NCBI GenBank assembly: GCA_947311495.1
Contig: CAMZLG010000052.1
Location: forward strand, 1 to 38,547
Reading direction: 5' to 3'
From: an uncultured Zetaproteobacteria bacterium
GTDB lineage: Bacteria > Pseudomonadota > Zetaproteobacteria > Mariprofundales > Mariprofundaceae
DNA length: 38,547 bases
A program made the translations under genes and the position numbers. Shown one piece after another: positions 1-38,547 of this stretch (positions are counted from its first letter, which is position 1; every line of letters begins with the position of its first letter). The notes under the pieces are model-generated. The model saw nothing but the letters and a program-made list of their open reading frames with translations, did not search any database and had not been told where the DNA came from.

Positions 1-59
1 AACTTGGCTATGATGCGCTGCTTCTTACCAGTTTATAAACACGTTTTATGGAGTTAATC

Positions 60-533
60 ATGGAAAATATCAAAGTACTGATTTTGATGGGCAGCAAAAA
101 TGACATGCCTGTGATGAAAAAAACAGAAGCTGTGTTTGATGAATTTGGCGTGGCGTATAAAACGATGGTGCGCTCTGCTCATCGCACGCCTGAAGCCACA
201 GTTGAAGCGATTAAAGAAGCTGAAGAAGCTGGCTGCAAAGTGTTTATTTGTGCGGCAGGTATGGCGGCTCATTTGGCAGGTGTGGTTTGCTCTAAAACTG
301 TGAAGCCTGTGATAGGTGTGCCGATTGCATCGGGCGCATTGAATGGTGAAGATGCTTTGCTTTCAACGGTGATGATGCCTCCGGGTATGCCCGTGGCGAC
401 AGTGGGCATCAATGGCTCGAAAAATGCAGGTTTATTGGCTGTGCAAATGCTTGCGCAAAATGATGAAGATTTGGCGCATAAGCTTAGATTCGACCGAGCG
501 AAACAGGCTGAAGCGATTTTGGCTGACGACTAG
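60..533 (+). CDS. purE: N5-carboxyaminoimidazole ribonucleotide mutase (PurE)
   Basis: ORF 48..533; internal ATG at 60 gives MENIKVLILMGSKNDMPVMKK; PurE signatures MGSKNDM, SAHRTP, AAGMAAHLAGV, VIGVPI are visible. Confidence 0.93.
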   Translation: MENIKVLILMGSKNDMPVMKKTEAVFDEFGVAYKTMVRSAHRTPEATVEAIKEAEEAGCKVFICAAGMAAHLAGVVCSKTVKPVIGVPIASGALNGEDALLSTVMMPPGMPVATVGINGSKNAGLLAVQMLAQNDEDLAHKLRFDRAKQAEAILADD

Positions 534-589
534 CTCTGATTGTTGTGTGGGCAATTAAAATAACCCCTTTCGGTGTTAAAAAATATCAC

Positions 590-618
590 CATAGCAAAGG
601 CTATGCTTTCAATTTTTT
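590..618 (+). terminator. weak putative intrinsic terminator after purE
   Basis: CATAGC-aaag-GCTATG hairpin (590-605) followed 7 nt later by TTTTTT (613-618). Confidence 0.35.
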
Positions 619-663
619 GCCTTGAAATGAGCTATTTTTCTTTGCCCCATTGTTTTGGTCACC

Positions 664-1212
664 ATGACTAAAATTCAAACCCTAAAAGCTGCTAAAATAT
701 TGAAGCGAGGTGGTGTGATTGCGCATCAAACCTCAACTTTGGCAGGTATTGCGGCATCGCCGCTTTGCCCTGCTGCGGTGGCTAAAGTGCAACGGTTCAA
801 ACAACGGCAAGCACCGTTTTTATTGCTTGCCGATGCCAAGCAAACCGCATTACGGCAAGCGGTGTATATTTCCAAAGATTTAAGAAAGCTTGCGCAAACA
901 TCGTGGGCAGGTGCGGTGACATTGGTGTTTAAAGCACGAAAACATTTGCATTCTGCATGTTATCAAGGCGGTTATATTGCTGTTCGTGTGGATAGCGATA
1001 GTCAAACACGACAATTGGCTAAGGCTTGTGGTGGGCTGATGTTATCCAGTAGCTTCAATCGTAAAAGCCAACCTTTGCTGCCACTTCATTGTCGCACAAG
1101 GTTTCGTTATCATCGACATCTAAATAAAGTGTTACCCAGTGTGGAACAAACAGGTAGCAACGCTTCAAGTATCTATAAAGTCACTAGTAATGCAGTTATT
1201 CAACTTCGCTAG
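664..1212 (+). CDS. Sua5/YciO/YrdC/TsaC-family protein (threonylcarbamoyl-AMP synthase-like)
   Basis: MTKIQTLKAAKILKRGGVIAHQTST...KVQRFKQRQAPFLLLAD...WAGAVTLVFKA pattern typical of the YrdC fold. Confidence 0.75.
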   Translation: MTKIQTLKAAKILKRGGVIAHQTSTLAGIAASPLCPAAVAKVQRFKQRQAPFLLLADAKQTALRQAVYISKDLRKLAQTSWAGAVTLVFKARKHLHSACYQGGYIAVRVDSDSQTRQLAKACGGLMLSSSFNRKSQPLLPLHCRTRFRYHRHLNKVLPSVEQTGSNASSIYKVTSNAVIQLR

Positions 1213-1249
1213 TCTTTATGTTTGATGCTTTGATGCGTATGTTTGCGCC

Positions 1250-1807
1250 ATGAACCATATCCAAACTGTTATTCTTGACCGTGATGGAGTCATTAATTTT
1301 GATTCCCCAGATTATATCTTAAGCCCTGAACAATGGTTACCTATTCCAGGCAGCCTTGAAGCCATTACCAAGCTGAAACAAGCAGGCAAACAAGTTACCG
1401 TTTGCAGCAATCAATCGGCATTGGGGCGTGGCATGATAGACCAAGCTATGTTTGATTCTATTCAAGCCAAAATGATTGCCGAAACAGAACAAGCAGGTGG
1501 TAGCTTTGATTATATTGCCGTGTGCCCGCATGGGCCTGATGATGGGTGCGCTTGCCGCAAACCTTTTCCGGGTATGTTGCTAGACACATTTAAGGCGTTG
1601 GATGTTCAGGATAAAGGCACAGTTGTGATGATTGGTGATTCCTACCGCGATGTGCAGGCAGCTCATGCGGCGGGCATTGCTGCGATACTGGTGCGTAGTG
1701 GTTACGGGGATGCAGATGTTATTCTTGAAAAATCCAAGGTGTTGATGCCAAATTTGCAGGTATTTGACAATTTGGCTGAGGCTGCAGTCATGATTTTGGA
1801 TGAGTAA
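1250..1807 (+). CDS. gmhB: D-glycero-beta-D-manno-heptose 1,7-bisphosphate 7-phosphatase
   Basis: HAD motifs VILDRDGVIN, CPHGPDDGCACRKPFPGML (zinc-binding loop), MIGDSYRDVQAA. Confidence 0.9.
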   Translation: MNHIQTVILDRDGVINFDSPDYILSPEQWLPIPGSLEAITKLKQAGKQVTVCSNQSALGRGMIDQAMFDSIQAKMIAETEQAGGSFDYIAVCPHGPDDGCACRKPFPGMLLDTFKALDVQDKGTVVMIGDSYRDVQAAHAAGIAAILVRSGYGDADVILEKSKVLMPNLQVFDNLAEAAVMILDE

Positions 1808-2537
1808 CAAGAGGGTTGCCATGATACTACTACGATCATTGTTGTTTTATATTTTTTTTATTCCATGCACCATTGGCATTGCAATACTTGTGTTGATTAC
1901 ACGGGTATTGGGTCGTGATGCGGCATGGCAAGTCGGTAACCTTTGGGGCTGGTGTGGTAATGCGTTGTTGCGTGTGTTTTGTGGCATCAAGGTCAAGATT
2001 GAAGGTAAAGAACATATCCCCAACGAGCCTTGCGTGATTGTATCCAATCATCAATCCACGTGGGAAACTACTACATTTCCTACTCTGTTGCCGCCATTTG
2101 TTTGGATTTTAAAAAAAGAACTGTTGTATATCCCTATTTTTGGTTGGGCTCTTTTTGCCTTAGGCTCTATTGCGATTGTACGTAGCAACCCAAGAGAAGC
2201 TTTGAAGCAAGTTAATGAACAAGGTCAGGATCAACTCAAAGCAGGGCGTTGTGTGGTGGTATTTCCAGAGGGAACTAGGATGCCAGTAGGGAAGTCAGGC
2301 AAATATCAACCCAGCGCAGTGATGTTGGCAAAAAAAGCTAATGTTGCCATACTGCCTGTGGCACATAATGCTGGTACATGTTGGCCTAAGGGTAAAATCT
2401 TAAAATATCCAGGTACTATCATTGTACGCATATTACCGTCGATTTCCGCAGAAAACGTGCAAGAGAAAAAACGCAATGATATTTTGGCGGAATGTGAAAC
2501 ACGGATTGTATCAGCATGTAAGGAAATTGGTGGTTAG
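1800..2537 (+). CDS. plsC: 1-acyl-sn-glycerol-3-phosphate acyltransferase (PlsC family)
   Basis: NHQSTWE (HX4D/E-type) and FPEGTR acyltransferase motifs, N-terminal TM segment; 8-nt overlap with gmhB. Confidence 0.88.
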   Translation: MSNKRVAMILLRSLLFYIFFIPCTIGIAILVLITRVLGRDAAWQVGNLWGWCGNALLRVFCGIKVKIEGKEHIPNEPCVIVSNHQSTWETTTFPTLLPPFVWILKKELLYIPIFGWALFALGSIAIVRSNPREALKQVNEQGQDQLKAGRCVVVFPEGTRMPVGKSGKYQPSAVMLAKKANVAILPVAHNAGTCWPKGKILKYPGTIIVRILPSISAENVQEKKRNDILAECETRIVSACKEIGG

Positions 2538-2596
2538 GCTGTAAGTTTGTGATGTGGTGTTCGACAACAATACACAAAACTGAACACGGAGAGTAT

Positions 2597-3049
2597 ATGA
2601 GAAACATTTGGATGATTTTGGTGATGTTGTTGGTTGCGCCTATGGCTGCGCAAAGTATTGAATACCAATGGAGTAATGAGAAGGGTGAAACCGTGCAACT
2701 GGATAGCTATAAAGGGCAACCTGTGATCCTCCATTTTTGGGCAAGTTGGTGCCCACCATGCCGCACAGAAATGCCTAAGATGAACAACTGGGTGCAAGCG
2801 CATCCTGATGTGAAGGTAGTGATGATTTCTTTGGATTATGACCTTGAAGGTGCAAAACATTTTTATGATAAAAAAAGTATCCACGCACCGCTTAATTTAG
2901 GTGACCAACGTCAAACCATGGCATTGGGCGTGCGTGGTTTGCCCACAACCATTGTTGTTGATGCAGAAGGGAATATCAGCAAAAGGCATATTGGCGATTT
3001 GGATTGGGCAGATAGCGAAGTAAGCAAGATGGTGCTTGGTTGGCTTTAA
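2597..3049 (+). CDS. TlpA/ResA-like thioredoxin-fold protein, exported
   Basis: Signal peptide, then HFWASWCPPCRTEMPKMNNW (CPPC redox motif); start ATG 2597 with upstream GGAG. Confidence 0.87.
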   Translation: MRNIWMILVMLLVAPMAAQSIEYQWSNEKGETVQLDSYKGQPVILHFWASWCPPCRTEMPKMNNWVQAHPDVKVVMISLDYDLEGAKHFYDKKSIHAPLNLGDQRQTMALGVRGLPTTIVVDAEGNISKRHIGDLDWADSEVSKMVLGWL

Positions 3050-3669
3050 CTTCCAGACTCTGCATCGCAACATGTCTAAGCGTAACGCTGTTGAGCGGCA
3101 ATGCATGGGCAGGTAGTGATTGGGGGCTTTCAGCGCAAGATCAAGCTCAGCTAGAAAAGGGCAAGTTGGTCTTGCATGCCGCATCGGTGGGCAAAGGTTA
3201 TGTTAAAGAAATAAACGCTTTTCTCAGCATTAAAGTCAAGCCATCACAAGTGTTTGCCGTGATTACCGATTATGAACACTTGCCCGAATTTATGCCGAAC
3301 TTGGCGCGTACCGAAGTGTTGTCGAAAGACAAGAATGGCGCACAAGTGAATTATTATTTGGACTTGCCTTTTGGTGTTCAAAAACGCTACCGATTAGCAT
3401 TGGACTATATCATCACACCTCCTGATTGGCGCATGGCGTGGCACTCGATACCATGGCAAGGTGTTCCTGCAGAAGAAACTGTGAAAAGCACGGTGGGTTA
3501 TTGGCAGCTTACAGCCATAGGAAACCAAGAAACACTGTTGCACTATTACACCAAAACTGACCCAGGACATGTGCCGTTTGGTTTGGGTTGGATTGTGGAC
3601 TATTTGACCAAAGAAACGGTGGTTAAAGTGTTGCAAAACACCAAAAAAAGAGCTGAAGGTGGGGAGTAG
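3040..3669 (+). CDS. SRPBCC/START-like (polyketide cyclase/dehydrase-type) exported protein
   Basis: TTG start gives a signal peptide (MALTSRLCIATCLSVTLLSGNAWA); VFAVITDYEHLPEFMPNLARTEVL is typical of coenzyme Q-binding/START domains. Confidence 0.65.
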   Translation: MALTSRLCIATCLSVTLLSGNAWAGSDWGLSAQDQAQLEKGKLVLHAASVGKGYVKEINAFLSIKVKPSQVFAVITDYEHLPEFMPNLARTEVLSKDKNGAQVNYYLDLPFGVQKRYRLALDYIITPPDWRMAWHSIPWQGVPAEETVKSTVGYWQLTAIGNQETLLHYYTKTDPGHVPFGLGWIVDYLTKETVVKVLQNTKKRAEGGE

Positions 3670-3672
3670 CCA

Positions 3673-4830
3673 ATGGCATTGATAGGTCAACAATCCAAGC
3701 TTTACATTGGTTTGATGTCAGGTACATCGTTAGACGGTATTGATGCGGCAGTGGTTAAAATCGCAGGTGATGATGTTGAGCTGGTTTGCTTTGATACGTT
3801 TGAACTTCAAGATAAATTCAAAGAGCCATTGTTGCATTTAAACCAGCCGGGGTTTCATGAAATTGATGCCATGGGCGTGTTGGATAGAGAGCTTGGTTTT
3901 GCGTTTGCCGCCGCTGCGCATCATGTTCTCCAGAAGGCGGGGTTAACACCTGAACAAATCACAGCGATTGGTTCACACGGGCAAACCATTCGCCATCGTC
4001 CACTTGGTGTTGAAAACAGTTTGCCGTTTACTTTGCAAATCGGCGATTCAGCGACCATTGCAGAGAAAACAGGCATCACTGTGGTGTCGGATTTTAGGAA
4101 ACGTGATATTGCGGCATGTGGGCAAGGTGCACCACTTGTTCCCTTTGTGCATCAACGCTTATTTGCACAAGAAGATAAAAATATTGCTGTGTTAAACATC
4201 GGTGGCATTGCCAATATCACTTACCTTGGTGCAGATGGTGTCGTTTTAGGTTTTGACACTGGGCCGGGCAATATGGTGATGGATGCGCTGATGCAGACCA
4301 TGACTGATGCCCGCTTTTGTTATGATAAAGATGGGGAGTTGGCAGCCATGGGTCAGGTGAATCAAGCGTTGTTGGATGATTTATTACAACATCCTTTTTT
4401 CAAAAAAACACCGCCGCGTTCCACGGGTAGAGAAGATTTTGGTGACGATGTGGTGCATCAAATCATGGCTGTGGATATTCCCGATGCCGATAAAATGGCA
4501 ACAGCATGTGAGCTGACGGCGCAAAGTATTGTTGATGTTTTGCAGCATCTTCCTGAGCCACCTGAGACATGGTTATTGTGTGGGGGAGGGGCATTAAATC
4601 ATCATTTGAAACAACGCCTTGCGGACTTATTAAACTCTGCACAAGTGCAAACCACAACCGATGTAGGTTTGCCTGTTGAAGCGGTGGAAGCGGTGGCATT
4701 TGCGGTGCTTGCTGAGCGCACACTGGCTGGCGAAGTGAATACTTTATCGGCAGTTACAGGTGCGTTGCATGATGTGAGCGGCGGGCAGATTACGCCAGGA
4801 AATAATTGGAAAAATATAGTAAACCCATAA
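3673..4830 (+). CDS. anmK: anhydro-N-acetylmuramic acid kinase
   Basis: YIGLMSGTSLDGIDAAVV, GSHGQTIRHRP, LNIGGIANIT, FDTGPGNMVMDA, CGGGALN. Confidence 0.95.
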   Translation: MALIGQQSKLYIGLMSGTSLDGIDAAVVKIAGDDVELVCFDTFELQDKFKEPLLHLNQPGFHEIDAMGVLDRELGFAFAAAAHHVLQKAGLTPEQITAIGSHGQTIRHRPLGVENSLPFTLQIGDSATIAEKTGITVVSDFRKRDIAACGQGAPLVPFVHQRLFAQEDKNIAVLNIGGIANITYLGADGVVLGFDTGPGNMVMDALMQTMTDARFCYDKDGELAAMGQVNQALLDDLLQHPFFKKTPPRSTGREDFGDDVVHQIMAVDIPDADKMATACELTAQSIVDVLQHLPEPPETWLLCGGGALNHHLKQRLADLLNSAQVQTTTDVGLPVEAVEAVAFAVLAERTLAGEVNTLSAVTGALHDVSGGQITPGNNWKNIVNP

Positions 4831-4918
4831 AAAATAACTTGTTTTTAAGTGTTTGACACTGACAACGGGCGTTTTAGCCTGCCGCTCTTTGATATTATTA
4901 GGTTTAGGGTGATTTCCC

Positions 4919-6619
4919 ATGCAAATGACTGGCGCTGAAATTTTTGTAGAATGTTTGAAACGCGAGGGCGTGGAAGTCATTTTTGGCTACCCGGGTGGTG
5001 CGGTGCTGCCGATTTATGATGCCATTTTCCAACAAAGCCATTTCAAGCATATCTTGGTGCGCCATGAGCAAGCAGCCCTTCATGCTGCCAATGGTTATGC
5101 ACGTGTGTCGGGAAAGTGTGGTGTTTCTCTTGTAACTTCAGGGCCGGGTGCGACCAACGCCATCACAGGTTTGGCGGACTCCAACGCCGATTCCATTCCC
5201 AATGTTTGTTTCACAGGTCAAGTACCGCTGGCTTTGATAGGTACGGACGCATTTCAGGAAGCGGATATTATTGGTATCACGCGTTCTGCCACCAAGCATA
5301 ATTTCTTGGTCAAAGATGTGAAAGATTTGGCGATGACCATTCGCCAAGCTTTTCATATTGCGACCACAGGCCGCCCTGGTTCGGTTGTGGTGGATATTCC
5401 TAAAGACTTGGGTTTTGCCAAGTGTGAGTTTGAGTGGCCTGAAGAAGTGAATATGCGTTCATATCAGCCTAAAACGTCTGGGCATTCTGGGCAAATCAAG
5501 AAAGCGATTAAAGCGATGTTAAAAGCCAAACGCCCGATGTTGTATTCGGGTGGTGGCATTATGAATGCGGTGGGTTCAGCTGCGTTGTTGAAAACATTAG
5601 CACATCAGCTCAATGCACCTGTCACCAACACCTTGATGGGGCTTGGCGGCATTCCGTTTGATGATAAACACTTTGTTGGCATGTTGGGTATGCATGGCAC
5701 GTATGAAGCGAATATGGCGGTATCGCATTGTGATTTATTGGTGTCCATTGGTGCGCGTTTTGATGACCGCGTAACAGGTCGCCTGAATGCCTTTGCACCA
5801 GATGCCAAGATTATTCATATTGATGTTGACCCGACATCGATTTCTAAAAATGTTGATGCGGATTTACCCATTGTTGGTGATGTGGGCATTGTTTTACAAC
5901 AAATGTTGGAAGAATTAAGCCATCAAGGTGGCGTGCCTGATGTTGAAGCTTTGAAATTGTGGTGGCAGCAAATTGATGAGTGGCGCGCTAAAGATTCGCT
6001 TGGTTTTGAACAAAGCACGGAAGGGCCAATTAAGCCACAAACTGTGATTCATAAAGTGCATGACATCACCAAGGGTAATGCGATTGTGACCACTGATGTG
6101 GGGCAACATCAAATGTGGGCAGCGCAACATTATGGTTTTAGAGAACCGCATAAATTCCTCACTTCGGGCGGGCTTGGCACCATGGGTTATGGTCTTCCTG
6201 CAGCCGTGGGTGCTGCGATGGCTTTTCCTGATGAACCGATTGTGGTGTTTACGGGTGATGCCTCCATTCAAATGTGTATCCAAGAGCTGGCAACGGCATA
6301 CCAATATCGCCAGAAAATCGTGGTCGTGTTATTAAACAATGCTTACATGGGCATGGTGCGCCAGTGGCAAGAAATGTTCCACGAATCGCGTTTTTCGCAC
6401 TCCTACTTTGATTCATTGCCTGACTTTGCCAAGTTGGCAGAAGCCTATGGTGGTGTGGGTATCACAGTGGACACCTTGGATGAGTTAGACAAAGCCTTGG
6501 AAGTGGCATTTGGTAGCCAAGAAAGCTTTGTTTTCCTTGATATTGCGGTGGCGAAAGAAGAAAATGTATTCCCGATGGTGCCAGCAGGTGCGGCACTGAA
6601 TGAGATGGTGTTGGCATGA
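4919..6619 (+). CDS. ilvB: acetolactate synthase large subunit
   Basis: EVIFGYPGGAVLPIYDAI, GPGATNAITGLADS, TSGGLGTMGYGLPAAVGA, GDASIQMCIQEL (ThDP motif). Confidence 0.95.
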   Translation: MQMTGAEIFVECLKREGVEVIFGYPGGAVLPIYDAIFQQSHFKHILVRHEQAALHAANGYARVSGKCGVSLVTSGPGATNAITGLADSNADSIPNVCFTGQVPLALIGTDAFQEADIIGITRSATKHNFLVKDVKDLAMTIRQAFHIATTGRPGSVVVDIPKDLGFAKCEFEWPEEVNMRSYQPKTSGHSGQIKKAIKAMLKAKRPMLYSGGGIMNAVGSAALLKTLAHQLNAPVTNTLMGLGGIPFDDKHFVGMLGMHGTYEANMAVSHCDLLVSIGARFDDRVTGRLNAFAPDAKIIHIDVDPTSISKNVDADLPIVGDVGIVLQQMLEELSHQGGVPDVEALKLWWQQIDEWRAKDSLGFEQSTEGPIKPQTVIHKVHDITKGNAIVTTDVGQHQMWAAQHYGFREPHKFLTSGGLGTMGYGLPAAVGAAMAFPDEPIVVFTGDASIQMCIQELATAYQYRQKIVVVLLNNAYMGMVRQWQEMFHESRFSHSYFDSLPDFAKLAEAYGGVGITVDTLDELDKALEVAFGSQESFVFLDIAVAKEENVFPMVPAGAALNEMVLA

Positions 6620-6760
6620 TGAGGGAAAGTCGTCTTTTTTCCCGATTCCAGCGTTGTGCCAGCTTCTGTGATGCTCATGTATTATCGAAATACACTCCGC
6701 TTCTCGAAGCTGACTCGCCTTGTACTTGAACAAAAATCCTGATTTTCGTGGGTAAATGAA

Positions 6761-7243
6761 ATGAGACATACAATTACAATTTTAGTTGAAAATGAGTTCG
6801 GTGTGTTGACCCGCATTGCAGGTTTGTTTTCTGCGCGTGGTTACAACATCGAAACACTCAATGTTGCGCCAACCTTAGATGAAACGGTGAGTCGTTTAAC
6901 TTTGGTGACGCATGGTGATGAAAAAATCATTGAGCAAATTAAGAAGCAACTCAACAAATTGATTCCCGTGATTAAAGTGGAAGACATTTCATACGCGGTA
7001 CATTTAGAGCGTGGCATGTTGATGGTGAAAGCCATTGATGCGGGTGATTTGCGCGAGAAGGCAGAGCAAGCAGGCGCAAACATTATCGATCATGAAGCGG
7101 GCAATTATTTTATTGCTGAGTTTGCAGGCACGCCTGAAGCTTTGGATGAATTTTTAGCCAGTGTTGATGATGAATATGTTATTGAATCCACGCGCACAGG
7201 CCCAGTAGGCATGCGCCGTGGCAGCAAAGGGTTTGTGGTTTAA
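6761..7243 (+). CDS. ilvH: acetolactate synthase small subunit
   Basis: [41 protein letters not shown] domain, ilvH-like length (160 aa). Confidence 0.94.
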
Positions 7244-7244
7244 C

Positions 7245-8102
7245 ATGGTTGCCCAAATTATTGATGGCAAAGCCTTAGCTGCGAAGCTCAAAGATGAAAT
7301 GCAGGTTGAAGTTGCGGGGCTAACAACCTCGCATGGACGAGCGCCGGGTTTGGCTGTGATTCTTGTCGGTGATGACCCTGCATCACATGTTTATGTCAAA
7401 AATAAAAAAGTTGCTTGTGAAAAAGTCGGAATCGCTTCGTTTTCTTCTGAGTTGCCAGCGGATACCAGCAAAGAACATTTGTTGGGTTTGATTGCTGAGC
7501 TGAACGCAGACCCTAAAGTGGATGGTATTTTGGTGCAGCTTCCTTTGCCCGCGCATATCAATGCCGATAAAGTGTTAAATGCGATTGATGCCGACAAAGA
7601 TGTGGATGGTTTTCACCCGTTTAATGTAGGCTCGCTCGCAGTGCGTCAACCTGCACTGCGTTCTTGCACACCCTATGGCTGCATCAAACTCATTGAGACC
7701 ACTGGCATCAAATGGCATGGCAAAGAAGCTGTGGTGGTGGGTGCATCGAACATCGTAGGTCGCCCGATGGCTTTGGAATTATTGCTTGCAGGGGCAACGG
7801 TGACGGTTTGCCATCGTTTTACCGAAAACTTACAATCCCATATCGAACGTGCTGATATTGTGATTGCGGCGGCGGGTAAACAAGGTCTTATCAAAGGCGA
7901 ATGGATTAAAGAAGGTGCGATTGTGATTGATGTGGGCATTCATCGGCTAGAAGATGGCTCACTCACGGGTGATGTAGATTTTGAGGCTGCATCCAAACGA
8001 GCAGGTTGGATTACACCTGTACCTGGCGGTGTTGGGCCTATGACCATCACCATGTTGCTTGCCAACACCATCACAGCATTTAAGCAGCACGTCGGCGTTT
8101 AA
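7245..8102 (+). CDS. folD: methylenetetrahydrofolate dehydrogenase/cyclohydrolase
   Basis: [73 protein letters not shown]. Confidence 0.96.
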
Positions 8103-8104
8103 TT

Positions 8105-8443
8105 TTGCCTGTGTTTCAAGTCAATACCAATATGGCAGTGGCGGATAAAGATAGCTTTTTGACAGATGCTTCAAGCCTTGTCGCATCACTATTGGGTAAA
8201 CCTGAAAGTTATGTGATGATTCAATTGTCTGACAAACAAACGATGAGCTTTGCAGGCACTTCTGAACCGCTTGCCTTTTGTAACCTCAAAAGCTTGGGTT
8301 TAACCAGTGGTCAAACGACCAAATTATCCAAACAATTGAGTGGGTTTTTACATCAATCTTTAGCTATCGACCCATCACGGGTCTATATCGAATTTTCAGC
8401 TCCTGAGCGTGTCATGTTTGGCTGGAATGGTGGGACTTTCTAG
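8105..8443 (+). CDS. macrophage migration inhibitory factor/phenylpyruvate tautomerase family protein
   Basis: TTG start 8105 gives MPVFQVNTN with Pro at position 2; EFSAPERVMFGWNGGTF C-terminus is MIF-like. Confidence 0.8.
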   Translation: MPVFQVNTNMAVADKDSFLTDASSLVASLLGKPESYVMIQLSDKQTMSFAGTSEPLAFCNLKSLGLTSGQTTKLSKQLSGFLHQSLAIDPSRVYIEFSAPERVMFGWNGGTF

Positions 8444-8446
8444 CAT

Positions 8447-9337
8447 TTACTTGATAATTTCATCAAGAGATTGAACTAAATATTCACTTTCAGGTTCATT
8501 AGTAATAAACGTTGAAAGCTGTTGTTTATCTATAAACCCTCTGATTTTTGAACGGTATAAATTAGCAATAGCAGGGTTCTCAATTTCTAACCTCCTAGCC
8601 TTGCTGATTTCCAAGAATTCTTTTTCTTGATCAATGCCTAAATATCTTCGTCCTAATAAATTCGCAGCAATGCCTGTAGTGCTACTCCCAGCAAAAGGAT
8701 CCAATATCCATGCACCTTTTTGTGTGGATGCAAGGACAACCCTTGTGAGTAAGGATAATGGTTTTTGCGTGGGATGCTTACCACAAGATTTTTCCCACTT
8801 TGCAATGGCAGGTAACCGCCATACGTCTTTCATTTGTTTACCATCGTTTAGTTCTTTCATAAGGGCATAGTTATAATAATGCGGTACTCTTTCATGCTTC
8901 CTTGCCCAAATAATAAACTCTGTGGAATGCGTAAAATATCTACATGAAAAGTTGGGTGGTGGATTGGTCTTTTCCCATGTAATAATATTTAAAACTTTGA
9001 AGTCTAACTCGGTTAATAACTGTCCTATATTAAAAATATTATGAGCTGTGCCACTGATCCAAATGGAGCCATTATCTTTTAATTTGTTTCGAGCAAGTTT
9101 TAACCACCTTCGGTTAAACTTGTTCATTTCTTTTGCACCCTGTGACTTATCCCATTTGCCTTTGTTTACACTGACTACCTTACCATTGTTGATGGTTAAA
9201 CCATCATTGGATAAAAAGTAAGGTGGATCCGCAAAAATCATATCAAATTCAAACTTAAATTTTGGGAGTAACTTTATTGAATCATTATGAATTAAAGTAA
9301 AATCTTTTGTTACAGATTTATAATGGCTTTTTAGCAT
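8447..9337 (-). CDS. N6-adenine DNA methyltransferase, DpnA-like (second methyltransferase of a GATC RM system)
   Basis: FADPPYFLSNDGLTINNGKVVSVNKGKWDKS; C-terminal HPTQKPLSLLTRVVLASTQKGAWILDPFAGSSTTGIAA, beta-class order (DPPY before FxGxG). Confidence 0.88.
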   Translation of the reverse strand: MLKSHYKSVTKDFTLIHNDSIKLLPKFKFEFDMIFADPPYFLSNDGLTINNGKVVSVNKGKWDKSQGAKEMNKFNRRWLKLARNKLKDNGSIWISGTAHNIFNIGQLLTELDFKVLNIITWEKTNPPPNFSCRYFTHSTEFIIWARKHERVPHYYNYALMKELNDGKQMKDVWRLPAIAKWEKSCGKHPTQKPLSLLTRVVLASTQKGAWILDPFAGSSTTGIAANLLGRRYLGIDQEKEFLEISKARRLEIENPAIANLYRSKIRGFIDKQQLSTFITNEPESEYLVQSLDEIIK

Positions 9338-9876
9338 TATCTATGAGTTGCAATTGATATGATTTTAAAAATATCCTTCCCATCAAGAAGGGCATCTAAA
9401 AGTTCCTTAAACATAAATGCAGTATGGAGATTTGTTTTTTCCTGTACCATAAGGAGTTTAGCAACAAGTAATAGGAACTTTAGGCTATACTCACCTTTAT
9501 TAGCAAGCTTTTTATATTGACGAGCTTCCTCACCAACTTCTTCTATTAGCTTGTCACTTAATAGATCAACTTGTTGTTTTCTCGTTTTTAACGGTTCAAC
9601 TGTATCCCAGTATTTAAGAAGGCTTTCAATAAACTTTTTGGTTTGTGCAGACTCAGTATTCATTTTTATAATCATATCCACTGCCCAGTGAACATGTTTA
9701 GGTGTTCTAATACGAGACCAGCCACTTTTTGAATGTGCATCCTTTTGCCTATATTTTAGCAAAAGATCGAAGTCCGATAATCCTCCTTGATATACACCAA
9801 GTATATAAGATCCATTTACTTTGAATATAAACAGAGGTTCCATCCCTCTAGAGATCATATTAGGTAAATTAGTCAA
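9337..9876 (-). CDS. hypothetical protein inside the RM operon
   Basis: 179-aa ORF; ATGA overlap with the upstream REase gene and 1-nt overlap with the downstream methyltransferase; no family recognised. Confidence 0.75.
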   Translation of the reverse strand: MTNLPNMISRGMEPLFIFKVNGSYILGVYQGGLSDFDLLLKYRQKDAHSKSGWSRIRTPKHVHWAVDMIIKMNTESAQTKKFIESLLKYWDTVEPLKTRKQQVDLLSDKLIEEVGEEARQYKKLANKGEYSLKFLLLVAKLLMVQEKTNLHTAFMFKELLDALLDGKDIFKIISIATHR

Positions 9877-10802
9877 TTGAACACCTTTTTTAATATGCTG
9901 GATCGAAGCATTTCTAAGTTTAATAAGTACCTAGCTTTATCAAAGTATTCCCTCAATGGTTTTAATGTGGTTAGCCATCCAGCACCGTCTGTAATCCAAA
10001 TAAACTCAATATTTTGATTATTCCAATATTCATTCATTTTAATATACTCTGAAGCAGTGGATTTTAGCTTTGAGCCACCACCATTGTAGAAGTTCACTTC
10101 AAAGAAAAAGAGTTTGCCATTTTTATTGATTACGTAATCAATCCTACGCGAAGATTTATCCACTTGAATTTCGATATCCCAAGCACCTTTGATAGCTTTT
10201 GCATTTGCTTCTTTGAGGTAAGGTAGGTTTAGTTCGTTGCAAACTTCTTGGATATAGCGTTCCACCAAGTTTTCCATTTGATGGCCGCCTCTATTTTTAC
10301 GACCATTGCTGTCTAGCCCGACTTCCACACCTGTTGCAAAATCAACAAGGTTTTTCACTTTCTTATCTTGAACAAGTTTGCCTAGCCCTGAATTGATAAA
10401 GAAAGTTGCAATACTTCGCGCTTCTTCTTGATTTGGCTCTTTGATGGAAAGGTCAAAGTTGTCGTACTGATAATTTACTGGATCAATTAAGATATTAAAT
10501 TCTTGGTCTTTCTTTGTTTTAAAACGAATGGCTAGCAAGAGAGGGATTGCATTCACAACTTTAGGGTATTCTAAAATTAAGTTGGTGAGTTCAGTGAAAA
10601 TATCATCTTTGCCAATCAGCACATTCAATAGGTTCAACTCTTTTTCATACGGAAGAACCCCACGGTAAACTTTGTCCCAATTCACATAATAATCCCATTG
10701 AGTAATACCCTTGAGCTTTAAAGTATTTTGAAAATAGTCAAAGAGTTCATTATCTGATTTAAGATTTAGCCACCCTGTTAACTTCTTCACCTTAAGCGAC
10801 AC
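9873..10802 (-). CDS. type II restriction endonuclease, DpnII/MboI family (GATC)
   Basis: NLVDFATGVEVGLDSNGRKNRGGHQMENLVERYI ... FFEVNFYNGGGSKLKSTASEYIKM...IEFIWITDGAGW, closely resembling R.DpnII as remembered. Confidence 0.88.
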   Translation of the reverse strand: MSLKVKKLTGWLNLKSDNELFDYFQNTLKLKGITQWDYYVNWDKVYRGVLPYEKELNLLNVLIGKDDIFTELTNLILEYPKVVNAIPLLLAIRFKTKKDQEFNILIDPVNYQYDNFDLSIKEPNQEEARSIATFFINSGLGKLVQDKKVKNLVDFATGVEVGLDSNGRKNRGGHQMENLVERYIQEVCNELNLPYLKEANAKAIKGAWDIEIQVDKSSRRIDYVINKNGKLFFFEVNFYNGGGSKLKSTASEYIKMNEYWNNQNIEFIWITDGAGWLTTLKPLREYFDKARYLLNLEMLRSSILKKVFN

Positions 10803-11695
10803 TCACTCACTTGGTTGGTAATAAGAAGCTCATGGATACTGCCACGTTTTGCCGAATTGGAGTTAATAGCTCGTTTAGCTAAAACTCTATTGATTTTATA
10901 ATCTGAATATAAATCATCAAAAAACATGTTCTTCTCTTTCATCTGGCTGACATCAGAGTTGCTTAGAATCCATGCGTGACCTTGATTATCCAAAGTGTCG
11001 CAAAAGCTTTTTAAGCGGACTTGTTCACTATCGTTAAACTCACCTTTTGCATAAGCATTGAAGCTAGATGATTCGCTAAGGGGTTTGTATGGCGGATCGA
11101 GATAAAACATGGTGTTTTCTTCGGCATATTTAACCGTTTCTTCAAAGTCACCATGAAGAATAGTTACCCTTTGTAGTGCTTGGCTTACTTTTTTCAGGTT
11201 TTCAGCATCACAAATTCTAGGCGTTTTATAGCTGCCAATAGGCACATTAAAACCACCACTCCTATTGACACGGTACAAACCATTAAAACAGGTTCTATTT
11301 AAGAAAATAAACAAAGCTGCTTGGTTAAGTTCGCTTTCTTCTTTTGTGTTAAACGCTACGCGCTTGGCATAGTAGTATTCTTTTTTTAACTCTTGGTTTT
11401 CAGCTAACTGGTGATATTCCTTTTCCCATTTTGCCAGCTGCTTAATGAGGGCATCCACATGATCGCGAATGATATTGTAGGTATTGATAAGATCGGCATT
11501 GATGTCATTGATGACACATTTTTTTACATTAGGAAAAGTGTTGAGCACCCAAAAAAGGACAGCACCACTGCCGACAAATGGCTCAATAAAAGTGAACTCA
11601 TCATGCTTTTGAAAAGGAAAACGGGACTGAATATCACTGAGAAGTTGTGTCTTACCTCCTGCCCATTTCAAAAAAGGTTTAACTTGTTTTGACAT
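10787..11695 (-). CDS. Dam/DpnM-type N6-adenine DNA methyltransferase (GATC)
   Basis: PFLKWAGGKTQLLSDI (FxGxG-like motif), FIEPFVGSGAVLFWVL, FNGLYRVNRSGGFNVPIG, MFYLDPPYKPLS (DPPY). Confidence 0.93.
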   Translation of the reverse strand: MSKQVKPFLKWAGGKTQLLSDIQSRFPFQKHDEFTFIEPFVGSGAVLFWVLNTFPNVKKCVINDINADLINTYNIIRDHVDALIKQLAKWEKEYHQLAENQELKKEYYYAKRVAFNTKEESELNQAALFIFLNRTCFNGLYRVNRSGGFNVPIGSYKTPRICDAENLKKVSQALQRVTILHGDFEETVKYAEENTMFYLDPPYKPLSESSSFNAYAKGEFNDSEQVRLKSFCDTLDNQGHAWILSNSDVSQMKEKNMFFDDLYSDYKINRVLAKRAINSNSAKRGSIHELLITNQVSECRLR

Positions 11696-11875
11696 GACTC
11701 TCCCCTTACATACAGCGCGATCAACACTAGAGTTTGGACTGATATTTTGCTAGTAAAAAATCTTACATGGTGTGCTTTCCTTGTATATCTTTAATCCGAC
11801 CCTATTCTGCGTCTCCCTTCAAAATCATTATGTATGCTGCGTAGTGATTAATTTAAGTTCGTCACGGTTATAACA

Positions 11876-13468
11876 ATGATTTCTACAACTGGTATCACAA
11901 TGCAATTTGGGCAAAAGCCCCTGTTTGAAAACGTCACGGTCAAATTTGGCGATAACAATCGTTACGGTTTGATTGGCGCCAATGGCTGCGGCAAGTCCAC
12001 ATTTATGAAGATTTTGGGTGGTGATTTGGTGCCCACTGCTGGCTCTGTGCAAATTGGTGAACATCAACGCATTGGTAAACTGCGCCAAGACCATTTCGCC
12101 TTTGAAGAGTTTAGTGTGCTTGATACAGTGATGATGGGTTACGAAAAACTGTGGAAAATCAAAGAAGAAAAAGATGCGATTTATGCGCTGCCTGAGATGA
12201 GCGAAGAAGATGGTATGCGTGCTGGTGATTTGGAAGCAGAATTTGCTGAATTGGATGGGTATAGTGCTGATGCCAATGCAGGTGATTTGTTGCTAAGCAT
12301 GAATGTGCCGATTGAATTGCATTATCAAAAAATGAAATCCATTGCGCCAGGTTTGAAACTTCGTGTTTTACTTGCCCAAGCCTTGTTTGGTAACCCTGAT
12401 ATTATTCTACTGGATGAGCCGACGAATAACTTGGACATCAATGCGATTCGATGGTTGGAAACCGTGATTATGGCGCAGAATGCAACCATGATTATTATTT
12501 CGCATGATAGGCATTTCTTAAACAGTGTATGTACACATATGGCGGATGTGGATTACGGCGAAATTCGTTTGTATCCCGGCAATTATGATGACTACATGGA
12601 AGCTGCAGCCTTGGTGCAAGAGAAACTCTTGCAAAGCAATGCCAAAAAAGAAGGCGAGATTGCAGAACTTCAAGCCTTTGTGCGCCGCTTTTCTGCGAAT
12701 GCATCCAAAGCCACACAAGCCCAATCACGCGCCAAAAAATTGGATAAAATTAAGCTGGATGAAGTCAAAGTGTCCAGCCGCATCATGCCTTTTATGCGCT
12801 TTACCCAAGATAAGAAGCTATTCAAAATTGCTTTGGAGCTTAAAGGTGTAAGCAAAAGCTTTGATGAGCAGCAGGTGATTAAAAAGTTTGATTTGATGGT
12901 GCCTGTAGGGGAGCGCGTGGCAGTGATTGGTGCCAATGGTATTGGTAAAACAACATTATTGCGTTGCCTTGCGGGTGATTTGGAAGTTGATACAGGCGAA
13001 GTCAAATGGTCTGAAAATGCCAATGTGGGTTATTATGCCCAAGACCACACCCACGATTTTAAAGATAATGAAACGGTGTTTGATTGGATGGCGCAGTGGA
13101 AAAAAGATGAACATGGTGAGCAGGAAATCCGTGGAAATCTAGGGCGTATGTTGTTTTCTAAGCAGGATATTGAGAAACGTGTTCAGCAATTGTCTGGTGG
13201 TGAAAAAGGGCGCATGTTGTTTGGTAAATTCATGTTCCAAAACCCCAATGTATTGTTGCTCGATGAGCCAACCAACCACATGGACATGGAATTTATCGAG
13301 TCGTTAAATTCAGCTTTAGAACGTTACGAAGGTACATTGATTTTTGTATCCCATGATAGGGAATTTGTATCATCGTTGGCGACACGCATCATTGAAATTA
13401 CTGAGAATGGTATCACAGATTATCATGGGACGTACGAAGAATACCTCAAGTCTCAAGGCGTTTCTTGA
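11876..13468 (+). CDS. ABC-F family ATPase (YbiT-like)
   Basis: Two Walker A motifs ([18 protein letters not shown]), [26 protein letters not shown]; no TM region. Confidence 0.92.
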
Positions 13469-13660
13469 GTTTGAAACCATTGTTATCGTTGTTACTCGCT
13501 TTGCAGGTGGTCTAAAGCTACCTGTGCTGCATCTCGCGCCTAGATACCAACGGCTTCAATTCTAAAGAATGCTCTGCCTTGATAGTGTGCATTATATGCC
13601 TCAATATGTGTGGATACACCAAAGGCTTCAATTCTCAAGCTTGTCGGGAAGGATAAAAGA

Positions 13661-13939
13661 ATGAAAAGTGCAATGGCGAAACACATTCTGGTCAAAACCA
13701 AACCCGAAGCGGAATCCATCAAAGAAAAGCTGGATAAAGGCGAAGACTTTGCCAAGTTGGCGCGCAAGTTTTCCACATGCCCAACGCGTAAACGCGGCGG
13801 AGACTTGGGTGAGGTGTTTAAGGGGCAGTTGGTCAAACCTGTGGAACAGGTTATTTTTAACAAAGCACTATCTAAAGTGCATGGCCCAGTAAAATCCAAG
13901 TTTGGTTATCACCTTATTATCATTTATTTTAGAAGTTAG
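13661..13939 (+). CDS. parvulin-type peptidyl-prolyl isomerase (PpiC-like)
   Basis: AKHILVKTKPEAESIKEKLDKGEDFAKLARKFSTCPTRKRGGDLGEVFKGQLVKPVEQVIF...KSKFGYHLI. Confidence 0.9.
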   Translation: MKSAMAKHILVKTKPEAESIKEKLDKGEDFAKLARKFSTCPTRKRGGDLGEVFKGQLVKPVEQVIFNKALSKVHGPVKSKFGYHLIIIYFRS

Positions 13940-16611
13940 CTTGCAGTATCATTTAGTTTTTGTTGAATAACTTGGCTTAATTCTTCGATGTCATAAGGTT
14001 TACTTAACACAGTATCATCCCCATGAATAAGGCTTTTGGTTCGGGCAGTATCTTGGTCATAACCTGTTGTAAAAATGGCTTGAATATTAGGGTTTGTTTT
14101 ACGCATTTCTGCCACAGCTTCAGCGCCACCCATTTTAGGCATGACAATATCTGTTATTACCAAGCTGATATTATGTTGATTATCTTTAAATACCTTAACG
14201 GCGTCAAGACCATTAGTTGCTTGAAGCACCTTATATTTTAGGTCTTCAAGAAGCTCTGCACTCATTTCAAGAACATCTTTATTATCATCGATGAGTAAGA
14301 TGACCTCTTGGTTACCTGAGAGTACGCTTGTGTTGAGGGCAGGTGAATGCGATGGCTGTGAGTCATCGCTGATCAGTGGGAAGTAAACATGAAAACTTGA
14401 ACCTTCACCCTCGACACTTGTAACATCAATAAAGCCATCATGTCTTTTAACTGCACCGAAGACCATGGCAAGCCCTAACCCTGTGCCTTTCCCAACTTCT
14501 TTTGTGGTATAGAAGGGTTCAAATAAAAATTTGATGGTTTCTTGGGGGATACCAGTACCGTTATCGTGAACAGAAAGATGGGCATAGGTTTGAGGTTTAA
14601 AGTAGGCATGGTTTTTAGTGTTTAAAGACCGGGCATCAAACAAGTGTAATTGAAGCGTAATGGTGGGGCTTGCGTGCTGGGCAACAGCATCGCGTGCATT
14701 GTTGATAAGATTGAGCAAGATTTGGTGAATTTGGGTTTTGTCCCCTAAAACCTGCATGCCCTCATTTGTAATATCATAATGCACCTCGATGTTTTCGGGT
14801 ATAGATGTTCGCAATAGGCTGAATATTTCTTTGATGAGTTCGGGTAAGCAGACAACTTGCATATGTACCGTATCTTTCCGTGAAAAGGTTAAGAGCTGTT
14901 TAATTAGCCCAGAGGCATGATCTGTTAGCTGGTCAATACGGGTGATTTTATCCAGTGCTTTAGGGTTGTCTTGTATTGTTTTTTTGGCGAGATATACGTT
15001 GCCAGTTATACCTGCCAAGATATTATTAAAATCATGGGCAATACCTCCGACAAGTGTACCTATGGCTTCCATTTTCTGGGCTTGATGGAAATTAGCTTCC
15101 ATTTCTTTTTGTTGGCTAATATCACGTTGCATCACCACATGGAAAAGTGGTGTGTTATTTTCGTCTAGAATCGGAGAGATGCTTCTTTCGACATCAACCA
15201 GTGTACCATTCTTACGCTTAATACTGACTTCACCATGCCATATCTTACCTTGTTTAAGGGTGTTCATCATATCAATATAAAAAGAGTCTGGGTGAATAGG
15301 GCTACGGAGGATTCGGCTATATTTCCCAATCAGTTCTTCAGATGAGTAACCTGTTAACGCTTCAAAAGCAGGGTTTACATACTCTATTTGTGCCTCTAAC
15401 GAAGAAATCGCAATCGCTTCTTCGGCATACTCAAAAGAGCAGTGCATTTTCTTCAATAAATGTTTTCGGTGCTCCCGCTCCATCACAATGCCGACTAGCC
15501 GACTGGCGGCAGTTAAATCATCAGATTCTGCTTTTGTTGGCAAAGCAGGGTGGTCATAATACATGGCAAATGACCCCAAAACATGACCACGGGCATCTTT
15601 AATAGGTTCAGACCAGCAGCAGTGCAAGTTATGCGAGAGCGCCAAGGTTTTAAAGTCTTTCCATTTGGGGTCGGTTTCAATGTCTTCAACAATAACACGT
15701 TCCCCAGTATATGTGGAGGCACCACATGAACCAACTTTTGGACCAATGGTTAGACCATCAACAGCGTTGCAGTAGGCTTCGGGCAGATTGGGCGCAGCTC
15801 CATGTTTTAAGGTTGAGCCATCAAGTTCTAGAATGGAACAGCGAAGCCCCGTGTGTAAAGATTCATAATAAAGAATTATGGCATGGTATACCGACTTGGC
15901 GGGTAGCCCTTTGGCAATCATTTCTAGGATGTCTGACGTTTTTTGTAGTGAAACTTTTGAGGCTTTGAGCACCCCTTGTTGAGCTAGGGACGTAATACGA
16001 AAGATGACGTTTTCTCGAATAGTTCGGTATATAATTGCTGATGAACTGTATAAGAATAGTAAATATACAATGGCTAAGAAAGAGAAACTGGTCGTTACTG
16101 CAGTGTCTTCTAAATATAGTCGGATAATCAAAGGAATTAAGGCTAAGGAAAGGAAAGCCCACACAGTTTCCCTTAAAGGTGATAAGGTGGTTACAGAACC
16201 CGCTGCCATACCAGCAAGAATAATCATGGTCACAGCTTGAAACTGAAAATCATTGGCAGGGAACATGAAAAAAGCTGCTAGCCCCCACAATGCTCCTGTT
16301 AGCGTAACGTGTAATATCATACGCTTTTTCCAAATGAGAATATCATCGTCTTGGGGTGGTTTTTTGTGAAAAGTGAAATAACAGTAAGAACGAAGAATTA
16401 GAACGCTGATGATACTTAATGTCCAAACTATATTGGTTACAAGCGGAATGGTATGCGCTTGCATATAACTTAAAAATATAGCAGCTAAGGCATTGCCGAT
16501 AATACCACGGCGTGCAGTTTTAAAGAGCAAATAGACTTGCGCTTTAATGACCTGTTGCTCTGACGATAAGTCAGGTAGCTTTGACGGTATTGTGTGTTGG
16601 CTGTTAAGCAC
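13936..16611 (-). CDS. membrane hybrid sensor histidine kinase (TM-GAF-PAS-HisKA-HATPase-REC)
   Basis: Several TM segments; GAF-like GSCGASTYTGERVIVEDIETDPKW; PAS; GGIAHDFNNILAGI (H-box); DNGTGIPQETI, GKGTGLGLAMVFG; receiver domain ILLIDDNKDV...VITDIVMPKMGG. Confidence 0.92.
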   Translation of the reverse strand: MLNSQHTIPSKLPDLSSEQQVIKAQVYLLFKTARRGIIGNALAAIFLSYMQAHTIPLVTNIVWTLSIISVLILRSYCYFTFHKKPPQDDDILIWKKRMILHVTLTGALWGLAAFFMFPANDFQFQAVTMIILAGMAAGSVTTLSPLRETVWAFLSLALIPLIIRLYLEDTAVTTSFSFLAIVYLLFLYSSSAIIYRTIRENVIFRITSLAQQGVLKASKVSLQKTSDILEMIAKGLPAKSVYHAIILYYESLHTGLRCSILELDGSTLKHGAAPNLPEAYCNAVDGLTIGPKVGSCGASTYTGERVIVEDIETDPKWKDFKTLALSHNLHCCWSEPIKDARGHVLGSFAMYYDHPALPTKAESDDLTAASRLVGIVMEREHRKHLLKKMHCSFEYAEEAIAISSLEAQIEYVNPAFEALTGYSSEELIGKYSRILRSPIHPDSFYIDMMNTLKQGKIWHGEVSIKRKNGTLVDVERSISPILDENNTPLFHVVMQRDISQQKEMEANFHQAQKMEAIGTLVGGIAHDFNNILAGITGNVYLAKKTIQDNPKALDKITRIDQLTDHASGLIKQLLTFSRKDTVHMQVVCLPELIKEIFSLLRTSIPENIEVHYDITNEGMQVLGDKTQIHQILLNLINNARDAVAQHASPTITLQLHLFDARSLNTKNHAYFKPQTYAHLSVHDNGTGIPQETIKFLFEPFYTTKEVGKGTGLGLAMVFGAVKRHDGFIDVTSVEGEGSSFHVYFPLISDDSQPSHSPALNTSVLSGNQEVILLIDDNKDVLEMSAELLEDLKYKVLQATNGLDAVKVFKDNQHNISLVITDIVMPKMGGAEAVAEMRKTNPNIQAIFTTGYDQDTARTKSLIHGDDTVLSKPYDIEELSQVIQQKLNDTAS

Positions 16612-16750
16612 TATACCTCCTTACTGCTTTTGTTTTCTTTGTAGCAATTGATGCGCCACTATTTATATAACTTAGCATAGATGCGCGATTATATCTAGTT
16701 GCTGGTAGGATATTGATTTACTTTAGAGGCTGAAATCTTAGCCTAGAGCC

Positions 16751-17701
16751 ATGAAAGTTTTGCGTTCCTTTGATGCTGCGAAAAAAGCAAACCTAAACGG
16801 TTGCGCCATTACCATTGGAAATTTTGATGGTGTACACATGGGGCATCAGCAAGTGTTGGCAGAATTGAATGGTCATGCAGCGGCATTGGATGATGCCAAA
16901 TCTGTGGTGATTACATTCGAGCCGCACCCCAGAGCATTTTTATTTCCTGAAGAAGCACCGCGCCGTTTGTCGCATTTGCATGAACGATTGGAAGATTTGA
17001 AGGATGCAGGTGTGGATGCGGTATTGTTGCTGCATTTTAACCAAACCTTGGCATCCATGAGCGCAGAAGATTTTATGCGTCATATATATAACAGCTTAGG
17101 TTTTAAACATATTCATGTGGGTTATGACTTTGCTTTTGGCAAAGATAGGCAGGGTCAAGCGGATATGATGCGCAAACTTGGCGATGCACATGGGTTTACA
17201 GTCAGTGAAGCGGCAGCCTTTGCACTGGATGGTGCGGTGGTATCATCCAGTCGTATTCGTTCAGCGATTGAGGCGGCAGACTTTGATTTGGCAAATGATT
17301 TGTTGGGGCATTGTTATTCTATTTCTGGGCGCGTGGGGCATGGCGAAAAACGTGGGCGTAAAATGGGTTTCCCCACTGCTAATATTCAAGTCAAAGATTT
17401 AACACATCCACCTGTGGGTATTTATGCGGCATGGTCGGAGTACGATGGTAAAAAGGTGAAATCGGCAGCCTATTTGGGTTATCGCCCGACATTTCATGGG
17501 CGCACACTGTTGCTGGAAACGCACTTGTTGGACACCCAACAAGACTTGTATGGCAAGCGTCTCAAAGTGCATTTTGTAAAACGGATTCGAGAAGATAGAG
17601 CATTTGTGAGTGCCGATGATTTGGCAGCGCAAATTCAAGCGGATTGTTTGGCTGCCCATGAAATTTTGAATAGTCATAGCCCTGTAATAAAAAAACGATA
17701 G
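16751..17701 (+). CDS. ribF: bifunctional riboflavin kinase/FAD synthetase
   Basis: ITIGNFDGVHMGHQQVL, VGYDFAFGKDRQG, SSSRIRSAI, GHGEKRGRKMGFPTANI, LLETHLLD. Confidence 0.94.
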   Translation: MKVLRSFDAAKKANLNGCAITIGNFDGVHMGHQQVLAELNGHAAALDDAKSVVITFEPHPRAFLFPEEAPRRLSHLHERLEDLKDAGVDAVLLLHFNQTLASMSAEDFMRHIYNSLGFKHIHVGYDFAFGKDRQGQADMMRKLGDAHGFTVSEAAAFALDGAVVSSSRIRSAIEAADFDLANDLLGHCYSISGRVGHGEKRGRKMGFPTANIQVKDLTHPPVGIYAAWSEYDGKKVKSAAYLGYRPTFHGRTLLLETHLLDTQQDLYGKRLKVHFVKRIREDRAFVSADDLAAQIQADCLAAHEILNSHSPVIKKR

Positions 17702-17744
17702 GCTTCGCCTGCGTTGAAGTAAGTTTGGTCAATTTGGAGTTATT

Positions 17745-18953
17745 ATGTCGGTGAATAAAGTTGTATTAGCATATTCAGGTGGGTTGGATACATCCATCAT
17801 CCTCAAATGGTTGCAAGACACCTATCAATGTGAAGTGGTGACATTCACTGCTGATATTGGGCAGGGTGAAGAAGTTGAAGAAGCGCGCAGCAAAGCTGAA
17901 GCCTGTGGTGCATCTGCGATTTATATTGATGATTTAACCGAAGAATATGTACGCGATTTTGTATTCCCTATGTTCCGCGCCAATGCGATTTATGAAGGCG
18001 AATATTTATTGGGCACATCGATTGCCCGCCCATTAATTTCCAAGCGTATGATTGAGATTGCCAACATCGAAGGTGCGGATGCGGTTGCCCATGGCGCAAC
18101 CGGCAAAGGCAATGACCAAGTGCGTTTTGAGCTCGGTTTTTATGCGCTTAAGCCTGATGTGAAAGTGATTGCGCCGTGGCGCGAATGGGATTTGAACTCG
18201 CGTAATGATATGTTGGCATATTGCGATAAACATAATATCCCAGTTGAGCGCAAACGTGAAAATTCCAAGTCGCCGTATTCTATGGATGCGAATTTATTGC
18301 ATATTTCTTATGAAGGTTATGATTTGGAAGACCCTTGGGTTGCACCAGGTGAAGACATGTGGCGTTGGTCAGTCTCGCCTGAAAATGCACCCGATACGCC
18401 TGAAGAAATTGAATTGACCTATAAAGGTGGCGATATTGTTGCCATCAATGGCAAAACCATGACGCCTGCGGAAGTGTTGCGTGAGTTGAATCGCGTGGGT
18501 GGTAAACATGGTATTGGTCGCATTGATATTGTGGAAAATCGTTATGTAGGTATGAAATCACGCGGTTGTTATGAAACACCGGGTGGTACGATTATGCTTA
18601 AAGCGCATAGGGCGATTGAGAGCATTACCTTGGATAGAGAAGCAGCGCATTTGAAAGATGAATTGATGCCACGGTATGCCAAACTGATTTACAATGGTTA
18701 TTGGTTTGCCCCTGAAACACGCATGATGCAATCAGCGATTGATGCATCTCAAGCCACGGTGAATGGTGATGTACGCCTGAAACTGTATAAAGGCAACGTG
18801 ATGGTGCTTGGTCGCCGTTCGGACAATTCATTATTTGATGAGCGTTTATGCACATTTGAAGATGATGAAGGCGCGTATAACCAGAAGGACGCGGATGGTT
18901 TTATCAAACTTAATGCACTTCGCTTGCGTATGAATCAGTTGGCAGGCAAATAA
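17745..18953 (+). CDS. argG: argininosuccinate synthase
   Basis: [60 protein letters not shown]. Confidence 0.97.
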
Positions 18954-18955
18954 TC

Positions 18956-19624
18956 ATGGCTGAACAAACCTTCGCTAAACCTATTCGGATTTTACATAGC
19001 TTGTTTGCACTGGCTGTGATTGCACAACTTAGCGTGGGTCATTTGATGACTGTGCCTGAAGTTGAAAAACCAGCAGAGCATCATACGTCCATACATTTGG
19101 TGACACCTGCATTTGCGCATGAAAGTGATGCAGCACCTGTGTTGAATGCGGATGGCAGCGTGGAAGAAAGCTTGGGTTTTGAAGTGCATGAACTTTTGGG
19201 CTTATTCATCGCTGGGTTGATGGTGATTCGCATTTTATTGGCAATGACATCGCTCCCTGGTGCGAACTGGCGCGAATTATTCCCATGGATGTTTGCGGAT
19301 GGGCGGAAACAGTTGGCACATGAGTTATCCACGCAAATGAGCGGTTGGGTGAAATTGAAGCTTGCACCACCTGAAGATGGGGAAGCGGTTGCGCGTAGTG
19401 TGCATGGCTTTATTCTCTTAGCGACTGCAATCATGGCGATATCAGGCACCCGTCTTTATTTTGGTTGGAGCACCTCAGCCCCGCAAACCGATGCAGTGGA
19501 AGCCATTGCGGAAATTCATGAAACAGTGGTTGTTATCTTACAAGCCTTATTGGCGATGCATATTGGGGCAGTGGCGCTGCATCAAATGCAGGGGCATAAT
19601 ATTCTGGCTAAAATTAAACCTTAA
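18956..19624 (+). CDS. cytochrome b561-like membrane protein
   Basis: RILHSLFALAVIAQLSVGH; further TM helices with His (FEVHELLGLFIAGLMVIRILL, VHGFILLATAIMAISG, HETVVVILQALLAMHIGAVALHQ). Confidence 0.7.
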   Translation: MAEQTFAKPIRILHSLFALAVIAQLSVGHLMTVPEVEKPAEHHTSIHLVTPAFAHESDAAPVLNADGSVEESLGFEVHELLGLFIAGLMVIRILLAMTSLPGANWRELFPWMFADGRKQLAHELSTQMSGWVKLKLAPPEDGEAVARSVHGFILLATAIMAISGTRLYFGWSTSAPQTDAVEAIAEIHETVVVILQALLAMHIGAVALHQMQGHNILAKIKP

Positions 19625-20061
19625 CCTTTATTCAATAGAAGTAAGATTTTATTGAATGTTTGCCTGCGTTCACCGAGTGCACCAAAGATTTCAAGGTCGA
19701 TAGATTCAATATCTTTCATGGCTTGTGGTACAAGGGTTAATGCTTTTTTGGTGAGTGATAAAGAGCGCGCTCGCGCATCCGTTTTGCTTCGTTTACGAAG
19801 CACCATTTTTCGCTCTTCAAGCTGACGCACTGCTTTAGAAAATGCCATTTTATCAATGCCCATGAGCTGGCTTACTTGCGCTTGCGAGGGCTGTTTACCT
19901 TGCTCTTCAAACCATGCAATGGATGCCATCATGACAAATTGGGTGTGCGTAAACTGGTGGGGTTTTAACACGGCATTCACCCGCTTAAACCATGCGTTAT
20001 GCAGCTTCCAAAATTGAAAACCAACACTTTCTTGTGGTGTTTGTACGTCAAATATACTCAT
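19621..20061 (-). CDS. MarR-family transcriptional regulator
   Basis: TQFVMMASIAWFEEQGKQPSQAQVSQLMGIDKMAFSKAVRQLEERKMVLRKRSKTDARARSLSLTKKA (winged HTH). Confidence 0.88.
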   Translation of the reverse strand: MSIFDVQTPQESVGFQFWKLHNAWFKRVNAVLKPHQFTHTQFVMMASIAWFEEQGKQPSQAQVSQLMGIDKMAFSKAVRQLEERKMVLRKRSKTDARARSLSLTKKALTLVPQAMKDIESIDLEIFGALGERRQTFNKILLLLNKG

Positions 20062-20480
20062 GAATGCTCCCTTGCCTCACATACGCTTTTTAAGCCAATT
20101 AAAGCATTTGGTAAACCTTTTTTAATAGCATTGCCAATTAGTTTACCAAATATGGGGCTAAGTAAACCTTCAAAGCGGACGGTGTGAGTTACCCATGTTC
20201 CCTTTTCATTGGGTGTAAGCTGATGCTCAAATATCAACCTGCAAAGTGGCAACTTGGTTTCAGTCGTAAAAGATTGGTCTTGGCTCGCTTCGGTGAGTAT
20301 GAATCGGCTTTTTGGGCCATGCATGGGCTTCAGTGTTCCCGTTGTTCCTACGCAAAAGTCACCTTCTAAACTTGAATCTAACACATCTTTATCCCAAGTA
20401 TTCCAATGGCTAACATCCTGATATTGTTTAAAAATGACATCAGGTGAGGTGTTGATTTGTATGTTTTGTTCTATAATCAT
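20058..20480 (-). CDS. SRPBCC-family protein
   Basis: MIIEQNIQINTSPDVIFKQYQDVSHWNTWDKDV...; 4-nt overlap with the downstream MarR gene. Confidence 0.75.
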   Translation of the reverse strand: MIIEQNIQINTSPDVIFKQYQDVSHWNTWDKDVLDSSLEGDFCVGTTGTLKPMHGPKSRFILTEASQDQSFTTETKLPLCRLIFEHQLTPNEKGTWVTHTVRFEGLLSPIFGKLIGNAIKKGLPNALIGLKSVCEAREHS

Positions 20481-20572
20481 GCGGAATAAGGTAAATTAGT
20501 TTACTTAACAGTCAAGGGAGAGAGCTGAATATAACTGGTTAGATTTATCTTGTTACGGTATAAATAGCAGAT

Positions 20573-21010
20573 ATGATTGATTTAATGGACTACCTTATCA
20601 TTTTTGCAGTATTTATAATTGTTGTGATTACCGTTAGAAAAAGTTCTCAGGTAGAGAAGCAGAAAAAACGTGAAAAAGTCACAGCCTTATTTTTGGGAAG
20701 AACCCCCTTAACTACTCAACAATTTTATGAAAAGCATTATCAAGCTTTAGGAGTCCCATTTGAAATTATTGAGAAAGTGAAAACTATTTTAGAAGAGGTT
20801 CTTCAAGAAGACTTATCATGTTTATCAGTAGAAGATGACTTTTCACAGAATTTAAGCTTTTTTTGGGACTTTGATTCCATGGCAGATGTGGAACTTATTT
20901 TGAGTATTGAAGAAGAGTTTGGGATTACTATTTCTGATACAGAGGCACAAAAAACGCATACTATAGATGATATTATTAAATTGATTGTTAGTAAGACGAA
21001 GGTTCCTTAA
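20573..21010 (+). CDS. acyl carrier protein-like protein with N-terminal membrane anchor
   Basis: N-terminal TM (MDYLIIFAVFIIVVITV), then ACP-like FDSMADVELILSIEEEFGITISDTEAQKTHTIDDIIKLI with DSM at the phosphopantetheine position. Confidence 0.7.
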   Translation: MIDLMDYLIIFAVFIIVVITVRKSSQVEKQKKREKVTALFLGRTPLTTQQFYEKHYQALGVPFEIIEKVKTILEEVLQEDLSCLSVEDDFSQNLSFFWDFDSMADVELILSIEEEFGITISDTEAQKTHTIDDIIKLIVSKTKVP

Positions 21011-21740
21011 TTTTTTCCAATATTTGCTTAATGGCATAACCTGCAACCATAAAGCCAAAGATATTGGGCAGGTATGAAATGGTACCATTGGTGGCGCGAG
21101 GTCTGGCATCAGGTTCACCGGGGATTGGCTCATGCGGCAAAGCATTGATAGCTTTTTCCGATGAGAAAATCACGGGATATTTGAGATTTCCCCCGAGTTT
21201 TTTCAAGCTGCCACGTAATGCCCGGGCAAGACCGCAAGTATGGGTTTTGTTTAAGGTGGTGACTTCTGTTTTACTGACATCAGTTCGCCCTCCAGCACCA
21301 AGTGCGGAAACAATAGGGATGCCCGCTTGTTGGCATGCATACACTAGGGCTGCTTTGCAGACCACAGAATCAATACAATCCAATACATAGTCGGGCTCAT
21401 ACTCAGTAAGCAATTCATCTACATTTTCAGGATGAATAAAATCATCGTGGATATTGATATGCACATCAGGGTTGATGCTGGCGATACGCTTGGCTGCAAC
21501 ATCTGTTTTTTTCTCGCCCACATTGGACTGTTGGGTAATCAGTTGCCTGTTTAAATTAGATAAACCCACCAGATCATGGTCAAGCAAGGTCATTTTACCG
21601 ATGCCAATGCGCGCCATGGCTTCGGTTGCCGCGCCACCCACACCACCAAGCCCTGCAATCAACACATGTTTACTGGCAAGCAAATCTACACCCTCTTTGC
21701 CAATTAAAATTTCAGTGCGTTCGTAGAATGGGTTGCTCAT
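20988..21740 (-). CDS. tcdA: tRNA threonylcarbamoyladenosine dehydratase (TcdA/CsdL-type E1-like)
   Basis: HVLIAGLGGVGGAATEAMARIGIG, DHDLVGLSNLNRQL, PDYVLDCIDSVVCKAALV, GAGGRTDVSK. Confidence 0.9.
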   Translation of the reverse strand: MSNPFYERTEILIGKEGVDLLASKHVLIAGLGGVGGAATEAMARIGIGKMTLLDHDLVGLSNLNRQLITQQSNVGEKKTDVAAKRIASINPDVHINIHDDFIHPENVDELLTEYEPDYVLDCIDSVVCKAALVYACQQAGIPIVSALGAGGRTDVSKTEVTTLNKTHTCGLARALRGSLKKLGGNLKYPVIFSSEKAINALPHEPIPGEPDARPRATNGTISYLPNIFGFMVAGYAIKQILEKIKEPSSY

Positions 21741-22483
21741 AGTTTAAATAAATCCTTGGCATGCTGGCTGCATATATTTAGTACATTCTCGGCACTGTGC
21801 CCACTTAATTTCGCTACGATATTAGCAACTACGATTAACTCTTTGGGTTCGTTGCGCGCATCTTTGCCTAAACCATCAGGTGCATCTGTTTCCAACAAAA
21901 TATGTTCTAAAGGTAGGTGGCTTAACAAGCTTTTCGTTTTCTCTGTATCAGCTTTTAATAAACGCGTTCCAATACCGATTTTAAAATCATGATTTATAAA
22001 GGATTGGGCTTGTTGGATATTGCCCGTAAATCCATGAATGACACCACGCAAACCTGAATGTTTTGCCAATAATTCAGTGACCAAATGATGGGCTTGCACA
22101 CTATGAATAATCACGGGTAAATCATGTTTGGCTGCCAAACCAAGTTGGGCTTCAAACCAGTAGGTTTGTTTTGCGATGTCGGGTTTATTGGGGGATAAGT
22201 CTAAGCCGCATTCGCCCACAGCCACAGCATCATCAAGCAAGTCATCGAGTAGTTCCAAATGTTCTTCGGTGTGCAAATCACAAAACCAAGGGTGGATGCC
22301 GTACGCCAAATAAATATTGGGATACTTTTGTTCCAAGGTTTGTTGCTGCTCCCAAGCATGAAAGGCTGTCCCGGGGACAATGAACTTATCAATGCCAGCT
22401 TGCATGGCTTGTTGCAGCACATGGGTTAAATCATCGGCAAATGCTTTGTGGTCAAGATGACAATGGCTATCCACCCAAGACAT
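21737..22483 (-). CDS. TatD-family hydrolase
   Basis: WVDSHCHLDHKAF, YGIHPWF, VAVGECGLDL, LPVIIHSVQAHH, ILLETDAPD. Confidence 0.93.
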   Translation of the reverse strand: MSWVDSHCHLDHKAFADDLTHVLQQAMQAGIDKFIVPGTAFHAWEQQQTLEQKYPNIYLAYGIHPWFCDLHTEEHLELLDDLLDDAVAVGECGLDLSPNKPDIAKQTYWFEAQLGLAAKHDLPVIIHSVQAHHLVTELLAKHSGLRGVIHGFTGNIQQAQSFINHDFKIGIGTRLLKADTEKTKSLLSHLPLEHILLETDAPDGLGKDARNEPKELIVVANIVAKLSGHSAENVLNICSQHAKDLFKL

Positions 22484-22487
22484 GGAA

Positions 22488-23279
22488 CTAACCTTTACGC
22501 TGAATCCAAATCAGCGTGGCAATGCCTGCAATAACCATGGCAGAGGATTGCAGCATACCCATGGTGATGTTGGCAAAGATAAAACCAAGCTGGGCATCGG
22601 GTTCGCGGAAGTTTTCGCAGAAAATACGTGCGGCGGCATAACCAAGCAAAAAGATGGCAATACGTGTGCCGCTTTTCCACGGTTTTTTGCGTGTAAACCA
22701 TAAAACAAGGAACAGTAAAATGCCTTCCAAAGCCAATTCGTATAGTTGGCTGGGATGGCGAGGCACATCACCTGCACCAGGGAAAATCATTGCCCAAGGC
22801 ACTTGATTTGGGTCAGTCACGCGACCCCAAAGTTCACCATTGATAAAGTTACCAAAACGCCCAAAGGCAAGACCGAGTGGGGCAACCACAGCAAAGTTAT
22901 CCAGTAGCTTTAAGTAAGGTAAACTATGACGTGAGCAATACCACCAACCCGCCAAAACAGAGCCTAAGAAACCACCATGAAATGACATGCCACCATTCCA
23001 TACATAAAACACTTTGATAGGGTTATCTAAATAAAAGGATGGGTTGTAGAACAAGACATACCAAATCCGACCACCCAAAATGACGCCAAGAATAAGAAAG
23101 GTGAATAGATTCTCAAATTGTTCAGGTTGAACAGAAGTGCCCCAAAGCTTTTGTTCTTTGAGTTGAATTTGAACTAACTTCCAAGCTGACATAAAAGCAA
23201 ACACATACATCAAACCATACCAATGAATTGCAATTGGCCCGAGCTGCAGGGCAACAGGGTCAATATGCGGGGCTAACAT
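22488..23279 (-). CDS. lgt: prolipoprotein diacylglyceryl transferase
   Basis: WYGLMYVFAF, GGRIWYVLFYNP, GGMSFHGGFLG, RFGNFINGELWGR, HPSQLYE; start set to MLAPHIDPVALQLGPIAIHWYG at 23279. Confidence 0.95.
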   Translation of the reverse strand: MLAPHIDPVALQLGPIAIHWYGLMYVFAFMSAWKLVQIQLKEQKLWGTSVQPEQFENLFTFLILGVILGGRIWYVLFYNPSFYLDNPIKVFYVWNGGMSFHGGFLGSVLAGWWYCSRHSLPYLKLLDNFAVVAPLGLAFGRFGNFINGELWGRVTDPNQVPWAMIFPGAGDVPRHPSQLYELALEGILLFLVLWFTRKKPWKSGTRIAIFLLGYAAARIFCENFREPDAQLGFIFANITMGMLQSSAMVIAGIATLIWIQRKG

Positions 23280-23283
23280 GGGT

Positions 23284-24102
23284 TTACCAAACCATCCAAA
23301 GCAAAACACTGCCTAAAATGACACGGTAAATCACAAAAGGACCCATGCCGATTTGATTTAAGAATTTAAGAAAATAATGAATACAAATATAGGCTGAAAC
23401 CACAGATACGATATAACCAAGCAGTAAGGTGTCTAATCCTGCGGCTTGGTTGGGTTGCTCAATCCAGTCTTTAATTTTTAAGCCACCAGCTAAAAAGATG
23501 ACGGGAATAGAAAGCAGGAATGAAAAGCGAGCAGCCGCTTCACGGGTATAACCCAATAACAGCGCACCAGTCATGGTGATGCCTGAGCGGGATGTGCCCG
23601 GAATAAGTGCTAACGCCTGCAACAAACCGACAATCAGCGCATCATTCAAGCGCCAATCTTTATCATGGCGCTTTTGTTTGCCTGTTTTGTCCGAAAGCCA
23701 GAGCAGTAAACCAAAACCAATCGATGCCCAACCAATCACGGTCACTGAGCGTAAATCATGCTCAATATAATCTTTGAATGCTAAACCAATAATGCCGACG
23801 GGTATGGTGGCAATTAAAATCATCCACGCCATTTGCCCATCTTTATCGGCTTTCCAATTGCGTTGTTGGATGGTGGTGCTAAGCCCAGAACCCATGAGCG
23901 CCAAATCAGTGCGGAAATAATAAATAATCGCGGTTAATGTGCCCCAATGCACCATGCAATCAAAGGCTAAACCTTGGTCTTGCCAAGGAGATACAAGTGG
24001 TACCAACGCCAAATGTGCTGATGATGAAATGGGTAGAAACTCGGTTAAACCTTGAATAAGACCAAGCACGACGGCTTGGAATGCGCTTAAAGACTCACTC
24101 AT
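23284..24102 (-). CDS. uppP: undecaprenyl-diphosphatase
   Basis: GLIQGLTEFLPISSSAHL, LALIPGTSRSGITMTGALLLG. Confidence 0.95.
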   Translation of the reverse strand: MSESLSAFQAVVLGLIQGLTEFLPISSSAHLALVPLVSPWQDQGLAFDCMVHWGTLTAIIYYFRTDLALMGSGLSTTIQQRNWKADKDGQMAWMILIATIPVGIIGLAFKDYIEHDLRSVTVIGWASIGFGLLLWLSDKTGKQKRHDKDWRLNDALIVGLLQALALIPGTSRSGITMTGALLLGYTREAAARFSFLLSIPVIFLAGGLKIKDWIEQPNQAAGLDTLLLGYIVSVVSAYICIHYFLKFLNQIGMGPFVIYRVILGSVLLWMVW

Positions 24103-25184
24103 GCTTGGCGGCGTTGTTGCACAGCTTTGGCTAGAGTCTCTAACATCGGCTCAGTATCTTGCCATGAAATACAAGCATCTGTGATGCTCACCCCATATTT
24201 GAGCGGTGTATCAGGGTCATTATTTTGTCTGCCTTCATTCAGGTGGCTTTCAATCATCACACCTTTGATGCTGTGGTTGCCTGCTGCGATTTGCGCAGCC
24301 ACATCATGACCCACATCAATTTGACGTTGGTGTTGTTTGAGTGAATTGGCATGAGAGAAATCAATCATCACACCTGACTCAATGTTTGCGCCTTCAAGCT
24401 TTTCAATAGCATGAGCCACGCTTGCTGCATCATAATTGGGTTTATCATTGCCGCCACGAAGAATGATATGGCAGTCATCATTACCACTGGTTTCAAAAAT
24501 AGCGGACTTGCCTTCTTTGGTCAGGGATAAGAAGTGATGGGGGTGTGATGCTGCACCAATAGCATCAATGGCAATGCTAAAGCCACCATTGGTACTGTTT
24601 TTAAAACCAATAGGGCAAGAAATGCCAGATGCCAATTCCCTATGCCCTTGGCTTTCCGTGGTGCGTGCGCCAATCGCGCCCCAGCTGACCAAATCAGCAA
24701 CATATTGCGGCGTAATCAAATCTAAAAATTCTGTTCCCGCAGGCACACCCATATTATTGATATCCAATAAAAGTTTGCGTGCTTTACGAATGCCCGCGTT
24801 AATATCAAAGGAATTATCCAAGTGAGGGTCGTTAATCAAACCTTTCCAACCAACGGTTGTCCGTGGTTTTTCAAAATACACGCGCATGATAATCAATAAG
24901 TCATCGGCATACTTTTCACGTGCTTGTTGAATTAACGCAGCATATTCAAGGGCTGCCTTGGTATCATGGATGGAGCAAGGGCCAACAATGACCAAAAGGC
25001 GGTCATCTTCATCATGCAGAATGCGGTGGGTAGCTTGGCGCGTTTCAAAAATTGTTTTGGCGGCAATATCGGTAATGGGATATTCCGAGTGAACGTCCAA
25101 AGGTGAACTTACTTCGCGTAAGTCTGTAATCCGAAGGTCATCGGTGAGGTGGGATGCAGACACTTTTCTCTCTCCTAAGCACAA
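24099..25184 (-). CDS. 3-deoxy-7-phosphoheptulonate synthase, AroG/F/H type
   Basis: VIVGPCSIHDTKAALEYA, MRVYFEKPRTTVGWKGLINDPHLD, GIRKARKLLLDINNMGVPAGTEFLD, GARTTESQGHRELASG. Confidence 0.95.
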   Translation of the reverse strand: MCLGERKVSASHLTDDLRITDLREVSSPLDVHSEYPITDIAAKTIFETRQATHRILHDEDDRLLVIVGPCSIHDTKAALEYAALIQQAREKYADDLLIIMRVYFEKPRTTVGWKGLINDPHLDNSFDINAGIRKARKLLLDINNMGVPAGTEFLDLITPQYVADLVSWGAIGARTTESQGHRELASGISCPIGFKNSTNGGFSIAIDAIGAASHPHHFLSLTKEGKSAIFETSGNDDCHIILRGGNDKPNYDAASVAHAIEKLEGANIESGVMIDFSHANSLKQHQRQIDVGHDVAAQIAAGNHSIKGVMIESHLNEGRQNNDPDTPLKYGVSITDACISWQDTEPMLETLAKAVQQRRQA

Positions 25185-25378
25185 AAGCTATAATTCATGC
25201 CATCTATTAATATGAACAAGGCGCATAGTATAGTCATTTCTGTAAAATTCACGACATGGATAATAAACATGTTTTCAGTGACATAAGTAACGAAGTGAAA
25301 TCGTCCTCAAAAAGCATACCAAAATGGCGTATCGCTGCAAGCCTAATAGCAGTCGTGGTTTAGGTGAATATAATGAAG

Positions 25379-25402
25379 TTATGCACAGCTTTCTGTGGAT
25401 AA
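25379..25402. promoter_or_regulatory. convergent pair of DnaA-box-like 9-mers upstream of nrdJa
   Basis: TTATGCACA (25379-25387) and TGTGGATAA (25394-25402, reverse complement TTATCCACA) in opposite orientation with a 6-nt spacer. Confidence 0.45.
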
Positions 25403-25544
25403 GTTGTGAATCATATTTGTATAAAACCACTACAAATTGTGTCTTGCTTAGTTTTTAACCACAAGATATGGTATCGCACAGTTTGGCGCTGCATGAAAGA
25501 AAATTCATTTAAAATTCATGTTAAGCGCAAGGGGAGTGCATTTT

Positions 25545-27704
25545 ATGAGCCAGGTTCAGCCGAAAAAACCACAGCCAGTCAGTCTGGATTCAGGCGTGGG
25601 TATTAATGATGTTACATTGCAACCAGCCAGCGAAGATATTTGGGACAAAAAGTATCGATTAAAGGACAAGAATGGCAACGCAGTGGATGCCAATGTTGCC
25701 GACACCTACAAACGTGTGGCAAAAGCATTGTCTGATGTGGAAGACGAAGACAAGCGCGAGTTTTGGAGCAATCGCTTTACATGGGCATTAGCCAATGGCG
25801 CAATTCCAGCAGGTCGAATTATGTCTAATGCAGGAGCGGAAGCGCACAAACCTGCAACATCAACCATCAACTGCACAGTCTCTGGCGTGATTCCCGATTC
25901 CATGGATGGCATTTTGTCTATGGTCAAAGAAGCGGGTTTAACCCTGAAAGCTGGCTGTGGCATTGGTTATGAATTCTCCACACTTCGTCCTAAAGGTGCG
26001 TATGTTTCTGGTGCAGGCGCATACACTTCGGGTCCGTTATCGTTTATGGATATTTATGATAAAATGTGTTTCACCGTATCCTCGGCGGGTGGTCGCCGTG
26101 GCGCACAAATGGGCACATTCGATATTTCTCACCCAGACGTGACCGACTTTATCAAAGCCAAACGTGAAGATGGTCGTTTGCGCCAATTCAACTTATCTTG
26201 CCTGATTACCCGTGATTTTATGCAAGCCGTCAAAGATGATGCAGATTGGGATTTGGTGTTTCCAGCAACCAAAGATGAGCTTGCAAATGATGATATGCGC
26301 ATCATCTTCAAACAAGTTGCCAACCCACCTGAAAAAGCCAAGAAAGATGACCGTGGTTTAACCGCTTGTCGTGTTTATAAAACCATCAAAGCGCGCCGTT
26401 TGTGGGATGTGATTATGTCATCCACTTATGATTATGCGGAGCCTGGTTTTATCTTGATTGATGAAGTCAACGACCTCAATAATAACTGGTTCTGCGAAGA
26501 TATTCGCGCCACCAACCCATGTGGTGAGCAGCCTTTGCCGCCGTATGGTGCATGTTTATTGGGCTCGGTAAACCTCACCAAATTTGTACGCGAGCCATTC
26601 ACTGAAAATGCCTATTTTGATTGGGATATGTACCGTGAAGTGGTGTCTGTGTTCACCCGCATGTTGGATAATGTGGTAGACATCAATGGTTTGCCTTTGG
26701 AGCAACAACGCCAAGCGATTTTGGATAAACGCCGTCATGGCATGGGTTTCTTGGGTCTTGGTTCAACCTTGACCATGCTGCGCACCAAGTATGGTTCTGA
26801 AGCATCATTGGAGTTCACAGAAAAAGTTGCGTATGAAATGGCAAAAACTGGTTTTGATGTGGGTCTGCAATTGGCAGAAGAAAAAGGTGCAGCACCCATT
26901 ATGGAGCAAGACTTTGAAGTGACAGCGGACATGTTGTTTAAACGCCCTGCGATGGCAAAAGATGGCATCAAAGTTGGCGATAAAATCAAAGGCAAAGTGC
27001 TTTGGGCTAAATATTCCAATTATATGCAGAAGTTTAAAGATTCGGGCGACCAAGAATTGTTGGATGCTTTGATTGAGAAAGGGAGCCGCTTTACCCATCA
27101 TTCTTCCATTGCACCCACAGGCACGATTTCATTGTCATTGGCGAACAATGCATCCAATGGCATTGAACCATCCTTTGCCCATCATTATGCGCGCAATGTG
27201 ATTCGCGAGGGCAAAAAATCCAAAGAGAAAGTTGATGTTTTCTCTTATGAATTATTGGCTTATCGTGAAATGGTTAACGCTGATGCTATGCCGTTTAGCA
27301 CTGAAGATGCAACCAAGTTGCCTGAGTATTTCATCTCGGCTGATGCGGTCACACCAACCCAGCACGTGGACATTCAAGCCGCAGCACAAGTTTGGGTAGA
27401 TTCGTCCATCTCCAAAACTGCCAATGTGCCCACCGATTTCCCATACGAAGATTTTAAAAATATTTATATGTATGCCTTTGATAAGGGTCTTAAAGGTTGC
27501 ACCACTTTCCGCTTTAACCCTGAAGTGTTCCAAGGTGTGTTGGTTAAAGAAGAAGATTTGGAAAACACCACCTACAAATTCACCTTGGATGATGGCACGG
27601 TGGTGGAAGCCAAAGGTAATGAAGAAATCGAATATGATGGTGAAATGCACACAGCAGCTAATCTGTTCGATGCACTGAAAGAAGGGTATTACGGAAAATT
27701 CTAG
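25545..27704 (+). CDS. nrdJ: adenosylcobalamin-dependent (class II) ribonucleotide reductase, catalytic part (NrdJa-like)
   Basis: INCTVSGVIPDSMDGIL, LKAGCGIGYEFSTLRP, RATNPCGEQPLPPYGACLLGSVNL, THHSSIAPTGTISLSLANNASNGIEP; start ATG 25545 with upstream GGGGAG. Confidence 0.92.
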   Translation: MSQVQPKKPQPVSLDSGVGINDVTLQPASEDIWDKKYRLKDKNGNAVDANVADTYKRVAKALSDVEDEDKREFWSNRFTWALANGAIPAGRIMSNAGAEAHKPATSTINCTVSGVIPDSMDGILSMVKEAGLTLKAGCGIGYEFSTLRPKGAYVSGAGAYTSGPLSFMDIYDKMCFTVSSAGGRRGAQMGTFDISHPDVTDFIKAKREDGRLRQFNLSCLITRDFMQAVKDDADWDLVFPATKDELANDDMRIIFKQVANPPEKAKKDDRGLTACRVYKTIKARRLWDVIMSSTYDYAEPGFILIDEVNDLNNNWFCEDIRATNPCGEQPLPPYGACLLGSVNLTKFVREPFTENAYFDWDMYREVVSVFTRMLDNVVDINGLPLEQQRQAILDKRRHGMGFLGLGSTLTMLRTKYGSEASLEFTEKVAYEMAKTGFDVGLQLAEEKGAAPIMEQDFEVTADMLFKRPAMAKDGIKVGDKIKGKVLWAKYSNYMQKFKDSGDQELLDALIEKGSRFTHHSSIAPTGTISLSLANNASNGIEPSFAHHYARNVIREGKKSKEKVDVFSYELLAYREMVNADAMPFSTEDATKLPEYFISADAVTPTQHVDIQAAAQVWVDSSISKTANVPTDFPYEDFKNIYMYAFDKGLKGCTTFRFNPEVFQGVLVKEEDLENTTYKFTLDDGTVVEAKGNEEIEYDGEMHTAANLFDALKEGYYGKF

Positions 27705-27734
27705 TGCAACATGCATTGAGAAGTAATATCAAAT

Positions 27735-27933
27735 GGGCGGAGCTTCAGTTTCCGCCAATCAATCTGTGGGTGATGGCATCCTTGTCTTATGACATGCCAT
27801 CAGAAGGGGCAACCGCCCACATTCACCGGAGGCAACGCCCGGGGTTGGATGCAGTTCGTCGTGATACGAATAGCAGAAGACCAAACGCGCTGCATAAATT
27901 ACACCGCAGGTTAGAATCATTGTTAGCCGTGCG
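27735..27933 (+). ncRNA. candidate structured RNA / ORF-less mobile-RNA insertion (HEARO / IscB omega-RNA-like?)
   Basis: Hairpins: GGCGGA 27736-27741 / TCCGCC 27751-27756; GTGGG 27766-27770 / CCCAC 27816-27820 enclosing TGATGGCAT 27771-27779 / ATGCCATCA 27794-27802; GGC-AAC-GCC 27831-27839; ATGCAG 27849-27854 / CTGCAT 27890-27895 enclosing TTCGT 27855-27859 / ACGAA 27866-27870. HEARO naming is from memory. Boundaries approximate. Confidence 0.55.
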
Positions 27934-27945
27934 TGGAGGAAAAGT

Positions 27946-28587
27946 ATGAGCATCAAAATCGAAAGTAAAATCACTGCCTATGAAGTGGCAAAACCTGAAG
28001 ATGAAGCAGCCAAAAAAGAAAGTAATGTGGCATCCATTGCACCATTGCTTGAGCGTGATGAAGTGCTTGTGGGTAGCACCTACAAAATTAAAACACCGCA
28101 TTCAGAACATGCCATGTATATCACCATCAATGATGTGATTGTGAACCAAGGTGAAGCAAACGAACATCGCCGCCCATTTGAGATTTTCATCAACACCAAA
28201 AACATGGAACATTTCATGTGGATTGTGACGTTAACCCGTATTATATCTGCAATTTTCCGTAAAGGTGGCGACATTACATTCTTGGTGGAAGAGCTCAAAG
28301 CCGTGTTCGACCCAAGAGGTGGTTACTACAAAAAAGGTGGCAAATATATGCCATCTATCGTGGCTGAAATCGGCGAAGTTATCCAAAAACATCTTGTGTC
28401 CATTGGCATGATGGAAGGGCAGCTGCAAACTGAAGAATTGATTGCCAAGCGCATTGAAGCCGAAGAAAAGTTAGGTAAAGATGGTGTTGCCAACGCATCA
28501 CAATGCGATAAATGCAGCGCGATGGCTGTCGTAAGGCTTGATAACTGTAATTGTTGTTTAGAGTGCGGCGACAGTAAGTGTGGGTAA
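27946..28587 (+). CDS. NrdJb-like small protein of split class II ribonucleotide reductase (TSCPD-type, Cys-rich C-terminus)
   Basis: MEHFMWIVTLTRIISAIFRKGGDITFLVEELKAVFDPRGGYYKKGGKYMPSIVAEIGEVIQKHL; C-terminal CDKCSAMAVVRLDNCNCCLECGDSKCG; follows nrdJa; GGAGG upstream of ATG. Confidence 0.85.
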   Translation: MSIKIESKITAYEVAKPEDEAAKKESNVASIAPLLERDEVLVGSTYKIKTPHSEHAMYITINDVIVNQGEANEHRRPFEIFINTKNMEHFMWIVTLTRIISAIFRKGGDITFLVEELKAVFDPRGGYYKKGGKYMPSIVAEIGEVIQKHLVSIGMMEGQLQTEELIAKRIEAEEKLGKDGVANASQCDKCSAMAVVRLDNCNCCLECGDSKCG

Positions 28588-28640
28588 CACATCTAACTTG
28601 TAAACATAGAATATAATCTAGGTAAGTCCTGTAAATCAGT

Positions 28641-28674
28641 AAGGCTGTTATTCATTAGAATAACAGCCTTTTTT
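28641..28674 (+). terminator. intrinsic terminator after nrdJb
   Basis: aaGGCTGTTATTC-atta-GAATAACAGCC-TTTTTT: 11-bp perfect stem plus U-tract. Confidence 0.92.
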
Positions 28675-28865
28675 GTTATGTATTTATAGATTGCATTCAT
28701 TTTTTGTGCAGACAAAAAACGAATCAAAAAAGCTGCCCTAAATATCTTCGTATTCCCAAAATTAATCAGTGAAAAGCGGGCGCAAAACAAGCGGTTTTGC
28801 TTTACCCCTTCTTTCACAGCTTATTTTGGCGGAGCTATAACAGGGTAGGGATGGTGACTGATTGT

Positions 28866-29108
28866 TTAATGGGTTAGCCAGTTTTGCATCAAAGCTTTGA
28901 TTTTGGTTTGATATTTGATGCCTTCGAGTTCGCTTTTTTGTTTGAATGAGGCAAGCATAGGTTCAGGCACTTTAAGGCTGATAAGCTTGCTGCGCTTGGG
29001 TGTTTCCTGCATTCGGCGAAAAGATTCTAGGAACTCTAGCGTTTGTTCAGTTGTCATGCCTTTGCAGCGTTCTAAGTATTCATCACTAAAGTATTGAACA
29101 GGTCTCAT
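28866..29108 (-). CDS. BrnA/CopG-like (ribbon-helix-helix-type) putative antitoxin
   Basis: 80 aa; C-terminal SKLISLKVPEPMLASFKQKSELEGIKYQTKIKALMQNWL resembles the RHH segment of BrnA/CopG-type antitoxins; ATGA overlap with the upstream NTase gene. Confidence 0.6.
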   Translation of the reverse strand: MRPVQYFSDEYLERCKGMTTEQTLEFLESFRRMQETPKRSKLISLKVPEPMLASFKQKSELEGIKYQTKIKALMQNWLTH

Positions 29109-29566
29109 TGTAGCCTCTCAAGAGCTTTGATATCTTCTAAATCCTGCGGTCTGCCTGATTTTTGTTTCATATTGATTAAGTCTTCAATGGCAAGCACTTG
29201 AATATCCATACCAAACCCTTGTTTGGTGACAGTGTTCATGTTGTTTAAGTTTTCAGTGATAATAATATCGACCATTTCGGCAGGGTTATTTGGATTCACA
29301 AATGACCATGCAATCATATTTCGGTTGTTGATGTACTCATCACGAAAATGAAAGACTTCACTGGCTTTGACAGGCAAACGAGGTTGTAAGCCTATGTTTA
29401 TTAAAGCTTGTTCGGCATGTAAAAAGGCTTGTTCATCCACTTGGATAACCAAATCAATATCCATTGTGCCTCGGAATGCACCATGCAGCGCAACAGCATA
29501 ACCACCCACAATAGCGTATTTTACGTTATGTACTGTTAATGATTGAATAAGCTTTTGAATAAACAT
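29105..29566 (-). CDS. nucleotidyltransferase-fold protein (MNT / AbiEii-like)
   Basis: VKYAIVGGYAVALHGAFRGTMDIDLVIQVDEQAF (GG...A-H-G...DxD) NTase core; 153 aa. Confidence 0.75.
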   Translation of the reverse strand: MFIQKLIQSLTVHNVKYAIVGGYAVALHGAFRGTMDIDLVIQVDEQAFLHAEQALINIGLQPRLPVKASEVFHFRDEYINNRNMIAWSFVNPNNPAEMVDIIITENLNNMNTVTKQGFGMDIQVLAIEDLINMKQKSGRPQDLEDIKALERLQ

Positions 29567-29571
29567 AAAAG

Positions 29572-29600
29572 AAGTATATTTAAAGTATATACTTTGTAAA
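29572..29600 (-). promoter_or_regulatory. putative operator/promoter of the NTase-RHH gene pair
   Basis: Perfect 14-bp palindrome AAAGTATATACTTT (29582-29595) plus a second AAGTATAT copy (29572-29579). On the minus strand TTTACA-16 nt-TATACT resembles a sigma70 promoter. Confidence 0.5.
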
Positions 29601-29732
29601 GAGGGTAAAGGTTCATTATGTTTTAATCATGGGGGTTAATCCTGCGCGTTGGTAGCAATGGGCGAGGGCTTTGATAGAGTTCGTTCATTCGATAAAATCA
29701 TAGATACATATTCCACCTTAAAAGAGAGAACC

Positions 29733-30014
29733 ATGGCAGAAACAGCAGACGAATTAACCATTGATTACGAAGAAAATGGTATTTTAACCACCAAACAAAC
29801 CGATAAAGTGATTTTAAGCAAAGGCGCTTGGGTAACAATTTTATTCAAGTATCAAGTTTGGGAAAAAGCCAAAGAAGCTTACAGCGATGACAAATATACC
29901 ATTCGCCGCTTCCAAAAGCGCGATGGGCAATACACACCACGCTCAAAATTTAATATCACCAATGCCAAACAAGCCAAGCTGATTGTAGAAAGCTTGCAAG
30001 ACTGGATAAAATAA
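29733..30014 (+). CDS. conserved hypothetical protein
   Basis: MAETADELTIDYEENGILTTKQTDKVILSKGAWVTILFKYQVWEKAKE...; start ATG 29733 preceded by AGAGAG; composition is coding-like; no family recognised. Confidence 0.65.
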   Translation: MAETADELTIDYEENGILTTKQTDKVILSKGAWVTILFKYQVWEKAKEAYSDDKYTIRRFQKRDGQYTPRSKFNITNAKQAKLIVESLQDWIK

Positions 30015-30019
30015 CACCC

Positions 30020-30340
30020 ATGCAACTCACCCAGCTTTTTAAGGGGTTATCCGACCCTGTACGCCTTCGCATTTTTCATGTGTTGGCGAAAAAGGGTGAG
30101 CTTTGTGTCTGTCATTTGACGGATGGGCTAGTGTTGCCACAAAGCACCGTTTCCCGCCACCTCAATACCTTAAAACACGCAGGTTTGGTGCAATCGGAGC
30201 GCCGAGCCAAATGGGTGTATTATATGTTGAATGAAGAAAATGACATGGTAAAAGTGTTGGCATCATTGGTGTGTACGCAGTCTGAACATGACCCTCAATT
30301 ACAAAAAGACTTGAAAAATATCCAGATAACCACCTGTTGA
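30020..30340 (+). CDS. arsR: ArsR-family transcriptional repressor
   Basis: LFKGLSDPVRLRIFHVLAKKGELCVCHLTDGLVLPQSTVSRHLNTLKHAGLVQSERRAKWVYYML; ELCVCHL metal-binding motif. Confidence 0.93.
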   Translation: MQLTQLFKGLSDPVRLRIFHVLAKKGELCVCHLTDGLVLPQSTVSRHLNTLKHAGLVQSERRAKWVYYMLNEENDMVKVLASLVCTQSEHDPQLQKDLKNIQITTC

Positions 30341-30363
30341 TTTACATATCCGAATAAGCAGAT

Positions 30364-31443
30364 ATGATGCAGCCTCAAAAGGATATCTTGGGGTTGATGA
30401 TGACATTATTGAATACATTTTCTATGGGTTTGTTTGCCCGCTATTTAACGCTTTGGGTTTTGCTAAGTATTATCGTCGGCATTGCTCTGGGCGCATGGTT
30501 CCCCTATGTTTTCCAATGGTTGGGTCATGTTGAAATTTACCATATTAACCTTCCCGTAGCCTTTCTGATTTGGGCGATGATTCTACCCATGTTGCTTAAA
30601 ATTGATTATTCCTCCCTGCATGAAGTGATGAAGCATCGCAGAGGTATAGGCGTGACCTTGGCGATTAACTGGCTGGTAAAACCATTCTCCATGGCATTTT
30701 TGGGTTGGTTATGCTTGGAACACTTTTTTGCGCCATACCTTGAAGCGGATAAAATACCTGAATATATCGCGGGTTTAATCCTTTTGGCTGCAGCACCTTG
30801 CACAGCCATGGTGTTTGTCTGGTCCAAACTGGTGAATGGTCATCCTCATTTTACACTCACACAGGTGGCTTTAAATGATGTGATTATGGTGGTGGCATTT
30901 GCACCTATTGTGGGTTTGCTGATGGGCGTGGCATCCATCGCTGTACCTTGGGATACGCTGATGTTATCGGTGGTGTTGTATATCGTGATTCCTGTTGTGT
31001 TTGCCTATGTCTTGCGTGCGGTTTTATTAAAGAGAGATATGTTGGACGAAACACTTGAATTGCTAGACCCTGTATCTATGTCAGCCTTGTTGGTGACGGT
31101 TGTGCTTCTATTTGCTTTTCAAGGTCAACAAATTATCGCACAACCCTTGGTTATTCTTTTGCTCGCCATCCCCATTATCATTCAAGTTTATTTTAATTCC
31201 GCACTGGCATATTGGCTCAATCGTAGGCTAAAGGTAGCACATTGTGTGGCAGGACCATCGGCATTGATAGGTGCATCCAACTTCTTTGAATTGGCAGTTG
31301 CCGCCGCCATTGCCTTGTTTGGTTTTGAATCGGGTGCAGCCTTGGCAACCGTTGTTGGCGTGTTGGTTGAAGTGCCTGTGATGTTAACGGTTGTGGCGAT
31401 TGTAAATCGAAGTAAAGGTTGGTACGAAAGGGGTTTATCATGA
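30364..31443 (+). CDS. ACR3-family arsenite efflux transporter
   Basis: 10-TM protein; GVTLAINWLVKPFSMAFLGWL, AAAPCTAMVFVWSKLVNGHPHFTLTQVALND, GASNFFELAVAAAI. Confidence 0.94.
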   Translation: MMQPQKDILGLMMTLLNTFSMGLFARYLTLWVLLSIIVGIALGAWFPYVFQWLGHVEIYHINLPVAFLIWAMILPMLLKIDYSSLHEVMKHRRGIGVTLAINWLVKPFSMAFLGWLCLEHFFAPYLEADKIPEYIAGLILLAAAPCTAMVFVWSKLVNGHPHFTLTQVALNDVIMVVAFAPIVGLLMGVASIAVPWDTLMLSVVLYIVIPVVFAYVLRAVLLKRDMLDETLELLDPVSMSALLVTVVLLFAFQGQQIIAQPLVILLLAIPIIIQVYFNSALAYWLNRRLKVAHCVAGPSALIGASNFFELAVAAAIALFGFESGAALATVVGVLVEVPVMLTVVAIVNRSKGWYERGLS

Positions 31444-31862
31444 AGAAGAAAGTCTTGTTTTTATGCACGGGCAACGCCTGCCGCTCACAGATGGCGGAAG
31501 GCTGGCTCAAACATTTGGGCGGTAATGCGTTTGAAGTCTATTCCGCAGGTATTGTGGCGCATGGCAAAAACCCACGCGCCATTGCTGCGATGAAAGATGC
31601 TGGCATTGATATTAGCCAGCAAAAGTCGGAAGTTTTAGACCCAACATTGTTGGATGAGATTGATTTGTTGATTACCGTGTGTGGCAATGCGGATAAAAGC
31701 TGCCCTGCTATTCCTGTGACTTGTGAAAAGCAGCATTGGCCATTTGATGACCCTGCGGGCGCAGAAGGTAGTGAAGAAGAAATTATGGCAGAATTTTATC
31801 GGGTACGCGACCAAATTCGTGATAAAATTAAAGTGTACCTAGCCGATAAAAGAACCAACTAA
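31440..31862 (+). CDS. arsC: arsenate reductase, low-MW protein tyrosine phosphatase family (ArsC)
   Basis: VLFLCTGNACRSQMAEGWLKHLG (CX5R P-loop), DLLITVCGNADKSCPAIP; ATGA overlap with the ACR3 gene. Confidence 0.93.
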   Translation: MKKKVLFLCTGNACRSQMAEGWLKHLGGNAFEVYSAGIVAHGKNPRAIAAMKDAGIDISQQKSEVLDPTLLDEIDLLITVCGNADKSCPAIPVTCEKQHWPFDDPAGAEGSEEEIMAEFYRVRDQIRDKIKVYLADKRTN

Positions 31863-32659
31863 AAGCCGAAGGCGATGGATGCTGAGGCTAGAATCGAAGT
31901 GCCTGTATGCGTTGGAATTGCTTTGGTGACATCATATACACCAACACTTATATTGATGGGTAAGGATGAAAATGGCACAAGACCAACACCCAAACTCATG
32001 ATGCCTGCGGTGTAGTCGGCAATCACTGACGTTCGTGCAAATGGATAATAAGCAGCAGAGGCAAAGGGCGACACTGTTTTTACGCGGTCTGTGCTGGTTG
32101 ATGTATCCGAAATGGTGCGGAAATCATTGTTGCCAAGCCCAGCATTGAGGATGACAAGTTGCTTATCCAACACAAGAATTTTTGAAGCAGCAATATACAC
32201 TGAAGGCACATTTTGACTGCCATCATCATGCCAAAGTGTGACGTTGCGAATACCCAAGCTGATGCTGGCATCCCAAGCTGATAAATATTTGCCTGTGGTC
32301 ATGGATAATTCTTGGCGTTTGGATAAGTTTTTTATGTCCATGTCCACATTCAAACTCACACCAAAATCAGAGGGTAATGCAAGCCCGAAACCCAAAGAAA
32401 CTGCGCCTTCTGTGGTGGGTATATTGCTCACACCGCCAAGGCTGAATGAGAAATAATTTTGGGTGGGAGAGAATCCTGCGGGGGCAAGCAGTGAAAAAGC
32501 GGGAAGTGTGCTTGCATCATTAAAATTGGACGTAAAAAAAGGTGCTGTGTTCTGTGCTACGGCAAGGGTTGGGGTGATGGATTGCATACTCATCAAGACG
32601 AGTGCCAAGATAAATTTAGCAGGTGTGAGCGACATATTTTTCTCCATGATGTTCATCAC
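31859..32659 (-). CDS. exported hypothetical protein, possible outer-membrane beta-barrel
   Basis: Signal peptide (MSLTPAKFILALVLMSMQSITPTLAVAQ); many alternating Gly/aromatic strands, C-terminal SIAFGF. Confidence 0.6.
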   Translation of the reverse strand: MMNIMEKNMSLTPAKFILALVLMSMQSITPTLAVAQNTAPFFTSNFNDASTLPAFSLLAPAGFSPTQNYFSFSLGGVSNIPTTEGAVSLGFGLALPSDFGVSLNVDMDIKNLSKRQELSMTTGKYLSAWDASISLGIRNVTLWHDDGSQNVPSVYIAASKILVLDKQLVILNAGLGNNDFRTISDTSTSTDRVKTVSPFASAAYYPFARTSVIADYTAGIMSLGVGLVPFSSLPINISVGVYDVTKAIPTHTGTSILASASIAFGF

Positions 32660-32737
32660 TGTGAATATGCACTATGCTTGCTGCTATGGCGCAGTCAATG
32701 CTCAAAGTCATAAATTTGAAATGGAAGGGTGATAAAG

Positions 32738-33535
32738 ATGAAGAATTTGATGGGTAAACTTTGGTTTTTATTATGTGCGTTAGTTATCAGTAGTCAGACG
32801 GTTTATGCTGTGAATGTTGGCACAGTTGTTGATGTTAGTGGCGATGTTTGGTTGATGGATGCGGGCAAGGCATGGCGTTTGGCTGTGGAGGACAAAGTTG
32901 ATTCGGAGAAAACGGTTGTCACTGAGGAAGATGGTTTGATACAGATTGAGCTTACAGATGGTTCACTGCTGAATATTGCGTCACGCACCCGTATAAAATT
33001 GGATAAGTATGTGGTGGAAAAACATGAGTCGTTCAGCTTTGATGTATTATGGGGTAAAGTACGTTATGAAGTGAACAAGATTATTGACCCCAACAATGCA
33101 TTTAATGTTCAAACTACAACAGCAGCTATTGGTGTGCGCGGAACAAGTTTTGAAGTACGGATGCCTTACCCTGAGCACATGCAAGGTATGCAATTCTCAC
33201 CAAGCGCAAGTCTGAATTCGATTGGTTTGCAAACCACAACCATTGATATGGATGAAGGTCTTACAGTGTTGACGGACCTTAAAGGGCAGGAGCATGAATT
33301 GCCCGCAGGCACGATTACCACCGTGGATAAAGATGCCAATGTGATACAAATTGTGAAAGGTGCACCCAAGTCAAAACCCATAGAAATACCGAAACCCACG
33401 GTGTTTATTCCAGAAGTTAAGACAGATACGCAATCTGTGGCTACAAAAGCTGCCATCACTACGGGCGTGAATGCATCGGCGCTTCAAAGCGCAACGATCA
33501 CACCACCACGTGTGTCTGGGTTCGGCGGACGTTAG
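32738..33535 (+). CDS. exported FecR-domain protein
   Basis: Signal peptide; VGTVVDVSGDVWLMDAGKAWRLAVEDKVDSEKTVVTEEDGLIQIELTDGSLLNIASRTRIKL ... TTTAAIGVRGTSFEV. Confidence 0.82.
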   Translation: MKNLMGKLWFLLCALVISSQTVYAVNVGTVVDVSGDVWLMDAGKAWRLAVEDKVDSEKTVVTEEDGLIQIELTDGSLLNIASRTRIKLDKYVVEKHESFSFDVLWGKVRYEVNKIIDPNNAFNVQTTTAAIGVRGTSFEVRMPYPEHMQGMQFSPSASLNSIGLQTTTIDMDEGLTVLTDLKGQEHELPAGTITTVDKDANVIQIVKGAPKSKPIEIPKPTVFIPEVKTDTQSVATKAAITTGVNASALQSATITPPRVSGFGGR

Positions 33536-35338
33536 ATGAAAAAGGTGTTCTTCGTCTTGATGAAAGGGGTTACAGGCACACGCACTGTGATGCTGAATGT
33601 ATTTTTCTTATTTTTTCTTGGCTTTTTTATAGTGACTTTGATAAATGCTCAGCCATCACTACCTGATAAAATGGTGTTGCAGTTGGATTTGCAAGGTGAG
33701 TTGGTGGAGCAGGTGCAACGTCCTGAGTTTGGTTTATCTGCGCTTACTGCACCTGCACCGAGACAAGTGAAAGTGAATGACGTGGTCAATGCTTTGGAGC
33801 GGGCAGCCAAAGATGAAGTAGTGCTTGGGGTGCGCCTTGATTTGGGTGAGTTAAGCCGGGCTGCATTGCCGCATTTGCAAGAGTTAAGACGTGCTGTTGA
33901 AGCCTTTAAAGAAAGTGGAAAACCCGTGATGGCGTATGCCGATAATTTCACCCAAGCGCAATACTATTTGGCAGCAACCGCCGATGAAGTGTATATCCAT
34001 CCCTTGGGTAATATCGGGCTGCAAGGTTATGCAGTGTATCGCAATTATATTAAAGATGCGTTAGATAAACTGGCGATTGATGTGCATGTGTTTCGCGCAG
34101 GAAAATACAAATCTGCGGCAGCACCCTTTATCCATAACAGTATGACCGATGATGAGCGCAAAGCCAATAAAGCTTGGCTGAACACGCTTTGGGGCGTTTA
34201 TACCGATGACTTGTTCGAAATGCGAGGCATTGAACCTGAACGCTTGCAATATGTGTTGGACAACCCTGCTTTATCCATTCAAATGTATGAAGGTGACTTG
34301 GGTAAACTGATGTTGGCAGAGCATTGGGTGGATGGACTGAAATATGCCGATGAAGCTGATGCGCAACTGATGCAAAAAACAGGCGAAGTGGATTTGGTTG
34401 ATTTTAAAACGTATTTGATGGCAAGTGGTAGCAGTATTATTCCGAGTCAACCCAAGTCGGATGATAACTGGGTTGGTATTGTATTTGGTAGCGGGCAAAT
34501 TCTTCATGGTGACCAACCCTCAGGAAGCATAGGTAGCGATACCATGGTGGAACAATTGAATATGGCATTGGAAGATGAGCGCATTAAAGCTGTGGTACTG
34601 CGTTTGAATACGCCTGGTGGTAGTGCGCTAGCATCGGAAAGTATTCGTCATGCTGTGGATGTATTAAGGGCGCATGGTAAACCTGTGGTGGTATCTATGG
34701 GCAGTATGGCTGCATCGGGCGGTTATTGGATTGCCACGGCTGCCAATGAGATTTGGGCATCCCCTGCTACGATTACAGGTTCAATTGGGGTGTTTGGCAT
34801 CGTGCCCAATATCAGCCAGAGTTTGCAAAAGCTTGGCATCAATACCGATGGCTTAGGCACAACAAAAATTGCTGGGGCATTGCGTTTGGATAAACCGCTA
34901 GCACCTGAGCTTGCCGAGTCGATTCAGCTGACCATAGACCAAATTTATAAACAGTTTATCGGGCATGTTTCACAAGGGCGTAATATTCCTGTTGAAGATG
35001 TGGCGGAATTGGCGCAAGGGCGTGTGTGGAGCGGGCAAGATGCTTTGGAGCTGGGTTTGGTGGATAATTTGGGTGGTATTGATGATGCTATCCAAGCTGC
35101 GGCGCGACTTGCAGGTATGGATAAAAACTTTGAGCCGATTGAGGTGCTTCCTGAACAAAACCCATTCGACTTATTGTTGGATAATCTTTTAAGCGAAGCG
35201 GCGGTGATATTTGCACCAGCATCAAACACTTGGCTTGAACACATGCTTCATTCTGTGCAACAAAGTTTGTCAAACATGATGGTACTCAATGACCCAAGAG
35301 GTGTGTATGCATTAAGCGAGGTTGAGCTGGTTCAGTAA
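33536..35338 (+). CDS. sppA: signal peptide peptidase SppA, 67K type
   Basis: N-terminal TM; two repeats, PVMAYADNFTQAQYYLAATADEVYIHPLG and KPVVVSMGSMAASGGYWIATAANEIWASPATITGSIGVFG. Confidence 0.93.
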   Translation: MKKVFFVLMKGVTGTRTVMLNVFFLFFLGFFIVTLINAQPSLPDKMVLQLDLQGELVEQVQRPEFGLSALTAPAPRQVKVNDVVNALERAAKDEVVLGVRLDLGELSRAALPHLQELRRAVEAFKESGKPVMAYADNFTQAQYYLAATADEVYIHPLGNIGLQGYAVYRNYIKDALDKLAIDVHVFRAGKYKSAAAPFIHNSMTDDERKANKAWLNTLWGVYTDDLFEMRGIEPERLQYVLDNPALSIQMYEGDLGKLMLAEHWVDGLKYADEADAQLMQKTGEVDLVDFKTYLMASGSSIIPSQPKSDDNWVGIVFGSGQILHGDQPSGSIGSDTMVEQLNMALEDERIKAVVLRLNTPGGSALASESIRHAVDVLRAHGKPVVVSMGSMAASGGYWIATAANEIWASPATITGSIGVFGIVPNISQSLQKLGINTDGLGTTKIAGALRLDKPLAPELAESIQLTIDQIYKQFIGHVSQGRNIPVEDVAELAQGRVWSGQDALELGLVDNLGGIDDAIQAAARLAGMDKNFEPIEVLPEQNPFDLLLDNLLSEAAVIFAPASNTWLEHMLHSVQQSLSNMMVLNDPRGVYALSEVELVQ

Positions 35339-35339
35339 G

Positions 35340-35630
35340 TTAATAAATTTTTGATTTTTGTAACATGTTTTGGTCAGCTTGATATAAAAAGGCTAAAAGT
35401 TCTGCTACCGCCTGATAAGCCGCCTCAGGAATTTCTTGTCCTACGGGCACTCGCGCAAGTAATGGGGCAAGTTGTTCATCATTATGGATATGCACGTCAT
35501 TTTCTTGAGCAATGCTTAAAATCGTTTTGGCAACATTGCCAAAACCAGAGGCAAGAACGCGAGGTGCAGAGCCTAAGTTTTGGTTATAACCTAAGGCGAT
35601 AGCAGCTTGTTGTGGTTTTAAATGTTTCAT
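35340..35630 (-). CDS. orphan FlhB C-terminal-domain-like protein (EscU/YscU/FlhB family)
   Basis: AAIALGYNQNLGSAPRVLASGFGNVAKTILSIAQENDVHIHNDEQLAPLLARVPVGQEIPEAAYQAVAELLAFLYQ matches the FlhB C-terminal domain pattern. Confidence 0.85.
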   Translation of the reverse strand: MKHLKPQQAAIALGYNQNLGSAPRVLASGFGNVAKTILSIAQENDVHIHNDEQLAPLLARVPVGQEIPEAAYQAVAELLAFLYQADQNMLQKSKIY

Positions 35631-35738
35631 ACATCACCTATCGGATGAGAAACATTCAACTTAAATTTCACCTTGTATTCATTTGGCGGGGGTGACAATT
35701 GCACCGAAGTTTGTTGTGATGCGTGTGAATTCTTGGAG

Positions 35739-37073
35739 ATGTCTAATATGTGGATGAAGAAATTATTGCTTTTATGTGTGCTGGGTTTGATGGCAGCACC
35801 AACACAGGCTGCAGAGCTTAAGCGGGCAAGCTTTGATAATGGCGTGCAGCTTATTGTTGAAGAAGACCATTCCGCACCTGTTGCCATGGTGCAAATCTGG
35901 CTAAAAGTTGGCGGGCGCGATGAAGTGCCAGGTAAAACAGGTTTAGCGCATGTGTTTGAACATATGATGTTTAAAGGCTCGAAGAAGCTTGAAGCAGGTG
36001 AATACTCCAAAATTATTTCAGCTATGGGCGGCTCAGATAACGCATTCACCTCCACGGATTACACTGCGTATTTTGAGACCATACCATCGGCAGAAGTCAA
36101 CCGAGTTTTAAGCATGGAAGCAGAGCGTTTTGCCCACTTAAAGCTACGCGACAAAGATTTTCAAAGTGAAATCCAAGTGATTATGGAAGAGCGCAGAATG
36201 CGCACCGAAGATGACCCTAACTCGCGTATGTTTGAAGAATTATCGGCTGCATCACTGCGATTACACCCGTATCGCAACCCTGTGATTGGTTGGATGCAGG
36301 ACCTAGAAGCCTTAACGATTCAAGATGTACGTGCTTTTTATAATAAACATTATGTGCCAGCCAGTGTGACCGTGGTTGTGGTGGGTGATGTTGATTTTAA
36401 ACAGGTTAAAAAAACGGTAGGCAAAACATTTGGCAAGATGAAATCGCACAAAGTTGAACCGCGCTTTAACCCGACAGAGCCAGAGCCTTTGGGAAGTAAA
36501 CGTGTGGAAGTCGTGATTCCTTCGCAATTGCCTTTGATTGCTTTTACCATGCCTGTGCCATCGTGGGTTCCACATAAAAATGATAAACAAGCTGCAGCCA
36601 TTGCGCTTGCCACAGAGATTTTGGCAGGTGGTAATTCGGCAGTATTGAACCAAGTGTTGGTCAATAAAAAGCAGGTGGCTATTGCTGTGGGTGCTGGTTA
36701 TGACCCGTTCACCATGGGTTTAGATTTGTGGTATGCCTACGGTTCAACAGGCATTGGACAAGATACCGCAAAATTTGAGCAAGCTTTTTGGTCATTGATG
36801 GATAAGATGGGTAAGGAGCTGTCCGATGAACGTAAGTTTGAAGCAGCCAAACGGCGCATGATTGCCAACACCGTGTTTGCCCAAGACTCCTTGTATTTAA
36901 GAGCCAAACATATCGGTATTTTAGAAACTGTGGGCATTGGGGCAGATGAAAAAGATAGGTGGCTTGATTTGATTCGTGAAGTAACGCCCGAGCAGGTGCG
37001 TGACGTGTTTAAAACATGGTTTATTCCAAGTCGTGCAACTACTGGTTTGTTGTTGCCTAAGGCGGTGAAATGA
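35739..37073 (+). CDS. M16-family zinc peptidase (catalytic partner)
   Basis: Signal peptide; LAHVFEHMMFKGSKKL (HxxEH), EIQVIMEERRMRTEDDPNS. Confidence 0.92.
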   Translation: MSNMWMKKLLLLCVLGLMAAPTQAAELKRASFDNGVQLIVEEDHSAPVAMVQIWLKVGGRDEVPGKTGLAHVFEHMMFKGSKKLEAGEYSKIISAMGGSDNAFTSTDYTAYFETIPSAEVNRVLSMEAERFAHLKLRDKDFQSEIQVIMEERRMRTEDDPNSRMFEELSAASLRLHPYRNPVIGWMQDLEALTIQDVRAFYNKHYVPASVTVVVVGDVDFKQVKKTVGKTFGKMKSHKVEPRFNPTEPEPLGSKRVEVVIPSQLPLIAFTMPVPSWVPHKNDKQAAAIALATEILAGGNSAVLNQVLVNKKQVAIAVGAGYDPFTMGLDLWYAYGSTGIGQDTAKFEQAFWSLMDKMGKELSDERKFEAAKRRMIANTVFAQDSLYLRAKHIGILETVGIGADEKDRWLDLIREVTPEQVRDVFKTWFIPSRATTGLLLPKAVK

Positions 37074-38377
37074 TGAGATTTTTTTATTGGATTGCATTGA
37101 TGTTTTTCAGCATAACACAAGCACAAGCAACCACGCCTGTGCAGCAACACACCATGAAAAATGGTCTAAATATTATGCTGATGGAGGCGCATCATGTGCC
37201 TATGGTGGCAATGAAGCTCATCATGCCTGCGGGCAGCCGATTTGATGCTCAAGATAAGGGTGGTTCTGCTGCATTGCTTGCATCCATGCTGATGGATCAC
37301 ACCAAAAAACATGATTATTTGGCATGGGCGGCCAAGCTTGATGAAACATCCATTCGATTGGGGGCAGGTGCAGACAAAGACAGCTTATCGATTTCACTGA
37401 CGGTGCTCAAAGAAGCTGTGGATGAAGGTATGGATGCGTTTAGTGAAGCCTTGTTGCAACCAGGTTGGAACAAACAACGTTTTACTTTAAAACAAAAGAA
37501 CACGTTATCAGGGCTGACCAAAGCTCAAGAAGAAGCGGGTACATTTTCTGCCATTGCAGAAGGTGAATTGCTGTTTTCCAATCACCCTTATGGACATCCA
37601 ACATCGGGCACTTTGGCTTCTGTCAAAAACATCATATTGAACGACCTCAAATCTTTGTATGCCAATCAAGTTAAACCTGTGGGTGCAACGCTTGCGATAA
37701 GCGGCGATATGACCATGGATGAAGCGGTGCGTTTGGTGCAAGGTTATTTGGGTAATTGGCAAGGTGCGCCGAAAAAGGCACTTGCAGATATTGAGCAACC
37801 CACACCCTCAACCAAAAAAGAAATACATCATGTGATGGACAAACATCAAATGTTGATTGAGTGGGTGCGCCTTGGTCCATCGCGTCACGATGATGATTAT
37901 ATCACCATGATGGTGCTTAACCACATGCTTGGCGGTGGTGGTTTTGGTTCGCAATTGATGGAAGAAACTCGAGAAAAGCGTGGGTTAACGTATGGTGTGT
38001 ATTCCTACTTCCAACCCTATGAAACCCATGGTGCATACATCATTCGTTTGCAAACACGCGCTGACCAAGCAGAGGAAGCGGAGCAGGTGTTAAAACAAGT
38101 GCTTGCTGACATGGCGGCAGGGAAGATTACCCAAGATATGTTGGATAAAAGCAAAACCAATTTGATGGGTAGTTTTGCCCAACGCATGGATTCCAACCGT
38201 GAGCGAGTAGGGCTTTTGGCAATGATGGGTTTATATCATCGCCCGCTGGATTATCTAGAAAACTGGACGAAAAGCGTTGAATCCGTCACCCTTGCCGATG
38301 TATTACAGGGCGCAAAAAAATATTTACAACCTGATGATTGGAAACAAATTTGGGTTGGGCCTGAGAAAGAAAAGTAA
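37070..38377 (+). CDS. M16-family peptidase-like protein lacking HxxEH
   Basis: Signal peptide; M16 fold segments (MLNHMLGGGGFGSQLMEETREKRGLTYGVYSYF) but the equivalent of the zinc motif reads GGSAALLASMLMDHTKK. Confidence 0.9.
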   Translation: MMRFFYWIALMFFSITQAQATTPVQQHTMKNGLNIMLMEAHHVPMVAMKLIMPAGSRFDAQDKGGSAALLASMLMDHTKKHDYLAWAAKLDETSIRLGAGADKDSLSISLTVLKEAVDEGMDAFSEALLQPGWNKQRFTLKQKNTLSGLTKAQEEAGTFSAIAEGELLFSNHPYGHPTSGTLASVKNIILNDLKSLYANQVKPVGATLAISGDMTMDEAVRLVQGYLGNWQGAPKKALADIEQPTPSTKKEIHHVMDKHQMLIEWVRLGPSRHDDDYITMMVLNHMLGGGGFGSQLMEETREKRGLTYGVYSYFQPYETHGAYIIRLQTRADQAEEAEQVLKQVLADMAAGKITQDMLDKSKTNLMGSFAQRMDSNRERVGLLAMMGLYHRPLDYLENWTKSVESVTLADVLQGAKKYLQPDDWKQIWVGPEKEK

Positions 38378-38386
38378 GGAAAGGTT

Positions 38387-38547
38387 ATGAAAACCGTTTT
38401 AGTTGTTGAAGATTCGAATACAAGCCGTGATGTGACCAGCCACTTTTTGCAACAAGGTGGCTTTCGTGTACTGGAAGCTGAAGACGGACAAGATGCCTTA
38501 GATATTTTGAGAAATCGGCATGTGGATTTGATTTTAACCGATATTAT
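38387..38547 (+). CDS. response regulator receiver-domain protein (truncated by window end)
   Basis: MKTVLVVEDSNTSRDVTSHFLQQGGFRVLEAEDGQDALDILRNRHVDLILTDI; ORF runs off the window. Confidence 0.88.
   Translation, partial: MKTVLVVEDSNTSRDVTSHFLQQGGFRVLEAEDGQDALDILRNRHVDLILTDI

Follow-up and report, generated by a model that had tools for sequence, protein, structure and literature searches.

A small open reading frame and an overlapping, covarying RNA fold between nrdJa and nrdJb in Mariprofundaceae

In Pseudomonas aeruginosa, nrdJa is followed by nrdJb, adjacent and on the same strand (PMC4520616). Split nrdJ was previously reported in a few zeta-proteobacteria, and the available text of the same paper mentions no gene between the two (PMC4520616). 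The locus described here has the same gene order and strand but carries a small open reading frame (ORF) and a structured RNA between nrdJa and nrdJb.

Overlapping stop and start codons (ATGA, TAATG) provide translational coupling, and structured cis-regulatory RNAs occur within bacterial coding sequences or between cistrons. The small ORF overlaps its neighbors at either end, as in coupled genes; here, however, the coupling cistron bears a conserved, covarying RNA structure. Like cis-regulatory mRNA structures, the RNA is built of conserved, covarying helices, but it is absent from Rfam 15 and has strong matches at Mariprofundaceae nrdJ only. HEARO RNA (Rfam RF02033) or IscB omega-RNA is also structured and of roughly similar size; in contrast, the present RNA matches no such model, is immobile, overlaps a conserved ORF, and has no IscB found with it. 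Neither the peptide nor the RNA had a match in the searched libraries of protein and RNA families. The interval is probably a small, translationally coupled gene that carries a conserved cis-acting RNA fold in its codons.

Layout of the nrdJ locus

The window, the whole stretch of DNA analyzed, comprises 38,547 nucleotides of contig CAMZLG010000052.1 from an uncultured bacterium of the Mariprofundaceae, within the iron-oxidizing Zetaproteobacteria. Features of the nrdJ locus are as follows.

25518–27704, + strand: nrdJa, catalytic subunit of a split class II (AdoCbl-dependent) ribonucleotide reductase (TIGR02504, E 8.9e-169; PF02867, E 3.8e-125)
27704–27949, + strand: small ORF of 81 codons (open frame; profile and tblastn matches in relatives)
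27935–27939, + strand: GGAGG, Shine-Dalgarno sequence of nrdJb (read in the letters)
27946–28587, + strand: nrdJb, second subunit, with TSCPD domain and C-terminal cysteines (PF12637, E 6.9e-10; relatives)
28641–28670, + strand: intrinsic terminator at the operon end (13-bp stem, then a T-run)

With nrdJa ending at 27704 and nrdJb starting at 27946, the 241-nt gap given in the preliminary description of this DNA is real. A putative GTG start at 27704 overlaps the nrdJa TAG, and the TGA stop of the small ORF, ending at 27949, overlaps the nrdJb ATG in ATGA. The nrdJb GGAGG falls within the last small-ORF codons (RGGK) and is near-universal among relatives. The three genes likely form one polycistronic mRNA.

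Most relatives have a small-ORF start that overlaps the nrdJa stop (TAATG/TAGTG, position -1) or lies at an ATG at -14 behind AAGAAGG, and a stop that shares ATGA with the nrdJb start. Mariprofundus small-ORF starts are often further downstream. At the nrdJa end (window 27690–27704 and relatives), the Tyr/Gly codons read TATGG in most genomes with the ATG at -14 and TACGG where the small ORF starts at -1, L037 being an exception; silent nrdJa codon choice goes with the start position of the small ORF.

Downstream of the operon, a gene for a CopG-antitoxin-like protein overlaps a DUF6036 nucleotidyltransferase gene (28866–29566, - strand), possibly as a toxin-antitoxin pair. Genes for an ArsR-family regulator and, behind it, an SBF-family transporter resembling an arsenite exporter lie at 30020–31443 (+ strand).

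Coding evidence and distribution of the small ORF

The preliminary description took the gap to be non-coding, a reading it set against protein coding in the interval. A single open frame spans the entire gap and, by comparison among relatives, is conserved as protein, so the non-coding claim fails. Its conserved core begins at 27728 and carries the motif WxELRFPPINLWVM, in which W, FPP and NLW are invariant or almost so. All 12 Ghiorsea-type core sequences keep the frame open, and each of the remaining five frames has at least one stop in all 12. Core lengths in these close relatives differ only by multiples of 3. Differences per codon position are 707/397/1138, highest at the third, with a pN/pS of 0.35 (12 close relatives). 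These patterns indicate that the open frame is maintained by selection. The peptide is small and basic, and its middle part is poorly conserved. AlphaFold gave no confident fold (mean pLDDT 59), with a C-terminal helix likely.

Searches of the small ORF against Pfam, NCBIfam, PHROGs and PDB sequences returned no known family, an rpo132 match lying under its cut-off. Phage or plasmid origin was rejected, no match being found among phages or plasmids. A 785-aa open frame in G025 suggested a fusion to NrdJa and was also rejected; it is an overlapping frame, and the NrdJa end is normal.

A small-ORF profile matched 50 of 78 Zetaproteobacteria genomes in 10 of 18 genera at E ≤0.01, a count that takes in weak and short matches and a sample in which many genomes are incomplete MAGs. 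Named carriers include Ghiorsea, Mariprofundus and other Zetaproteobacteria, among them the isolate M. ferrooxydans PV-1, whose locus is L079. The ORF lies between nrdJa and nrdJb at 30/30 loci inspected, as at all strong matches examined, and relatives found by tblastn have the same flanking genes. No small-ORF match was obtained by tblastn in sampled Proteobacteria outside its own family. The W, FPP and NLW residues recur in L112, from another family of the order. In further genera, the ORFs bearing the N-terminal motif are all short, and a second small ORF sometimes follows.

A second small-ORF type is located directly before nrdJb in other Zetaproteobacteria (L020, L017, L022, L028, L023, L160, L163 and L164). 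It has a weak motif, xRMxxLFRDFY, at low identity, and stands alone or 3′ of the FPPINLW ORF. Extra palindromic or repeat-like segments occur in the 5′ part of the gap in L003, L007, L015, L018, L021, L079 and L083. Examples are ACCACGAAG...CTTCGTGGT and a GGCGACAC..GTGTCGC block; such segments precede or interrupt the small ORF, and some leave its frame open.

The RNA within the small-ORF codons

A covariance model, R1, describes a conserved structured RNA within the small ORF. Its parts in the window are as follows.

27763–27892, + strand: conserved structured RNA, match to R1 (97.1 bits, E 2.0e-19)
27765–27771, + strand: helix P1, 5′ strand, UGUGGGU (alignment)
27815–27821, + strand: helix P1, 3′ strand, GCCCACA (alignment)
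27826–27829, + strand: CCGG, 5′ strand of a possible helix S1 (invariant, 28/28 sequences)
27833–27838, + strand: helix P2, 5′ strand, CAACGC, CARCGY in relatives (alignment; held-out C-G to U-A)
27839–27842, + strand: CCGG, 3′ strand of the possible helix S1 (alignment)
27843–27846, + strand: helix P3, 5′ strand, GGUU (covariation)
27879–27882, + strand: helix P3, 3′ strand, GACC (covariation)
27887–27892, + strand: helix P2, 3′ strand, GCGCUG (alignment)

Alignment of 28 distinct sequences gave P1 as UGUGGGU/RCCCRCA and P2 as CARCGY/RCGCUG around P3, together with CCGG/CCGG. The CCGG pairing would make a possible pseudoknot with P2. In Ghiorsea, P3 is either GGUU/AACC or GGUC/GACC; L013 has GAUC/GGUC, and Mariprofundus has GCAUG/CAUGC. 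An extension of P1, termed P1b, shows good pairing in Mariprofundus only.

All five modelled P3 pairs covary. On the flanking-gene tree, P3 has 7 pairing-preserving double substitutions, where a matched null gives 0.76 ± 0.95 (0/5000); the same test on P1b alone was not significant (332/5000). Over the whole structure, 93% of cells pair, and 38 cells are double-changed versus 16.9 ± 3.2 when shuffled. The initial drawing of the structure, made by eye, used sequences that were later counted, an overlap mitigated by a slide test (covariation score 0.186; slid versions reach 0.081 at most), a window scan (P3 ranks first among 4166 possible 5-bp windows) and a held-out test. In the held-out genome, G160, which is outside the model, 18/18 pairs form, including new compensated pairs; its changes are C-G to U-A in P2 and a C-G at the P1 end. 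The CCGG of the possible S1 is identical in each of the 28 sequences. Along with P1 and most of P2, which barely vary, S1 is supported by constraint more than by covariation. Folded alone, the gap in the window reached -77.6 kcal/mol (z -1.85), slightly better than chance, and 10/200 shuffles folded equally well.

Within the same genomes, synonymous differences are 0.32 in the small-ORF core and 0.57 in nrdJa and nrdJb. Within the core, pS is 0.07 in helix-strand codons and 0.43 elsewhere. In the flanking genes, 0/152 windows of 18 codons have a pS under 0.37. Four genomes that lack the RNA (L075–L078) have a core pS of 0.54, similar to the neighboring genes. The RNA is thus conserved, as judged by covariation and reduced synonymous change.

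Of the 78 genomes of the class, 33 contain an R1 match, in nearly every case a single strong one located at nrdJ; strong matches are limited to nrdJ loci of the family Mariprofundaceae. One marginal match was obtained outside the family among 399 genomes of the phylum. A weak second match off nrdJ (G078:C1:1490871-1490972, E 0.008) is probably due to chance.

The two layers separate in several lineages. The N-terminal coding part is swapped for other sequence in L018, L021 and L167, and the frame is broken in L013, all with the RNA core retained. L075–L078 have lost the RNA middle and retain the N- and C-terminal peptide with altered codons, e.g., TTA for CTG in two. The broken-ORF lineages and the reduced synonymous change show that the RNA is conserved independently of the reading frame. 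Several relatives, L019 and L029–L031, have neither layer and gaps of 1–43 nt. Neither layer is therefore essential for the enzyme.

A structured RNA between the two genes, as first proposed, is real and backed by covariation, in a structure that differs from the one named. The four stems named are all present in the letters but are not all conserved in 12 close relatives. GTGGG/CCCAC is kept in 12/12 and is the core of P1. The 9-bp hairpin is present here, but in half of the 12 its two middle pairs do not form. ATGCAG/CTGCAT and TTCGT/ACGAA are not conserved, the stretch holding both being deleted in several close relatives.

Candidate functions of the interval

An ORF-less HEARO or omega-RNA of IscB/IsrB, acting in trans with an IscB encoded elsewhere, was suggested initially from a resemblance in motifs; the presence of a structured RNA, about 130 nt long and ending before an ATGA, agrees with it. 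This identity is already contradicted and has almost no probability left. No Rfam match was obtained in the window at gathering scores, and nothing relevant over the interval at E ≤5 and E ≤10. Seven related loci gave only tRNAs and low-scoring chance matches at E ≤1, with HEARO absent. The HEARO model had no match in the genome, and the IscB N-terminal RRXRR family (PF14239) had none in this 88% complete genome, both searches being weak because no control genome gave a match. The ATGA arises where the stop of one gene overlaps the start of the next, and the interval codes for protein. The interval is also single copy in its own genome and fixed at one locus across genera, which counts against a dispersed or mobile insertion. 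A core pattern was present no more than once per genome in 41 genomes, always at nrdJ apart from one unrelated match in another family. A dispersed repeat was rejected on the same single-copy result.

If the protein alone mattered, low synonymous change would reflect codon bias or recent ancestry. WxxLRFPPINLW is indeed the most widespread feature and occurs also in genera without the RNA. However, low pS is confined to helix codons and has no comparable window in either flanking gene, P3 covaries, and the RNA survives a broken frame; this explanation is largely contradicted and very unlikely. The converse, that the RNA alone matters and the ORF is an incidental coupling bridge bringing ribosomes to nrdJb with a functionless peptide, draws on the poorly conserved peptide middle, the poor predicted fold, the C-terminal RGGK that is the Shine-Dalgarno sequence and the broken ORFs of several lineages. 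It is quite unlikely, as the N-terminal W, FPP and NLW stay fixed despite changed codons in RNA-less lineages and are seen again in a different family of the order. A riboswitch for adenosylcobalamin, a nucleotide or the like, controlling nrdJb or the operon's 3′ portion, is quite unlikely as well. The RNA is compact, with near-invariant single-stranded and helical blocks and a possible pseudoknot, adjoins the gene of a B12-dependent enzyme and is retained even with a broken ORF, but it sits between the genes for two subunits of a single enzyme and not in a leader, no Rfam cobalamin model matches, and terminators in the region are no commoner than chance. A self-contained fold within a likely polycistronic message would also suit a site that governs processing or stability of the transcript, or a small RNA cut out of it to act in trans; promoters are no commoner than chance in the scanned region, and this role is distinctly improbable.

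Most likely, an intercistronic cis-acting RNA and a coupled small protein set nrdJb translation, a function that we infer. The overlaps at both ends, the nrdJb site in the last codons and the upstream fold argue for cis control of nrdJb translation. Ribosomes finishing nrdJa would enter the small ORF and exit at ATGA onto nrdJb. The proposed fold, a P1 arm followed by P2 enclosing P3 with a possible CCGG/CCGG knot, ends about 43 nt before the ribosome-binding site of nrdJb and would tune NrdJb relative to NrdJa, possibly by keeping that site clear of long-range pairing. The peptide may itself act on the enzyme. Against a reading with both layers, a translating ribosome would unfold the RNA.

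In most Ghiorsea, the predicted openness of the nrdJb site is about 0.7, versus 0.35 when the upstream sequence is shuffled; Mariprofundus has no clear excess over shuffled, and openness is therefore a weak lead. Sequestration of the site by UUUCCGCC, drawn from alifold, was rejected as the main role because its middle pair is mismatched in relatives and the site is predicted to be more open in most Ghiorsea.

NrdJa and NrdJb of P. aeruginosa act 1:1 and are both required, from which balanced output is expected to matter, giving a reason for tuning (in the available text of PMC4520616). The effect on NrdJa:NrdJb stoichiometry that was first suggested is plausible. A bolder and unlikely version is that an undescribed pseudoknotted regulatory RNA, possibly ligand-sensing, in the codons of a lineage-specific, coupled micro-gene controls subunit balance of the reductase, with the peptide maybe a third component.

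Ribonucleotide reductase subunit balance is important to every cell, and at this split nrdJ junction the same codons serve a small protein as well as an RNA fold. Natural lineages have lost one layer and kept the other, and simple silent and missense mutations should therefore separate what the peptide, the coupling and the RNA each contribute.
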